Source of the DNA: Komagataeibacter sp. FNDCR2
GTDB lineage: Bacteria > Pseudomonadota > Alphaproteobacteria > Acetobacterales > Acetobacteraceae
Length of the DNA: 64,000 nucleotides
NCBI RefSeq assembly: GCF_021295395.1
Contig: NZ_JAIWOU010000001.1
Coordinates: 1,057,001-1,121,000 of the forward strand
Direction of reading: 5' to 3'
A program made the position numbers and the translations under genes. The notes beneath the pieces are model-generated. The model did no database searches, was not told the DNA's origin, and saw nothing but the letters and a program-made list of their open reading frames with translations. Below are positions 1 to 64,000 of this stretch, piece after piece (the first letter of the stretch is position 1; each line of letters opens with the position of its first letter).

Positions 1-1187
1 TAGATGCCAAAGCTGGCCCGCGCGGTGGCCGAGACCCCCAGCCTGCGCATGAGCGGCTCGGCGCAGTGATGCCCCGCCCGTACCGCAATGCCGTTACGGT
101 CCAGAAGCGTCGCGATGTCATGCGGATGAACATCCGCCATGGTGAACGAAATGACCCCGCCACGTTCCGGCGCGGTTCCGATCACCTTCAGCCCGTTCAC
201 CTGCCCCAGCGCATCGAGCGCGTGGGCGGTCAGGGCCTCCTCATGCGCGCCGATCCGGTCGAAGCCGATGGATTCGATATAGCTGATGGCCGCACCCAGC
301 CCGATGGTCTCGATAATGGCGGGCGTCCCGGCTTCGAACTTGTGCGGCACGGGCGCCCAGGTCGACTGCGCGAAGGACACGGTGGAAATCATGTCCCCGC
401 CCCCCAGGAAGGGCGGCATCTCATCCAGTATCTCGCGCCGTGCCCACAGCACGCCAATACCGGTCGGGCCATACAGCTTGTGGCCGGTCAGCACATAGAA
501 ATCCGCATCCAGTTCGCGCACGTTCACCCGACGGTGGACGGCAAGCTGGCTGCCATCGAACAGGACCTTGGCGCCAGCGGCATGCGCCATGTCGGCAATG
601 GCCCGCGCATCCGTGATCGTGCCCAGCACGTTGGACATATGCGTGATCGCGACCAGCGCCACCTTGCCATCGGACAGGTTGCGCCCAAGGGCTTCCATGT
701 CCAGCGCGCCATCATCGGTAACGGGGGTCACGCGCAGTTCGATCCCCGCGCGGTCACGCAGCATCTGCCAGGGCACGATATTGGCGTGATGCTCCATTTC
801 CGAGATCAGTACCACCTGCCCCGGCCGGAGCAGCGCGCCATAGGAATGCGCGACCAGGTTGATGGCTTCGGTGCTGTTACGGGTGAAAATGATTTCTTCG
901 CGCGCCGACGCCCCCAGAAAACCCGCGACCTGATCGCGCACACCCTCATACGCCTCGGTCGTGCGCTCGCTCATCCAGTACAGGCCACGGTGGATATTGG
1001 CGTACTGGGTGCGCATGGTGTCGGCCATGCAGTCAATGACCTGCCGGGGTTTCTGCGCGGAGGCCGCGCTGTCCAGAAACACCAGATCCCTGCCATGCAC
1101 CTTCTGCGACAGGATCGGAAAATCCGCCCGGACGTGCCGGAGGCTTCCGGCGGCATCGGCGGCCCGTGTCACGATCTGGTCCATCAT
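1..1187 (-). CDS. sufS: Cysteine desulfurase SufS (3' part cut by left edge)
   Basis: SufS is a PLP enzyme that removes sulfur from L-cysteine and passes it to SufE/SufBCD for Fe-S cluster assembly in the cytoplasm. The frame reads from a GTG/ATG-rich start region at 1187 to the window edge, about 395 codons of an expected 410 or so, so only the last residues are missing. The PLP lysine lies in HKLYGPTGIG and the catalytic cysteine in RAGHHCAEPLM near the left edge, typical of group II desulfurases. The ATG (1187-1185) overlaps the sufD TGA in an ATGA, suggesting translational coupling at the end of sufB-C-D-S. A second in-frame ATG follows directly at 1184. Identification is secure; the partial state is only a window effect. 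Confidence 0.96.
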   Translation of the reverse strand, partial: MMDQIVTRAADAAGSLRHVRADFPILSQKVHGRDLVFLDSAASAQKPRQVIDCMADTMRTQYANIHRGLYWMSERTTEAYEGVRDQVAGFLGASAREEIIFTRNSTEAINLVAHSYGALLRPGQVVLISEMEHHANIVPWQMLRDRAGIELRVTPVTDDGALDMEALGRNLSDGKVALVAITHMSNVLGTITDARAIADMAHAAGAKVLFDGSQLAVHRRVNVRELDADFYVLTGHKLYGPTGIGVLWARREILDEMPPFLGGGDMISTVSFAQSTWAPVPHKFEAGTPAIIETIGLGAAISYIESIGFDRIGAHEEALTAHALDALGQVNGLKVIGTAPERGGVISFTMADVHPHDIATLLDRNGIAVRAGHHCAEPLMRRLGVSATARASFGI

Positions 1188-2455
1188 GCCGCCCCCCGCT
1201 TCCACCATGCTTCCACGGCAAGGTTGAGGCTGTCCTTCAGCCGCTGGTCATCGATCTCGTCCACCACATCATGCAGGAATGCGCGGATCAGCATGGAGCG
1301 CGCGACATCATCCGGGATGCCACGGCTGCGCAGGTAGAAAAGCTGGTCATCATCCAGCGCGCCCACAGTGGCGCCGTGGCTGCATTTCACGTCATCGGCG
1401 TAGATTTCAAGCTCGGGCTTGGCGTCGATTTCCGCGCCATCCGACAGGAGCAGCGCCTGGTTCATCTGGTAGCCATCGGTCTTCTGGGCAATCCGTTCCA
1501 CAAGGATCTTGCCCTGAAACACCCCGCGCGCCTGATCGGACAGGACATTCTTGACCGTCTGGCGCGAGACGCAACCGGGTGCGGCATGGGTGATCACGCT
1601 GGTCAGATCCCCGTGCTGGCGGCCCGCCAGAAGCTGCGCGCCATTGACATGCACATGCGCGCCCGGCCGCGATAGCGCGGCATGCACTTCATGCCGCGAC
1701 AGGCTCCCCCCCAGCGTAAGCGTGAAGCTGTCGTACACGCCCTCCGCCGCGACGGTTACGTGGCTTACGGCAAGATGCACCGCCAGCCCGCCTTCCGCCT
1801 GGATACGGGCATGGGACAGATAGCCCTTATCCGCCACCGCAATGTCATGGAGCGGATTATGCAGGTAATACCCCTGCCCGACGGCGGCATCCAGCACGGC
1901 CAGCCTGCCACCCTTTTCCACCACGATGCGATGGCGCGGATGAAACGAGACCGGCGCGTCATCCGCCGTAAGCCCGATGCTGACCAGCAGCAGGCAACCG
2001 GCATCCACCCCCGCGGGTACGACCAGTTCCAGCCCGTCATGCGCCATGAGGGTGTTCAGCGCGGTCGTGACATCGCCCGCCGGGTCGATCCCGTCTTCCC
2101 CTGCCCCGCCAGCAAAGCCCGAAACCCGTATATCGGCAGGCAGGCGCGACCGGGTGGCATCGAAATGGCCGTTGACGAACACGGCGCGGTTCGCCCCCGC
2201 GCCCAGACCGGAAATGGTCTCGACCTCGGCCAGGAGCGTATCGATCCTGTGCCCGTCCACATCCCGTGGGGCGGGGGCGAAAGGCACATCGGCCAGCATG
2301 CGCAGGGTCGTGTATTTCCACGCCTCCACCCCGGCGCGCGGCAGGCCCGCGCGGCGCAGGAAGTCCGCGGCCTTGCGCTGCCCCGCGCCCGCTTTTGCAT
2401 CACCCCGGTCGAGAAAGGCGCCGGCATTGACCCCGACCGGTGTCAGCGCGTTCAC
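1184..2455 (-). CDS. sufD: Fe-S cluster assembly protein SufD
   Basis: SufD is a scaffold subunit that pairs with SufB and the ATPase SufC in the cytoplasmic SufBC2D complex. The 423-residue protein has the SufBD beta-helix core (for example VKNVLSDQARGVFQGKI) and the C-terminal helical segment with QLFYLRSRGIP, shared with SufB. Start is GTG at 2455, whose GTGA overlaps the sufC stop by 4 bp, so translation is probably coupled. It lies in the order sufB-C-D-S. Length fits the family. SufB is the more similar relative, but the poorer conservation of its core and the position after sufC identify it as SufD. Confidence 0.95.
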   Translation of the reverse strand: MNALTPVGVNAGAFLDRGDAKAGAGQRKAADFLRRAGLPRAGVEAWKYTTLRMLADVPFAPAPRDVDGHRIDTLLAEVETISGLGAGANRAVFVNGHFDATRSRLPADIRVSGFAGGAGEDGIDPAGDVTTALNTLMAHDGLELVVPAGVDAGCLLLVSIGLTADDAPVSFHPRHRIVVEKGGRLAVLDAAVGQGYYLHNPLHDIAVADKGYLSHARIQAEGGLAVHLAVSHVTVAAEGVYDSFTLTLGGSLSRHEVHAALSRPGAHVHVNGAQLLAGRQHGDLTSVITHAAPGCVSRQTVKNVLSDQARGVFQGKILVERIAQKTDGYQMNQALLLSDGAEIDAKPELEIYADDVKCSHGATVGALDDDQLFYLRSRGIPDDVARSMLIRAFLHDVVDEIDDQRLKDSLNLAVEAWWKRGAA

Positions 2456-3225
2456 GCGGCTTCCGCCAGGAAGCGCGCGTAACCCTGCGCTTCAAGCTGC
2501 TTGGCCAGTTCGGGGCCACCGCTGTGGATGATGCGCCCCTTCGCCATGACGTGAATGCGGTCGGGCACGATATAGTCCAGCAGGCGCTGGTGGTGCGTGA
2601 TGACCAGCGCCGAGAAATCCGGCCCGCGCAGGGAATTGACGCCTTCGGCCACGATGCGCAGCGCGTCGATGTCCAGCCCGCTATCCGTCTCGTCCAGAAT
2701 GGCGAAGGATGGCTGGAGCATGCGCATTTGCAGCACTTCGTTGCGCTTCTTCTCACCACCGGAGAAGCCGACATTCACGTTGCGCTTGAGCATCTCGTCC
2801 GACATGGAAAGATGCTTGGTCTCCTTGCGCACGGCCTTGAGAAAGGCCACGGCATCCAGTTCTTCCTGCCCGCGCGCGCGCCGCACGGCGTTGACCGCGG
2901 TGCGCAGGAAGTTGGCGTTGTTCACGCCCGGCAGTTCAACCGGGGCCTGAAAGGCAAGGAACAGGCCCAGCGCCGCGCGTTCCTCGGGCTCCAGCGCCAG
3001 CAGGTCCTGCCCCTTGAAAGTGGCGCCCCCACCCGTGACCTCATAATCCTCCCGCCCGGCAAGGACGTAGGACAGGGTCGATTTGCCCGACCCGTTCGGC
3101 CCCATGATCGCGTGGACTTCGCCCGCCGGGATCTGAAGATCGACGCCGCGCAGGATTTCCTTGTGTGTCCCACCGTCCGAAATACGGGCGCACAGGCCAT
3201 CAATGCTTACGAATTGCTTGCTCAC
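2452..3225 (-). CDS. sufC: Fe-S cluster assembly ATPase SufC
   Basis: SufC is the ABC-type ATPase of the SufBC2D scaffold; it powers cluster assembly and is cytoplasmic, not a transporter. Visible are Walker A GPNGSGKST near residue 40, the signature FSGGEKKRNEVLQ, Walker B AILDETDSGLD and the switch histidine in VITHHQRLLDYI. The chosen start is GTG at 3225 (VSKQFVSIDG), 257 codons, preceded by a purine-rich GGGATTGGGA stretch. A TTG at 3234 is also in frame but sits only 2 nt after the purines. It follows sufB by 15 bp and overlaps sufD by 4 bp. Confidence 0.95.
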   Translation of the reverse strand: MSKQFVSIDGLCARISDGGTHKEILRGVDLQIPAGEVHAIMGPNGSGKSTLSYVLAGREDYEVTGGGATFKGQDLLALEPEERAALGLFLAFQAPVELPGVNNANFLRTAVNAVRRARGQEELDAVAFLKAVRKETKHLSMSDEMLKRNVNVGFSGGEKKRNEVLQMRMLQPSFAILDETDSGLDIDALRIVAEGVNSLRGPDFSALVITHHQRLLDYIVPDRIHVMAKGRIIHSGGPELAKQLEAQGYARFLAEAA

Positions 3226-3240
3226 GTTTCCCAATCCCTG

Positions 3241-4731
3241 TTAGCCCACGCTGCCTTCAAGGCTGATCTGCAGGAGCTTCTGCGCCTCGACGGCGAATTC
3301 CATCGGCAATTCCTTGAGAACGTCCTTGCAGAAGCCATTCACGATCAGGCCCACCGCGTCTTCTTCCGACAGGCCGCGCTGGCGGCAATAGAACAGCTGG
3401 TCTTCCGATATCTTGGAGGTCGTCGCCTCATGCTCCACACGCGCGGACATGTTGCGGCTTTCGATATACGGCACCGTATGCGCCCCGCACTGGTCGCCTA
3501 TCAGCAGGCTGTCGCACTGCGTGAAGTTGCGGCTGCCCGACGCCTTGGGCATCATCCGCACCAGCCCGCGATAGGTACTGTCGGAATGACCGGCGCTGAT
3601 GGTCTTGGCGATGATGGTCGAGCGCGTGTTGCGCCCGATATGGATCATCTTGGTACCCGTATCGGCCTGCTGGTGGTTGTTGGTCACGGCGACGGAATAG
3701 AACTCACCCACCGACCCTTCGCCCTGAAGGATGCATGACGGGTATTTCCATGTAATGGCCGAGCCGGTTTCCACCTGCGTCCATGAAATCTTGGAGCGCG
3801 CGCCGCGGCAGGCGCCGCGCTTGGTCACGAAGTTATAGATGCCGCCGCGCCCGTTCTCATCGCCGGGGTACCAGTTCTGCACCGTGGAATACTTGATGGA
3901 GGCGTCATCCATCGCCACCAGTTCGACCACGGCGGCATGAAGCTGGTTTTCATCGCGCATCGGCGCGGTGCAGCCCTCCAGATAGGAGACGGAGGCCCCG
4001 TCCTCCACCACGATCAGCGTGCGCTCGAACTGCCCGGTATTGCGGGCGTTGATGCGGAAATAGGTGGACAGTTCCATCGGGCAGCGCACGCCCCTGGGCA
4101 CGTAAACGAACGAACCGTCGGTAAAGACCGCCGCGTTCAGGGCGGCGTAGAAATTATCCGTGACCGGCACCACGCTGCCCAGGTATTTGCGCACCAGATC
4201 GGGGTGGTCGCGCACCGCCTCCGAAATCGGGCAGAAGATCACGCCCGCTTCCTGCAATGTCTTGCGGAAGGTGGTGGCGACCGAAACGCTGTCGAACACC
4301 GCGTCAACGGCGACGGGCGGCCGGGCTTCCTGCCCCTCCGGCAGTTCCACGCCCGCCAGCATCGCCTGTTCGTGCAGGGGGATGCCCAGCTTCTCGTACG
4401 TACGCAGCAGTTCGGGATCGACCTCGTCCAGCGACTTGGGGCCGGGCTTGCTGCGTGGCGCGGCGTAGTAATGCACGTCCTGATAGTCAATGGGGGGGTA
4501 ATGGACCTTGGCCCATGTCGGCTCGCGCATTTCCAGCCATGAACGATAGGCCTTGAGCCGCCATTCCAGCAGCCACTGGGGTTCGTTCTTGCGGCTGGAA
4601 ATCAGACGGATCGTATCTTCGTTCAGGCCCTTGGGCGCGATATCCATCTCGATATCGGTCTCGAATCCCCATTTATAGGTATTCTGACCCAGGGTTTCGA
4701 CCGTCTTGCGGGTTTCAGCTACTGCCGGCAT
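3241..4731 (-). CDS. sufB: Fe-S cluster assembly scaffold SufB
   Basis: SufB is the main scaffold subunit on which nascent Fe-S clusters form in SufBC2D. The 496-residue protein matches the usual length of about 480-500. It contains the strongly conserved blocks [68 protein letters not shown] and the C-terminal [18 protein letters not shown]. Start is ATG at 4731, preceded by GAGGAGAG at good spacing. It is the first structural gene after the Rrf2-type regulator (22 bp gap), so the operon is probably controlled from the promoter ahead of that regulator. Confidence 0.98.
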
Positions 4732-4753
4732 GGCTCTCTCCTCAACTCCGTGT

Positions 4754-5215
4754 TCAGGCCGTGACTTCGCGGGCGATGAACATGGATGGCGTGCTCATGG
4801 TTTCCAGCCTGTCGGTAACGGTATGGTTCTTCATATCCGCCAGCGTGATGGTGGACAGGGCGTTGCGGATGGCGGAATTGACCACATCCCACTGCTCCCC
4901 CAGTCCGCAGGTGGAGCGGGCGTCGCAATCCCCGCCATCCACGCAGGTGGTGAGCGAGATCGGGCCGTCTATGGCCTGGATCACGGTCGCGATCGAGATC
5001 TCCTCCAGCGGGGAGGCCAGCCTGTAGCCGCCACGCGCACCGCGCTGGGAGATCACGACACCCTGCGTTGCCAGAATCTTGAGCACCTTGGCCACCGTCG
5101 GTTCAGGAATGCCCGTCGAACGGGAGAGGACAGGCGAGGTCGTGACCCCTTCCTTCTGTCCCAGCCGGACCAGAGCCACCACGGCATAATCGGTCAGTTT
5201 CGACAGTTTCAGCAT
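4754..5215 (-). CDS. Rrf2-family Fe-S operon regulator (SufR/IscR-like)
   Basis: This is a 153-residue winged-helix transcription factor of the Rrf2 family, of the type that leads suf operons in many alphaproteobacteria. The N-terminal half carries the DNA-binding helices ([12 protein letters not shown] through [10 protein letters not shown]). Three cysteines at roughly residues 91, 97 and 103 ([16 protein letters not shown]) have the layout used for Fe-S ligation in IscR-type proteins. It probably senses Fe-S status and controls its own operon; this is inferred from family and position. It is the first gene of the suf operon, with a perfect palindrome about 40 bp upstream of its start. An exact paralogue name (IscR, SufR, RirA-like) cannot be fixed from sequence alone. 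Confidence 0.88.
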
Positions 5216-5256
5216 TCCGTTCTCCCGTACGTCCGGCCCGGTTTTTTAATTGGACC

Positions 5257-5272
5257 GAAACAGTACTGTTTC
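5257..5272. promoter_or_regulatory. 16-bp perfect palindrome, candidate suf operator
   Basis: GAAACAGTACTGTTTC reads identically on both strands and lies 42 bp upstream of the Rrf2-type regulator start that opens the suf operon. A dyad in this place suits autoregulation by a dimeric Rrf2 protein. The role is inferred; I could not assign clear -35 and -10 boxes around it. Confidence 0.5.
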
Positions 5273-5337
5273 CTGAAGTCTCCAGATGGGCTACCTGCGC
5301 TTCGTCGTCAAGTCCTATCGTACGATACCGGCATACC

Positions 5338-6633
5338 CTACCCGATCCCGGTTCCGAATATGAGCTGTAATAGCACGGACAGGCCGCACCCGGCCAGAAA
5401 ACCAACCAGTGTTCCATTAAGCCGGATATACTGGAGATCCTTGCCTACCCTCAGTTCCAGCCTGTTGCTCAGGCTGTCCGCGTCCCACCCATTCACCACC
5501 GAGTAAATAAAACGCGACATCCGCTCGCGCAGGAAGGGCAGGCTCCCCATGATCATGCCGCGCGCGCCGTCATTGATGCGCTTGCGCATGGTGGCGTCGT
5601 GATACATCTGCTCGGACAGGCGGTGCAGCGCGTCGCGCACGATGGAGGCGGCCCAGCTCGTCTCCCCCTTGCGCATGTCTTCCTCGATCATGCGGCGCAG
5701 GCGGCGCCAGACCTCGCCGCTCCATCCACGCACGCTGTCATGCGTGAGCACGCCCATCACCGCGTCGGTAATCTCGCGCCTGCGCTCACTGTCCTGTTCG
5801 ATACGGTCGATCTCGGAGCGGACCCAGGTGGTGAACCCCTCGCGCAGTTCCGAATTTTCCGGGTCGATGCGGTCGAGTTCCTGACTGGCCGCCAGCAGCA
5901 CCTTGGTGGCGATCGAACCGCCAATGGCCCAGCCCAGCATGCGGCCGCCCTGTTCGCGCACGCGGTCCTCGATCATCGCGCGCAGGGCCGGTTCCTTGGC
6001 CTTGAGCCCTTCCTTCAGCCGGACGAGCAGGAAGGACAGCACCTCCTGGTGGCAGTCCCCCTCCACCATCGCGCGCAGGCTGCGGGTCACGACCGGCGCG
6101 ATCTCTTCCCCCCCCAGCAGGACGGGCAGTATCCGGGCGATGGCGAGACTCGCGCGCCCGTCCTCCAGCCGGTCCAGCACGTGCGGCACGGAGCCCAGCA
6201 CCGCGCGGTTGACCATCTCCGCCGTTTCCGGTTCCTGGAGGATGTTGCCGAAGATGGAGGGCAGGTCGATGCGGGTGAAGGCGGCCACCACCTCCTTTTC
6301 CGTGAAGACATTGGTGGAGACGAACCGCCCCAGCGCCTGCGCCAGCCGTTCCTTCTGCGCGGGCAGGATGGCGGTATGCGGAATCGGCAGGCCCATCGGC
6401 CTGCGGAACAGGGCGGTGACGGCGAACCAGTCCGCGAGCCCGCCCACGACGCCCGCCTTCGTGCCCGAACGCAGGATTTCCAGCCAGGGCCGGTCCGCCA
6501 GCCAGCCCATCTGCGGCAGGGCGTAGCCCGCCACCGTCAGCACCGCCATGCCGCCCAGCAGCCCGGTCGCGGAGCGTTTGTAACGCAGCAGTACCCGCCG
6601 CGCATCCTGATCCGACTGTGCAATCCCGTTCAT
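5338..6633 (-). CDS. DUF445 family membrane protein (YjiN-like)
   Basis: The protein is about 431 residues from the ATG at 6633 (MNGIAQSDQD) and belongs to the DUF445/YjiN family of inner-membrane proteins with no settled function. One N-terminal hydrophobic segment (GLLGGMAVLTVAGYALPQM) is followed by the conserved GVVGGLADWFAVTALFRRP block. A long charged helical middle and a C-terminal hydrophobic segment (GFLAGCGLSVLLQLIFG) complete it. The frame is open further upstream to 6759, but those codons look unlike coding sequence and would overlap the divergent gene's leader. It is convergent with nothing; it sits between the suf operon and the divergent PEPC-like gene. Confidence 0.85.
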   Translation of the reverse strand: MNGIAQSDQDARRVLLRYKRSATGLLGGMAVLTVAGYALPQMGWLADRPWLEILRSGTKAGVVGGLADWFAVTALFRRPMGLPIPHTAILPAQKERLAQALGRFVSTNVFTEKEVVAAFTRIDLPSIFGNILQEPETAEMVNRAVLGSVPHVLDRLEDGRASLAIARILPVLLGGEEIAPVVTRSLRAMVEGDCHQEVLSFLLVRLKEGLKAKEPALRAMIEDRVREQGGRMLGWAIGGSIATKVLLAASQELDRIDPENSELREGFTTWVRSEIDRIEQDSERRREITDAVMGVLTHDSVRGWSGEVWRRLRRMIEEDMRKGETSWAASIVRDALHRLSEQMYHDATMRKRINDGARGMIMGSLPFLRERMSRFIYSVVNGWDADSLSNRLELRVGKDLQYIRLNGTLVGFLAGCGLSVLLQLIFGTGIG

Positions 6634-6757
6634 GACATCAGTGATACCATTGTCTTGCCTCCAGCCCAAGCAGCACGCGCCGCCCACCCCAAATAGCCGT
6701 GAATATGATACACGAGACATTGCGGCCCGCACCTGAACATGTGATTTGGGAGGGGCC

Positions 6758-6790
6758 ATGACGAATTTTTACAACAGGACTACACGATGA
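6758..6790 (+). CDS. Candidate 10-codon leader peptide before the PEPC-like gene
   Basis: An ATG at 6758 sits just after GGGAGGGG, the strongest Shine-Dalgarno-like stretch in this gap, and encodes MTNFYNRTTR before a TGA at 6788-6790. That TGA overlaps the ATG of the following gene (ATGA at 6787-6790), the usual geometry of translational coupling. The downstream gene also has its own weaker AGGA 8 nt before its start. The small frame could be chance. It has no repeated codon pattern typical of an amino-acid attenuator. Confidence 0.35.
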   Translation: MTNFYNRTTR

Positions 6791-9591
6791 CCGAAGCCGC
6801 CGCGCGGAATGTGTCCGATCTGCTCCAGCAGGCCGAGCGACTGATAGCCAGCCACGACGAGACTGCATCCGGCAGCCCCGTCATGACGCTGGCGCGCCAG
6901 ATCGGCCGGCAGATGGGCTGCGGCGCCCTGCCGATGGATCAGGTCGAGGATATCGTACGCCTGCTGCGTGACAGGGCGTTTGCCGGGCGTGCGCACCATA
7001 TCGCCACCTATCTCGATGGCCCGGACGAAAAAACCGTGGCCACGCGCATGGGCACGGTCGCGCGCCGGATCGTGCAGCCCGACCCTGATGACAGCCCGGT
7101 GCCGATCGCCCGTTTCCGCGCCGCCATCGAGCGCAGCCGCTTCGCCGCCGTCTTTACCGCGCACCCCACCTTCGCGCTGGCCAACCCGGTCTATGACGCG
7201 CTGGCCGAACTGGCCTCGGCCAATCCCGCCGAACCGCCCGCCCATGTGCCCAGCTTCCTGACGCATCGCCGCGCGGGACCGCCGACGCTGGATGAGGAAT
7301 TCAGCCTGGCCACCCAGGCCATCCTGCGCGGCCGCACGGCGCTGGACAAGCTGAACACCATCCTCCTGTCGGAAGCGCGCACGCATTGGCCCCAGCTCTG
7401 GTTCACGCTGGCCCCGCGCCCCATCATCATGACAAGCTGGGTCGGTTACGACACCGATGGCCGCACCGACATCGGCTGGTGGGACACGCTGCGCCTGCGC
7501 CTGCGCATGAAGCAGCTCCAGCTTTCCCGCCTGCATGACCAGATCGAGCCGGTCACGGCCTGCTGCAACGACCTGCACAACCGCGTCCGGACCGCGCTGG
7601 ACGCCGTGGGCGAACAGATTGCCGCCTGTCCCTCCGGTCCCGACCCCGAAGCGGTATCGCGCTTTGCCGATGTGCTGATCAACCGCAGCGCCGAAGCGCT
7701 GACCAGCACCAACGACCTGAGCGCCACATTCGGTGAGGCTATCGACGCCGCATCGGCGGAGGACAAGATGACCCTGGCGGTCGCGCGCGCGGGTTTCATG
7801 GCGCATGGCCTGTCCGCCGCGCATACGCATACGCGGCTCAATGCGACGCAGCTTCACAACATCGCGCGCCAGCGGCTCAACATTACCGACAGCCCGGACG
7901 TGCCGGCCCAGCGCCGCGCCCTGATCAGCCGCATGAACGAGGCGCTGGATACGGTCGAACCGATCGAGATCGACTTCGGCTCCCTGCTCATGGAACAGGC
8001 CAGCGCCGGGCGGCTCATGATGACGGTGCGCCAGATCCTGCGCCATATCGACCGCACCAGCCCCATCCGCTTCCTGATCGCCGAGACCGAGACCGGCTAC
8101 ACGCTGCTGACCGCGCTGTGGCTGGCGCGCCTGTACGGCATTGACGACATGATCGAGATCTCGCCGCTGTTCGAGACGCAGGACGCGCTGGAAAATGGCG
8201 AACAGATCATCGAGGAAGCCCTGCGCTCCCCCCACTGGCGCGCCTACCTGCAGCGCACGCGCAAGCTCAGCCTCCAGTTCGGCTTTTCCGATTCCGGGCG
8301 TTATGTCGGGCAGCTTGCCGCCACCTATCTGATCGAACGGCTGCGCATCAAGGTATGCGACCTGCTGCGCAAGTGGGATCTCGCCTTCGTCGAGGTGATC
8401 CTGTTCGATACGCATGGCGAGAGCATCGGCCGCGGGGCCCACCCCTACCGGCTGGCCGACCGTTTCGACTATCTCTCCCCGCCGCATGCCCGCGCCCGCT
8501 TCGCGCGCGCCGGTATCCAGATGCGGGAGGAAACCGCCTTCCAGGGCGGGGATGGCTACCTCCTGTTCGGGACGCAGACGCTGGCGGACGCAACGGTCAG
8601 CATCATTGCCGAACACGCCTTCGCCGCGACATCGCTCGACCGCGACCCGGTTTATGACGAACCGGATTTCTCGGCCGATTTCTTCTCCACCATCGCCAAC
8701 GGCATGACCGGGCTGGTGGAAGACCCCGGCTACGCGGCGCTGCTCGGCGCATTCGGGCCGTCGCTTATCGACAAGACCGGCTCACGCCCGTCGGCGCGGC
8801 AGAGCGACGCCGGCTCCACCGTTACCCGCATCAAGCATCCCAGCCAGTTGCGGGCCATCCCCAACAACGCCATCCTGCAACAGCTTGCATGGTGTGCGAA
8901 CACCCTGCAGGGGCTGGGCACCGCGGCCGCCCGGCACCCCGAGACGTTCGAGAGGTACCTGGCCGAAAGCCCGCGCTTCCGCCGGGCGATGGATTTCGCC
9001 GCCCACGGACTGTCCCATTCCGACCACGGGGTGCTGCGCGGCGTGATCCACCTGCTGGATCCCGACCTGTGGCTTGAACGCGCCACCGCGCAGAAGGACC
9101 CGGCCCGGCAGGAATCGTGCCTGCTGCTCATGCACGGGCTGGAAAACCTGGATTTCTGGGCCAGCACGCAGGCCATGTTCCGCCGCATCCAGTCGGACCA
9201 CCTGGCCCTGCGCCGCGCCTGGCCCGAAGCCCCGCGCATGCAACCCGACGAATTGCTGCTGCATGCCATCCGCATCGCGATCATCGAGCATATCTGGCTG
9301 CTTTCCACCCGCATCCCGTATTTCTCGCCCCGCCATGCCTTCTCGCGCGATGTGCTGACGCTGAAGGTCCTGTGCCTTGACATCCCCGCAGTGCTGACCG
9401 AACTGGAGCAGATATTCCCCTACCGCTCGGATGGCGGTTTCGACCTCGACTTCCACGAACCGCATGGCCCCCGTCAGGAAGGGACATACAGCCGTGAATA
9501 CACCGATATTTTCGAGCCGATGCAGCGCCTGTTCCAGACCGTGCGTGAAATCAGCACGGGTGTGATGCACCATGTCGGCGCCTTTGGCTGA
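6787..9591 (+). CDS. ppc: Divergent phosphoenolpyruvate carboxylase-like protein
   Basis: PEPC adds bicarbonate to phosphoenolpyruvate to make oxaloacetate, refilling the TCA cycle. This 934-residue protein aligns along its length with the family (E. coli enzyme 883 residues). It keeps the histidine of FTAHPTF (about H126), the metal-ligand glutamate in PLFET (E463), the aspartate in FSDSG (D502), THGESIGRG (H543, R549), and GSRPSAR and QLRAIPNN, which hold the PEP-binding arginines. It departs at key points. The lysine of the YSDSxKD loop is R505, the arginine of HGRGG is E545, and the C-terminal NTG carboxylate motif is replaced by VGAFG. It may be an active variant with altered kinetics or another specificity. 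The last 20 bp overlap the downstream hydrolase gene. Confidence 0.75.
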   Translation: MTEAAARNVSDLLQQAERLIASHDETASGSPVMTLARQIGRQMGCGALPMDQVEDIVRLLRDRAFAGRAHHIATYLDGPDEKTVATRMGTVARRIVQPDPDDSPVPIARFRAAIERSRFAAVFTAHPTFALANPVYDALAELASANPAEPPAHVPSFLTHRRAGPPTLDEEFSLATQAILRGRTALDKLNTILLSEARTHWPQLWFTLAPRPIIMTSWVGYDTDGRTDIGWWDTLRLRLRMKQLQLSRLHDQIEPVTACCNDLHNRVRTALDAVGEQIAACPSGPDPEAVSRFADVLINRSAEALTSTNDLSATFGEAIDAASAEDKMTLAVARAGFMAHGLSAAHTHTRLNATQLHNIARQRLNITDSPDVPAQRRALISRMNEALDTVEPIEIDFGSLLMEQASAGRLMMTVRQILRHIDRTSPIRFLIAETETGYTLLTALWLARLYGIDDMIEISPLFETQDALENGEQIIEEALRSPHWRAYLQRTRKLSLQFGFSDSGRYVGQLAATYLIERLRIKVCDLLRKWDLAFVEVILFDTHGESIGRGAHPYRLADRFDYLSPPHARARFARAGIQMREETAFQGGDGYLLFGTQTLADATVSIIAEHAFAATSLDRDPVYDEPDFSADFFSTIANGMTGLVEDPGYAALLGAFGPSLIDKTGSRPSARQSDAGSTVTRIKHPSQLRAIPNNAILQQLAWCANTLQGLGTAAARHPETFERYLAESPRFRRAMDFAAHGLSHSDHGVLRGVIHLLDPDLWLERATAQKDPARQESCLLLMHGLENLDFWASTQAMFRRIQSDHLALRRAWPEAPRMQPDELLLHAIRIAIIEHIWLLSTRIPYFSPRHAFSRDVLTLKVLCLDIPAVLTELEQIFPYRSDGGFDLDFHEPHGPRQEGTYSREYTDIFEPMQRLFQTVREISTGVMHHVGAFG

Positions 9592-10444
9592 GGTCGCGCA
9601 GCCCACACGCAACGGGTGGCGGGTCAGTGAGCCGCCACCGCCCTATGACGTGCCCCTGCCGGAAACGCCCACCATAAGGCGGGTCGTGGCGAACAACCCC
9701 GGCCCGATGACCGGCAATGGCACCAATAGCTGGGTGGTCGAGCATGCCGATGGATGCGTGATCATCGACCCCGGCAGCGAGGCGCCCGAACATCTTGACG
9801 CACTGGTCCATGCAACGGGGGGCCGTCCCGTCACGCATATCATCCTGACGCATACCCACCGTGATCACCTTGAGGGCGCGCGGCCACTCGGGGCACGGCT
9901 GGGCGTGCCCGTATGCGGGTTTTACCAGAGCGAGGAACCCGCATTCACGCCCGATATCGGCCTGCGCGATGGCGATATGATCGCAGGGCTGCGCGTGCTG
10001 TACACGCCCGGCCATGCCAGCGACCATATCTGCCTCGAGACGCCGGAAGGGATCATTTTCACCGGCGACCATATCATGGGCTGGTCCACGACCATGGTGC
10101 CTCCCGCCCCCTACGGGTCGGTCCGGCAGTTTCTGGACAGCATGGATTACCTGCGGGCTCGCGACAGCCACCTGCTGCTTTCCGCCCATGGCCCGGCCAT
10201 CACCCGGGTGACGGAGTGCATTGACGGGCTGGTCGCCCATCGCCATGCGCGTGAAAAGAGCATCATGGCCCTCCTTCCCGCCCATCCGTGCACGCTGGAC
10301 GAAATCCTGGACAGCATGTACCACAAGCTCCGCCCCGACCTGCGGCGCGCGGCGCGGCTGAACCTGCATGCCCATCTGGAAAAACTGCACGAGGATGGAC
10401 GGGTCAGCCTGCGCGACGACAGGTGGATGAAGATCGCGCCCTGA
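9572..10444 (+). CDS. Metallo-beta-lactamase-fold hydrolase (LACTB2-like)
   Basis: This is a 290-residue cytoplasmic metal-dependent hydrolase. The N-terminal half has NNPGPMTGNGTNSW, typical of the LACTB2/glyoxalase-II-like branch, the HxHxDH metal motif as THTHRDH (about residue 92), the histidine of TPGHASDH and the aspartate of FTGDH. A C-terminal winged-helix-like domain (TLDEILDSMYHKLRP onward) is also characteristic of LACTB2 relatives. The substrate is unknown; family members include thioesterases, glyoxalase II and ribonucleases. Its start lies 20 bp inside the PEPC-like gene, so the two are probably cotranscribed and coupled. A strong palindromic terminator follows at 10526. Confidence 0.85.
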   Translation: MSAPLAEVAQPTRNGWRVSEPPPPYDVPLPETPTIRRVVANNPGPMTGNGTNSWVVEHADGCVIIDPGSEAPEHLDALVHATGGRPVTHIILTHTHRDHLEGARPLGARLGVPVCGFYQSEEPAFTPDIGLRDGDMIAGLRVLYTPGHASDHICLETPEGIIFTGDHIMGWSTTMVPPAPYGSVRQFLDSMDYLRARDSHLLLSAHGPAITRVTECIDGLVAHRHAREKSIMALLPAHPCTLDEILDSMYHKLRPDLRRAARLNLHAHLEKLHEDGRVSLRDDRWMKIAP

Positions 10445-10525
10445 TCCCCCTGCCCAGGCTGGTGGAGTGTTCATGAAGTCCGTGCGCGAACGGGCAACTG
10501 ACTGATAAAAATAAAAGTTTCCGGG

Positions 10526-10557
10526 CGCCGCCTTTTTTCGAAAAAAGGCGGCGTTTT
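10526..10557. terminator. Perfect-palindrome terminator after the PEPC/hydrolase pair
   Basis: A 28-nt perfect dyad (CGCCGCC, six T, CG, six A, GGCGGCG) at 10526-10553 is followed by TTTT on the plus strand. The stem should be very stable. It ends plus-strand transcription from the hydrolase gene and may act on readthrough from fusA too. Confidence 0.8.
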
Positions 10558-10603
10558 CCTGCGAGAACGCCACCGCCCCGCCATCCACCAATCCACGCCC
10601 GCC

Positions 10604-10634
10604 ATAAAAAAACCGGCCCCTCACAGGGCCGGTT
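10604..10634 (-). terminator. Rho-independent terminator of fusA
   Basis: The stem AACCGGCCC / GGGCCGGTT (10611-10619 with 10626-10634, 6-nt loop) is followed on the minus strand by a run of T (complement of A at 10604-10610). It starts about 29 bp past the fusA stop codon. Confidence 0.85.
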
Positions 10635-10662
10635 TTCTTCAGGCGCTCTCTTTCGAGAAAGA

Positions 10663-12750
10663 TCAGGCGGACTTCGCCATGATCTCTTCCGCAACGTTGC
10701 GGGGCACCGGATCGTAGTGATGGAACTGCATCGTGAAGGAGGCGCGGCCCTTCGTCATCGAACGCAGGTGCGAGATGTAGCCGAACATTTCCTTCAGCGG
10801 CACCTGCGCACGCACCATAACGGTCGAACCCGAGCTTTCCTGGCTCTGGATCATGCCACGGCGGCGGTTCAGGTCACCCACCACGTCACCCACGTGATCG
10901 TTCGGGGTGGTGACTTCCACGTCCATGATCGGCTCAAGAATGACCGGACCGGCCTTCTTCATGCCTTCACGGAAGCAGGCCTTCGCCGCGATTTCAAACG
11001 CCAGGGCCGAGGAGTCGACATCATGGTACTTGCCGTCCTGCAGCGTGAACTTGAAGTCCACCGTGGGGAAGCCCGCCAGCACGCCGGTCGTGGCCTGCGC
11101 GATGATGCCCTTTTCCACCGCCGGGATGTATTCCTTCGGCACCGTGCCGCCGACGACCTTGTTCTCGAAGGAGATTCCTTCGTTACGCTCGACCGGCGTG
11201 AACTCGATCTTCACTTCCGCGAACTGGCCCGACCCACCGGACTGCTTCTTGTGGGTGTAGGTTTCCACATGCGTCTGGGTGATCGTTTCACGATATGCGA
11301 CCTGCGGGGCGCCGATATTCGCGTCCACGCCATATTCACGGCGCAGGCGGTCGATGATGATGTCGAGATGCAGCTCGCCCATGCCCGACAGGATGGTCTG
11401 GCCGGTTTCCTGATCGGTCTTCAGGCGCAGGGAGGGATCTTCACCCGACAGCTTCTGCAGCGCCAGCGTCATCTTCTCGACGCCGTCCTTGGTCTTCGGC
11501 TCGACCGAGATGTCGATGACCGGGATCGGGAAGGTCATGCGTTCCAGGACCACCGGATCGGCCGGATCGGCCAGCGTGTCACCCGTCTGGCTGTCCTTCA
11601 GGCCGACGAAGGCCGCGATGTCACCGGCATGGACTTCGGACAGTTCCTCGCGCTTGTCGGCGTGCATCTGGTAGATGCGGCCGATGCGCTCCTTGTGGCC
11701 CTTGGTCGTGTTCAGCACGGTGTCGCCCGTCTTCAGCACGCCGCGATAGACGCGCACGAAGGTCAGGGTGCCGTATTTGTCGTTGATGATCTTGAAGGCG
11801 AGACCAGCGAACTTGCCATCCGGGTCAACCGGGATGATCGGCAGCTTCTTCTCGTCGACTTCCTCGTCTTCCGGCGGGGCGATGCGGATGCCTTCCACGT
11901 CGTTCGGCGCGGGCAGGAAGTCGATGACGGCGTCGAGCAGCGGCTGCACGCCCTTGTTCTTGAACGCCGTGCCGCACAGGACGGGACGGAACTCACCGGA
12001 GATGGTGCCCTTCTTGATGCAGCGCTTCAGGGTCGCGACATCGACATCACCCTTGTCGAAGTATTCTTCCATCGCCGCGTCATCCACCGCCAGCGCGGTG
12101 TCGAGCAGGTTCTGGCGGGCTTCCTGCGCCTTTTCCAGCAGGTCGGCGGGAATTTCCTCATCATGGAACTTCGCGCCCAGCTCGCCGCCTTCCCAGACGA
12201 TGGCCTTCATCTCGATCAGGTCCACCACGCCGACGAAGTTTTCCTCGGCGCCGATGGGAAGCTGCAGCGGGATGGCGATGATGTCCAGCTTCTCCTTCAG
12301 CGTGTCGAACGCGCGGTAGAAGTCGGCGCCGGTGCGGTCCAGCTTGTTGATGAAGATGATGCGCGGCACGTTGTACCGGTCCGCCAGACGCCAGTTGGTC
12401 TCGGACTGCGGCTGCACGCCGGCCACGCCTTCGATGATGAAGACCGCGCCATCAAGCACGCGCAGCGAGCGGTTGACTTCGATGTTGAAGTCGATGTGGC
12501 CCGGGGTGTCGATGATGTTGATGCGGTGCCCGGCCCATTCGCACGTCACGGCGGCGGACGTGATGGTGATGCCGCGCTCGCGCTCCTGCGCCATGTAATC
12601 GGTGGTGGTGTTGCCTTCGTGCACCTCCCCGATCTTGTGCGACACACCCGTGTAATACAGGATGCGCTCGGTCGTGGTGGTCTTGCCGGCATCAATATGC
12701 GCGGTAATACCGATATTGCGAATCAGGGACAGATCAGACTTGGCGGACAC
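10663..12750 (-). CDS. fusA: Translation elongation factor G
   Basis: EF-G is the GTPase that drives ribosome translocation and, with RRF, ribosome recycling. The 695-residue protein has G1 [15 protein letters not shown], the switch-II motif DTPGHIDF, and G4 NKLD, followed by EF-G domains II-V, including [15 protein letters not shown] chose the GTG at 12750 ([12 protein letters not shown]) because GGAGGT lies 6 nt upstream; the open frame runs 8 codons further without support. It stands alone after rpmB rather than in the str operon with rpsL, rpsG and tuf, at least within this window. A dedicated terminator follows. Confidence 0.98.
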
Positions 12751-12961
12751 GGGATTACCTCCACAAGACAACACGGGCGCGAAGGGGGAACTGCCCCTTT
12801 CGCGCCTGCCGGAACCGTAAGCTGCTTCCGCCCTCAGTCTTTTTCAACCCGGACGACGCAGACCGGCACAGCGGAACAATGCGCCAGACATCAGTCAGGC
12901 TTTTACAGCGCCGGGCCACCGGCCCGCCCGGATGGGGCGGGGCGGCACGGCCCGTGGCGCA

Positions 12962-13261
12962 TCAGGCTACGGCGGCCTTCTTTTCCTGAACGCGCAGGAT
13001 GCGACGCTTCACCGTCAGGGCTTCGGGCGGCAGCTTGCGGTTCGGGGTGGACAGCAGGAACGCGTCCAGCCCGCCATTGTGCTCAACCGTGCGGATGCCG
13101 TTGGTGGTCATGCGCAGGGGCACCGCCGTACCAAGGATATCGGACAGCAGCGAAGTTTCCTGCAGGTTGGGCAGGAAGCGGCGGCGGGACTTGTTGTTGG
13201 CGTGGCTGACGTTGTTTCCGGTCAGCACGCCCTTGCCTGTGATCTGGCAGCGGCGAGACAT
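12962..13261 (-). CDS. rpmB: 50S ribosomal protein L28
   Basis: L28 is a structural protein of the large ribosomal subunit. The 99-residue protein begins [24 protein letters not shown] (first 12 residues are the diagnostic part) and includes the conserved NIxxxR-like segment [12 protein letters not shown]. Start is ATG at 13261, preceded by GAGGA. The extended alphaproteobacterial form is longer than the E. coli L28 of 78 residues. It is transcribed towards fusA across a 211-bp gap, but whether the two are cotranscribed is unclear. That gap contains a GC-rich imperfect hairpin near 12775-12810. Confidence 0.95.
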
Positions 13262-13439
13262 TCTATCATCCTCGGATATAACTGTGGCCGAGGCATAAAT
13301 GCCCGGCAAGGATCGTCTTGATTAGGCGCGGCTTATCGCCAAACCGCCGCCAACAGTCAAGGTGCATAAGCGTGATTCGGCATTTTTTGTCCCGGAAAGG
13401 GCGGGAACCACCCTATTTTATCCCCTTCCCGTCCCCGCG

Positions 13440-13706
13440 TCAGCCCGCCTTGCGGTCCTGATCGGGGTGCAGTTCACCGGCCTGCACGCTGTGCAGCGCA
13501 TTTTCCAGCATGGCCTGCATCGTCTCGCGGCCCATGGTGCGCGACAGCAGGCCAAGCGAGCCGCCCAGCAGCGCGGATGCGATGGCCACGGGGGGCAGGT
13601 TCTCCCCGATCATGTATTCGATGGCCTTGTCCACCACCGCGCCGCAATGGCTCAGTTCGGGTGGGATGCCTTCGGCTTCGGGGGGCTGGTTGTTCGTTTC
13701 CGTCAT
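13440..13706 (-). CDS. Small conserved-looking protein of unknown function
   Basis: An 88-residue protein starting MTETNNQPPEAEG at 13706, with AGGAG 7 nt upstream. It has an acidic, proline-rich N-terminus, then a helical middle with a Gly/Ala/Leu-rich stretch (ASALLGGSLGLLSRTMG) and a basic tail. That middle segment is too short and broken to be a confident membrane span. I do not recognise the family. Codon use matches the neighbours, and the good ribosome site supports a real gene. It lies between rpmB and the Atm1-type exporter, all on the minus strand. Confidence 0.6.
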   Translation of the reverse strand: MTETNNQPPEAEGIPPELSHCGAVVDKAIEYMIGENLPPVAIASALLGGSLGLLSRTMGRETMQAMLENALHSVQAGELHPDQDRKAG

Positions 13707-13804
13707 CTTACGGCTCCTTGTGGTCGTCTGGCTGATATGGGCCTGCCTGCTGTCCCTTACCAGTACGGCGCGGATATGAAACCGGTAACAAGTGCTCGTG
13801 AACC

Positions 13805-15643
13805 CTACAGGGCGGCGTCCTCCTCCGCCTGGGCGGCCCACATCCGCGCATAGTGGCCGCCGCGTTCCAGCAGGGCGCGATGGGAACCGCGCTCCAGTAT
13901 GCGGCCCTGTCCCATCACGAGGATTTCATCGACATCCACGATGGTGGACAGCCGGTGCGCGATGATGAGGGTGGTGCGGTTGGCCGCGACCGTGTGCAGC
14001 GCGGACTGGATTTCCTGCTCGGTGCGGGTGTCGAGCGCGCTTGTCGCCTCATCGAGCAGCAGCACGCGGGGGTTTTTCAGGATGGTGCGCGCGATGGCCA
14101 CGCGCTGCTTCTCCCCGCCGGACAGCTTCAGGCCGCGTTCGCCCACGCGGGTGGCGTAGCCTTCGGGCAGGGAGATGATGAAGTCATGGATGCAGGCCAG
14201 TCGCGCCGCCTGCTCGATCTCGGCCTGCGTGGCGCCCAGGCGGCCATAGGCGATGTTGTAGCCGATCGTGTCATTGAACAGGATGGTGTCCTGCGGCACC
14301 ACGCCCACCGCCCCGCGCAGCGATGCCTGCGCGCAGTCACGGATATCGTGCCCGTCGATCAGGATGCGGCCCGATGTCACATCATAGAACCGGAACAGAA
14401 GGCGGCTGATGGTGGACTTGCCCGCGCCGGTGGGGCCGACAATGGCCATCCGGCGCCCGGCGGGCGCATGGAAGCTGATCCCGCGCAGGATCTCACGGTC
14501 GGGATGATAGCTGAAATGCACGTTCTCGAAGCGGATATCGGCGGCGGGCGCCTCATCCAGCCGTGCGGGAAGGGAAATGGCCCCCGGGGCGTCGGTAATA
14601 TCCGCCTGTTCGTCCATCAGGGCGAACATATGCTCCAGATCCACCAGCGAATTGCGCAGCGAGGAATACACGCTGCCCAGGAAATTCAGCGGCAGGTAAA
14701 GCTGCATGAGATAGGTGTTGACCAGCACGAAGCGGCCCATCGTCATATGCCCGACCTCGACATCGCGCCCGGCCATGAGCATGACGGCGATCAGGGCCAC
14801 GGCGATGATCGCGGCCTGCCCGAAATTCAGCCCGTTGAGTGAGATCTGGGTGCGTACGGCGGCGCGTTCGTAGCGGCGCTGGGCGTCCTCGTAACGCTGG
14901 CGCTCGTGTTCCTCGTTATTGAAGTATTTCACGGTCTCGTAGTTGAGCAGGCTGTCCAGCGCCTTCCAGCTCGCCTCGCTGTTGATGTCGTTCATCCGCC
15001 GCCGCAACCCGATCCGCCACGACGTGAACCCGATGGTGAACACCACATAGGCGACCACCGCCACCAGCATCACGATGGCGTAGCGCCAGTCGAACAGCCG
15101 CCAGATCACCCCGATGACCATCAGCGCCTCGATCATGGTGGGTACCACGTTGAACACGCCCACGCGCAACACGGTCTCGATCGCTTCCGTGCCGCGCGCG
15201 ATCGCCTGGGTCACGCTGCCGGACTGGCGGTTGAGGTGAAAGCGCAGGGAAAGCTGGTGCATGTGCGTGAAGCTGCGCATGGCCGCGATCCGGCTGATAC
15301 GGTAGCGCAGCGGGGCGAACAGGGCGTCACGCAGTTCCCCCAGGGCGGCCGCGGCCATGCGCAGCAGCCCGTATCCCACGATCAGCATGAGCGGCGTCAT
15401 CACGGCCTTGCCAACTGCCGGCTGCAGGGCGTCGATCACCCGGCTGTAGGCATAGGGCACGCCAATCGTGGCGACCTTGGCCAGGATCAGCAGCACGCAT
15501 GCCGCAACCACCCGCAGGCGCGCGCGTGGGTCATTATGGGGCCAGAGATAGGGTAACAGGCCACGCAGGGTCGCGGCGGCGGAACGCTCCGGCCTGTCGT
15601 GCCGGGCCTTTTCGGTAACTGCCATGTGCATGCCATGCGGCAT
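13805..15643 (-). CDS. Atm1/ABCB7-type ABC exporter
   Basis: A half-size ABC exporter (about 612 residues): N-terminal membrane domain with about six helices, then a nucleotide-binding domain. Seen are Walker A GPTGAGKST, the signature LSGGEKQRVAIART, Walker B VLLLDEATSALD and the H-loop IIAHRLST. The sequence around NDINSEASWKALDSLLNYETVKYFNNE is diagnostic of the Atm1/HMT1 group. That group exports glutathione-linked sulfur or metal conjugates and supports Fe-S or heavy-metal homeostasis. The start is uncertain: ATG at 15643 is used here, with further in-frame ATGs at 15631 and 15625. A link to the suf genes in this window is functional inference only. Confidence 0.88.
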   Translation of the reverse strand: MPHGMHMAVTEKARHDRPERSAAATLRGLLPYLWPHNDPRARLRVVAACVLLILAKVATIGVPYAYSRVIDALQPAVGKAVMTPLMLIVGYGLLRMAAAALGELRDALFAPLRYRISRIAAMRSFTHMHQLSLRFHLNRQSGSVTQAIARGTEAIETVLRVGVFNVVPTMIEALMVIGVIWRLFDWRYAIVMLVAVVAYVVFTIGFTSWRIGLRRRMNDINSEASWKALDSLLNYETVKYFNNEEHERQRYEDAQRRYERAAVRTQISLNGLNFGQAAIIAVALIAVMLMAGRDVEVGHMTMGRFVLVNTYLMQLYLPLNFLGSVYSSLRNSLVDLEHMFALMDEQADITDAPGAISLPARLDEAPAADIRFENVHFSYHPDREILRGISFHAPAGRRMAIVGPTGAGKSTISRLLFRFYDVTSGRILIDGHDIRDCAQASLRGAVGVVPQDTILFNDTIGYNIAYGRLGATQAEIEQAARLACIHDFIISLPEGYATRVGERGLKLSGGEKQRVAIARTILKNPRVLLLDEATSALDTRTEQEIQSALHTVAANRTTLIIAHRLSTIVDVDEILVMGQGRILERGSHRALLERGGHYARMWAAQAEEDAAL

Positions 15644-15755
15644 CAGCCCCGCGTTTTGCAACCCATATTCCCCTGCCCCCGCATGCCCTGCGCAGGATTG
15701 TCAGCATCCGGGACAGCCGGTATGCCACCCATGGCCCGAAGGACAGGGATGGATC

Positions 15756-16607
15756 ATGTCACACAGCCTTGAAGGTTTCTTTCGTCATATCACCGCCTGC
15801 AACACGGCGGTCCTGCCCGGTGGGCGGCTGGAATTCCGCCTGGGCCAGCAGGCGGCGGGCTGGGTGCAGCCCGCCCTGCTGCCGGTCCTGCTACGCCATG
15901 GCATGAGCGTGGCGGGCACGACCGTCACCCTGTCCGACCCCGCGCGGCTGGAGCGGATCGGGGCGGACATGGCGGCGGAAGGGGTCTATCGCTCCCACTA
16001 CGAACTGTTCGATGTCCGGACCGACATGGCCGCGCCGCCGGTCGCCCGGATAGACCGTGGCGCGCTGCCGCTGTTCGGTCTCATGGCGGCGGGCGTGCAT
16101 CTGAACGGGGTGGTCCGCCGCCCGGACGGGCTGCACCTGTGGGTGGCCCGCCGCGCCATGACCAAGCGCCTCGACCCCGGCAAGCTGGACCACCTGGTGG
16201 CCGGCGGCATTCCGGCGGGGCATACCGTCCTCCAGACGCTGGCCAAGGAAGCGGCGGAAGAAGCCAGCCTGCCCGGGGAACTGGTGCGCAGGGCCCGCCC
16301 CACGGCGGATATATGTTACGCGCTTGACAGGCCGGAGGGATTGCGCCGGGATGTGCTGCACTGTTTCGAACTGGACCTGCCGCCCGATTTCGTGCCCGTG
16401 CCCGCCGATGGGGAGGTGGAGGAATTCCGCCTGATCCCCCTGCGGGACGCCTACAGGCTGGTGCGCGAGACCGATGAGTTCAAATTCAACGTCAACCTTG
16501 TCCTGATCGACCTGTTCCTGCGCACCGGCATGATTGACGCCGCCAGCCCCGACGGCCAGCGCCTGCGCCGTGGCCTGACCGGCTGGCACATACCCCACCC
16601 CACCTGA
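15756..16607 (+). CDS. Nudix hydrolase with N-terminal DUF4743-like domain
   Basis: The 283-residue protein resembles the thiamin-pyrophosphokinase-associated Nudix proteins of fungi and plants (YJR142W / NUDT20-24 type). The N-terminal 120 residues are the DUF4743-like part. The Nudix box, around residue 150, reads GGIPAGHTVLQTLAKEAAEE, keeping the metal-binding EAAEE glutamates. The first glutamate of the classic GX5EX7REUXEE is histidine and the arginine is lysine, as often seen in this subgroup. Relatives dephosphorylate damaged thiamin diphosphates or other diphosphates; the substrate here is not determined. Start ATG at 15756 gives MSHSLEGFF; the frame upstream is not convincing. Confidence 0.8.
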   Translation: MSHSLEGFFRHITACNTAVLPGGRLEFRLGQQAAGWVQPALLPVLLRHGMSVAGTTVTLSDPARLERIGADMAAEGVYRSHYELFDVRTDMAAPPVARIDRGALPLFGLMAAGVHLNGVVRRPDGLHLWVARRAMTKRLDPGKLDHLVAGGIPAGHTVLQTLAKEAAEEASLPGELVRRARPTADICYALDRPEGLRRDVLHCFELDLPPDFVPVPADGEVEEFRLIPLRDAYRLVRETDEFKFNVNLVLIDLFLRTGMIDAASPDGQRLRRGLTGWHIPHPT

Positions 16608-16671
16608 CCCGACCCCATCCGGCGGGCACGCAGCCCCCGCCAAGCCCGCCCCACCGCGGAAGGACCATGCG

Positions 16672-18756
16672 ATGACGCTCCCCCCCATCCCCCGCAAGAT
16701 ACCCCGCACCATCACGCAGTTCGGCCGCACGCGGCAGGACGAATATGCGTGGATGAAGGACGACAACTGGCAGAACGTGCTGCGCGACCCGTCCGTGCTC
16801 CAGCCCGATATCGCCGCGCATCTGCGGGCGGAAAACGCCTATACCGCCGCCATCCTGTCCGGCACCGAGGAAACGCAGGCCCGCCTTGTGGCGGAAATGA
16901 AGGGCCGCATACAGCCCGATGAAACCTACCCCGCCGTGCCGCACGGGCCGTTCCTGTACCAGACCGGCTACACCGCCGGCGCGCAGTATCCGGTCTATGC
17001 ACGCTATCGGGCCACCAGCCCGCAGGCCATGCAGGTGCTGCTGGATGTGAACGCGGCGGCACGGGGACATGACTATTACGCCGTCGCCACCGCCAGCCAC
17101 AGCCCGGACCACACGCTCTTCGCCCATGCGGAGGATACGCAGGGTTCGGAAATCTACCGTATCCGCATCCGCCGCATCGAGGAGAAGGCCGGGACGCTGC
17201 CGCCGGTTGAAAACTGTAGCGGCGCTTTCGTCTTCTCGCCCGACAGCCAGTACCTGTTCTGGGTCTGGCGCGACGAACATGGCCGCCCGGCGCGCGTCTA
17301 TCGCCGCCGTATCGGGGAGGAAGCGGATACGCTGGTCTATGAGGAAGCGGATCCTGGCTTTTTCGTCAGTGTCGAGGCCACGCGCTCGGGCGGCTGGATC
17401 ATCATTTCCAGCGGCAATCATGACACGTCCGAATCCTGGCTGATCCCCGGGCACGACCCGCAGGCCCCGGCGGTCTGCGCCGCCGGGCGGCAGACGGGGC
17501 TGATATATGGCCTCCACCATCAGGGCGATTATTTCATCATCCTGACCAATGCCGACGGCGCGCGGGACTTCAAGCTCATGACCACGCCCGATACGGCCCC
17601 CGCCCGCGCCAACTGGCGCGATCTGGTGGGCCATGAGCCGGGGCGTTACATGACCGACTGCGTGGTGTGGTCGGGCCATCTGGCATGGCGGGAGCGTCGC
17701 AACGCCAATACGCGCATCGTCATCCGTGACCTGCACGGCGCCACCCATGCACTGGAACCCGATGAAGCCGCCTATGACCTGACCTTCGCCAGCGGCTACG
17801 AATACGACACGACCGAACTGCGCTATATCTACCAGTCCCCTACCACCCCGCGCGAATGGCATGCCTATGACATGGCCACGCGGGCGGACCGACTGCTCAT
17901 GCAGCAGACCGTGCCATCGGGCCATGACCCGGCGCAGTACCGCTGCTGGCGGCTTATGGCGCAGGCCCCCGATGGGGAACAGGTGCCCGTGACCGTGCTG
18001 GGCCGGAAGGATACCCCCATTGATGGCTCCGCCCCGCTGCTGCTGTATGGCTACGGCGCGTATGGCCATGCTATCGACCCGGTATTTTCCACCCGTGTGC
18101 TCAGCCTGGTGGACCGGGGCTGGTTTTACGCCATTGCCCATGTGCGCGGCGGATCGGAAAAGGGGTGGGACTGGTTCCTGGGCGGGCGGGGACGCAACAA
18201 GCCCAATACGTTCAGTGATTTCATCGCCTGCGCCGTATCGCTGACCGACGCGGGCTTCGGCGCCCCCGGTCGCATCGTGGCGGATGGGCGCTCCGCTGGC
18301 GGCATGGTGATGGGTGCGATCGCCAACATGCGGCCCGAGCTGTTCGCCGGTATCGTGGCGGTCGTGCCGTTCGTGGATGAACTGAACACCATGTCCGACG
18401 CCTCCCTGCCGCTGACGCCGCCGGAATGGCCCGAATGGGGCAACCCGCTGGAAGATGCGCAGGCCTATGACCTGATTGCCAGCTATGCCGCCTATGAACA
18501 GGTGGGGCCGCGCGCCTATCCGGCCATCCTGGCCATGGGCGGCCTGACGGACCCGCGCGTGACCTATTGGGAACCGGCGAAATGGGTGGCCCGCCTGCGC
18601 GAGCACACCCGCTCGGACCGACCCGTCATGCTGCGCACGAACATGGAAGCCGGACACCGGGGGGCCACGGGGCGCTTCGATTCCCTGAAGGAAGCGGCCC
18701 TGATTCATGCTTTCGCCCTATGGGCCATTGAAACCGCAACGCCAACACGGGATTAA
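16672..18756 (+). CDS. ptrB: Oligopeptidase B (S9A serine peptidase, protease II)
   Basis: The enzyme cuts short peptides after basic residues and lacks a signal peptide, so it should be cytoplasmic. The 694-residue protein has an N-terminal beta-propeller part and a C-terminal alpha/beta-hydrolase domain. The catalytic triad is visible as S541 in GRSAGG, D627 in GLTDPRV and H662 in EAGHRGATG. HVRGGSEKGWDWF and EWGNP are typical of oligopeptidase B. The start at 16672 follows an AAGGA-containing stretch. It lies 64 bp after the Nudix gene and just before the AI-2E family gene, probably in one transcription unit. Confidence 0.92.
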   Translation: MTLPPIPRKIPRTITQFGRTRQDEYAWMKDDNWQNVLRDPSVLQPDIAAHLRAENAYTAAILSGTEETQARLVAEMKGRIQPDETYPAVPHGPFLYQTGYTAGAQYPVYARYRATSPQAMQVLLDVNAAARGHDYYAVATASHSPDHTLFAHAEDTQGSEIYRIRIRRIEEKAGTLPPVENCSGAFVFSPDSQYLFWVWRDEHGRPARVYRRRIGEEADTLVYEEADPGFFVSVEATRSGGWIIISSGNHDTSESWLIPGHDPQAPAVCAAGRQTGLIYGLHHQGDYFIILTNADGARDFKLMTTPDTAPARANWRDLVGHEPGRYMTDCVVWSGHLAWRERRNANTRIVIRDLHGATHALEPDEAAYDLTFASGYEYDTTELRYIYQSPTTPREWHAYDMATRADRLLMQQTVPSGHDPAQYRCWRLMAQAPDGEQVPVTVLGRKDTPIDGSAPLLLYGYGAYGHAIDPVFSTRVLSLVDRGWFYAIAHVRGGSEKGWDWFLGGRGRNKPNTFSDFIACAVSLTDAGFGAPGRIVADGRSAGGMVMGAIANMRPELFAGIVAVVPFVDELNTMSDASLPLTPPEWPEWGNPLEDAQAYDLIASYAAYEQVGPRAYPAILAMGGLTDPRVTYWEPAKWVARLREHTRSDRPVMLRTNMEAGHRGATGRFDSLKEAALIHAFALWAIETATPTRD

Positions 18757-18821
18757 TGGCCTTGCAGGCACGTTCCCGTTACCGTCCGCACAGAGTTGAG
18801 CCCGTTTCCAGAGGAATGATC

Positions 18822-19970
18822 ATGACGGATCCCCACAACGCGGATCAGGATCGTCCGTACCCGCCCCTGGGGGGGGAGAAGGTCGATCCCTTATCCACGA
18901 TGCGTACTTTCCGTTCATTCCAGGAAACCCGGCGCACCCAGCGGATGGCGCGCGCGGCGCTGGCGCTGTTTTTTGTCCTGCTGGCGCTGTACACGGTCCG
19001 GGGCTTCCTGCCATCGCTGATCTGGGGCTGTATTTTCGCCATCGCCTCATGGCCGCTTTATGTCCGCGCGCGGCTGCGGTGGCATTCGCGCACGCAGCAG
19101 GCCCTGCTGCCGCTGCTGTTCACGCTTGTCATCGCCCTTATCTTCCTCGGGCCGCTGGCGCTTTTCGCCCTTGAGGCCGGGCGTGAGGCCGAAGGCGTGC
19201 TCAGGCTGCTCAACGACGCCCGCCATTCCGGCATTCCCCTCCCGCAATGGACCGCCCGCCTGCCCTATGGCCGCGTGGCCATCCAGACATGGTGGGACGA
19301 ACACCTGAGGGATCCGGCCGATGTCTCCGCCCTGCTCGGCACCCTCAACATCGGGCGCGGGGTGCAGGTCACGCAGCAGGTGGGCACGCAGGTGCTGCAT
19401 CGGGTGCTGCTGTTCGCCTTTGCCATCCTGACCCTGTTTTTCCTGCTCAAGGATGGTGATTCCGTCATCCGCCAGTCGCTTAATGTCTCCCGCCGTGCCT
19501 TTGGCAAACGTGGTGAACGGATCGCGCTGCAGATCATCGCCTCGGTCCACGGGTCGGTATCGGGGCTGGTTCTGGTGGGAATCGGTGAAGGGATGCTGAT
19601 GGGCGTGACCTACCTGCTGGCGGGCGCGCCGCATCCCTTCCTGTTCGGGGTGGTGACCGCCATTGCCGCGATGATCCCTTTCTGCGCCATTATCGCCATT
19701 ACCGCCGTCGCCCTGCTGGTGCTGATCAATACCGGCGCGATGCTGACGGCCATGGCCATCATATTGCTGGGGATTGCCGTGATCCTGCTGGCGGACCATC
19801 TGGTGCGTCCCGCCGTGATCGGGGGCTCGACGCAGCTTCCCTTCCTGTGGGTGCTGACGGGCATACTGGGGGGCGCTGAAAGCTGGAGCCTGCTGGGGCT
19901 GTTCATGGGCCCGGCCATCATGGCGGTGCTGCACATGCTGTGGCTGAACTGGAGCCGGGCGCGCGAATAG
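18822..19970 (+). CDS. AI-2E family (PerM-like) membrane transporter
   Basis: The 382-residue protein belongs to the AI-2E/UPF0118 family of inner-membrane proteins. Some members are linked to autoinducer-2 export, others to Na+/H+ antiport or unknown cargo. After a soluble N-terminus of about 45 residues there are two hydrophobic helices, a soluble middle, and a group of C-terminal helices. These include the conserved hydrophobic FLLKDGD region and the SGLVLVGIGEGMLMG segment. Start is ATG at 18822, with AGAGGA 6 nt upstream; an ATG 6 bp earlier lacks spacing. Function cannot be set from sequence alone. Confidence 0.85.
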   Translation: MTDPHNADQDRPYPPLGGEKVDPLSTMRTFRSFQETRRTQRMARAALALFFVLLALYTVRGFLPSLIWGCIFAIASWPLYVRARLRWHSRTQQALLPLLFTLVIALIFLGPLALFALEAGREAEGVLRLLNDARHSGIPLPQWTARLPYGRVAIQTWWDEHLRDPADVSALLGTLNIGRGVQVTQQVGTQVLHRVLLFAFAILTLFFLLKDGDSVIRQSLNVSRRAFGKRGERIALQIIASVHGSVSGLVLVGIGEGMLMGVTYLLAGAPHPFLFGVVTAIAAMIPFCAIIAITAVALLVLINTGAMLTAMAIILLGIAVILLADHLVRPAVIGGSTQLPFLWVLTGILGGAESWSLLGLFMGPAIMAVLHMLWLNWSRARE

Positions 19971-19977
19971 CAGGCAT

Positions 19978-20005
19978 AAAAAAAGCATCCCGGACAGGAT
20001 GCTTT
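19978..20005 (-). terminator. Terminator downstream of tRNA-Pro
   Basis: The stem AAAGCATCC / GGATGCTTT (19982-19990 with 19997-20005, 6-nt loop) is followed on the minus strand by a T run. It lies 44 bp past the 3' end of tRNA-Pro and could also slow plus-strand transcription from the AI-2E family gene. Confidence 0.75.
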
Positions 20006-20048
20006 GCTAAACTCTGATTGAAAAAGGCTTTTATCGCAGACAGGGATA

Positions 20049-20122
20049 TCGGGCAGGCGGGATTCGAACCCACGACCCCCAGTCCCCCAGACTGATGCGC
20101 TACCAGGCTGCGCTACTGCCCG
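20049..20122 (-). tRNA. tRNA-Pro(GGG)
   Basis: On the minus strand a 74-nt cloverleaf can be drawn: acceptor stem CGGGCAG pairing with CTGCCCG, D-arm GCGC...GCGC, anticodon arm TCAGT/ACTGG with loop CTGGGGG, and T-arm with TTCGAAT. The anticodon is GGG (20088-20086), so it reads CCC and CCU proline codons. The CCA end is not encoded. It sits 85 bp after the merR gene and is followed by its own terminator. Confidence 0.95.
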
Positions 20123-20207
20123 CCTGTCTGCGATGGGCAGGGTGTAGCAGCCTCACGGGGGGACCGCAAGGCATGTTCTGAACCAAACCCGAAAAAAAAC
20201 TGATGAA

Positions 20208-20855
20208 TCAGACCGGCACCATGGCGCGCAGGGCCTGCAGCTCCACCAGCACGCCGCGCAGGTTGTCGCGCAACGCCGCATTTTCCGCCTGAAGGCGCTC
20301 AAGCTCGATCATCACGACCTGCTCCAGCGGCTGTTCCGCCTCATCGTCGCTGGCCTGTCCTTCCCCCTTTTCATCCAGCGCCGCCTGTATGGCCGACGCG
20401 GCGGTCGCGGCGAAGGATTCGATCTCATCCTCCACCTGTGTATGGACAACCACGTCCTCCACCACGACATCCGGCCCGGCCACGGATTCGATCCGTTCGG
20501 GTTGCGGGGCTTCCGGCGGGGGAGAAGTCTCATGAGACCGCACGGGGGCGGCTTCGGCTGGCAGGGCGTCGGCACCGCCGCCCAGCACCGCCTGCGCTTC
20601 CGCCACGGACAGTTTGCGGACATAGAGCAGGTCCGCGATCCGCCGCAGCACGGCAACATCATGCGGCCGGTAATAACGCCGCCCCCCCTGCCCGCGCAGC
20701 GGGGCAAGCTGGGGGAAACGTGTCTCCCACATGCGCATGACATGCTGGGCCAGACCGAGTTCACGCGCCACATCGTAAATGGGCAGGCCATCCATGCCCG
20801 TTACGCCGTAACCGTCCTGCCGGTCGGCATCAGCCGGATCGTACTGCGCGTTCAT
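20208..20855 (-). CDS. MerR-family transcriptional regulator
   Basis: A 215-residue protein with an N-terminal MerR-type helix-turn-helix (residues about 22-90: [41 protein letters not shown]). An acidic, alanine-rich linker and a C-terminal heptad helix ([20 protein letters not shown]) suited to dimerisation follow. There is no cysteine-based metal site, so the signal is unknown. The start overlaps the ihfA stop (ATGA), so the two are probably coupled. This MerR gene after ihfA is a conserved alphaproteobacterial arrangement. Confidence 0.88.
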
Positions 20856-21178
20856 TCCCCATCATCTCCTTCCGGCTGGTCCGCATCGGCGGCCTGCCCG
20901 TTGACATGGGCACGAAGTAGCTGGCTGGGGCGAAAGACCAGAACGGAACGCGGCAGAATCGGCACTTCCACGCCCGTTTTCGGATTACGGCCCGTACGCT
21001 GCCCCTTCTGCCGGACGGAGAACGTGCCGAATCCACTGATTTTCAGGGTATCGCCGGCCTCAAGCGTCCGTGCCATCCGCTCCAGAATATCTTCCAGAAT
21101 ATCGGCGGATTCATGGCGGGACAGGCCGACCTGATCATATATCTGTTCTGCCAGAGTGGCGCGCGTCACTGTGCTCAT
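20852..21178 (-). CDS. ihfA: Integration host factor subunit alpha
   Basis: IHF-alpha forms a DNA-bending heterodimer with IHF-beta, used in transcription, replication and recombination. The 108-residue protein has the HU/IHF fold with [25 protein letters not shown], including the DNA-contact arm with its proline. The acidic tail beyond about residue 98 is an extension relative to the E. coli protein of 99 residues. The start is ATG at 21178. It follows fabH by about 100 bp and overlaps merR by 4 bp. Confidence 0.94.
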
Positions 21179-21278
21179 ACGTAAACGTTATGCATCAGTG
21201 TGTTCATCGTCAATTGAATGTCGTGGATGAAAAGCCGGTTTCATCCACCATTCATTGCAATGTTGCACCGAAACGACA

Positions 21279-22250
21279 TTAGAGCCGGACCAGCGCGGCC
21301 CCCCATGTCAGCCCGCCACCCAGTGCTTCGAGCAGGACAAGGTCACCCTTGCGGATGCGCCCGTCCCGCACGGCCTCGTTCATGGCCAGCGGGATGGAGG
21401 CCGCCGAGGTATTGGCATGCCGGTCCACCGTAATCACCACGCGTTCCGGCGGCAGGGACAGCTTGCGGGCCACACCGTCAATAATGCGCAGGTTGGCCTG
21501 GTGCGGCACCAGCCAGTTCACATCGGCATGGGTCAGGTTGTTGGCGGCCAGCGCCTCATCAACCGAAGAAGACAGCTTGCCCACCGCATGGCGGAATACT
21601 TCGCGCCCCAGCATGCGCAGGTGCGCGGGCCTGTCGTGCCGGCCGGTCGCGCCATCCACATAAAGCAGGTCGCCATACTGGCCATCGGAATGCAGATGCG
21701 TTGACAGGATCCCCGCCGCACCATCCGCGGGCTCCGCCGCGGTCAGGAACACCGCCCCCGCGCCATCGCCAAACAGCACGCAGGTGCCCCGGTCGGACCA
21801 GTCAAGAATGCGTGAATAGACTTCGCTGCCGATGACCAGCGCGGATCGGGCCTGCCCGCAGCGAATCAGCGAATCGGCCATGGACAGGGCATAGATGAAC
21901 CCCGAACACGCGGCCGCCAGGTCGAACCCGAAGCCCGATGTCACGCCAAGCTCCGCCTGCACCCGCACCGCCGTGGAGGGAAAGGCCTGGTCCGGCGTGC
22001 TGGTGGCGACGATGATGGCATCCACATCGGCGGGCGTGGCCCCCGCGTAGTCCAGCGCCTGGCGTGCGGCCCGCGTGGCCATGGAGACGGCGGTGTCGTT
22101 TTCCCCCGCTATATGCCGCTGGGCGATGCCGGTGCGGCCACGAATCCATTCATCCGATGTATCGAGCCGGGAGGCGAGTTCATCATTTGTAACGATCCGC
22201 TCAGGCAGATAACCGCCAAACCCGGACAGAAGCGAGCGTTTCGCCATCAT
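21279..22250 (-). CDS. fabH: Beta-ketoacyl-ACP synthase III
   Basis: FabH starts fatty-acid synthesis by condensing acetyl-CoA with malonyl-ACP in the cytoplasm. The 323-residue protein keeps the catalytic cysteine in DLAAACSGFIYAL (about residue 115), the histidine in VPHQANLRIID and the asparagine in NTSAASIP. Length fits the family. Two ATG codons stand in tandem at 22250 and 22247. It lies 83 bp after plsX, in the order yceD-rpmF-plsX-fabH-ihfA-merR, so it is probably expressed with phospholipid synthesis. Confidence 0.97.
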   Translation of the reverse strand: MMAKRSLLSGFGGYLPERIVTNDELASRLDTSDEWIRGRTGIAQRHIAGENDTAVSMATRAARQALDYAGATPADVDAIIVATSTPDQAFPSTAVRVQAELGVTSGFGFDLAAACSGFIYALSMADSLIRCGQARSALVIGSEVYSRILDWSDRGTCVLFGDGAGAVFLTAAEPADGAAGILSTHLHSDGQYGDLLYVDGATGRHDRPAHLRMLGREVFRHAVGKLSSSVDEALAANNLTHADVNWLVPHQANLRIIDGVARKLSLPPERVVITVDRHANTSAASIPLAMNEAVRDGRIRKGDLVLLEALGGGLTWGAALVRL

Positions 22251-22333
22251 GCCTGTTTTTCCACCACTCTCATCTCACATACACAGGTGGAGGCATGCAC
22301 CGCGGCCTGCCCGCCCTACCGGATGTCACTGGG

Positions 22334-23425
22334 TCAGGATGCAGGAACCGTCTGCGGCTGATCCGGGTTCGCCTTGACGGATGTCAGGCTTTCCATGCGG
22401 GCCAGACGCTCACGAATCCCGTCGTTGAAGCGGTGCGTGACCATATCCATCGCCACATCGACCGCCGCCGCGAACCCTTCCGCATCGGTCCCGCCATGCG
22501 ACTTGACTACGACCCCGTTCAGTCCGACGAACACCGCGCCGTTATAGCGGCGTGGATCGAGCCATTCCTTCATGCGCTCCAGACCGGGGCGGACAAGCAG
22601 ATAGCCGATCCGGCCCAGAAGGCTGGAAGTAAAGACCTGCCGCAGGAGGGTGAACGCCATTTTCAGCGCGCCCTCCCCGGTTTTCAGGGCCACATTGCCG
22701 GTAAACCCGTCGGTCACCACCACATCGGTGGTGCCCGCCGTGATGTCGTGCCCTTCCACGAAACCGTGGAACTGCCTGCCCAGCGAACTGCCCCGCAGCA
22801 CTTCCGCCGCCTGCCGGAGCCGGTCGTCGCCCTTCAGCTCCTCCGACCCGACATTGAGCAGCCCGATGGTGGGCGCGGGCAGTCCCAGCACCGCCTTGGC
22901 GAAGGCTTCGCCCATTACGGCGAATTCGACAAGGTTGCGCCAGTCGCACGCCACGTTGGCCCCGAGGTCAAGCATGACCACATCCCCCCGCGTGGTGGGG
23001 CTGATGGCCGCCATGGCGGGGCGGGTGATGCCGGGCAGCGTCTTGACCACGATCTTGGCCAGCGCCAGCATCGCCCCGCTGTTGCCAGCGGACACGACGC
23101 CCTGCGCCTCGCCCTGCGCCACGGCATCCATGGCCAGCCGCATGGACGAGTCGCGCACCCGCAACGCGGCGGTCGGCTTCATGTCCATGGAAATGGCCGA
23201 ACGGGCCGGACGGATTGTACAGATGGCGGCCGCGCGCGGATGGCGGCTCAGGAGACCGGACAATTTCGCCTCGTCCCCGACCAGAAGGATTCTGGCCGAA
23301 GGATGTCGGTCCGCCGCAATCGCCAGTCCGGCCACCACAACTTCCGGACCGCCATCTCCCCCCATGCCATCAATGGCAAGGGTGTAAGACCCAGTCTCGG
23401 AAAAGGAGGAACCTGTCTCGCTCAT
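22334..23425 (-). CDS. plsX: Phosphate acyltransferase PlsX
   Basis: PlsX makes acyl-phosphate from acyl-ACP, the acyl donor for PlsY in phospholipid synthesis, as a peripheral membrane enzyme. The 363-residue protein shows AIDGMGGDGGPEVVVAGL at the N-terminus and SAGNSGAMLALA, ALLNVGSEELKGD-type and VTDGFTGNVALKT blocks typical of the family. Start is ATG at 23425 with GGAGGAA upstream. It sits between rpmF and fabH as in most proteobacteria. Confidence 0.96.
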   Translation of the reverse strand: MSETGSSFSETGSYTLAIDGMGGDGGPEVVVAGLAIAADRHPSARILLVGDEAKLSGLLSRHPRAAAICTIRPARSAISMDMKPTAALRVRDSSMRLAMDAVAQGEAQGVVSAGNSGAMLALAKIVVKTLPGITRPAMAAISPTTRGDVVMLDLGANVACDWRNLVEFAVMGEAFAKAVLGLPAPTIGLLNVGSEELKGDDRLRQAAEVLRGSSLGRQFHGFVEGHDITAGTTDVVVTDGFTGNVALKTGEGALKMAFTLLRQVFTSSLLGRIGYLLVRPGLERMKEWLDPRRYNGAVFVGLNGVVVKSHGGTDAEGFAAAVDVAMDMVTHRFNDGIRERLARMESLTSVKANPDQPQTVPAS

Positions 23426-23590
23426 GCTCGTCTTGTGCCGGGTAAGAAAGAAACGCGCAAGATCAGGATATACACTTTGAAATGACCATATCCCCGCGCA
23501 TCCCGGGCTGGACGCCCCTGGGGGCGCCCGCCGGCGCGACCCCTGTGGATCGCGCCGTTACCGGGTCATGACGCCATTGGCGTGCTGTTA

Positions 23591-23794
23591 TCAGGCGCGG
23601 ACCGCCGTCTTCAGCGCCTTGCCGGCGGACGCGACTTCGCGCCCGTCATAATGTCCGCAGTGGCTGCAGACGTGGTGCGGGCGCTTGAGCTCACCGCAGT
23701 TGGAGCATTCCGCGTGCGCCTGGACAGGCAGCGCAGCGTGGCTGCGACGCATGCCACGACGGGACGGCGAGGTTTTTCTCTTGGGTACAGCCAT
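23591..23794 (-). CDS. rpmF: 50S ribosomal protein L32
   Basis: L32 is a small structural protein of the large subunit. The 67-residue protein starts [19 protein letters not shown] and carries a zinc-ribbon of the C+ type, CSNCG and CSHCG, 13 residues apart. It therefore depends on zinc, unlike the cysteine-free forms some bacteria use in zinc shortage. It lies between yceD and plsX, the conserved order. Confidence 0.96.
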
Positions 23795-23965
23795 GGGCCC
23801 GGGCCCCTCCGATCTGGATCACAACCGGCAGGCACACCCTCGTGGCGATACACCGGTCAGTTATCAATAATTGAGGGGGGCGCTCTAGCAGACCATTTAC
23901 ACTTGCGCAAGGGATGATGCGCATGATGTCTGGTGAGTTTCCCCCTCCTCGGCCTCTTCCTTGCG

Positions 23966-24496
23966 TCAGTTCCGCTTTTTTTTCAACTCGGCCAGGGCGG
24001 AAAAAGGCTGCCTGCGTCCGGTTTCCTCGGGCGCGGTTTCTTCCGGCGCCATCAGTTCCGGCGGAATCCTGCTGCCCGGCTTGTGCGGATACGGATCCAG
24101 GGCGAGGGAAAGTTCTTCCGTCGCCAGTTCGCCCAGGTCGATGCTGTCGCGTTCATACGGCACCTCATCAACGGTGAAGGGGTCGATTTCGTCTTCCTCG
24201 CGGAAGCGTTCAGCGGGGATGCAGCGCACGGTGAACGATTCCGCCAGCACATCCTCGAACGCCTCAAGGCTTATGACACATTCCTGCGTCACATGCGCGG
24301 TCAGCCACCCTTCGGCCAGCACTTCCCCCCCGCGCCCCGGCTTGAGCCGGTAGCGGCAGGACAGGTTGCGCAGCCCCACGATCCCAAGCCGCTTCACCAG
24401 CTTGCGGCATTCCGCCTCCGATGCCTCGACCACGGTTTCCAAGCCCTTGGCCGGGATGCGCCCCACGGCCATGGGACGGGAAAATTCTGCATCCAT
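23966..24496 (-). CDS. YceD/DUF177 family protein
   Basis: A 176-residue acidic protein of the DUF177 (YceD) family, which is tied to 23S rRNA accumulation and is almost always found just before rpmF. Visible are the conserved SLEAFEDVLAESFTVRCIP segment and IDLGELATEELSLALDPYPHKPG, which contains the usual family signature DLG...EE..LALDPYP. Start is ATG at 24496. It is the first gene of the cluster leading to plsX and fabH and is divergent from bamE across a 183-bp gap that should hold both promoters. Confidence 0.9.
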   Translation of the reverse strand: MDAEFSRPMAVGRIPAKGLETVVEASEAECRKLVKRLGIVGLRNLSCRYRLKPGRGGEVLAEGWLTAHVTQECVISLEAFEDVLAESFTVRCIPAERFREEDEIDPFTVDEVPYERDSIDLGELATEELSLALDPYPHKPGSRIPPELMAPEETAPEETGRRQPFSALAELKKKRN

Positions 24497-24679
24497 GCGT
24501 CATACTCCTGCGCGTGTATTCGGGGCCATGCCCGTTGGGGCCTGATGGCGATATTGCGCTGCCCTGCGTGTTTTTCCACCGGCGGGGCGATCTGCGATTG
24601 ACTTCATTTACCCAATCGGGCACCGGAAAGACGAACCGCGTCATGCGCCATGCCCTTATTGCAGGATATTTTCCGGACC

Positions 24680-25249
24680 ATGAGGTCACCCCAGGTCAAG
24701 CAGCCCCGCTCCCGTTCATTACGCCTGTTTTCATGCGCTGTCATCGGGGCGGCGGTCGGGCTGTCGGGCTGCGCGCTGTTCAAGCCGTCCGTCGTGCAAC
24801 GCGGCTCGCTGGTGGAACCGGATGATTACAACAAGCTCAAGACCGGGCAGAGCACACGCACGGATGTGATGGACGCCCTGGGCTCCCCCACCGCGCACGC
24901 CACGTTTGACGACAATACGTGGGTCTATGTCTCCATGACCCAGGTGCTGGCCCCCATAAGCTTCCCGCGCATACGCAAGCAGGAATCGGTGGTGCTGACA
25001 TTCGATCAGGACGGCATCCTGCGCAACATGCGCGTCCTGCACAAGAACGACGCCCGCTATGTCAGCATGGCGTCGGGCAGCACGCCCACGCCGGGCACCA
25101 AGATCAACGTCATGCAGCAGATTCTGGGCAATGTGGGCCGCTACAACCCGCTCAGCCAGATGAGCAGCACCTATGGCGGCAGCACCGGCCCGATGAACAG
25201 CATGAACGGCGGGCCGGGCCATGGGGGACAGGGTAACTCCCTGCCCTGA
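24680..25249 (+). CDS. bamE: Outer-membrane assembly lipoprotein BamE (SmpA/OmlA)
   Basis: BamE is a lipoprotein of the BAM complex that inserts beta-barrel proteins into the outer membrane. From ATG 24680 there is a basic N-terminus, a hydrophobic segment and the lipobox LSGC, so the mature protein starts at the cysteine. The SmpA fold follows: YNKLKTGQSTRTDVMDALGSP, DDNTWVYVSMT and VLTFDQDGILRNMRV. A Gly/Ser/Asn/Met-rich C-terminal tail of about 50 residues is an extension. An in-frame ATG at 24650 lacks a ribosome site and would put ten extra residues before the signal peptide. It is divergent from yceD. Confidence 0.9.
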   Translation: MRSPQVKQPRSRSLRLFSCAVIGAAVGLSGCALFKPSVVQRGSLVEPDDYNKLKTGQSTRTDVMDALGSPTAHATFDDNTWVYVSMTQVLAPISFPRIRKQESVVLTFDQDGILRNMRVLHKNDARYVSMASGSTPTPGTKINVMQQILGNVGRYNPLSQMSSTYGGSTGPMNSMNGGPGHGGQGNSLP

Positions 25250-25269
25250 TCCACGGGCCGCCTGAGCGC

Positions 25270-26661
25270 CTATTCCGGCAGGATAATCCTTACCCGCGCG
25301 CCCCCCAGTGGCCCCGTCTCCAGCGCGATGTGGCCACCATGGGCGTGAATGATGTCACGCGCGATGGCGAGACCAAGGCCGGTGCCCCCTTCCTTTCCGC
25401 TTTCGAACGGGCGGAACACGCTTTCACGCCGGGATTCCTCCACCCCGCACCCGTTGTCATCCACGTACAGGATGACCTGCCCGCGTGCGCGTTCGGCTGA
25501 AAGTTCCACGCGGCCGGCATGGTTGCGCGCGTTTTCCACCACATTGTTCAAAACGCGGCGCAGCGCGTTGCTGCGGCCGGTAATGGCCAGACCGGGCGGC
25601 ACGACCATGCCGATGGTGACATCCGCGCCCATACGGCGCTGGGTGGCCCCGATCTCCTCGAACATCTCCTCCACCCGGATCGCCACGGGAACCTCGGCCC
25701 CTTCGCCACGGGCGAAGGACAGATACGCCTCGATCATGCGTTCCATTTCCGCGATATCCCCGATCATGTCGGCAATATCGGGCTGAAGGCTGGCGGCCTC
25801 GATCATGCCCGCGCGCGGGAACATGGCCAGTGAGAGCCGCAGCCGGGTCAGCGGCGTGCGCAGGTCGTGCGACACACCGGCCAGAACGGTGGTGCGCTGC
25901 TCCACGAAACGGTTGATCCGGTCGCGCATGCGGTTGAAGGCGACGGCGGCCTTGCGTATTTCCTGCGCGCCTTCGGGCACGATGGGTACCGTGTCGCGCC
26001 CCAGCCCGAACAGTTCCGCCGCCCGCGCCAGCCGCCTTATGGCGCGCACCTGATTGCGCATGACCAGCGCCGCGATCACGAACAGCACCAGCGCGCTGCC
26101 CGACGCCCATGCCACGAACAGCCAGACCGGCGCCACGTCCAGCCGCTTGCGCAGCGCCACGACCTGGAGAATGCCGCCGGGCACCTGCACCAGGATCACC
26201 ATGTGCCGGTGCGGCCGCTTCCAGTCCACAAGGGTAGGCCACGGCACGTTATCGCGCAGGTCGCGCACCAGATAATCGTCGATGGGGCCAAGCACATGGT
26301 TGGTGCCGCTTTTCTGCAGGCTGGCCCCTTCGCGCCATGTCATGACCAGATCCGCGCGCCTGCCCATGTCGTCGAGTATCCATTGCCGGTCCATGGGCGA
26401 AGGGTAGCGTTCGAGCATGTCCAGCGTCATGGAAATGGTGGTGACCATGTTGCCCGACAGGCGCCGGGAGACGATCTGGAGATAATTGCCGTAAAACAGT
26501 TCCAGGCAGATGGCCTGTGTCACCAGCAGGGGAATGAACCCGATCAGCAGCATCCGCCCCAGCAGGGAACGCGGCAGGATGCGCCGGACCAGACGCTCAC
26601 GTATCCTGCGCCACCCCTGCGGGGCGGGTGGCGTCTTTTCGGCACCATGGGGGGCGTTCAT
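25270..26661 (-). CDS. EnvZ-like two-component sensor histidine kinase
   Basis: A 463-residue inner-membrane kinase. There are two membrane segments (about 35-57 and 178-201) flanking a periplasmic domain of about 120 residues. A HAMP-like linker, the H-box GVSHDLRTPLTRLRLSL with H265, the N-box NNVVENARNHAG and DDNGCGV/GTGLGLAIARD complete the catalytic core. The architecture is that of EnvZ/OmpR-class kinases. No response regulator is adjacent on its strand. The nearest candidate is the OmpR-type regulator 2.2 kb away at 28891, on the other strand. The signal is unknown. Confidence 0.9.
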   Translation of the reverse strand: MNAPHGAEKTPPAPQGWRRIRERLVRRILPRSLLGRMLLIGFIPLLVTQAICLELFYGNYLQIVSRRLSGNMVTTISMTLDMLERYPSPMDRQWILDDMGRRADLVMTWREGASLQKSGTNHVLGPIDDYLVRDLRDNVPWPTLVDWKRPHRHMVILVQVPGGILQVVALRKRLDVAPVWLFVAWASGSALVLFVIAALVMRNQVRAIRRLARAAELFGLGRDTVPIVPEGAQEIRKAAVAFNRMRDRINRFVEQRTTVLAGVSHDLRTPLTRLRLSLAMFPRAGMIEAASLQPDIADMIGDIAEMERMIEAYLSFARGEGAEVPVAIRVEEMFEEIGATQRRMGADVTIGMVVPPGLAITGRSNALRRVLNNVVENARNHAGRVELSAERARGQVILYVDDNGCGVEESRRESVFRPFESGKEGGTGLGLAIARDIIHAHGGHIALETGPLGGARVRIILPE

Positions 26662-26680
26662 GCTTTCCCTTTCGGACGCA

Positions 26681-26710
26681 AAAAAACCGGCTCCCTTGCA
26701 GAAGCCGGTT
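26681..26710 (-). terminator. Rho-independent terminator of rpsU
   Basis: The stem AACCGGCT / AGCCGGTT (26685-26692 with 26703-26710) is followed on the minus strand by a T run. It lies about 40 bp after the rpsU stop and just before the sensor kinase start. Confidence 0.85.
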
Positions 26711-26748
26711 CTTTGCGGGTCAGACCCATATTCCGATAGCGCGCGGGC

Positions 26749-26952
26749 TTAGAAGCCTTCACGCTCCAGGCGCTTGCGCTCCATCTTGCGGGCGCGGCGC
26801 ACGGCTTCAGCGGCCTCGCGCGCCTTGCGCTCGGACGGCTTTTCGTAATGACGGCGCAGCTTCATTTCGCGGAAGATGCCTTCACGCTGCATTTTTTTCT
26901 TGAGGGCCTTGAGGGCCTGATCAACATTGTTGTCACGAACGAGAACCTGCAC
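26749..26952 (-). CDS. rpsU: 30S ribosomal protein S21
   Basis: S21 is a small-subunit protein involved in mRNA engagement. The 67-residue protein starts at GTG 26952 ([20 protein letters not shown]), with AGGAG about 11 nt upstream. The sequence continues with [19 protein letters not shown], typical of S21, and a very basic tail. The open frame runs upstream to 27018, but that part does not resemble S21. It is divergent from def-coq9, the arrangement that gave COQ9 the name RpsU-divergently transcribed protein. Confidence 0.95.
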
Positions 26953-27189
26953 TGGGTCATCAACTCCTGGTCGGCCATCCGGTATGGGCGGCGCATGAAA
27001 CTGAAACTTGGGGAACATCCGCCCGAGGCTATTCCCTTCGTGCGATTCCCAAACGGGCCGCAGCTATATCACACTCCCCCGCGGCAACACAAATCATTCC
27101 CGCATATCGGCGCAAAGGAATTTTCATGCGCCTTTCGCCCCCCGGCTGGCATGGACCGCGCCCGTAACAGAGATAAAGGTTTTTCCCGC

Positions 27190-27720
27190 ATGACGCTGCT
27201 CAAGATCGCCCGGATGGGCCACCCGGTCCTGCTCCAGCCCGCACAGCCGGTGGCGGACCCGCTGACCCCGTCCATCCGGACCCTGGTGGCCGACATGATC
27301 GAAACCATGCTGGATGCCGGTGGCGTCGGACTGGCCGCGCCACAGGTGCACCAGGGCCTGCGGCTGTTCGTGTACCATATCCCCGCGGCCCGCCGTACGG
27401 ATGCGGAGTCTCCCGCCTGCCCGCCATCCGCCCTGATCAACCCGGTCGTGGAACCCGTTGATGATGAAATGGTGGATAGGATGGAAGGCTGCCTGTCCAT
27501 TCCGGGCCTGCGCGGCTGGGTGCCCCGGTACGAGCGTGTCGCCTATAAGGGGATGAATGAGCACGGTCAGGAAATCCATGGCATTGCATCGGGCTTTCTG
27601 GCCAATGTATTCCAGCATGAATACGACCACCTGAACGGGATCCTGTACCCCATGCGGATGACGGATCTGGCCCGGATGGGATTTGATACGGAAATGGCAC
27701 GTTACGGAGAACCCGCATGA
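27190..27720 (+). CDS. def: Peptide deformylase
   Basis: The enzyme removes the formyl group from the initiator methionine of new proteins. The 176-residue protein has all three family motifs: GVGLAAPQV, EGCLSIPG (metal-binding cysteine) and QHEYDHLNG (the HExxH histidines). Start at ATG 27190 follows AAAGG; an ATG at 27151 is in frame but adds residues outside the family pattern. The stop overlaps the coq9 ATG in an ATGA. Alphaproteobacteria often carry more than one def copy, and this one differs in context from the def-fmt pair. Confidence 0.94.
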   Translation: MTLLKIARMGHPVLLQPAQPVADPLTPSIRTLVADMIETMLDAGGVGLAAPQVHQGLRLFVYHIPAARRTDAESPACPPSALINPVVEPVDDEMVDRMEGCLSIPGLRGWVPRYERVAYKGMNEHGQEIHGIASGFLANVFQHEYDHLNGILYPMRMTDLARMGFDTEMARYGEPA

Positions 27721-28340
27721 ATCTTTCAGTTCTGGTCGCCGCCGCAACGTCCGCGCTCCAGCCCCCCGCCCTTGCGCATTCACCGCAAAGTGATGCGCTG
27801 CTGCGCCGGTTCCTGGCCGATCCGCGCGCGGGGCAACAGCCCTGGACGCTTGCGCTGCTGAAGCAGTGCGTGAGCGCGGATGCGGACATCCTGTTCCCCG
27901 GCGGGATGGCCCAGGTGGCGGAAGCCTGCTTCGACCTTATGGACCGGGAGATGCTGGCCGCGACGGACCAGTTCCGCAGCCGCAAGATCAGCCGCCGCGT
28001 CCGGGCCGCCATCGTGTTCCGGCTGGACCATGCCGCCCCCCATCGGGGCGCCATACGGCAGGCGCTTGCCGTCCTGCTGGTGCCGACCCATGGCCGGGTC
28101 CTCGCCCGCGCGCTGGGCCGGAGCGTGAACGCGATATGGCAGGCGGCGGGCGACACCTCCACCGGCTTTACCTACGTGACCAAGCGCATCACGCTGAGCG
28201 GGGTCTATATCTCCACCCTCCTGTTCTGGCTGACGCGTGGCGGCAACCCGGCATCGGTTGAGGAATTCCTGGATCGCCGCCTGGCCGAAGTCGGGCGCGT
28301 CACCCGCCTGCGCAACCGCCTGACCGGCCGCATCGCCTGA
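27717..28340 (+). CDS. COQ9 family protein (RpsU-divergently transcribed)
   Basis: COQ9 is a lipid-binding accessory protein of ubiquinone synthesis; in mitochondria it assists COQ7. The 207-residue protein has the C-terminal COQ9 domain with TSTGFTYVTKRITLSGVYIS, the membrane-contact segment of the family. It is coupled to def by a 4-bp overlap and lies on the opposite strand to rpsU, as is usual in alphaproteobacteria. Its role in ubiquinone synthesis, the electron carrier for the periplasmic dehydrogenases of acetic acid bacteria, is inferred from the family. Confidence 0.88.
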   Translation: MNLSVLVAAATSALQPPALAHSPQSDALLRRFLADPRAGQQPWTLALLKQCVSADADILFPGGMAQVAEACFDLMDREMLAATDQFRSRKISRRVRAAIVFRLDHAAPHRGAIRQALAVLLVPTHGRVLARALGRSVNAIWQAAGDTSTGFTYVTKRITLSGVYISTLLFWLTRGGNPASVEEFLDRRLAEVGRVTRLRNRLTGRIA

Positions 28341-28348
28341 ACACCAAA

Positions 28349-28894
28349 GTGACCGTTCCCACCCGCCCGTCCCCCACCCGCCACACGCCCGCAGGCGCGG
28401 GGGTTGAACTGCTGTTCCTGCGCGATGAGGACATGCGGCAGGCGCAGGAACTGCTCATGCTGGCCTGCCGGGCCTTTACGGGGATGATTGACGACAGCCT
28501 GCACGAATACGGCCTGGGGCACGCGCATCACCGCATCATGCAGGTGGTGGCCCTTCAGCCCGGCATCGCCGTGGGTGCGCTGCTGGAGACGCTGGGCATC
28601 ACCAAGCAGAGCATGAGCCGCGTGCTGGGCGAACTGCTGGCCATGGGCCTCATACGGCACGAAACCGCGCCCGAAGACAGGCGGCGGCGGCGGCTTTACC
28701 TCAGCCCACGCGGGGCGGAGATTGAAAACCGGCTGTTTTCCCTGCAACGTGAGGTCCTGCTGCGGGTCTATCGCAAGGCGGGCGGCAAGGCGGTTGATGG
28801 TTTCCGCCGGGTCATGCGGGGGCTGATAGACGAATCGGATGCCGCCGGCATATCCACCGAAGCCCACCATTCTCCAGACCGGAGCTCCACATGA
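28349..28894 (+). CDS. petP: MarR-family regulator (PetP-like)
   Basis: A 181-residue winged-helix protein of the MarR family. The core is LGHAHHRIMQVVALQPG, then GALLETLGITKQSMSRVLGELLAMGLI and the wing APEDRRRRRLYLSPRG. The start is taken as GTG 28349, 8 bp after coq9; an ATG at 28430 is an alternative. The stop overlaps the following response regulator in an ATGA. A MarR protein fused in operon to an OmpR-type regulator is the petP-petR pair known from Rhodobacter capsulatus. The name is inferred from that context. Confidence 0.75.
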   Translation: MTVPTRPSPTRHTPAGAGVELLFLRDEDMRQAQELLMLACRAFTGMIDDSLHEYGLGHAHHRIMQVVALQPGIAVGALLETLGITKQSMSRVLGELLAMGLIRHETAPEDRRRRRLYLSPRGAEIENRLFSLQREVLLRVYRKAGGKAVDGFRRVMRGLIDESDAAGISTEAHHSPDRSST

Positions 28895-29628
28895 TCCAGA
28901 CAGCCTGCGACACATCCCTGCCCCATGACAGCATGATCGTGGACGCGCATGTGGTGGTGGTGGATGACGACCCCCGGCTGCGTCGCCTGCTGCAACGTTA
29001 CCTGAGCGAACAGGGCTTTCGCGTCAGCGCCGCGTCTTCCGCGCAGGAGGCGCGTCAGGTGCTGGGCTTCATGCAACCCGATGCGCTGGTCCTCGACATT
29101 ACCATGCCGGGGGAAAACGGGCTGGAACTGACACGCGAATTACGGCGTGAGAAACTGCATTTCCCCATCCTGCTACTGACCGCGCGGGGCGAGCCGGAAG
29201 ACCGGATCATCGGGCTCGAGGCCGGGGCGGACGATTATCTGGCCAAGCCGTTCGAACCACGCGAACTGCTGCTGCGGCTCAAGGCCCACCTGCGCCACTT
29301 CGTCCCGCCCGCGCCCAGCAACAACCTGCGCATCGTGCGGATGGGCGATCTGGAATTCGACCCGGTGCGGGGCCTCCTGTCCAATGCGGAGGGAGTCGTA
29401 CACCTGACAGGGGGCGAGTCGGCCCTGCTTTCGGTTCTGGCGCGCCACCCAAACGAAATCCTCTCACGCACCGATATCGCCGCCACGCTGGATATGGAGG
29501 AAATCGGGGAACGCGCCGTAGATGTGCAGGTGACGCGCCTGCGCCGCCGGATCGAGCCGGACCCGCGCGAGCCGCGCTACCTGCAGACCGTGCGGGGCAA
29601 GGGCTACGTGCTCAAGCCCGGCCTTTGA
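28891..29628 (+). CDS. petR: OmpR-type response regulator (PetR-like)
   Basis: A 245-residue regulator with an N-terminal receiver domain (acidic pocket VVVDDD, phospho-acceptor D69 in LVLDITMPG, T97 and K119 in LAKPFEP) and a C-terminal OmpR winged helix ending YLQTVRGKGYVLKPG. It overlaps the MarR gene by 4 bp, as petP-petR do in Rhodobacter, where PetR is required for growth. No kinase is in this operon. The EnvZ-like kinase at 25270 is a possible partner, but nothing in the sequence proves it. Confidence 0.85.
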   Translation: MIQTACDTSLPHDSMIVDAHVVVVDDDPRLRRLLQRYLSEQGFRVSAASSAQEARQVLGFMQPDALVLDITMPGENGLELTRELRREKLHFPILLLTARGEPEDRIIGLEAGADDYLAKPFEPRELLLRLKAHLRHFVPPAPSNNLRIVRMGDLEFDPVRGLLSNAEGVVHLTGGESALLSVLARHPNEILSRTDIAATLDMEEIGERAVDVQVTRLRRRIEPDPREPRYLQTVRGKGYVLKPGL

Positions 29629-29709
29629 GACATTTCTTCAAGCTAACTGGCTGACAAAAAAACTTCCTTACAGCGCCACGGACTGCCGGAACCGGCCTTC
29701 AGGAATCGG

Positions 29710-29742
29710 AACGGGCTGGCATGACGACCATACCAGCCCGTT
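29710..29742. terminator. Hairpin between convergent petR and leuB
   Basis: AACGGGCTGG (29710-29719) pairs with CCAGCCCGTT (29733-29742) around a 13-nt loop, followed by TCC on the plus strand. The stem is strong, but T runs are short, so it may be a bidirectional terminator of modest strength. Confidence 0.55.
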
Positions 29743-29771
29743 TCCTGTCAGCCATATTCGCGCGCGGCGGT

Positions 29772-30890
29772 TCAGGCCGCGGTGTTCAGGCGCTCAAGTT
29801 CGGCCAGCACGGCGCTGCCCATACCATCGGTGTTCACTTCCGTCCGGCCCGCGCTCATGATGTCGGGCGTACGCAGGCCCTTGTCCAGCACATTGGAAAC
29901 AGCCGTTTCAACCAGCGCCGCCTCCGCCTGCATATCGAAGGAATAGCGGAGCAGCATGGCGAAGGAGAGAATCTGCGCCAGCGGATTGGCCTTGCCCTGC
30001 CCGGCGATATCGGGCGCGCTGCCATGGATCGGCTCATACAGCGCGGGCAGGCGGCCGTCCTCGCCCCGCGCCCCCAGCGTGGCGGAAGGCAGCATGCCCA
30101 GACTGCCGGTCAGCATCGACGCCAGATCGGACAGCAGGTCGCCAAACAGGTTGCCGGTCACGATCACATCGAACTGGCGCGGGTTGCGCACCATCTGCAT
30201 CGCGCAGTTATCGGCCAGCATGTGGGTCAGTTCGACATCCGCGTATTCACGCGCATGCAGGTCGGTCACGACCTCCTTCCACAACAGGCCGCTTTCCATC
30301 ACGTTGCATTTTTCAACCGAACACACCCGGTTGTCACGCTTGCGGGCCAGATCAAAGGCGACGCGGGCCACGCGCTCGATTTCCGCCGTGGTATAGACTT
30401 CGGTATTGATGCCACGGCGCGAGCCATCGGGCAGGGTCTCGATACCGCGCGGCGTGCCGAAATAGATGCCGCCCACCGTCTCACGCACGATCATGATGTC
30501 CAGGCCGCGCACCACATCGGGCTTGAGCGTGCTGGCGTCCACCAGCGAATCGAACACCTTGGCCGGGCGCAGGTTGGCGAACAGGCCAAGTTCCTGCCGC
30601 AGCTTGAGAATCGCAATCTCCGGCCTGCGGTCAAACCCGGCGGATGCCCATTTCGGATCCCCGACCGAGCCGAACAGAACCGCATCCGCCGCCCGCGCCG
30701 CGTCGATCACTTCCTGCGTGATGGGTTGGCCATGCACCGCCAGCGACGCACCGCCCACAAGATCCTCGCTCACATCAAAGCGGATACCGCGCGCCTGCGC
30801 CATCCAGTCCATGATGCGCCGGACCTCGCGCATGATTTCAGGCCCGATGCCATCGCCTGGCAGGACAAGGAGCTTCTTGGGTGCGGACAT
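29772..30890 (-). CDS. leuB: 3-isopropylmalate dehydrogenase
   Basis: LeuB oxidises 3-isopropylmalate to 2-oxoisocaproate in leucine synthesis, using NAD+. The 372-residue protein starts at ATG 30890 ([19 protein letters not shown]). It has the substrate/metal block [39 protein letters not shown] and the NAD-binding [18 protein letters not shown]. It is the last gene of leuC-leuD-leuB, 76 bp after leuD. Confidence 0.97.
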
Positions 30891-30965
30891 GAGGTTTCCC
30901 ATCCGGATAATCTGGTTGTTGAATGATCTGTCCCGTAATGCGGGCGGCGATCGCCGCCCGGTTCC

Positions 30966-31589
30966 CTAATCCAGAACGATACGGGGAATCCACGGCTGCG
31001 CCTGCGCGCGTTCCGTCTCAAAGGTCTCGATCGCGTTTTCATGCTGCAGGGTCTGGCCGATGTCATCCAGCCCTTCCAGCAGCAGTTTCCTGCGCAGGGG
31101 ATCGACCGTGAAGGGCACTTCGCTGCCATCGGGCCGGATCACCACCTGCCGGGGCAGGTCGATCGTAAGGCGTGCGTTACTACCCAGACGGGAATCGGCC
31201 ATCAGCTGTTCACACACCGCGCGTGGCAGCACGATGGGCAGGATACCGTTCTTGAAACAGTTGTTATGGAAAATATCGGCGAAGGAGGGCGCGATCACGC
31301 AACGGATCCCGAAATCCAGCAGCGCCCAGGGCGCATGTTCGCGCGATGAACCACACCCCAGATTATCGAATGTGATCAGGATTTCCGCCTTGCGGTACGG
31401 CTCCTGATTCAGCACGAAATCCGGGTTTTCCGAGCCATCGGGCCGATAGCGCATGCTGTCGAAGGCATTGACGCCAAGGCCCGAGCGCTTGGTGGTTTTC
31501 AGGAACCGCGCCGGGATGATCTTGTCGGTGTCAATATTCTCTTCGGGCAGGGCGGCCGCAATGCCGGTAAGAACGGTGAATTTATCCAT
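30966..31589 (-). CDS. leuD: 3-isopropylmalate dehydratase small subunit
   Basis: LeuD pairs with LeuC to isomerise 2- to 3-isopropylmalate in leucine synthesis. The 207-residue protein has the swivel-domain blocks [30 protein letters not shown] and [17 protein letters not shown]. Start is ATG at 31589, one base after the leuC stop, so translation is probably coupled. Confidence 0.97.
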
Positions 31590-31590
31590 C

Positions 31591-32994
31591 TCAGATCAGC
31601 TCCCGCACATCAGTCAGGGTTCCGGTCACGGCGGCGGCCGCCGCCATGGCGGGGGACAGCAGGTGCGTGCGCCCGCCGGGGCCCTGCCTGCCCTCGAAAT
31701 TACGATTGGACGTCGATGCACAGCGCTGCCCCGGCGTCAGCCGGTCGGGGTTCATGCCAAGGCACATGGAACACCCGGCTTCACGCCACTCGAACCCGGC
31801 ATCGAGGAACACCTTGTCCAGCCCTTCCTCTTCCGCCTGCGCCTTCACGATGCCCGATCCGGGCACGATCATCGCGCGCACGCCGTCCGCTACCTTCCGC
31901 CCGGCGGCGATTGCCGCGGCGGCGCGCAGATCCTCGATCCGGCTGTTGGTGCATGACCCGATGAACACGACATCAACCGGCGTGCCCGCGATCTTCTGCC
32001 CCGCTTCCAGCCCCATGTAGTCCAGCATGCGCTGCATCTGCTTGCGGCGCGAGGGATCGGTCTCCGCCGCCGGGTCGGGTACGTTGCCGGTCACGGGAAT
32101 GACGGTTTCGGGGCTGGTGCCCCATGTCAGGACCGGGGAAATGTCTTCCGCGCGCAGTTCCACCACACGGTCGTAATGCGCGCCTTCATCGGCGGCCAGG
32201 GTGCGCCAGTAGGCGACGGCTTCGTCAAACGCAGCACCTTTCGGCGCGAACGGGCGGCCCCGGACATATTCGAACGTGGTTTCATCAGGGGCGACCAGCC
32301 CGGCGCGGGCACCGGCCTCAATCGACATGTTGCACACCGTCATGCGGCCCGCCATGTCCAGGTCGCGGATGGCCGAACCGGCGAATTCAATCACATGCCC
32401 GGTGCCGCCCGCCGTGCCGATATGGCCGATGATGGCCAGCATGATGTCCTTGGCCGTCACGCCGGGACCGACCTGGCCCTCGACCACCACCTTCATGTTC
32501 CTTGCCGGTTTTTGCAGGATGGTCTGGGTCGCCATCACATGCTCGACCTCGGACGTGCCGATGCCGAAGGCCAGCGCGCCCAGCGCGCCATGGGTGGAGG
32601 TATGGCTGTCACCGCACACGATGGTCATGCCCGGCAGGGAAATGCCCTGCTCCGGCCCGACCACGTGCACGATGCCCTGCCGCGCCGAAAGCAGGGGGAA
32701 ATACGGCACGCCGAATTCCTTCACGTTCCGCTCCAGTGTTTCGATCTGGTTGCGGCTTTCGGCCTCCGCGATCGGCTGGGTGCGGTCGGATGTGGGAACG
32801 TTGTGGTCAACCACGGCGATTGTCGCATCGGGGTGACGCAGGCGGCGACCGCTCAGGCGCAGCCCCTCGAAGGCCTGCGGGCTTGTGACTTCATGCACAA
32901 GATGGCGGTCGATATAGAGAATGGCCGTCTTGTCCGGGAGTGTTTCGACTACATGGCTGTCCCATATCTTGTCGAACAATGTACGCGGGGCCAT
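31591..32994 (-). CDS. leuC: 3-isopropylmalate dehydratase large subunit
   Basis: LeuC is the catalytic subunit of isopropylmalate isomerase and holds a [4Fe-4S] cluster. The 467-residue protein starts [14 protein letters not shown] at 32994, with GAGAGGA 7 nt upstream. The cluster cysteines are in [11 protein letters not shown] and [10 protein letters not shown], with CSMC giving two. It begins the leu cluster, 136 bp after rplS and across that gene's terminator, so it needs its own promoter. It is a client of the Suf system in this window. Confidence 0.97.
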
Positions 32995-33074
32995 TCTATT
33001 TTCCTCTCCCGGACGGAAACAGGCCGCCATCACGCACGGGACAGGCACGCGACACGCAGCCATCAATTCTCAGG

Positions 33075-33120
33075 CAAAAACGCTTTGCCCGCCCCCGCCA
33101 TGGGCGGGAAACGGGCAAAG
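33075..33120 (-). terminator. Terminator of the rpsP-rimM-trmD-rplS operon
   Basis: CTTTGCCCG (minus strand, 33120-33112) pairs with CGGGCAAAG (33091-33083), with an inner GC hairpin and a TTTTT run following on the minus strand at 33079-33075. It lies 11 bp past the rplS stop and separates this operon from leuC. Confidence 0.8.
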
Positions 33121-33130
33121 GATGGGCATA

Positions 33131-33523
33131 TTACTCGGCGGCGGCGACAGGTGCGGCCACCGTCTCGCGCTTGCGCTCGGCAATACGGGCGGACTTGCCG
33201 CGACGGCCACGCAGGTAATACAGCTTCGCACGGCGGACGACACCACGGCGCACGACCTTGATCTCGGCGATGGTGGGGGAATACAGCGGGAACACACGCT
33301 CCACGCCTTCACCGTTGGAAATCTTGCGCACGGTGAAGTTGCTGTTCAGGCCCTTGTTGGAGCGTGCGATCACCACGCCTTCATAGGCCTGCACGCGCTT
33401 GCGGGTGCCTTCGACCACCTCGACGCCGACGCGCACGGTGTCACCCGGTGCGAATTCCGGCACCGCGCGGATGGCTGTCAGGCGGGCAATTTCTTCCGCC
33501 TCGTACTTCTGGATGATGTTCAT
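33131..33523 (-). CDS. rplS: 50S ribosomal protein L19
   Basis: L19 sits at the interface of the subunits. The 130-residue protein has [20 protein letters not shown], the [14 protein letters not shown] block and the basic [22 protein letters not shown], all family features. The short acidic/alanine tail is usual in alphaproteobacteria. It ends the operon rpsP-rimM-trmD-rplS, with a 31-bp gap after trmD. Confidence 0.97.
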
Positions 33524-33554
33524 GATCCGGTCCTCGTTCGATAGGATTTCATGT

Positions 33555-34301
33555 TCAGTTCAGCCGGTCCGCATCGGCACACGGGCCTGCGGTCCGGGGA
33601 ATGTCTTGACCTGCGCCCGCCCGGTAGGCAGCCCACAGATCCGGCCGACGCGCCTGCGTCACCGTCTCGGACGCCGCGCGTCGCCACCGGGCGATCGCGG
33701 CATGATGACCGGACAGCAGGACCTCGGGCACGTCGCGCCCGTCCCATTGTGCCGGCTTGGTATAAAGCGGATATTCAAGCAGGCCATCGGCAAAGCTTTC
33801 CTCCACCGCGCTTTCGCCCGATCCCATCACGCCCGGCAGCAGCCGCACGCAGGCATCGAGCAGCACGGTGGCCGCCACTTCCCCACCCGACAGGATGTAA
33901 TCCCCGATCGAGACCTGTTCGGCGCCCGTGGCTTCGAGCACGCGCTCATCCACCCCTTCGTAACGCCCGCACAGCACCACCACGCCGGGACCGGCCGCAT
34001 ACCGGCGGACATCCGCCTGCGTCAGCCGCCGCCCGCGCGGGGTGGGATACACCAGCGGTCGCCCCGCAAGGCTGGTATCAGCCACCGCGGCGGCCACGAC
34101 ATCGGGGCGCATGACCATTCCGGCCCCGCCGCCAAATGGCGTGTCATCCACCACGCGGTGCCGCCCCAGCCCGTAGGCGCGCATGTCCCGCGCGTCGAGC
34201 GACCAGATGCCCCGTTCCAGCGCACGCCCGGCCAGCGACTGCCCCAGCGTGCCGGGGAACATGTCCGGAAACAGCGTCAGCGCCGTTGCCTGCCATGTCA
34301 T
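33555..34301 (-). CDS. trmD: tRNA (guanine-37-N1)-methyltransferase
   Basis: TrmD methylates G37 of tRNAs reading CNN codons, which prevents +1 frameshifting; the tRNA-Pro(GGG) in this window is a typical substrate. The 248-residue SPOUT-family protein shows [14 protein letters not shown], the SAM-knot motifs [12 protein letters not shown] and [10 protein letters not shown], and a C-terminal [21 protein letters not shown] domain. Start ATG 34301 overlaps the rimM stop in an ATGA. Confidence 0.97.
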
Positions 34302-34849
34302 GGTCCGTCCCCCTGCCCTGCGGCGCCGGGAAAGCATTCGACCGGAACCTCGATCTCATCGGGAACGCAGACCGTAATCCGCCCGCCCCGCACATCCACC
34401 ACCGGCACGCAGGCCTGGGTGAACGGCAGCAGGAGATGCCCGCCCGCGCCTTCGATTTCGAGGCTGGTGCCCGCGCCGTAATCATGTACGGCGGCCACGC
34501 GGCCGATCACCCGCTCCATCCCCTGCTCGCGCGCTTCCAGCCCGACCAGATCGGCGAAGTAGAATTCGTCCTGATCCGGCTCGGGCAGGCTGGCGCGCGG
34601 CACGTACAGCTTGCGGTTGACCATCTGCTGCGCGGCCTCGCGGCTCTCAATGGCGTTGCCCCGCGCATCGCACAGCCGTGCGACGCCGTTGCCCTGCCAA
34701 GACAGCCGCCACGGGCGGCCCAGGTCATCGACCAGCCCGTCATAGGTGGCCAGATCTTCCGCCACGGCGGTATAGCTGTGCACATGCACGAGCCCCCGCA
34801 CGCCATGCGGACGACCTACCACACCCATCAGGACATGATCGTGGTTCAT
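34298..34849 (-). CDS. rimM: 16S rRNA processing protein RimM
   Basis: RimM helps mature the 30S head by binding S19. The 183-residue protein has the N-terminal [17 protein letters not shown] motif of RimM and a C-terminal PRC-barrel ([28 protein letters not shown]). It lies between rpsP (42 bp gap) and trmD (4 bp overlap). Length fits the family. Confidence 0.95.
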
Positions 34850-34891
34850 GGGATGACGGCCCTGCCTTTCCTGCCTGTCTTACCGCGTCAC

Positions 34892-35236
34892 TTACGCCGC
34901 GGCTGCGGCGGCAGCGGCAGCGGCACGTTCCTGCGCGCGCTTCTTGGGCGCGGACTTCTTGGGCTGCTCGTTCCAGGTCGGCTTGGGCGCCAGGCCCGCG
35001 TTGCCGAGGAAGCGGGCCACGCGGTCGGTCGGCTGCGCGCCGTTGGACAGCCAGTGGCTGATGCGCTCGGCAACCAGACGCACGCGGTCGGCGTGGTCGG
35101 AGGGCAGCATCGGGTTGTAGGAACCGACGCGCTCGATGAAGCGGCCATCACGCGGGGAGCGGCTGTCCGCCACGACAATGTGGTAGTAGGGACGCTTTTT
35201 CGCACCGGCGCGGGCGAGACGGATCTTGAGGCTCAT
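34892..35236 (-). CDS. rpsP: 30S ribosomal protein S16
   Basis: S16 is a small-subunit assembly protein. The first 80 residues match the family ([26 protein letters not shown] region). The rest is a basic, lysine-rich linker and a run of ten alanines at the C-terminus, making 114 residues against 82 in E. coli. Such extensions are usual in alphaproteobacteria. The alanine run is coded by mixed GCG/GCC/GCT/GCA, not a simple repeat. It is first in the rpsP operon, 55 bp after ffh. Confidence 0.97.
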
Positions 35237-35291
35237 TTAAGACTTCTCCAGACAGTAAAAAGACAAAGAAAAACGGGAACGACGTTCAGGC

Positions 35292-36686
35292 TCAGCCAAA
35301 AGGCGGACGCCCGCCGCCGCCGGGGGGGCGTCCCCCCTTTGGCATGAGTGCGGACAGACCCTGACGCATCAGCCCCTTCACTCCCAACTTGCTGAACCGC
35401 TTCATCATGGAGGCCATCGCGTCGTACTGCTTGAGCAGACGGTTGATCTCCTGCACGGTCGTACCGGACCCGGCGGCGATACGCTTCTTGCGCGACGCCT
35501 TGATGATGGAGGGCGTGCGCCGCTCCTTGCGGGTCATGGATGAAATGATGGCCTGATGGCGCTGCAGGACGGAGGTATCAAGCTCCTTGTCCCCCAGCGC
35601 GTCCTTGAGCTTGCCCATGCCGGGCAGCATGCCGAGGATGCCGGAAATGGAGCCCATCTTGTTGATCTGACGGATCTGCGCCGCGTAATCATCAAGATCG
35701 AACTTGCCCTGCATCATCTTGAGGGCGAGCTTCTCGCTTTCCTCATGATCCAGGGTGTCGGCGGCCTTCTCGACCAGCCCCGCGATGTCGCCCAGCCCGA
35801 GGATGCGGCCCGCCACGCGCTCGGGGTGGAATTCCTCCAGCGCGTCCAGCTTCTCACCCGAGCCGGTCAGCTTGATCGGCGCGCCGGTGATGGCCCGCAT
35901 GGACAGGGCGGCGCCGCCACGGGCATCGCCATCCATACGGGTCATGACAACGCCGGTCACGCCCACGGCCTCGTTAAACGCCTTGGCGGTGTTGACCGCG
36001 TCCTGCCCGGTCATGGCGTCGACCACCAGCAGCGTTTCCGCCGGGCTGGTCTCGGCGCGGATGGCGCGCACTTCGTCCATCAGGGCTTCGTCGATCGACA
36101 GGCGGCCGGCGGTATCGAGGATGACGATGTCATACCCCTCGCGCCGTCCCGTCTCCATCGCGCGCTTCGCGATCTCGACCGGGGTCTGCCCCGCGATGAT
36201 GGGCAGCGAGGCAACACCCGCGCGCTCGGCCAGCTGGGCAAGCTGCAACTGGGCCGCGGGGCGCTGCGTATCAAGGCTGGCCAGCAGCACCTTCTTGCGT
36301 TCACGCTGCGCCAGGCGGCGCGCGATCTTGCCCGAGGTGGTGGTCTTACCCGAACCCTGGAGCCCGACCATCAGGATCGGCACCGGCGGCACGGCGTTCA
36401 GGTTGAGCGGCACCGCACCCGCGCCGCCCAGCGCGTCGATCAGCGCGTCATTGACGATCTTGGCGACGGCCTGACCGGGGGAGATGCTTTCCAGCACCTC
36501 GTGCCCCACGGCGCGTTCGCGTACCTTGTTGACGAAATCCTTGACGACAGGCAGCGCCACGTCGGCGTCCAGCATGGCCAGACGCACTTCGCGCATGGCT
36601 TCCGTAACATCCGCTTCCGACAGGGCCCCGCGCTTGGCGAGGCCATCGAACACACCGGAAAGCTTGCCTGACAGCGTCTCGAACAA
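35292..36686 (-). CDS. ffh: Signal recognition particle protein Ffh
   Basis: Ffh binds 4.5S RNA and signal peptides and targets membrane proteins to the translocon. The 464-residue protein has the N domain, the G domain (GLQGSGKTTTSGKIA, LDTAGRLSIDE, TRMDGDARGGAALS) and the C-terminal methionine-rich M domain, ending in a Gly/Pro tail. The start is TTG 36686 (FETLSGKLSG follows), with GGGGA 6-7 nt upstream. It matches the usual Ffh N-terminus. It precedes rpsP, a common order. Confidence 0.97.
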   Translation of the reverse strand: MFETLSGKLSGVFDGLAKRGALSEADVTEAMREVRLAMLDADVALPVVKDFVNKVRERAVGHEVLESISPGQAVAKIVNDALIDALGGAGAVPLNLNAVPPVPILMVGLQGSGKTTTSGKIARRLAQRERKKVLLASLDTQRPAAQLQLAQLAERAGVASLPIIAGQTPVEIAKRAMETGRREGYDIVILDTAGRLSIDEALMDEVRAIRAETSPAETLLVVDAMTGQDAVNTAKAFNEAVGVTGVVMTRMDGDARGGAALSMRAITGAPIKLTGSGEKLDALEEFHPERVAGRILGLGDIAGLVEKAADTLDHEESEKLALKMMQGKFDLDDYAAQIRQINKMGSISGILGMLPGMGKLKDALGDKELDTSVLQRHQAIISSMTRKERRTPSIIKASRKKRIAAGSGTTVQEINRLLKQYDAMASMMKRFSKLGVKGLMRQGLSALMPKGGRPPGGGGRPPFG

Positions 36687-36803
36687 CGTATTTCCCCAAA
36701 AGAGGACGCGCCACTGCGCGAACCCTCGCGAAGTGACGTGCCTGATTGTCGGGCGGATTTATCCCGCGCGCCGCGCGAAGTCAAGCATTGCACGCGCCCA
36801 CAT

Positions 36804-36837
36804 AAAAAAACGGCTGCCCGACACCGCCGGACAGCCG
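36804..36837 (-). terminator. Terminator of the Spy-like gene
   Basis: On the minus strand CGGCTGTCC pairs with GGGCAGCCG around GGCGGTGTC and is followed by seven T (complement of 36804-36810). It lies about 47 bp after the stop of the periplasmic protein gene. Confidence 0.8.
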
Positions 36838-36883
36838 CCTTTCAGCCTGCGCCGCGCGTGGTGGCGGCGGTGGTGGCGTAATC

Positions 36884-37390
36884 TTACTTGTGGTCGTCGT
36901 CCGACGGCGGCGGCGGCGCGGTCAGCGCGCGAAGCTGCTCGTGCAGGCTGGCGACCTTGTCCTGCGTCTCACGGATCTGGTTGAGCTGGTCCGCGGTCAG
37001 GATGTCGTGGATGCGGATGGCCGTCTGCAGGTGGGCGGCCTCATGCTGCTGGTGCAGGGTCGCGATCTGCTGCTGGAGGCTGGTGATCTGGGCTTCATCC
37101 ACCTTGCCCGGCGTCGCCAGCAGGTCCTGGATCTGCTTGTGAAGCTGGTGTTCCTGCTCCATGTCGGCATGGAAATCGGGATGGCTGTCGTTCAGGATGG
37201 CCTTGAGCTTCTTCTGCTGCGCAGTGGTCAGCTGGACATTCGTCAGGAACGGCATGCCGCCGTAGCCGCCCGGCCCACCGGGGAAGCAGCCCGGACCTTT
37301 CTGGGGGGCATGATGGGCGGCAAGAGCCTGTCCGGACAGGCCCGCCAAGCCACCAACGAGGGTGGCGGCCAGAATCATTTTCTTCATCAT
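36884..37390 (-). CDS. Spy/CpxP-like periplasmic protein
   Basis: A 168-residue exported protein. From ATG 37390 there is a basic start, a hydrophobic core and an Ala-Leu-Ala cleavage region (signal peptide to about residue 24). The mature part is all-helical and rich in Gln, His and Leu, with a LTxAQQKKLKAIL repeat-like stretch and TADQLNQIRETQDKV. This is the LTxxQ pattern of Spy/CpxP/ZraP proteins, which act as ATP-free chaperones or metal sensors in the periplasm. The N-terminal HH and C-terminal DDDHK suggest metal affinity, as an inference. A TTG at 37399 has better ribosome-site spacing and cannot be excluded. Confidence 0.75.
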   Translation of the reverse strand: MMKKMILAATLVGGLAGLSGQALAAHHAPQKGPGCFPGGPGGYGGMPFLTNVQLTTAQQKKLKAILNDSHPDFHADMEQEHQLHKQIQDLLATPGKVDEAQITSLQQQIATLHQQHEAAHLQTAIRIHDILTADQLNQIRETQDKVASLHEQLRALTAPPPPSDDDHK

Positions 37391-37537
37391 GGGAACCAAG
37401 TCTACTCCTGTTATAACTTATTCCATACCCTGCCTGCCCCCGGAAGGTCATGCAAGGCCTGCAAACATAACGCTATAACAGCCGATGCGTTCAATGTGGG
37501 CAAACTTGCTACAAAGTGTAAGGAGACCGGGCCGCCC

Positions 37538-38323
37538 CTATCCGAAACGGCCGGTGATATAATCCTGCGTGCGCTTTTCACGCGGGGCGGTGAACATGCG
37601 GTCGGCGCTGTCCACTTCCACCACCTCGCCCATATAGAAGAAGGCGACCTGATCGGCGCAGCGGGCGGCCTGTTGCAGGTTGTGGGTAACGATGGCGATG
37701 GTGAAATCGGCCTTCAGTTCATCCAGCAGTTCCTCGATCCGCGCGGTCGAGACGGGATCGAGCGCACTGGTCGGCTCATCGAGCAGCACAACTTCGGGGC
37801 GGGTTGCGATCGTGCGTGCGATGCATAGCCGCTGCTGCTGCCCGCCGGACAGGGCCGCGGCCGAATCGTGCAGCCTGTCGCGCACCTCCGGCCACAGGGC
37901 GACGCGCCGCAGCACGTCCTCCACCCGCGCATCCATCGCGCCACGGTCCAGACGTTCGTGCAGGCGCACGCCAAAGGCGATGTTGTCGTAAATCGACATG
38001 GGGAATGGCGTGGGTTTCTGGAACACCATGCCCACGCGTGAGCGCAGGACGTTCAGGTTCACCTTCGGCCCCAGGATGTTGCAGCCGTCAAAAATGACCT
38101 CTCCCGTCGCGCGCTGGCCGGGATAGAGGTCGTACATCCGGTTCAGCACACGCAGCAGGGTGGACTTGCCGCAGCCCGAAGGCCCGATCATGCCCGTGAC
38201 CTGGCCCTGCGGAAAATCGATGGAGATGTTCCGCAGCGCGTGGTTCGCGCCGTAATAGAAATCCAGGTTACGCACGGCAATCGCCGCGGGCGCCGGGTTC
38301 TTTTCCGCGACTGTCATATTCAT
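37538..38323 (-). CDS. pstB: Phosphate ABC transporter ATPase PstB
   Basis: PstB powers high-affinity phosphate import. The 261-residue protein has Walker [17 protein letters not shown], the Q-loop [19 protein letters not shown] diagnostic of PstB, signature [14 protein letters not shown], and Walker [12 protein letters not shown]. It overlaps pstA by 4 bp. No phoU follows, unlike the usual pstSCAB-phoU order. Confidence 0.97.
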
Positions 38324-39237
38324 TTCCTGTTACGTCCCAGCCCCAGCCGCACGGTTATGTTAATCATCAGGATACCCGTCGTAATCAGCAGCGCACCCGT
38401 CCAGGCCAGCGCCGTCCAGTCCGCATAGGCCGCGCCGGCGTACTGGTAGATGGTGACCGGCAGGCTGGCCATGGGGGCCGTGGGCGAGACCGACCAGTTC
38501 ATGTTCCCAAGCGAGGTGAACAGCAGCGGCGCCGTCTCCCCCGAGACGCGGGCAAGGGCGAGCAGGATGCCCGTCGCCACCCCATCGCGCGCCGCGCGCA
38601 GGCAGACGGACATGATGACCCGCCACCGGGGCGCGCCAAGGGCGAACGCCGCCTCCCGCATGGAAAGCGGCACGAGGCGAAGCATGTCCTCCGTGGTGCG
38701 CACCACAACCGGCACCACCAGAATGGACAGGGCCAGCGCCCCGGCCAGACCGGAAAAATGCCCTGTCGGCACCACCACGATCATGTAGATGAACAGCCCC
38801 ACCAGAATGGATGGCGCCGACAGCAGCAGGTCGGACACGAACCGGACGGCATTGATCAGCCACCCGTCCGTGCTTGTGAATTCGGCAAGGTAGATACCGG
38901 TCAGCAGGCCCACGGGCGCGCCGATCAGCACGGCCAGCCCGGTCTGGATCAGGCTGCCCACAATGGCGTTGGCAAGCCCCCCATCCTGGCCCGGCGGCAG
39001 GGTGACATGCGCGAACGTGACCCAGCGCAGCCCCCCGATCCCGTTGCGCACCAGCACGAACAGGATGGAAAACAGCATGAGCAGCACCAGCGCGGTCGCG
39101 GCCCAGCACAGGCCTGTGGCGACCCGGTCCACCATGCGCCTGCGCATGTCGGACAGGCTGTTACCCTGCCAGCGCCCCGATGTGCAGCCCGTCTCCACCG
39201 GCGCGGCCGCGACCGTCACGTTCTCCGGACCCGTCAT
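38320..39237 (-). CDS. pstA: Phosphate ABC transporter permease PstA
   Basis: PstA is one of the two membrane subunits of the phosphate importer. The 305-residue protein has about six membrane helices and the EAA-loop region [22 protein letters not shown]. The N-terminal extension of about 35 residues is hydrophilic. The start codon follows the pstC stop with no gap, and it overlaps pstB by 4 bp. Confidence 0.95.
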
Positions 39238-40200
39238 CTAGCGACCCGCCGCCTTGCTGCGCAGCAGCAGCCGCGAACAGACCAGCGTTCCAAGGGAGAT
39301 CAGCATAAGCAGGAAGCCCACCGCCATCAGAGACGAGAATTTAAGGCTGCCCACCGCGCTTTCGGGAAATTCGAGCGCGATCAGCGAAGCGATCGTGTTG
39401 CCCGGCGAAAACAGCGACCAGCCGATATGGTTGGCGTTGCCGATGACGAAGGTGATGGCCATCGTCTCCCCCAGCGCGCGCCCAAGCCCGAGCATGACCC
39501 CGCCCACCACCGATGTCCGCGACCACGGCAGGATGATGCGGCGCACCACTTCCCACCGGGTCATGCCCAGGCCATAGGCGCTTTCCTTCAGCACGGCGGG
39601 CATGGACAGGAAGACATCGCGCATGACGGCGGAAATGAACGGCGTGATCATGACTGCCAGGATCATGCCCCCCGTCAGGAAACCGGTGCCATAGGGCGCG
39701 CCACGGAACAGCGTGCCAACACCCGGCAGCCGCCCCAGCGTATGGCCCGCCAGCGGTTCCACGTAATGGGCCATGAACGGCACCAGCACCGCGAATCCCC
39801 ACATGCCGAAAATGATGGAGGGCACCGCCGCCAGAAGCTGGATCAGCGTGCCGATCACGCCCGCGATGCGCGAGGATGCTATTTCGGTCAGCCAGACCGC
39901 GATACCGAAGGCCAGCGGCACCGCCATGGCGATGGCCAGCAGGGACGTGACCAGCGTGCCGAACATGGGGGCGGCCGCGCCAAAGTGCTGGGTGACGGGA
40001 TTCCAGGCCTTGTCGAACAGGAAACCCGGCCCGAACGTGCCGAACGCGCCGCGCGCGCCCCACGCCATGACCGCCACCATCCCGCCCAGCCCGAGCAGGA
40101 TCAGGACCGCGCTGCAACGGACAATGGTGGCGAACACGGCATCACCGTTCCCCCTGACCGCCCCCGTCAGGGCTGAAGGGGATGTTGCAGACCGATCCAT
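39238..40200 (-). CDS. pstC: Phosphate ABC transporter permease PstC
   Basis: PstC pairs with PstA to form the phosphate channel. The 320-residue protein from ATG 40200 (MDRSATSPSALT) has GGAGG 7 nt upstream, about six helices, and the loop ESAYGLGMTRWEVVRRIILPW. The open frame continues 35 codons upstream without a ribosome site. It opens pstC-A-B; the periplasmic phosphate-binding protein pstS is not upstream. Confidence 0.95.
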   Translation of the reverse strand: MDRSATSPSALTGAVRGNGDAVFATIVRCSAVLILLGLGGMVAVMAWGARGAFGTFGPGFLFDKAWNPVTQHFGAAAPMFGTLVTSLLAIAMAVPLAFGIAVWLTEIASSRIAGVIGTLIQLLAAVPSIIFGMWGFAVLVPFMAHYVEPLAGHTLGRLPGVGTLFRGAPYGTGFLTGGMILAVMITPFISAVMRDVFLSMPAVLKESAYGLGMTRWEVVRRIILPWSRTSVVGGVMLGLGRALGETMAITFVIGNANHIGWSLFSPGNTIASLIALEFPESAVGSLKFSSLMAVGFLLMLISLGTLVCSRLLLRSKAAGR

Positions 40201-40352
40201 ACAGAAGACCTCCGTGCCGCCACACGTCTCACAGTTTCCAACATTCGCGCCCGCAGGCACACCGGGTTGCCGGGACCAATACTGGACCGGGCGCCGGTTC
40301 CGCAACCGTCATGATCGCCCAAGGCCAAAGTTTGCACCAAATCGTTGTATTT

Positions 40353-41276
40353 TTATGCGGTTCCGCTGGTCCCGCCACTACGCCCGGCCAGCAGCAGTTC
40401 GCGCAGCACGCCGCGCCCGGCCTCGACCGACATGCGCTCCAGCACCAGTGCATTGGGCTGCACGCCCGGGGCGCCGAGATGCCGGGCCACCGTCATCCCG
40501 CGCGTGAACGTGCCACGGCATTCCACATCCACATGGGCCAGATGCCCGCTGAAGATGCCGGGGCTGAGCAGCGCCAGCAGGGGGGCTGCCGCGCGCAGCG
40601 AAATATCCACCCCGCTACCCCGCGCCCCCCCGGTGCGGGCGGCGGCCAGCAGGGCATGCACCCGCCCCGCGACGGAAGCGGGCATCGCGCCCATGGGGGC
40701 AAGCTGCTCCATCCATACGGCATCGGCGTTCAGGCGGGCGGTGCAGTCCAGCGGGATCAGGGTAACGGGCACGCCCATGGAAAGCACCGTGGCCGCCGCC
40801 TCCGGATCCGCCACCATGTTGCGCTCCGCCACCGTCGTCGCATCCCCGGGGGAAAGGAGCGCACCGCCACTTATGATCACGCCATGCAGGTGCGTGCGGA
40901 TGTCCGGGGCCTGTATCAGCGCCAGCGCCAGCGTGGTGAGCGGGCCGGAACAGCATATGGTCACGCTGTCCGGCGGGCAGGCCCGAATCGCCTGCACCAG
41001 GTACTGCGCGCCCAGACCGTCCTCGCCCTGCGGCGCGGGGCCGGGCATGCCCGCCGGGACCAGCGCGCCGGGACAGCCCGCATGCACGCCCACCCCCGCC
41101 ATGCCGTACTGGTGCAGCAGGTCGCGCGCCTGCCTGACCGCCCCTTCAACCCGTGACGCCCCGCCACTGAACAGCACCTGCACCGGACGCACATGATCGG
41201 GAACCTGCATGGCGGCGAACAGGGCCGCCATGTCCTGCGCATCAGGTGTCAGATCGAGAATGATGGGCCGAGTCAT
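40353..41276 (-). CDS. Nucleoside-hydrolase-like protein with altered metal site
   Basis: About 307 residues from ATG 41276 (MTRPIILDLTPDAQDM, AGGA 7 nt upstream). The fold markers of the inosine/uridine nucleoside hydrolases are present: AERNMVADPEAAATVL and HVDVECRG-TFTRGMTV. The calcium motif DxDxGxDD is altered. The second Asp is Thr and the third is Gln (DLTPDAQD), leaving only the outer two, and the histidine before the late DP-like site is Val (GVDISLRAA). It may hydrolyse another nucleoside or be a non-catalytic ligand-binder. It is last in the run with two ABC genes, 59 bp after the permease. Confidence 0.72.
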   Translation of the reverse strand: MTRPIILDLTPDAQDMAALFAAMQVPDHVRPVQVLFSGGASRVEGAVRQARDLLHQYGMAGVGVHAGCPGALVPAGMPGPAPQGEDGLGAQYLVQAIRACPPDSVTICCSGPLTTLALALIQAPDIRTHLHGVIISGGALLSPGDATTVAERNMVADPEAAATVLSMGVPVTLIPLDCTARLNADAVWMEQLAPMGAMPASVAGRVHALLAAARTGGARGSGVDISLRAAAPLLALLSPGIFSGHLAHVDVECRGTFTRGMTVARHLGAPGVQPNALVLERMSVEAGRGVLRELLLAGRSGGTSGTA

Positions 41277-41335
41277 GGGCTTCCTGTCCTGCATGGTTGC
41301 GTGGTTCATGGGTGGTGGTGATCTGTTGCAACAGT

Positions 41336-42115
41336 TCAGTCAATATCCTCGTGCCGGGGCTGCCAGTACAGCGCGCGCACCAGCAGCCAGTCCACGCCCC
41401 ACCACAGCAGCACCGTCATGGCCGCCAGCACGGCAAGGGCCGCGAACATGAGATCCGTCTGGAAGCGGGTATTCGCGGTTTGCATGAGAAAGCCCAGCCC
41501 GGAGGAAGCCCCGACCCACTCCCCCACCACCGCGCCAATGGGCGCGATGGCGGTGGCCATCCGCACCCCCGATGCAAAGGACGGCATGGCGGCGGGCAGG
41601 CGCACATGCGCCAGAACCCGCAGCCGGGTCGCCCCCATGGTGCGGGCCAGATCCATCCATCCGGCCTCGGTCTGGCGCAGGCCGTCGCCCAGGGCGGAGG
41701 TGACGGGGAAGAAGATGACCAGAACCGCCATGACCACCTTGGACGCCATGCCGAATCCGAACCACAGCACCAGCAGCGGCGCCAGCGCGAAGACCGGCAC
41801 CGCCTGGCTGAACAGCACCACCGGCATGATCCAGCGCCGCAACGGCGTCCATAACGCCATGGCCACCGCCAGCGCGCTCCCCGCCCCGATCCCCAGCACG
41901 AGACCGAGCAGCGTTTCCTCCCCCGTGGTCAGTGCGGCGGGAAGCAGTTGCGCCCGCCCCGTCCACAGCGCGCGCGCCACGGCGGCGGGCGGGGGCAGCA
42001 TGTAGGCCGGGATGCCACCCCACCGCCCCAGCCCCCACCACAGGGCCACCAGCCCCGCCAGCGTGATGAGCGGGCGCAGGATTTTCCCGGTTCGGGCAGC
42101 AGCCACGCCGGTCAT
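41336..42115 (-). CDS. ABC permease of the NitT/TauT-ThiX type
   Basis: A 259-residue membrane subunit with about six helices and the EAA-like loop MDLARTMGATRLRVLAHVRLPAAM. GLGFLMQTANTRFQTDLMFAALAVL resembles the hydroxymethylpyrimidine/thiamin-precursor permeases (ThiX-type). It overlaps the ATPase gene by 4 bp and is followed by the hydrolase-like gene. The substrate-binding protein ThiY, needed for import, is not in the operon. Cargo is therefore inferred at best as a pyrimidine or related compound. Confidence 0.8.
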   Translation of the reverse strand: MTGVAAARTGKILRPLITLAGLVALWWGLGRWGGIPAYMLPPPAAVARALWTGRAQLLPAALTTGEETLLGLVLGIGAGSALAVAMALWTPLRRWIMPVVLFSQAVPVFALAPLLVLWFGFGMASKVVMAVLVIFFPVTSALGDGLRQTEAGWMDLARTMGATRLRVLAHVRLPAAMPSFASGVRMATAIAPIGAVVGEWVGASSGLGFLMQTANTRFQTDLMFAALAVLAAMTVLLWWGVDWLLVRALYWQPRHEDID

Positions 42116-42837
42116 TGCAGCATCCGCCGCAACAGGGCGGACTGCGTGGCCAGAACGGCGGGGTCGTCCACCGCGCGGGGCACGCGCCCCCCGGGCACGG
42201 TCATCGCGCTGATCATGGCCGGATGGCCCGCCATGAGCAGCATGCTATCCGCCAGGCGACAGGCCTCCAGCGGGTCATGGGTGATCAGCACGACGGTACG
42301 CCCCGCCAGCATGCGCCCGGCCAGATCCTGCATGCGGGCGCGGGTCACGCTATCAAGTGCGGAAAACGGTTCGTCCATCAGGATGACCGGGCGGTTCTCA
42401 TACAGCACGCGGGCCAGCGCCGCGCGCTGGCGCATGCCGCCGGACAGGGTGGCGGGCAGGGCCGCGGCATGGGCCGCCAGCCCTACGCAGTCCAGCAGGT
42501 GAATCATGCGCGCGCGATCCGGCGGCTCACCGCGCAGGCGCGCGCCCAGCATGACGTTCTCGGCTATGCTGGCCCATGGCAGCAGCAGATCCTGTTGCCC
42601 CATCCATGCGATGCGCCCCGACAGCGGCAACCCGTCATCCGCGACGATACGCCCCCGGCCCGGCGCCACCAGCCCCCCCAGCATACGCAGCAGCGAGGTC
42701 TTGCCCACCCCGCTCGCGCCCAGCAGGACGGTCATGATCCCGCCCCCGATCCGCAGGTCCAGGTCCCGGAACAGGGGGGCGCCCCCGAAATCCAGCCCGA
42801 CGCCTTCAAGATGGATGGCGGGCGCCGCCTGCATCAT
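42112..42837 (-). CDS. ABC ATPase of the NitT/TauT-ThiZ type
   Basis: A 241-residue ATP-binding subunit. It has Walker [15 protein letters not shown], the Q-loop region [11 protein letters not shown] (close to ThiZ proteins of pyrimidine-precursor importers), signature [15 protein letters not shown], Walker [13 protein letters not shown] and the switch histidine of ITHDPLEA. The start ATG codons at 42837/42834 overlap the rnhA stop and the stop overlaps the permease start. Both overlaps suggest coupled translation. Confidence 0.82.
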
Positions 42838-43334
42838 TTCCTGCGGGTGGGATAGGGAATGCCCAGCGCGTCGCGCGCGCTCGTGGCCAGACGGTCCACG
42901 CGTTCGTTGTTCTCATCGCCCGAATGGCCGCGCACCCATTTCCACTCGATCTCATGCTTCGCGCTTACATCAAGCAGGCGACGCCACAGATCCATGTTCG
43001 CCACCGGGTCGCCCGAGGCATTGCGCCAGTTGCGCCTGACCCAGCCCGTGCTCCAGCGCATGATGCCGTTACGTACATATTCGCTGTCGGTATGCAGCAC
43101 CACGCGGCAGGGACGCTTGAGGGCTTCCAGCGCCTCCGCCGCGGCGGTGAGTTCCATGCGGTTGTTGGTGGTTTCCGCCTCGCCGCCGGACAGTTCGCGT
43201 TCCTGCCCGCGACAGCACAGCAGCGCGCCCCATCCACCGGGGCCGGGATTGGGCTTGCAGCCGCCATCGGTCCAGATCTCGACCACATCGCTCGTCGCGG
43301 CCGGGGTGTCCACCGTGGTCGTGTTCTCACTCAT
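42834..43334 (-). CDS. rnhA: Ribonuclease HI
   Basis: RNase HI cuts the RNA strand of RNA-DNA hybrids, removing R-loops and primers. The 166-residue protein has the DEDD metal residues: D in [18 protein letters not shown] in NNRMEL, D in [12 protein letters not shown] and D in NNERVDRLA. It also has the basic handle region [11 protein letters not shown]. An N-terminal tail of about 17 residues is added to the E. coli length of 155. It overlaps thrB and the ABC ATPase by 4 bp each, an odd operon partner for a transporter. Confidence 0.96.
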
Positions 43335-44302
43335 GGCAGAAACCTCTCGCCCATACGGGCGGCGCAGAATTCCATCCGCGCCAGATAGTCCAGTGGATCC
43401 TTGCGCGTCACCAGCGCATCGGGCGGGGTGTTGATCCAGTCGTACAGCCGCGTCATCGTGAAGCGCAGGGCCGCGCCGGTGGCAAGCGTGGCCAGGGCCG
43501 CTTCCTCCGCCACTTCCAGCGGGCGGACGCTGTTGTAGCCCGCCACCATGGCGGTCGCGCGCGCGGGCACGAAACGCTGCGCGTCGTCAAAGCACCATGC
43601 ATTGAGGGCGATGGCCAGGTCATAGGCGTACCAGTCGGTACAGGCGAAATAGAAGTCGATCAGCCCCGACAGCCTGCCATCGCGGAAGAACACGTTATCG
43701 GGGAACAGGTCGGCATGGATCTGCCCGCGCGGCAGGGAGGGATTGTTCCCCGTGCCGGGCCATGCGGGCAGGACGCGCGCCAGTACATCGCCAATCTCGC
43801 GCACCAGGCCGGGGCGTACCTCATCCCCCCGCGCCCGGCAGGCTTCCAGCAGCCCGGTCCATGACTGCGGCCCCATGGAATTGGGACGTTCGGCCACGTA
43901 GCCTTCACCCAGCAGGTGCAGGCGCGCCATGGCCGCCCCCACCTGCGCGCACATATCCACATCCACCCGCCGCGACCATGCGCCGGGCAGGAAGGTGGTG
44001 ATCGCCGCGGGCCGGCCCGACAGCATGCGCAGGGTCCGCCCCTGCCTGTCCGCCACCGGCAGCGGGCAGGACAGCCCGTGTTCGGCCAGATACTGCATGA
44101 GCCCGAGGAACCACGGCAGTTCATCGGGGTTCACGCGCCGTTCGTACAGCGTCAGGATAAAGGTGGCCTGGGTGGTCTTCAGCAGGAAATTGCTGTTTTC
44201 CACCCCTTCCGCAATGCCCTGGCAGGCGACGGGCCTGCCGATGTCATAGCCTTCCAGAAACGCAGCCAGCGCATCTTCCGGCACTTCGGTATAGACTGCC
44301 AT
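43331..44302 (-). CDS. thrB: Homoserine kinase (ThrB, APH-type)
   Basis: ThrB phosphorylates homoserine for threonine synthesis. The 323-residue protein is of the aminoglycoside-phosphotransferase-like ThrB class found in alphaproteobacteria. [14 protein letters not shown] is at the nucleotide-binding lobe, and the catalytic block is [13 protein letters not shown] with the metal aspartate in GLIDFYFAC. It lies 14 bp after ispH and overlaps rnhA; ispH-thrB-rnhA is a known alphaproteobacterial order. Confidence 0.95.
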
Positions 44303-44315
44303 GCCCTGATACGGT

Positions 44316-45317
44316 TCAGCCCAGCGGCGCCGGCAGGCGGAAGGCCACGTTTTCTTCCTTCACGGTGATTTCCTCGATCTCAAGCGTGAAACGCTTGGCA
44401 AGGGCGGCCACCATTTCCTGCACCAGCGATTCCGGCGCGGACGCCCCGGCGGTGATGCCCAGCGTGCCAACCCCGTCCAGCGCCGACCAGTCCAGCGCGT
44501 TGAGCCGGGGCACCAGCAGGGCGCGCGGCGCGCCGCTGCGCTCGGCCACTTCGCGCAGGCGCTGCGAATTGGAGGAGTTGGGCGAACCGATCACGATCAC
44601 CAGGTCACAGCCGGGGGCGATGGCCTTGACCGCTTCCTGCCGGTTGGTCGTGGCGTAGCAGATGTCCTCCCGCCGGGGGCCCTCGATCTGGGGGAAGCGG
44701 TCACGCAGGATATCGACGATCTCGGCCGTATCATCGACCGACAGCGTCGTCTGGGTAATGAAGGCGAGCCGCGTGGGGTCGGCGGGCTGCACCGTGCGGG
44801 CTTCCTCCGCATCGTTGATGAGCGTGACGGCGCCGACGGGAAGCTGGCCCATCGTGCCCACCACCTCCGGATGGCCCGCATGGCCGATCATCAGGATATG
44901 GCGGCTTTCCGGCCCGCCATCGGCAAAGTGGCGTTCGGCCTCGCGGTGCACCTTCGACACCAGCGGGCAGGTCGCGTCCAGATAAAGCAGGTTGCGGCGC
45001 TCGGCTTCCGCCGGGACGGTCTTGGGCACGCCATGGGCGGAAAAGACGACGTGGCCATCGGCCGGCACTTCATCGAGTTCCTCGACAAAGATCGCGCCCT
45101 GCGCCTCAAGCGCCTCAACCACGGTGCGGTTGTGGACAATCTCGTGGCGGACATAGACCGGCGCGCCGTAGCGGCGGATCGCTTCCTCCACCACGCGGAT
45201 GGCGCGGTCCACACCGGCGCAGAATCCGCGCGGACCGGCAAGCAGTACTTTCAGGACACGGGGCGGTGCCTCGGCGGGGGCAATGTTATCGGGTGTATGA
45301 ATCATCTGGTCGGGCAT
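44316..45317 (-). CDS. ispH: 4-hydroxy-3-methylbut-2-enyl diphosphate reductase
   Basis: IspH makes IPP and DMAPP in the last step of the MEP pathway, which also feeds hopanoid synthesis. The 333-residue protein has the three cluster cysteines in [24 protein letters not shown] and [11 protein letters not shown], and [11 protein letters not shown] for substrate. ATG 45317 is preferred; TTG 45329 is in frame but weaker. It is a Fe-S client of the Suf system. It is first of the run ispH-thrB-rnhA, with 249 bp of upstream sequence shared with the divergent lipoprotein gene. Confidence 0.97.
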
Positions 45318-45566
45318 GGTGTTCCCCAAACGTCCGGCGAGCGGTATAGGATACGGACCGCGATCTGCTAGAGTTCCGGCGCCGGTATCCCGTGCGATGG
45401 TCCGGCCCTACGCAAACCGTGGCAATGACGCAAGCCATTTTCCCGTTGACCCTAACGTATTCTGCCATGCCTGTCCTCCCCCGTTACCCGGCCATCTGCC
45501 TGTCGCCCCCCGCCGCATCTGGCCCGGCGGGATTCTGTCCACCCCTGAACGACCCGGAATAGCCGC

Positions 45567-46145
45567 ATGAGTCCTGCCCTACCGCTGGCGCGCCTGCGCC
45601 GCATGGCCCTGAAATTCTGCATGGTGCCCACACTTGCCGCGGTTGGCGGGTGTTCCAGCGCAACCGATTCGATTGATTTCGCGCCAGCCTGCCCCGTTGT
45701 GGAAATTCCCAGCGAGGCAGCCGATTACTACCAGTATTCCGGCACGGACCACGACATCACCCACCTGATCGCGCGCGCCAGCCTGACACGCGTGGTCGGC
45801 TCGTGCGAGGCCGGGTCGCAACGTAATGTGATAACGGGGCTGAAAATCGGCCTGCATGTGGAGCGCGGCCCGGCCTCACGCGTCAATTTCGTCAATATTC
45901 CGTATTTCGTGGCGGTCGTGTTCAACGGGGACATCAAGAGCAAGAAGGAATTCGTGGCCCATGTCTCCTTCGAGGACGGGCGGATGCAGGACCTGACCCA
46001 TACGGGCAACATCCCCATCGCCCTGCCCGTCTCGCGCCGCGTGCATAGCGACCAGTACCATATCGAGATCGGCTTCCAGTTGACCAAGGCGCAGCTTGAC
46101 TTCAACCGCGCCCATCTGGTCATGCCCACCTTCCACAAGATGTAA
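45567..46145 (+). CDS. Predicted lipoprotein of unknown function
   Basis: A 192-residue protein with a basic N-terminus, hydrophobic core and a lipobox AVGGC at about residue 25-29, so it should be lipidated after cleavage. The mature part looks beta-rich, with motifs such as YYQYSGTDHDITHLIARASLT and HIEIGFQLTKAQLDF, and no recognised domain. Only two cysteines follow the lipobox (ACP, GSCEAG). I cannot name a family. The gene is divergent from ispH and just upstream of the OPT transporter. Confidence 0.75.
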   Translation: MSPALPLARLRRMALKFCMVPTLAAVGGCSSATDSIDFAPACPVVEIPSEAADYYQYSGTDHDITHLIARASLTRVVGSCEAGSQRNVITGLKIGLHVERGPASRVNFVNIPYFVAVVFNGDIKSKKEFVAHVSFEDGRMQDLTHTGNIPIALPVSRRVHSDQYHIEIGFQLTKAQLDFNRAHLVMPTFHKM

Positions 46146-46159
46146 GGGGGCGCGCGCTT

Positions 46160-48097
46160 TTGGCCCCGCACCCGCCCCCCCGGGAGCTGACATGGCGCGG
46201 CATGGTGATCGGCGCGCTGATCACGGTGGTCTTCACCGCGTCCAATGTCTATCTGGGCCTGCGGATCGGGCTGACGGTCGCGACATCCATTCCCGCCGCG
46301 GTCATTTCCATGGCCGCGCTGCGGCTGCTGGGCGGCGGCACGATACTGGAGAACAACCTGGTCCAGACCCAGGCATCGGCCGCGGGCACGCTGGCCTGCG
46401 TGTTCGCCAGCCTGCCCGCGCTGGTCATGGCCGGAGCCTGGCGGCACTTCCCCTACCTGCAGACCGCGGTCCTGACCGCTGCCGGTGGCATGACCGGCGT
46501 CCTGTTCACCATCCCGCTGCGCCGGGTCATGCTGGCGGATCCGGCCCTTCCGTTCCCCGAAGGGGTGGCGGCGGCGGAAATCCTGCGCGCGGGGGCGAAC
46601 CGGGAAAATACGGGCAGCATCCGCGCCCTGCTCCATGGGGGGGGACTTGCCGCCCTTCTTACCTTCGCCTCAGCCGGGCTGCGGGTGCTGGGGGACGGTA
46701 TCAGCGCCACCGCGACATGGGGGCTGTCCGCCTTCCGGCTGTCGCTCGGGTTCTCGCCCGCCCTGCTGGGGGCGGGGTATCTGGTCGGCCTGCCCGGCGG
46801 GATCGCCATGGTCGCAGGCGCGGTGCTGACATGGGAAGTGGCCATTCCCGTCATGGCGCAGATCGTGCCGCACCCCGCCGGGATGGAGGCGGGGGATTTC
46901 GCTACCCTTATCTGGAAGGACAAGGCCCGATTCATCGGTGCGGGGCTGATCGGGGTCGCGGCGATCTGGACCGTGCTGCGCATGGGCCGCCCCCTGCTGT
47001 ACAGCGTGCGCGCCCTGCTGGCGCGCCCTGCGGCGCATCTGCGCCCCGAACGCACCGAAACCGATCTTTCACCACGCGCCATACGCACCGTCGCGGCCCT
47101 TGTGATGGTGGTGATCGGCGGCATGTTCTACCTGTTCGCGGCGGGCCGCGTCGCCCCCCTGCCCGCACTGGCCGCGACACTGGCGGGCCTTGCGTGGTGC
47201 GCGGTCCTCGGGCTGCCGATGGCGGCGGCGTGCGGCTACATGGCGGGACTGGTGGGGTCGTCATCCTCCCCCATTTCGGGGGTGACGATCCTTGCGGCCA
47301 TCGGGCTGTCGTGCCTGTTCGTGCTGGTGCGGGCGACGGGGCTGTTCGCCGGGGCGCAGGGGCAGCATTTCGCCATCGCCTTCTGCCTTTACGCGCTGAC
47401 GGCGGTCACCGCCTCCGCCGCGATCGCGAATGACAACCTTCAGGATCTCAAGACCGGCAGGCTGGTCGGCGCCACACCGTGGAAGCAGGAAGCCGCACTC
47501 CTGATCGGCTGCGTGAGCGGGGCCATGATCATCCCGCCCGTGCTGAACGTGCTGTACCAGACTTACGGCTTTGTCGGCACGATGCCGCGCGCGGGCATGG
47601 ACGCGACACAGGCGCTGGCCGCGCCACAGCCAGCCCTCATGCTCATGATCACGTCTGGCATCTTCCTCCATCAGCTTGACTGGAGCATGCTGCTGCTGGG
47701 CGCGGGGGCGGGATGCGTACTGATCGGGCTGGACACCGCCCTGCGCCGCGCGGGACGGGGCGCGCTGCCGCCGCTGGCGGTGGGCATTGGCATCTACCTG
47801 CCCATGGGCATTTCCATGACACTGGCCACCGGCGCGATCCTGGGGCATGTCGTAACGCGCCTGAACCGGGGCGCGCCAGGCCATCGCGGCACCATGCTGG
47901 CGTCCGGCCTGATCGTGGGGGAGAGCCTGACGGGGGTGGTGCTGGCCTGCCTGTCCGCGCTGAGCGGGCGGGACGCGCCGCTTTCGCTCCTGCCGCCGGG
48001 CATGGGCGCCATGGTCCCCCAGCTTGCCGGGCTTGCCGCCTTTGGCGCGCTGTGCCTGTGGTTCTGCCGCGCCCAGTACCGCCCGCACGGCAGATAA
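46160..48097 (+). CDS. OPT-family oligopeptide transporter
   Basis: A 645-residue inner-membrane protein with about 15 hydrophobic helices, of the OPT superfamily that imports small peptides or metal-chelates. It has the typical start WRGMVIGALITVVFTASNVY and SSSSPISGVTILAA in the second half, plus NDNLQDLKTGRLVGATPWKQE, a family signature. The start is TTG 46160, after GGGGG; ATG 46202 is an alternative 14 codons in. It lies 14 bp after the lipoprotein stop, perhaps as one unit. The substrate is unknown. Confidence 0.9.
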   Translation: MAPHPPPRELTWRGMVIGALITVVFTASNVYLGLRIGLTVATSIPAAVISMAALRLLGGGTILENNLVQTQASAAGTLACVFASLPALVMAGAWRHFPYLQTAVLTAAGGMTGVLFTIPLRRVMLADPALPFPEGVAAAEILRAGANRENTGSIRALLHGGGLAALLTFASAGLRVLGDGISATATWGLSAFRLSLGFSPALLGAGYLVGLPGGIAMVAGAVLTWEVAIPVMAQIVPHPAGMEAGDFATLIWKDKARFIGAGLIGVAAIWTVLRMGRPLLYSVRALLARPAAHLRPERTETDLSPRAIRTVAALVMVVIGGMFYLFAAGRVAPLPALAATLAGLAWCAVLGLPMAAACGYMAGLVGSSSSPISGVTILAAIGLSCLFVLVRATGLFAGAQGQHFAIAFCLYALTAVTASAAIANDNLQDLKTGRLVGATPWKQEAALLIGCVSGAMIIPPVLNVLYQTYGFVGTMPRAGMDATQALAAPQPALMLMITSGIFLHQLDWSMLLLGAGAGCVLIGLDTALRRAGRGALPPLAVGIGIYLPMGISMTLATGAILGHVVTRLNRGAPGHRGTMLASGLIVGESLTGVVLACLSALSGRDAPLSLLPPGMGAMVPQLAGLAAFGALCLWFCRAQYRPHGR

Positions 48098-48146
48098 GTG
48101 GCGCGGGGCATGGACGGGGGGCGGAGTCCCGTGGCACCCTGCTGGC

Positions 48147-49820
48147 ATGCCCCGCCATTTTGACAGCCTTGTTTTTCCGCGCCCCGCGCAAGATGCCCTC
48201 GCCCTGCGTTTTGGCCAGGTCTCGACCCTGCTGGACCAGGGCAACGTGCCGGACGCGGCGCGCCTGTTCGATGCGATCCGCCGCGATTATGAAAGCTGGT
48301 CCGCGCTGGTCAACCTGCGCTTCGCGCAGGACACCACAAGTGTCGAAGCCAAAGCCGAACGTGACTACGCCGATGCCCTGACCCCGCATGTCACCGCCCA
48401 TGAAGTCGCCCTGAAACGCAGGCTGCTGGAATATCCCGATCCCGTGGCGGTGGGGCAGGTCATCACGCCGCACACGCTTGAACTATGGCGCACCGACATC
48501 ACCACATTCGACCCCCGCATTGCCGATGCGCTGGAGGAAGAAGCCCGGCTGAGCGGAACCTATACCGCGCTGCTGGCCAGCGCGCGGCTGGAGATCGGGG
48601 AGGAATGCGTCAACCTGTCCGGTCTCGCCCCCTATGCCGAAAGCACGGACCGCGCGGTGCGCAAGGAAGCTGAACGGGTCCGGTGGGCTTTTTTCGAACG
48701 CAATGCCGGACAGCTCGACGCGCTGTTTGACCAGATGGTCCACCTGCGCCACGGCATGGCCAGAACGCTGGGTTATGACTCTTACATCCCGCTGGCCTAC
48801 CGCCGCATGCGGCGCTCCGATTACGGACCGGCGGATGTGGCGCGATTCCGGGATAATGTACGCACCCATGTCGTCCCGCTGGTGCATGACATCCTGCGCC
48901 AGCGGTGCGAAACCATGGGGTGGGACGTCCTGTATTCATGGGATGAACCGCTGATCGACCCCCACGGCAACCCGCGCCCCGCAGGCGGGCATGACCTGCT
49001 CATGACCCGGGCGCAGACCATGTTCGACCGCATGGGCGGGGATCTGGGCGCCTTCTTCGGGCTGATGCGCGATGGGGGGTATCTCGATCTGGTCAACCGG
49101 CCCGACAAGGCGGGGGGCGGGTTCTGCACCTCCTTCCCCACGGTGGGCATGCCGTTCATCTTCGCCAGTTTCAACGGCACGCAGCACGACATCAATGTCT
49201 TCACCCACGAAATGGGCCATGCCTACCAGAACTGGAAAAGCCGCGACCTGCCCGCCATCGACCTGTTATGGCCGACCATGGACGCGGCCGAGGTCAATTC
49301 CATGGCGCTGGAATTCCTTACATGGCCGCATATCGACCTTATGGTCGCACCCGGTCAGGGCGAACGCTTCCGGCGGATGCACCTGATCTCATCCCTCTCG
49401 TTCCTGCCCTATGGCGTGTGCGTCGATCACTTCCAGCACGAAATCTATGCCCGCCCCGACATGACCCCCGCCCAGCGGCATGAAACATGGCGCGAGATGG
49501 AGCGGCGCTACCTGCCATGGCGCGATTATGGCGGCCTGCCGCATCCCGCGCGGGGGGGCCGGTGGCAGGCGCAGGGGCATATCTACCGCTCCCCCTTCTA
49601 TTATATCGACTACGCGCTGGCGCTGTGCTGCGCCATGCAGTTCTGGATCCGCAGCCGCAGCGACCCGCGCGGCGCGATGGACGCCTATGTCGCGCTGTGC
49701 GCAAGGGGCGGCGCGCAACCTTTCACGCGGCTGGTCCGTTCAGCGGGACTCAACTCCCCCTTCCAGCCGGGCGCGCTGGCCGATGTCGTGAGCACGGCGC
49801 GGGATATCCTGAACACCTGA
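48147..49820 (+). CDS. M3-family oligoendopeptidase (PepF-like)
   Basis: A 557-residue zinc metallopeptidase. The HExxH motif is THEMGH with H354, E355 and H358, and a downstream glutamate in AAEVNSMALEFLTW gives the third ligand. FASFNGTQHDINVF precedes the motif as in PepF/thimet proteins. No signal peptide, so it is a cytoplasmic peptide-degrading enzyme. ATG 48147 begins MPRHFDSLVFPRPAQDAL; upstream in-frame codons are inside the OPT gene. It begins 49 bp after that gene. Confidence 0.9.
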   Translation: MPRHFDSLVFPRPAQDALALRFGQVSTLLDQGNVPDAARLFDAIRRDYESWSALVNLRFAQDTTSVEAKAERDYADALTPHVTAHEVALKRRLLEYPDPVAVGQVITPHTLELWRTDITTFDPRIADALEEEARLSGTYTALLASARLEIGEECVNLSGLAPYAESTDRAVRKEAERVRWAFFERNAGQLDALFDQMVHLRHGMARTLGYDSYIPLAYRRMRRSDYGPADVARFRDNVRTHVVPLVHDILRQRCETMGWDVLYSWDEPLIDPHGNPRPAGGHDLLMTRAQTMFDRMGGDLGAFFGLMRDGGYLDLVNRPDKAGGGFCTSFPTVGMPFIFASFNGTQHDINVFTHEMGHAYQNWKSRDLPAIDLLWPTMDAAEVNSMALEFLTWPHIDLMVAPGQGERFRRMHLISSLSFLPYGVCVDHFQHEIYARPDMTPAQRHETWREMERRYLPWRDYGGLPHPARGGRWQAQGHIYRSPFYYIDYALALCCAMQFWIRSRSDPRGAMDAYVALCARGGAQPFTRLVRSAGLNSPFQPGALADVVSTARDILNT

Positions 49821-49848
49821 GGCCGCGCCTCTCCCGCAACCCGCATCC

Positions 49849-50163
49849 ATGGGCAAGAGCATGACCACACATCCCGCCCCGACACCTTCGGTCGCGCGCA
49901 CGCTGTACAAGACGCTGGCCGTTGTCGTGCTGAGCGCGCTTTTCATGCTCAGCCTGCGCTTCAGCGCCACGGTCGCGGGGCTGGTGGACCGGATGGCGGG
50001 CACCGGCCTGTGGCTGGCGGTCTACCGCCTGGCCGGGGCCAACGACGCCACCGGACAGGAGCGGCTGATCGTGATGGCGGTCGCCCTTGTATGCTGCCTG
50101 CTGGCCGTTGGCGTGGTGGAAGTGGCGGACAGGCTGATCAGCCGCCGCAACACCCCGTCATGA
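49849..50163 (+). CDS. Small two-helix membrane protein of unknown function
   Basis: A 104-residue protein with two hydrophobic stretches (about 24-50 and 75-91) separated by a short loop; I do not recognise it. The start used is ATG 49849; ATG 49861 is also in frame. Its TGA (50161-50163) meets the convergent methyltransferase TGA in the six bases TCATGA, so the two frames end within one another. It lies 28 bp after the M3 peptidase gene. Confidence 0.65.
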   Translation: MGKSMTTHPAPTPSVARTLYKTLAVVVLSALFMLSLRFSATVAGLVDRMAGTGLWLAVYRLAGANDATGQERLIVMAVALVCCLLAVGVVEVADRLISRRNTPS

Positions 50164-51108
50164 CGGGTCACGCTGCCAGAAGAAGGTCAGTTCATGCTTG
50201 TTGTGCCACAGATGCAGCACATGGCCGCCGGGAATGGCGGCGAAGGCATCCGCCGTATCGTGATCGGTCTCGCCCTGGAATTTGATGGTCATGACAATGC
50301 GCGCCGCCCGCCCCGATGCGATCCAGCGCCGCGCGAGCGCCAGCAGGCGCGCGGGATAGGCGATGATATCGGAAAAAAGCCAGTCCACCGGCGCGCAGCT
50401 TTCGGGATCAAGCCCGAAGGCGCTTTCATACCGGCAGGTGACATTGGGCAGGTCCGCGACATTCTGCGCCAGGGGTGAGCGGTCTATGGCCGTGACATGC
50501 GCCCCGCAGCCCGCCGCGACCCAGGTCCAGCCACCGGGACAGGCCCCGAGATCAAGACACGTCTCCCCCGCGACGGGCCACTGGCCAAGGCGCAGGAGCG
50601 CTTCCCACAATTTGAGATAGGCGCGTGAAGGGGGATCGGTACGGTTCTCGACAAACGGAACCTCCCCATTCACGAACGGCGAGGACTTGGTGCGTGAAAA
50701 CAGCATCCGGTCCGGCGCAAGCAGCGTCCATGCCCCCAGATGCGCATCGGGGGCGGTATCGGGAAAGGTGAAGGATCTGGGCCGCAGCGGTGGCAGCGCC
50801 GCCGTTATCAGCGCACTGCGGCGGTGAAGCATGGGCACATACCCCGCCCAGTTGCGCTGCACCGCGCGCAGGATGCGCGCCGCCCCCTTGATGGATGGAA
50901 CATCGTGCATTTCCGGCTCTTGCCACGTTTCAAGCGCCCACAGGCAGGGCACCGGCGGCTCGGCGGACAGGGCCAGACGCCCATGCCAGCACAGTTCCCC
51001 CGCATTCCTGCGCGCCAGTTCCTGCGCCATGACGGACTCGAAACCGGGGGCTGCCAGATAGGCCGCGCGCACCGTCCATGGGGGCAATATGACCTCCGCC
51101 TGCGTCAT
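50158..51108 (-). CDS. rlmM: RlmM-like 23S rRNA 2'-O-methyltransferase
   Basis: A 316-residue FtsJ/RrmJ-type methyltransferase. The SAM motif DLGACPGGWTWVA is exactly the RlmM type; the catalytic tetrad residues are visible as the lysine near the motif's start, SDII (Asp), MTIKFQGETD (Lys) and NKHELTFFW (Glu). RlmM methylates C2498 of 23S rRNA. The N-terminal part (THUMP-like region) is shorter than in E. coli. The start ATG 51108 overlaps the DUF423 stop by 4 bp. It could be another 2'-O-methyltransferase. Confidence 0.8.
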   Translation of the reverse strand: MTQAEVILPPWTVRAAYLAAPGFESVMAQELARRNAGELCWHGRLALSAEPPVPCLWALETWQEPEMHDVPSIKGAARILRAVQRNWAGYVPMLHRRSALITAALPPLRPRSFTFPDTAPDAHLGAWTLLAPDRMLFSRTKSSPFVNGEVPFVENRTDPPSRAYLKLWEALLRLGQWPVAGETCLDLGACPGGWTWVAAGCGAHVTAIDRSPLAQNVADLPNVTCRYESAFGLDPESCAPVDWLFSDIIAYPARLLALARRWIASGRAARIVMTIKFQGETDHDTADAFAAIPGGHVLHLWHNKHELTFFWQRDPS

Positions 51109-51482
51109 GAGCGGATCACGCCCACGGCCAGAAGCAGCCACGCCAGCATGAGCAGGCTGCCCCCGCTGGGCGCGATCGGGCCGGGATGGATGCCCCAGAA
51201 GGCGGTCAGCCCCACGCCCACGCTGAACAGCACGGTCCCCACCGCCATGAGACAGCCCGCGACGGAGATGCACGCCCGGCACCCCTGCTGGATCATGAGC
51301 ACCGAGATCCCGATCAGGGCCAGCGCATGCCACATCTGCATCTGCACGGCCTGCCGCGCCATATCGCGGCCACCTTCGGCAAAGAACTGGTCGGGCAGAT
51401 GGGCGGTCAGCGCGCCCCCCATGACGGCGGTGAACGCGGCCAGCGCCGCGAAAAACAGAAGAAACCTGACGACAGTGGGCAT
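51105..51482 (-). CDS. DUF423 family membrane protein
   Basis: A 125-residue protein of the DUF423/YgdD family with four hydrophobic helices: LLFFAALAAFTAVMGGAL, MWHALALIGISVLMIQ, ISVAGCLMAVGTVLFSVG and LMLAWLLLAVGVI. The histidine in the HAL context and GAHLPDQF-like loop are family features. Function is unknown. It is coupled to the methyltransferase gene by a 4-bp overlap, and lies 491 bp from the next gene, so this unit probably starts in the AT-rich gap. Confidence 0.85.
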   Translation of the reverse strand: MPTVVRFLLFFAALAAFTAVMGGALTAHLPDQFFAEGGRDMARQAVQMQMWHALALIGISVLMIQQGCRACISVAGCLMAVGTVLFSVGVGLTAFWGIHPGPIAPSGGSLLMLAWLLLAVGVIRS

Positions 51483-51973
51483 TCGGGGTATCCGCAAAAC
51501 ATGATGACGATCCGCACGGAACGCGGTCGGCCACCCTACCCCCACCACCGGCCCATCGTATAGGTCAATGAGACGCAATGCCGCCCTGACCCGGCCCCGC
51601 ATGCCGGAACATTAAATGAATGTGATGACCGCGCACATGGCTGCGGCCTGCAAGCGTATGAATATTTTAGAAATATTGGTTTTATTGTTATTTTTAATAA
51701 TATTACTTGGGAATATTGGTTATTTCCTTGAAAATAAGGCGGGAATTGTTAAATATTATACATGAAATGTGATGCAACGTTTTTATTTGGCGGATATGTA
51801 TTCATATTTCACCGCTATGTGCCTGATATGCACCGAATTCGGGCGCTGTCAAAAAGTCCGGCCGGGCGTATCCGGCCCCGCGGATCGTCTTTGTATGGTT
51901 GTGCAAAACTGATAAACTGTCACCACGATCAGTAAAAAACCGCCCGGATTTCACCCGTTAGGAAGATGATGAC
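51483..51973. promoter_or_regulatory. 491-bp AT-rich intergenic region between divergent genes
   Basis: No gene is supported here. Bases 51650-51830 are very AT-rich in a GC-rich genome and include TTGAAA (about 51729), a TATTAT-like stretch and ATATG-TATT-CATAT (51794-51807). It should carry the promoters of DUF423-rlmM and of the DUF4142 gene. The latter has TTGTAT then TAAACT 16 bp later as a weak promoter candidate. GGCCGG/CCGGCC forms a stem at 51860-51877. Confidence 0.5.
51672..51721. repeat. 10-bp direct repeat, 40 bp apart
   Basis: AATATTGGTT occurs at 51672-51681 and again at 51712-51721. The spacing of 40 bp puts the two copies on about the same face of the helix. It may be a pair of protein-binding sites, but AT-rich sequence makes chance repeats likely. 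Confidence 0.4.
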
Positions 51974-52531
51974 ATGAAAAATCGCGCAGCCTGGTTCCTT
52001 TTTGCGTCTGTTAGCCTTCTTCCTGCCCTGGGCATGGCCCGCCCCGCCACTCCGCCCGCCCCCGTCGCCGCCGAACCCACGCTTCCCCCGCTGACGGATT
52101 CCGATTCCACTTTCGCGGGAAACGTCTCGGCGCTGAACGGTTTTGAAATCACCATCTCCAAAATGGCGATCACGCAGGCCAAGCGCCGCAAGGTGCACGA
52201 CCTGGCTGAAAACCTGCTCAAAACCCATACCGCCAACCAGAAGGCCCTCTCCGCCCTGACCCTGAAACACGGCCTTGAACTGCACGAGGAAATGAGTTCG
52301 GACGAACAGCAGATCGCGGAGCATCTCCAGACCGAAAGCGGTTCCAAATTCGAGCGCGACTTCCTCGACCTTCAGGCGCAGGCCTCAAGCGATGCGCTGG
52401 CCATGTTCCAGAACGAGGCGGAATCCGCCTCCGACCCGGAACTCAAGGCCTATGCCGCCGCCACGGCGGATACATTGCAGACCCACCTGACCGATACGAT
52501 GAAGCTCGGCGCGAACAAACCAAGCCGCTGA
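51974..52531 (+). CDS. DUF4142 family exported protein
   Basis: A 185-residue exported protein: signal peptide to about residue 22 (LFASVSLLPALGMA), a Pro/Ala-rich linker, then a four-helix DUF4142 domain (FAGNVSALNGFEITISKMA, THTANQKALSALTLKHG, FLDLQAQASSDALAMFQNEAE). The fold is ferritin-like; family members are periplasmic proteins of unclear role, often stress-linked. Start is ATG 51974, with AGGAAG 8 nt upstream. It is 20 bp before the cobalamin adenosyltransferase, perhaps as one unit. Confidence 0.85.
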   Translation: MKNRAAWFLFASVSLLPALGMARPATPPAPVAAEPTLPPLTDSDSTFAGNVSALNGFEITISKMAITQAKRRKVHDLAENLLKTHTANQKALSALTLKHGLELHEEMSSDEQQIAEHLQTESGSKFERDFLDLQAQASSDALAMFQNEAESASDPELKAYAAATADTLQTHLTDTMKLGANKPSR

Positions 52532-52550
52532 AGCGGGGCAGGCACCTTAC

Positions 52551-53114
52551 ATGACCATTCGCATTGACCGGATCGTGACCCGTGGCGGCGATACGGGCCA
52601 GACATCGCTGGGGGATGGGGCGCGTGTGGCCAAGGACGCGACGCGTATCGAAGCCCTCGGCACGCTGGATGAGGCCAATGCCGTGATCGGCCTGCTGCGC
52701 GCCACCCTGCCCGAAGGCCACGACGCGACGTTCGTCGCCTGGGTGCAGGGGCTGCTGTTCGATATTGGCGGGTCCATCTGCATGCCCGCCACACCACCGC
52801 CCCCGCTTCCCCACGCGGCGGCGGCGGTGACGGCCATGGAAAACGAGATCACGCGCCTGCGCGCGTCCATTCCGCCGCTGCGCAGTTTCGTCCTGCCGGG
52901 CGGCACGCAGGCGGCGGCCCATGCGCATCTGGCGCGCACGGTGGTGCGCCGGGCCGAGCGGCGGCTTGCGACGCTGGCCCGGCAGGCGGAGATCGCCCCC
53001 GATATTTCCGCCTGCATGAACCGGCTGTCGGATTACCTGTTCGTGCTGGGCCGCCACCTTAATGACGACGGGGCGAAAGACCTGACATGGCGGCCCGCCT
53101 CACCCCCGCCCTGA
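52551..53114 (+). CDS. PduO-type cob(I)alamin adenosyltransferase
   Basis: The enzyme transfers adenosine from ATP to cob(I)alamin, making adenosylcobalamin. The 187-residue protein has the ATP-binding start TRGGDTGQTSLGDGARVAKD, then ALGTLDEANAVIGL and the C-terminal CMNRLSDYLFVLGRH, all PduO family features. Adenosylcobalamin would serve ribonucleotide reductase or mutases; HpnR in this window uses B12 of a different form. It is 24 bp from the convergent gluconate kinase gene. Confidence 0.93.
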   Translation: MTIRIDRIVTRGGDTGQTSLGDGARVAKDATRIEALGTLDEANAVIGLLRATLPEGHDATFVAWVQGLLFDIGGSICMPATPPPPLPHAAAAVTAMENEITRLRASIPPLRSFVLPGGTQAAAHAHLARTVVRRAERRLATLARQAEIAPDISACMNRLSDYLFVLGRHLNDDGAKDLTWRPASPPP

Positions 53115-53138
53115 GCGAAGGCGTCTCCCCGCCCCGCC

Positions 53139-53714
53139 TTACGTGGGCAGGCGGGACAGGTGGGAGCAGGCCAGATCGGCCAGATGTTCCTGCGGGGCGG
53201 TGACGTCGAGTTTCAGCACCACCTCATCATGCATGTCCGGCTCCTCCAGCGTTTCAAACTGGCTGTCGAGCATGGCCGGGGGCATGAAATGGCCGGTACG
53301 TTCACGCAGGCGCGGCGCGATATCGTCCTTGCTGCCCTTGAGATAGACAAAGCATACATCCGCGCTGCCGCCGGAAATACGCTCGCGATACTTCCGCTTG
53401 AGCGATGAACAGGTCACGATGCCGCACTGCCCCTGCTCACCCCATTCCCGGACCTGTTCCGCGATGCGGTCAAGCCAGGGCGCGCGGTCCGCATCGGTAA
53501 GGGGCGTGCCCTCGCTCATGCGGGCGATGTTATCCGCCGGGTGCAGGTCATCCCCCTCGATGACGGGCCAGCCAAGGCGATCACCGATAAGCCGGGCCAC
53601 CGTACTCTTGCCGCACCCCGAAACGCCCATGACGATCAGGACGCAGGGCCTGCCTGCTTTCCTGAGCCGGTGCGAGAGGGAAACCGAATCCATATTCTGC
53701 TGGGTGTCACACAT
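53139..53714 (-). CDS. gntK: Gluconate kinase (thermoresistant type)
   Basis: GntK phosphorylates gluconate to 6-phosphogluconate, moving the major oxidation product of acetic acid bacteria into the pentose phosphate pathway. The 191-residue protein has Walker A GVSGCGKSTVARLIG, then EGDDLHPADNIARMSEG, RAPWLDRIAE and CSSLKRKYRERI, all GntK motifs. Start ATG 53714 is used; ATG 53693 also has a case. It stands alone, with a palindrome-rich 426-bp gap upstream. Confidence 0.93.
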   Translation of the reverse strand: MCDTQQNMDSVSLSHRLRKAGRPCVLIVMGVSGCGKSTVARLIGDRLGWPVIEGDDLHPADNIARMSEGTPLTDADRAPWLDRIAEQVREWGEQGQCGIVTCSSLKRKYRERISGGSADVCFVYLKGSKDDIAPRLRERTGHFMPPAMLDSQFETLEEPDMHDEVVLKLDVTAPQEHLADLACSHLSRLPT

Positions 53715-54140
53715 TCCGTATCTGCCGGATAATATCAGGGAAATTCATATCAGCCCCTATCTGGACCACGCGGCGGGCACAATGCAAGTGCGTGGCCCGG
53801 GCACAGGGGCAATGGGAAGAACGCAGGCCAGCATCTTCGGGAATATTAAAAAATATTTTCATCATGCCATCCAGCACGCCAGAAGAAATTCCCCGCCTTA
53901 CGCCCACCAGATGCCCCGCCACCCGCGTACTTTATTTTAAAAAACATTATGTCACGATAATTGCGGCGGTTATTTACTGACAAGCGGGTTATGCCCTTGC
54001 TTTGCGCAAGGAAAGGGCGTTATATACGTAATTAATTACCAAAAAACAGCGCCATTAGAATATCGGGCATAGGAATAGATTCCTAAAATACGATTTTAGC
54101 CACATTCCTCTTGGCGCATTGAGTTATCGAGAGTTCTGCT
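53715..54140. promoter_or_regulatory. 426-bp AT-rich, palindrome-rich intergenic region
   Basis: This gap separates gntK (minus) from the TAG-split gene (plus). It holds several clean dyads: CCTTGC/GCAAGG at 53995-54011 inside GCCCTT/AAGGGC (53993-54018), GTAATTAATTAC at 54028-54039, AGGAAT-AG-ATTCCT at 54071-54084 and CTAAAAT-ACG-ATTTTAG at 54083-54099. No convincing gene is seen. A small frame on the minus strand at 53707-53922 was not accepted. Confidence 0.5.
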
Positions 54141-54383
54141 GTGTCATCTTATAACGATTTTCTTTCCTTACCGAAGGAAGAAGACCAGACCTCCCATCGG
54201 GATGAAGTAAATGAATCAGCATTCCGGCAGGCCCTTGAACGGCTGGGCAAGGGTAAATCCGCGCCGCGCAATGCCGGGGGCGCCAAGTCCGGCCAACCCA
54301 AACAGCGCGCCCCGCGCCAGACCGATTCCACGCAACGCCGCCGCAAATTCGTGCAGGATGGCGACGTACGCGTCGAACACTAG
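54141..54383 (+). CDS. N-terminal part of a TAG-interrupted conserved-looking protein
   Basis: 80 codons from GTG 54141 to TAG 54381-54383. The segment is basic and low-complexity (KQRAPRQTDSTQRRRKFVQDGDV). The RRRKFVQDG motif recalls proteins of Acetobacteraceae that continue into a coiled coil; that link is a memory-based inference. The reading frame stays open, without any other stop, directly after the TAG into the coiled-coil segment at 54417. A frameshift is not involved. So this looks like the first part of one 220-codon gene. Confidence 0.6.
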   Translation: MSSYNDFLSLPKEEDQTSHRDEVNESAFRQALERLGKGKSAPRNAGGAKSGQPKQRAPRQTDSTQRRRKFVQDGDVRVEH

Positions 54384-54416
54384 TCCCTCGTCACCGGGCG
54401 CGCCACACCCCGGGTC

Positions 54417-54803
54417 ATGCATGCCCAGCAGGAAGACCGGAGCGAGACCGAACACCTGCGCCACAAGGTACAGTTTGAACTGAAGCTGCGCGAACAGGCC
54501 GAACTGCGCCTGTCCGAAGCCCAGAACCAGATCCGCTCGCTGACCACCCGCATCGGCCATGCCGATGTCATCGCAGCCGAACACAAGGAAAAACTGGCCA
54601 CCAGGGAAGCCGAAATGCTGGCCCTGCGCGCCGAACTGTTCAACGCGCGCGAGGAAAGCGCCCAGTTGCGTGAAGAACTGAACCGCCAGAAGGTGAAGCC
54701 CCGCACGTCCGAAACGCCCCGTGCGCGCCCCGCGGATATGGTGGCGGATACGGACGACACGGCGCAGGATGAGCCCGAACCGGTCAAGTGGTGGCTGCGC
54801 TGA
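54417..54803 (+). CDS. Coiled-coil C-terminal part of the TAG-interrupted protein
   Basis: A 128-codon segment from ATG 54417 that is in the same frame as the upstream 80-codon segment, with 11 sense codons and the TAG between them. It is almost all heptad helix (LRHKVQFELKLREQAELRLSEAQ and AEHKEKLATREAEMLALRAE), then a Pro-rich acidic tail ending EPVKWWLR. No good ribosome site precedes the ATG, which favours its being the second half of one gene. It may be expressed separately, by readthrough, or not at all. Confidence 0.55.
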   Translation: MHAQQEDRSETEHLRHKVQFELKLREQAELRLSEAQNQIRSLTTRIGHADVIAAEHKEKLATREAEMLALRAELFNAREESAQLREELNRQKVKPRTSETPRARPADMVADTDDTAQDEPEPVKWWLR

Positions 54804-54847
54804 TCCTGACAGCGCCATCCCGCCGGCATCGCCGGTAAGGCAACCGC

Positions 54848-55327
54848 ATGGATTCCAACGATCCCCGCCACAACCCGGCGGCGCGCCAGCGTCAGATCGG
54901 CCTTGTCATTGTTGCGACCTGCACCAGCGCCAGCCTGGCCCTGCAGGTCATGCTGCCGCTGGCAAGCGGGCTGATCAACCTGCTGCGCGATATACTCGGG
55001 GTCCTGATCCTGCCCTTTTCCTTCATGTTCGGGCTGGGCGGTGAAATGGGGCAGTCGCCCGCGCTGCTGCGCCTCCTGTCCGACATGGGCATGCAGACAC
55101 AGATGCATCCGTGGCGGCTGGGTGTCGCCGCCGTTCTGGAACTGGGGGCGGTTTTCCTGTTCGTCATTGCCGAGCGGCTGGGCGGGCGCATCGGCTATAT
55201 GGGCGCGTGCGTGGCATCGGCCGGGGCTATCGGCTTTTCGGGCCTGCCGCTGGGCATGATGCTGCTGCCCGCCATCGTGACGGAGGGGGTTTTCCTGCTC
55301 TGCCCCCCCACGCCCGACCCGGACTGA
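54848..55327 (+). CDS. Predicted membrane protein of unknown function
   Basis: A 159-residue protein with four hydrophobic segments: around 17-35 (QIGLVIVATCTSASLALQ), 45-60 (DILGVLILPFSFMFGL), 94-110 and 115-150, with no recognised motif. It starts at ATG 54848, 44 bp after the coiled-coil segment, and ends 10 bp from the convergent aminotransferase. Codon use matches the neighbours. I cannot name a family. Confidence 0.65.
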   Translation: MDSNDPRHNPAARQRQIGLVIVATCTSASLALQVMLPLASGLINLLRDILGVLILPFSFMFGLGGEMGQSPALLRLLSDMGMQTQMHPWRLGVAAVLELGAVFLFVIAERLGGRIGYMGACVASAGAIGFSGLPLGMMLLPAIVTEGVFLLCPPTPDPD

Positions 55328-55337
55328 GCTTTTCCCC

Positions 55338-56564
55338 TCAGCTCAGCCCTTCGACAAACCTTGCGATACGTGCGCAGGATTCCTTCAGGATTTCATCACT
55401 GGTGGCATAGGACAGGCGCAGGTACGGCCCCTGCCCGAACGCGCTGCCATGCACCACGGCCACGTGCTGCTCCGCCAGCAGGGCGATGGCGAAATCCTCG
55501 TCCGTTTTCAGGAACTGCCCGCCAGCGGTCGTGCGCCCCATGCACCCGGCCACGCCCGGATAGGCATAAAACGCGCCATGCGGCATGGCACAGGTCAGAC
55601 CCGGTATGCGCCGCAGGGTCGAAACCACCAGTTCGCGCCGCCGGGCATAGACCGCGCGCATCTGCGCGATAATATCCGCCGGGCCATCCAGCGCCGCCGC
55701 CGCCGCCGCCTGGCTTATGGAACAGATGCCCGAGGTCGCGCTGCCCTGGATGGCGGTCATGGCGCGGATCAGGGCTTTTGGCCCGCCCACATACCCCACG
55801 CGCCAGCCGGTCATGGCATAGGCTTTCGACACCCCGTTCAGTGTCAGGATACGGTCTTTCAGATCGGGCGCCGCCGCCGCGAACGAGACATGCCGCTGCC
55901 CGCCATAAATCAGATGTTCATATATTTCATCCGACAGGACATGCACCTGCGGGTGGCGGCGCAGTACCTCGGCCAGGGCTTCAAGATCGTCGCGCCCCAT
56001 GGTGCCGCCGGTCGGGTTGTTGGGAAAATTGAGTACAAGCCACTTGGTGCGGGGCGTGATGGCCGCTTCCAGCGCGGCAGGTGTCAGGCGGAAGTCATCG
56101 GCCTCGAAACAGTCGGCATAAACCGGCGTGCCGCCAAATATCTGCACGATCAGCGGGTAGCTGACCCAGTACGGGCGCGGAATGACCACTTCGTCACCCG
56201 GCTGCACAGTGGCCATGAAGGCATTGAAAATGACCTGCTTGCCCCCGTTGGACACCATGATTTCGGCAGGCGCGTAGTCCAGCGCGTTTTCACGCGCGAA
56301 TTTGCGGATGACGGCGTCCTTGAGCGCGGGCGTGCCATCGACGGGCGGATATTTGGTCTGCCCGTCCAGCGCGGCCCGATGCGCGGCCTCGATCACGGCG
56401 GGAGGGGTCGCGAAATCAGGCTCGCCCAGCGCCAGCGAGAGCACCTTTTCCCCCTGCGCGCGCAGGTTGCGCGCGCGCTGGGCCATGGCGATGGTGGCGG
56501 GAACGCCCAGGCGCTCCATCCGCTGCGCGAACAGCGGGTGCGCGCCCTCTCCTTCATTAGGCAT
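55338..56564 (-). CDS. Class I PLP aminotransferase, second of a tandem pair
   Basis: A 408-residue fold-type I aminotransferase of the AspB (I-beta) class: SLALGEPDF, VSNGGKQVIFNAF, PYWVSYPLI, NFPNNPTGG and the PLP lysine K247 in [15 protein letters not shown]. Likely activities are aspartate or prephenate aminotransfer, but paralogue specificity cannot be read from the sequence. ATG 56564 has GAGGGG upstream and lies 11 bp after the stop of the first copy. The pair is probably one operon formed by duplication. Confidence 0.88.
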   Translation of the reverse strand: MPNEGEGAHPLFAQRMERLGVPATIAMAQRARNLRAQGEKVLSLALGEPDFATPPAVIEAAHRAALDGQTKYPPVDGTPALKDAVIRKFARENALDYAPAEIMVSNGGKQVIFNAFMATVQPGDEVVIPRPYWVSYPLIVQIFGGTPVYADCFEADDFRLTPAALEAAITPRTKWLVLNFPNNPTGGTMGRDDLEALAEVLRRHPQVHVLSDEIYEHLIYGGQRHVSFAAAAPDLKDRILTLNGVSKAYAMTGWRVGYVGGPKALIRAMTAIQGSATSGICSISQAAAAAALDGPADIIAQMRAVYARRRELVVSTLRRIPGLTCAMPHGAFYAYPGVAGCMGRTTAGGQFLKTDEDFAIALLAEQHVAVVHGSAFGQGPYLRLSYATSDEILKESCARIARFVEGLS

Positions 56565-56575
56565 GATCCTGCCCC

Positions 56576-57841
<1,266 letters not shown>

Positions 57842-58726
57842 CTAGAGCGAACCCACGGCGGAGGAAACAGCGCAGATGTGATCGGACGCCCCGGCCGCAT
57901 TACATACCTGCTGCGGTGTCATGCCTGCCATACGCATGGCACGTACGGAAACCGCGCCATCGCGCTTGGCCAGCCGCCGCCCCGTGGCGTCGCATAGCAG
58001 CGGATGGTGGCGGTAACGCGGCGCGGGCCAGCCCATGATGTGCTGCAACAGGCGATGCAGCGCCGTCGCGGCCCTGAGATCCTCCCCGCGCGTGACAAGG
58101 CTCACGCCCTGCATGGCGTCGTCATGGGTCACGCACAGGTGGTAGGAGGCGGGTACGTCCTTGCGCGCCAGCACGACATCGCCAAATTGTTCGGGCTGGC
58201 ATGCCTGCGGGCCATGCCCCAGTTCATGCCATGTCAGGTCCCGCGCGCCGGGCAGGCGCAGGGCACGCGCCATGTCCAGCCGCAACGCATGGGGCGCGCC
58301 CGCCGCCAGCAGCGCCGCGCGGCGGCCCGGATCCATGTTACGGCAGGTGCCGGGATAGACCATGGCCCCATCGGGCGCGTGGTGGGGGGCGCCTGCGGCC
58401 TCCATGATATCACGCCGGGTGCAGAAGCACGGGTAAAGCAGGCCGCGCGCGTCCAGTGTGTCCAGCACGTGGCGGTACTGCGCCATGTGCCGGGACTGGC
58501 GGCGCACGGGCCGCGGCCACGACAGGCCCAGCCATTCCAGATCCGTGTAAAGGTCGGCGATGAATTCCGGCTTGCAGCGCACCGTGTCGATATCTTCCAC
58601 CCGCAGGAGGAACGTGCCGCCCGACTCCATGGCCGCGCGCCACCCCGCCAGCGCCGACGCGACATGGCCGAGATGCAGATGCCCCGTCGGACTGGGGGCA
58701 AAACGGGTAATTTCTGTCATTCCCAT
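57842..58726 (-). CDS. gluQRS: Glutamyl-Q tRNA(Asp) synthetase
   Basis: GluQRS attaches glutamate to the queuosine of tRNA-Asp, using a truncated GluRS catalytic domain. The 294-residue protein has the HIGH-like TRFAPSPTGHLHLGHVASALA and KRDG in place of KMSK, the zinc cysteines in PCFCTRRD and CRN, and no anticodon-binding domain. That length separates it from GluRS (about 470). ATG 58726 is used; ATG 58720 is also in frame. Confidence 0.93.
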   Translation of the reverse strand: MGMTEITRFAPSPTGHLHLGHVASALAGWRAAMESGGTFLLRVEDIDTVRCKPEFIADLYTDLEWLGLSWPRPVRRQSRHMAQYRHVLDTLDARGLLYPCFCTRRDIMEAAGAPHHAPDGAMVYPGTCRNMDPGRRAALLAAGAPHALRLDMARALRLPGARDLTWHELGHGPQACQPEQFGDVVLARKDVPASYHLCVTHDDAMQGVSLVTRGEDLRAATALHRLLQHIMGWPAPRYRHHPLLCDATGRRLAKRDGAVSVRAMRMAGMTPQQVCNAAGASDHICAVSSAVGSL

Positions 58727-58940
58727 GGCAAAACAGGTATATAGCGAAAAACCGCCCCTGTTTCCTCTTTTCGTGGGCGCGGAACCGGGTGGATGCGGCC
58801 TGGCCGCCACGGGTTGCCACACCCGGCGGGGTCTGCAATTAATTCGGAAGTTACCTGACGACGACGCACTTCACAGGCGTTCGCTTCGGAACAGAGTATG
58901 CCTGAGAACTGTGCGTCGGCATTCGGAAAGGAATGCGTCC

Positions 58941-59501
58941 GTGCCTTGTGACAGTCAATACCTGCCCGCCCTGGTCCTGAATGCCGATTTCAGGCCGCTC
59001 TCCTATTACCCGCTATCCCTGTGGTCATGGCAGGACAGCATCCGCGCCGTATGGCTCGACCGCGTATCGGTGCTGAGCGAATATGACACGGTTGTCCGCT
59101 CCCCCACCCAGAGCCTGCGCCTGCCCAGCGTGATCGCGCTGAAAGACTATATCCCCGCCGCCCGCAAGCCCGCCTTCACCCGCTTCAACGTCTTCCTGCG
59201 CGACAATTTTTCCTGCCAGTACTGCAATACCCGCTTCCCCACGCAGGAACTGACATTCGACCACGTCATTCCCCGCAGCAAGGGGGGGCGCACCAGTTGG
59301 GAAAACGTCGTGACCGCGTGCAGCCCGTGCAACCTGATCAAGGGATCGTACATGCCGCACCAGATCCGCATGTACCCCAACCGCACGCCCATCCGCCCGT
59401 CCAGCCGCAGGCTACAGGAAAACGGCCGCGCCTTCCCCCCCAACTACCTGCATGAAAGCTGGCGCGACTATCTGTACTGGGATACCGAACTGGAAAACTA
59501 G
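58941..59501 (+). CDS. HNH endonuclease-domain protein
   Basis: A 186-residue protein from GTG 58941 (PCDSQYLPALVLNADFRPL follows), with AAGGAA 7 nt upstream. The C-terminal half has the HNH/beta-beta-alpha-metal nuclease core: CQYCNTRFPTQELTFDHVIP, WENVVTACSPCNLIKG with zinc cysteine pairs. The N-terminal LNADFRPLSYYPLSLW block is typical of this widespread alphaproteobacterial family, whose role (repair or otherwise) is unknown. It is a stand-alone gene, not next to a methylase. Confidence 0.85.
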   Translation: MPCDSQYLPALVLNADFRPLSYYPLSLWSWQDSIRAVWLDRVSVLSEYDTVVRSPTQSLRLPSVIALKDYIPAARKPAFTRFNVFLRDNFSCQYCNTRFPTQELTFDHVIPRSKGGRTSWENVVTACSPCNLIKGSYMPHQIRMYPNRTPIRPSSRRLQENGRAFPPNYLHESWRDYLYWDTELEN

Positions 59502-59509
59502 CCGACCGG

Positions 59510-59821
59510 CTATCTGGTGTAGCTGTAGTCGTACTGGTCCGCCAGCTTCTGCAGATCCGGGGCGCCACGCAGGTTGAGCGGCAGCGGATGCGTGTGCTTG
59601 TTTTCAGCGAAGATGATGTTGTGGTCGCTCATGCGCTGGCAGGTATTGGCCGCGATGGGGAAGCTGAGCTGCATGGCCGTGCCCATCTGCTCACGCAGGC
59701 ATTTTACGTCGTTCTGGAACGGTTTGCGCCCGATTTCGGGTGTACATGCGCCCAGCACAACCAGACCGCATGCCAGCAGCCCGAGCCGGACGGGCAGTTT
59801 TTCCACAAGTTTCAGCTTCAT
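59510..59821 (-). CDS. Small predicted lipoprotein of unknown function
   Basis: A 103-residue protein from ATG 59821 (MKLKLVEKLPVRLG) with the purine stretch GGGGTCGAG just upstream. A hydrophobic core ends in the lipobox VLGAC, so Cys-25 or so is lipidated. The mature part has two further cysteines (KCL, TCQ), which could form a disulphide. The C-terminus YDYSYTR is tyrosine-rich. It is convergent with the HNH gene (8 bp apart). No family recognised. Confidence 0.7.
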   Translation of the reverse strand: MKLKLVEKLPVRLGLLACGLVVLGACTPEIGRKPFQNDVKCLREQMGTAMQLSFPIAANTCQRMSDHNIIFAENKHTHPLPLNLRGAPDLQKLADQYDYSYTR

Positions 59822-60202
59822 CTCGACCCCGTCGCTTAAGCCGCGCCACACTGCCACGAAAGCGCCAGCGGCGATAGGGGACACAGCCCCGCCCCCGGCC
59901 CGCCGTGCCCGCAATGCATGGGTGCCTTACGTGAAATGCCGGGTACGGAAATCAGTCCCGCCACGCAGGGAATACCACAAATCGTGCATAGGTATTATCT
60001 GGATGCATAGGTGATATTACCGTGAACCGGATGACAGCGGGCGGTTATATTGCCACCCTCACTCGTTATTCTGATTTTTTGTAAATCATGCGTGATATAT
60101 AAGAATTATAAATACAGGACTACCTGACTGTAAATTTGCTTCAGGATTGCGTATGCCTGTCACGCATTGTCACCGTCCCCCATCGATGCCTGAGGTAGAA
60201 GA
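59822..60202. promoter_or_regulatory. 381-bp region between the lipoprotein and hpnR
   Basis: No gene is supported here. TGCATAGGT occurs twice (59985-59993 and 60004-60012), 19 bp apart; AATACC/GGTATT flank the first copy (59971-59996). Bases 60060-60130 are AT-rich and include several TATA/TATAAA-like stretches. A promoter for hpnR should lie here, but I cannot fix its boxes. The hpnR ribosome site GAGG lies at 60192-60195. Confidence 0.5.
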
Positions 60203-61747
60203 ATGAGATTACTGGCCGTCCATCCAAGCTCACTCATGTACACAAAGGTCTTCCTGCGTCTCGAACCGCTGGGGCTTGAACTGGTTGCCGGCGCCGCGCG
60301 CAACAAGGGACATGAGGTGGACATCATCGACCTGCAGGTCGAAAAACACGCGGATTACTGGGAGCGTATCGAAAAGTTCAGGCCACACGCGGTCTGCTTT
60401 TCGGGCAACTACCTGGCCAATGTTCCCGAAATCATTGACCTGTGCAAGGAAACGCGCCGGCGCCTGCCCAACGTGTTCCTGTTCCTGGGTGGGCATTCCA
60501 TCTCGTTCATCGCGCGTGATGTGCTTTCCCTGTCCGACGGGGCGGTCAACTGCATCCTGAAGGGCGAAGGCGACGCCACCGTCGGCCCGCTGCTGGAAGC
60601 ATGGGAACAGGGCCGCGACCTGACCACCGTGCCCGGCGTCGTGACCATGGATGGCGAAGGCCCGCCGCCCATCTTCGTTGAAAGCCTTGATGAAGTCCGC
60701 CCCGCGCGTGACCTGCTGCGCCATCGCCGCAAATACTTCATCGGCACGCTGGATCCGGCGGCGTCCATCGAATTCGCGCGTGGCTGCCCGTGGGACTGCA
60801 CGTTCTGTAGTGCATGGACCTTCTATGGCCGCTCCTACCGCACCGCCAGCGCCGAGGTGATTGGCGAGGAACTGCAGGAAATCAAGGAGCCCGGCATCTT
60901 CATCGTGGATGACGTGGCCTTCGTGCATGCCGAACACGGCCTGGCCATCGCCAACGAGATCAAGCGCCGCAACATCCAGAAAGAATATTACCTTGAAACC
61001 CGCGCGGACGTCCTGCTGCGCAACAAGGAAGTGTTCCGCGTCTGGAAGGAAATCGGGCTGAGCTACATCTTCATCGGGCTGGAAGCGGTCGATGCGGAGG
61101 GGCTGAAGCGGTTCCGCAAGCGCGTGTCGATGGATCGTAACTTCGAGGCGCTGGATTACGCGCGCTCGCTGGACCTGATCGTGGCCATCAACCTGATCGC
61201 CGATCCGTCATGGGACCGCGAACGCTTTGAGGTGATCCGCCAGTGGTGCCTGGAAATCCCGGACATCGTGAACATTTCGGTCACCACCCCCTATCCCGGC
61301 ACCGAGATATGGGAAAGCGAGTCCCGCAAGCTGACCACGCGCGACTACCGCCTGTTCGACATCCAGCACGCCGTGATGCCGACCACCCTGCCGCTGAACG
61401 AGTTCTATGAGGAACTGGTCAAGACCCAGCAGATCCTGAACAACAAGCATCTGGGCTGGAGCGCGATCAAGGACACGCTGGGCATTGCGCTGCGTCTGGC
61501 GCTGCGTGGGCAGACCAACTTCCTGACCATGATCTGGAAGTTCAATTCGGTCTTCAACCCGAAGCTGCAGATGGCCGACCACGCGCAGAAGCCGAAATAT
61601 GAAATGCCGCTCAAGCCCGAAGGCACGGACCAGCAGGTCGATCGCACGACGCTGTATGTCCATGGCCCGGCTGGCCGCAAGTCGCGCAAGCTGGATGACG
61701 ATACCGAAAAGTTCGTCGATGAAACCCGCATGAGCACGGTTGACTGA
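60203..61747 (+). CDS. hpnR: Hopanoid C-3 methylase HpnR
   Basis: HpnR is a B12-binding radical-SAM enzyme that methylates hopanoids at C-3, giving 3-methylhopanoids, known from acetic acid bacteria and methanotrophs. The 514-residue protein has an N-terminal cobalamin-binding domain (LLAVHPSSLMY through FLGGHSISFIAR), then the radical-SAM cluster motif CxxxCxxC as GCPWDCTFC (C195, C199, C202). A C-terminal region of unassigned function follows. ATG 60203 has GAGG 7 nt upstream. It stands alone; the other hpn genes are not in this window. A perfect-palindrome terminator follows 21 bp later. Confidence 0.88.
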   Translation: MRLLAVHPSSLMYTKVFLRLEPLGLELVAGAARNKGHEVDIIDLQVEKHADYWERIEKFRPHAVCFSGNYLANVPEIIDLCKETRRRLPNVFLFLGGHSISFIARDVLSLSDGAVNCILKGEGDATVGPLLEAWEQGRDLTTVPGVVTMDGEGPPPIFVESLDEVRPARDLLRHRRKYFIGTLDPAASIEFARGCPWDCTFCSAWTFYGRSYRTASAEVIGEELQEIKEPGIFIVDDVAFVHAEHGLAIANEIKRRNIQKEYYLETRADVLLRNKEVFRVWKEIGLSYIFIGLEAVDAEGLKRFRKRVSMDRNFEALDYARSLDLIVAINLIADPSWDRERFEVIRQWCLEIPDIVNISVTTPYPGTEIWESESRKLTTRDYRLFDIQHAVMPTTLPLNEFYEELVKTQQILNNKHLGWSAIKDTLGIALRLALRGQTNFLTMIWKFNSVFNPKLQMADHAQKPKYEMPLKPEGTDQQVDRTTLYVHGPAGRKSRKLDDDTEKFVDETRMSTVD

Positions 61748-61768
61748 CCGCGCGGACAGACTGGAATG

Positions 61769-61801
61769 AAAAAGGCCGGTGCATATGCACCGGCCTTTTT
61801 T
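61769..61801. terminator. Perfect-palindrome terminator between hpnR and sufE
   Basis: A 32-nt perfect dyad, AAAAAGGCCGGTGCAT and its reverse complement at 61769-61800, has A and T tracts at its ends, so it can stop transcription in both directions between hpnR and sufE. Confidence 0.9.
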
Positions 61802-61895
61802 CATGCCCTGGGGTCCTGTTGACGGATACGCTATGGAATATCGGGCGCTTTTTCCATCATGAGCGATAACATAAGGAACGGGCGCAGCCCGGCCT

Positions 61896-62345
61896 TTACG
61901 CGACCGGCAGCGCCGCCGCGGCCTTGCGGATGGCCTGCGCCATGGCTTCCACCCCGTTGCCCCGATTGGTGGACAGCGCCTGCACCAGCCCGAGGTCGCG
62001 CAGGAAGCCCGGATCCGTATTGAGAATTTCCTCCCGGCTGCGACCGGAATAAACCCGCAGCAGCAACGCCACCAGACCCGACACGATGGCCGCGTCCGAC
62101 GCCCCGGCCAGATACAGGACGCCGTCCCCTGGCTGCGCTTCCATCCATACCTGGCTCTGGCAGCCCGGCACGCGGTGCGCGTCATCCTGCCACTGTGGCG
62201 GGAAGGGCGGCAGCTTGCGGCCCAGTTCTATGATGTACTGGTACCGCTGCATCCAGTCATCGAACAGGGCCAGTTCATCACCAATCTCGGCAATGGCGTC
62301 GGCGGCGGTATCGTCCTCGGGCTTTACGAAGGGGTCGGTCATCAT
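61896..62345 (-). CDS. sufE: Cysteine desulfuration protein SufE
   Basis: SufE takes persulfide sulfur from SufS and hands it to SufBCD. The 149-residue protein has the acceptor cysteine in RVPGCQSQVW, and the family blocks LFDDWMQRYQYIIELGRKLP and LLRVYSGRSREEIL. The start ATG at 62345 (or the next at 62342) follows AGGAAAG. It is unlinked from sufBCDS (61 kb away) and is flanked by hpnR and hslU, with no regulator seen. Confidence 0.94.
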   Translation of the reverse strand: MMTDPFVKPEDDTAADAIAEIGDELALFDDWMQRYQYIIELGRKLPPFPPQWQDDAHRVPGCQSQVWMEAQPGDGVLYLAGASDAAIVSGLVALLLRVYSGRSREEILNTDPGFLRDLGLVQALSTNRGNGVEAMAQAIRKAAAALPVA

Positions 62346-62422
62346 CTTTCCTGTTACGCGTGAAATCGGTCGGGTCCTGCCCACCGGCATCCGGCCCGAC
62401 CGTGGCCTTCCATGTATCCGCC

Positions 62423-63736
62423 TTACAGGATAAAGCGGCTCAGATCACCCTTGCTGGCCAGCGGGGCAACCTTGTCGCGCACGTCGCCTGCATCGATGAC
62501 AACGGCCTGCCCCGCGCGGTCGGCGGCGGTGAAGGAGACCTCTTCCAGCAGGCGTTCCAGCACGGTGGCAAGACGCCGCGCGCCGATATTCTCGACCCGT
62601 TCATTGATGTCCGCCGCCAGTTCCGCCAGCGCGTCGATCGCATCGTCGCTGAAGGACAGCGTGACCTTTTCCGTGCCCATCAGCGCCACGTACTGCTGAA
62701 GCAGCGAATGTTCCGGCTCGGTCAGGATGCGACGCAGGTCCTCACGCGTCAGCGACGCCAGTTCCACCCGGATGGGCAGCCGCCCCTGCAATTCGGGCAG
62801 CAGGTCGGAGGGCTTGGCGATATGGAACGCGCCGGAAGCGATGAACAGGATATGATCCGTGCGCACGGGGCCGTATTTGGTGGAAACGGTCGTGCCCTCG
62901 ATCAACGGCAGCAGGTCGCGCTGCACCCCTTCACGCGAGACATCGCCACCGCGCGAGCCGCCTTCGGATGCGCGGGCGCAGACCTTGTCGATCTCGTCCA
63001 GGAAGACAATGCCGTGATCCTGCGCATGGATGACGGCCTCACGCGTCAGGGCGTCGGTATCGAGCATCTTGTCCGCTTCCTGCCGGATCAGGGCGGCGCG
63101 GGCGGCGGCGACCGTCATGCGGCGCTGCTGCGGCATGCGGTTCATGAAGCCCTTCATCATGTCGGAAAAATTGATGACGGCCCCCGGCGTCATGTTCGGC
63201 ATGTCCGCGGGCGACGGAGTGCCGCCCTCGGCTATCGAAATCTCGACTTCCTTGGCCTCCAGTTCCCCCGCGCGGAGCATGCGCCGGAACTTGTTCTTCG
63301 TCTCGGCGGAAGCCCCCTCCCCCACCAGCGCGTCCAGAAGCAGGTTTTCAGCCGCGAGTTCGGCCTTGGCCTCCACATCCTTGCGGCGCAGGTCGCGCAG
63401 CATGTTGATCGAGACCTCCACCAGGTCGCGCACGATGCTTTCCACATCGCGGCCCACGTACCCGACCTCGGTGAATTTGGTGGCCTCGACCTTCAGGAAC
63501 GGGGCCTGCGCCAGCCTGGCCAGACGGCGTGCGATCTCGGTCTTGCCGCAGCCGGTCGGCCCGATCATGAGGATGTTCTTGGGCACGACCTCCTCACGCA
63601 TCGCATCGGGCAGTTGCGCGCGCCGCCAGCGGTTGCGCAGCGCGATGGCCACCGCCCGCTTGGCGTCACCCTGGCCGATGATGTAGCGGTCGAGTTCGGA
63701 TACGATCTCGCGCGGGGAATGATTGGGAAGTTCCAT
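62423..63736 (-). CDS. hslU: ATP-dependent protease ATPase subunit HslU
   Basis: HslU is the AAA+ unfoldase of the HslUV (ClpYQ) protease. The 437-residue protein has the N-terminal [16 protein letters not shown], Walker [14 protein letters not shown], Walker [12 protein letters not shown] and the C-terminal LSRFIL tail that docks into HslV. Start ATG 63736 shares one base with the hslV stop (TAATG), so translation is probably coupled. Length fits the family. Confidence 0.97.
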
Positions 63737-64000
63737 TACGCCGCTCCGTCCTGCGTATCCGTGCCCAGTGTCTCCACAATGACGGAATGGTTGGTATAGA
63801 CACAGATGTCACCGGCGATTTTCATGGACCGCCGTGCGATATCCACCGCCCCGAGCCCCTCGATCCCCAGCAGCGCGCGCGCGGCGGACAGCGCGTAATT
63901 GCCGCCCGACCCGATGGCGATGATGCCGTCTTCAGGCTCCAGCACATCGCCATTGCCGGTCAGGGTAAAGGAGCGTTCGGCATCGGCCACGGCCATCATG
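63736..64000 (-). CDS. hslV: ATP-dependent protease peptidase subunit HslV (N-terminus off right edge)
   Basis: Only the C-terminal 88 or so residues are in the window; the catalytic N-terminal threonine lies beyond the right edge. [34 protein letters not shown] and [20 protein letters not shown] match HslV closely. It directly precedes hslU with a one-base overlap, the standard hslVU order. Confidence 0.95.

Follow-up and report, generated by a model that had tools for sequence, protein, structure and literature searches.

A divergent PEP carboxylase-like protein of Komagataeibacter and its alphaproteobacterial relatives: probable carboxylase activity with a remodelled active site

The open reading frame at 6787-9591 of the window analysed here (64,000 nucleotides of the genome of Komagataeibacter sp. 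FNDCR2) probably encodes a genuine Mg2+-dependent PEP carboxylase (PEPC), belonging to a distinct alphaproteobacterial subfamily of PF00311 whose PEP/bicarbonate site has been remodelled. PEPC is a carbon-fixing enzyme that converts PEP and HCO3- to oxaloacetate and Pi. Judged from its sequence, the protein is a very divergent member of PF00311, on a large and little-described alphaproteobacterial branch of PEPC. Gene content, phylogenetic avoidance, gene context and conserved residues point to PEPC activity. Searches of the open-access literature found no description of such a subfamily, and no report naming PEPC substitutions at K546 or H579.

Identity and family membership

The gene is as follows.

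6787..9591, + strand: divergent PEPC-like gene of Komagataeibacter, ATG start, 934 aa plus stop

The protein passes the Pfam gathering score for PF00311 (53.8 bits, cut-off 22.4) and falls far below the cut-off of the NCBIfam PEPC equivalog NF000584/PRK00009 (60.8 bits against 815). The solved structures that it matches with phmmer are PEPCs, at 21-39 bits, and a profile built from 49 homologues retrieved only PEPCs from the PDB, together with one insignificant match. No protein family other than PEPC was matched in Pfam, NCBIfam or the solved structures. Identity to E. coli PEPC is about 15-19%, and the closest named relative is a protein of K. melaceti, at 96%. Because several classical residues are absent and the equivalog cut-off is not reached, we file these proteins as a separate subfamily.

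Within Komagataeibacter the gene has a dN/dS of 0.08-0.11, and is therefore under purifying selection. Given this low ratio, and the fact that the residue changes described below are shared across 100 family members, these changes are neither chance nor decay.

Alignments

An AlphaFold2 model of the protein, made with 16 close homologues as input, had a pLDDT of only 38, and the residue equivalences given here are therefore taken from sequence. Profiles of 83 family members and 30 classical PEPCs, E. coli MG1655 Ppc included, were aligned using hhalign, which gave a probability of 99.7% (E 8e-27) over 632 columns. Conservation was counted in 100 related alphaproteobacterial proteins and in the 30 classical PEPCs, using E. 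coli numbering as reference. The two groups share a mean identity of about 17%. The scores of the fetched sequences are cleanly bimodal with a gap between the groups, which form separate clades in a tree from the joint MAFFT alignment. In the glycine loop, the register is ungapped and identical in the phmmer, hhalign and joint MAFFT alignments. Around R832 and in the C-terminal tail the hhalign and MAFFT registers differ, which makes the register of the C-terminal region uncertain.

Residues kept and replaced

The features that bear on the active site are listed below.

7156..7173, + strand: TAHPTF motif; H126 is E. coli H138 (carboxyphosphate His), His in 100/100
7435..7473, + strand: SWVGYDTDGRTDI motif; W218 is W248, kept; R226 replaces N256
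7834..7836, + strand: R350, equivalent to E. coli R396 (PEP arginine), kept
8161..8178, + strand: SPLFET; E463 is metal ligand E506, kept
8287..8301, + strand: SDSGR; D502 is metal ligand D543, kept; R505 replaces the loop lysine K546
8404..8445, + strand: FDTHGESIGRGAHP loop replacing FHGRGGSIGRGGAP; H579 becomes D541, R581 becomes H543, G583 becomes E545; R587 is kept as R549 (phmmer, hhalign and MAFFT)
8779..8799, + strand: GSRPSAR; R667 is R699, kept
8848..8868, + strand: LRAIPNN; R689 is R713, kept
9577..9588, + strand: C-terminal GAFG replacing RN[TS]G; last Gly invariant, N881 not conserved

The jobs of the metal site, of His138 and Arg587, and of the PEP arginines are known from the classical E. 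coli and maize enzymes. Equivalents of H138, W248, D252, R396, E506, D543, R587, R699 and R713 are kept throughout the divergent family, D252 being aligned with D222 of the Komagataeibacter protein. The metal ligands (E463 and D502), the catalytic pair H138 and R587 (H126 and R549) and the PEP arginines R396, R699 and R713 (R350, R667 and R689) are each present in 100/100 members, and the same residues are also found in 83/83 of the hhalign set. A preliminary description of this DNA had held that the metal ligands and most of the PEP-binding arginines are retained, and this is borne out.

The replacements are equally consistent. K546 is Lys in 30/30 classical PEPCs and Arg (R505) in 100/100 of the divergent family. 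N256 (Asn in 30/30) has become Arg (R226) in 100/100, and G583 (Gly in 30/30) has become Glu (E545), again in 100/100. R581, which binds PEP in PEPC structures, is Arg in 30/30 classical sequences and His (H543) in 99/100 of the divergent ones. The H579 column, invariant in the 30 classical proteins, holds Asp in 80, Asn in 18 and Ser in 2 of the 100 family members. The classical HGRGG motif thus reads DTHGE in the Komagataeibacter protein.

The preliminary description was right that the loop lysine has become Arg, that the C-terminal NTG motif has been lost (RN[TS]G being replaced by GAFG), and that the loop lysine and the HGRGG arginine are conserved in classical PEPC, where Lys546 and Arg581 are invariant in 30/30. 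It had read the arginine of HGRGG as replaced by Glu. There is indeed no arginine at that position; however, the residue aligned with Arg581 is His543, and Glu545 sits at Gly583, a shift of two columns. No register of the loop restores the arginine. The clade that it had envisaged as sharing these changes does exist, since they occur in 99-100% of the 100 family members (H579 apart).

Across the family the C terminus mostly reads GAFG, and its final Gly does not vary. The aspartate/malate inhibitor site of classical PEPC (K773, R832, N881 and the RN[TS]G tail) was not recovered, although the alignment is uncertain around R832 and at the C terminus; the K773 column holds His, Leu, Phe, Val or Cys. 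The apparent loss of K773 and N881, which are aspartate-inhibitor residues, fits altered regulation. Aspartate and malate are reported to inhibit a commercial 'Acetobacter' PEPC, whose sequence is not given (PMC5259782); were this the divergent enzyme, they would have to act at another site.

Gene content of Komagataeibacter

In the genome of Komagataeibacter sp. FNDCR2, a cellulose-making bacterium, PF00311 is represented by the gene at 6787-9591 alone. The divergent PEPC is likewise the only such gene in 15 named Komagataeibacter/Novacetimonas genomes, three of which are K. xylinus assemblies. Neither a full-length pyruvate carboxylase (TIGR01235) nor ATP-PEPCK was found in the FNDCR2 genome, and the archaeal-type PEPC (PF14010) had no match there or in 31 other Acetobacteraceae genomes. 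PPDK is present in the FNDCR2 genome.

A study by Benziman in 1969 is said to have had PEP carboxylation in Acetobacter xylinum as its subject. PEPC activity has been measured in extracts of G. xylinus CGMCC 2955 (PMC4047042). These were crude extracts, and the available part of that report assigns the activity to no gene (PMC4047042).

Distribution and co-occurrence

The divergent family is present in 75/100 sampled Acetobacteraceae genomes. Among 289 sampled alphaproteobacterial genomes it occurs in 50, from 27 families, and classical PEPC in 32, from 21 families. When 397 genomes from across the phylum were sampled, strong matches came from Alphaproteobacteria only, and no relatives were found in the viral contigs scanned. 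A family member on a plasmid of Burkholderia pyrrocinia BX1 (L188, 4965-7757), which is 52% identical and annotated as PEPC, is an apparent transfer outside Alphaproteobacteria.

In the same 289 genomes, the divergent and classical PEPCs occur together once, against 5.5 expected (p=0.013), and the divergent PEPC and pyruvate carboxylase once, against 8.7 expected (p=4e-4), in a test that ignores shared ancestry. The three carboxylases covered by the survey (classical PEPC, divergent PEPC and pyruvate carboxylase) are all missing from 162/289 genomes, so that a lack of alternatives counts for less than it seems to. Many Acetobacteraceae, like many other alphaproteobacteria, are in this position. 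We considered whether those Acetobacteraceae without the divergent PEPC use classical PEPC, PF14010 or pyruvate carboxylase instead, and found no support for this: none of those tested has either of the first two, and only 2 have pyruvate carboxylase. For Acetobacter pasteurianus 386B, one version of the annotation is reported to give the PEPC gene as a pseudogene with a frameshift (PMC6915089).

In Methylobacterium the classical and the divergent PEPC are found together in 5/5 sampled genomes (G335, G501, G507, G518 and G581), the divergent protein of one of them being 98% identical to a protein of M. bullatum. The two types are therefore not always interchangeable. The classical ppc of Methylobacterium has been described as methylotrophy-specific (PMC2680597), which would leave a putative anaplerotic role for the divergent PEPC.

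Some further PF00311-like proteins belong to neither group. Four divergent alphaproteobacterial proteins (L126, L127, L150 and L159, from genomes G192, G108, G358 and G222 respectively) have weak scores and partial motifs, and three of them are about 1060-1160 aa long. A 997-aa PEPC-like protein (L125, genome G355) has the loop HGRGRGDSRGG and an intermediate Pfam score of 147 bits.

Gene neighbourhoods

The gene following the PEPC-like gene overlaps it.

9572..10444, + strand: MBL-fold hydrolase (LACTB2/GloB-like), its start overlapping the end of the PEPC-like gene

Outside Komagataeibacter, this hydrolase neighbours the divergent PEPC only in some nearby genera of Acetobacteraceae. Upstream of the PEPC-like gene is a divergently oriented DUF445 gene. 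As clues to function, the DUF445, MBL hydrolase and SufB neighbours proved unexplanatory, none of them recurring beyond nearby genera in the flanks compared. Further downstream, the open reading frame at 10717-13209 (+ strand, 830 aa) has no Pfam or NCBIfam match; its conservation is about 75-90% within Komagataeibacter and 37-65% at two more distant loci.

Some other genomes have neighbourhoods of a more metabolic kind. One of them (G665, L226 2229-9695) has the compact order of a BhcA/Sga-like aminotransferase, a CitE/malyl-CoA-lyase-like gene, mtkA and an mtkB-like gene, followed by the divergent PEPC. The mtkA product (malate-CoA ligase beta) scores 716 bits against a cut-off of 604, and the alpha subunit is a CoA ligase, mtkB-like. 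This run of genes perhaps represents a serine-cycle or beta-hydroxyaspartate-related route. In Phyllobacterium zundukense and one other genome (G237), a sucCD/mtkAB-like CoA-ligase pair precedes the divergent PEPC; their beta subunits do not reach the cut-off specific for malate, and could belong to a succinyl-CoA ligase. On a Sphingobium plasmid, the divergent PEPC is one gene away from enolase, and the B. pyrrocinia copy adjoins glyoxylate/hydroxypyruvate reductase-like and RraA-family genes. Elsewhere, the roughly 7 kb inspected around the divergent PEPC mostly contained none of these metabolic genes.

Comparison with known carboxylases

The divergent family has whole-length homology with the classical bacterial and plant PEPCs (PF00311, PRK00009; E. 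coli Ppc 1FIY/1JQN, maize 1JQO), and a similar length (934 aa against 883 aa). The two share the metal Glu and Asp, His138, Arg396, Arg587, Arg699 and Arg713, whereas the divergent family has K546 replaced by R, H579 by D/N, R581 by H, G583 by E and N256 by R, and has no RN[TS]G tail.

In genome G665 the divergent gene takes the place held by the serine-cycle PEPC (ppc/Ppc1) beside mtkA-mtkB in Methylobacterium and Methylosinus (PMC2680597, PMC3615186). The equivalents of K773 and N881 are lost both in the divergent family and in Ppc1 of Methylosinus OB3b (L805 and A912; PMC3615186). Methylosinus Ppc1 and Ppc2 are 33% identical, with the catalytic PEP-binding residues reported as conserved in both. 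We considered whether ppc1 and ppc2 are themselves a classical/divergent pair, which they probably are not, 33% being well above the 17% or so that separates classical from divergent proteins.

The archaeal-type PEPC (PF14010) is likewise a highly divergent type, and the same overall reaction is proposed for both, but it is about 500 aa long compared with 934 aa. Pyruvate carboxylase (TIGR01235) is an alternative anaplerotic carboxylase and an unrelated protein, which rarely co-occurs with the divergent PEPC.

Proposed function and alternatives

We propose that E463 and D502 would hold the metal, and R350, R667 and R689 the phosphate and carboxylate of PEP, while carboxyphosphate/CO2 would be dealt with by H126 and R549, as in the classical enzyme. 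A re-wired loop (R505, H543 and E545), perhaps with R226, would stand in for K546 and R581; the roles of these substitutions, like the activity itself and the altered feedback regulation, are what we infer from the comparisons above. Other residues would thus carry out the same chemistry. In Komagataeibacter the enzyme would supply oxaloacetate anaplerotically, and in some relatives it may serve a serine-cycle/malyl-CoA route.

What speaks against an active PEPC is that four to five positions invariant in the classical enzyme have changed, R581 among them. The changes at K546, R581, G583, N256 and H579 are clade-wide, the groups are separated by a clean score gap at about 17% mean identity, and both genes coexist in Methylobacterium. 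This could suggest a neofunctionalised relative, in which the fold and metal site are kept and the altered loop acts on another substrate, for example another enol phosphate, or on PEP by hydrolysis or by carboxylation with a different acceptor. We consider this unlikely: the PEP arginines, the metal ligands and H138/R587 are invariant, and some genomes have genes for making PEP or using malate linked to it. The preliminary description had left a choice between an active variant, a differently regulated anaplerotic enzyme and a neofunctionalised relative. The comparative evidence favours an active PEPC, whether anaplerotic or serine-cycle, and disfavours the last of these, because the protein is the sole PEPC homologue, and hence the sole candidate of that family, in a genus with measured activity, because it rarely occurs with classical PEPC or pyruvate carboxylase, the other oxaloacetate-forming carboxylases, and because malate thiokinase-like genes or enolase are linked to it in some genomes.

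The loss of classically invariant residues might also be read as the mark of a paralogue, catalytically dead or regulatory, whose role is to modulate another PEPC. However, the searches turned up no second PEPC in the genome for it to regulate, and the low dN/dS and the invariance of the metal ligands and other catalytic residues across 100 sequences make this the least probable reading considered here. It is also highly improbable that the protein is an ordinary PEPC whose classical residues are present but shifted by a mis-registered alignment. The low identity, and an HG dipeptide lying two residues off in the loop, might suggest as much, but the three alignment methods agree without a gap, no shift of the loop gives Arg at 581 or Lys at 546 (and shifting would delete the Arg581 column's counterpart altogether), and 60.8 bits is remote from the 815 expected of the PEPC equivalog.

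Significance

If the divergent family is indeed an active PEPC, as we favour, then the textbook active-site residues of PEPC, treated as universal, are departed from by a family apparently doing the same job. The family offers a natural experiment on which residues a PEPC truly needs. There is a practical consequence for genome annotation and metabolic models, which can wrongly call oxaloacetate synthesis absent, because the curated equivalog model scores the family far below its cut-off; one family member is annotated 'hypothetical protein'. The gene at 6787-9591 is a candidate for the PEPC activity described long ago for Acetobacter xylinum, and the family suggests PEPCs with different feedback control for the engineering of cellulose producers. 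More tentatively, and with rather less confidence than we place in the activity, the subfamily may represent a third mechanistic solution for the carboxylation of PEP (or for a different, related carboxylation), an Arg/His/Glu set and a relocated arginine taking the place of the loop Lys and of Arg581, which binds PEP. Many alphaproteobacteria would then have it as their chief anaplerotic entry, lacking the feedback site at which aspartate/malate usually act.
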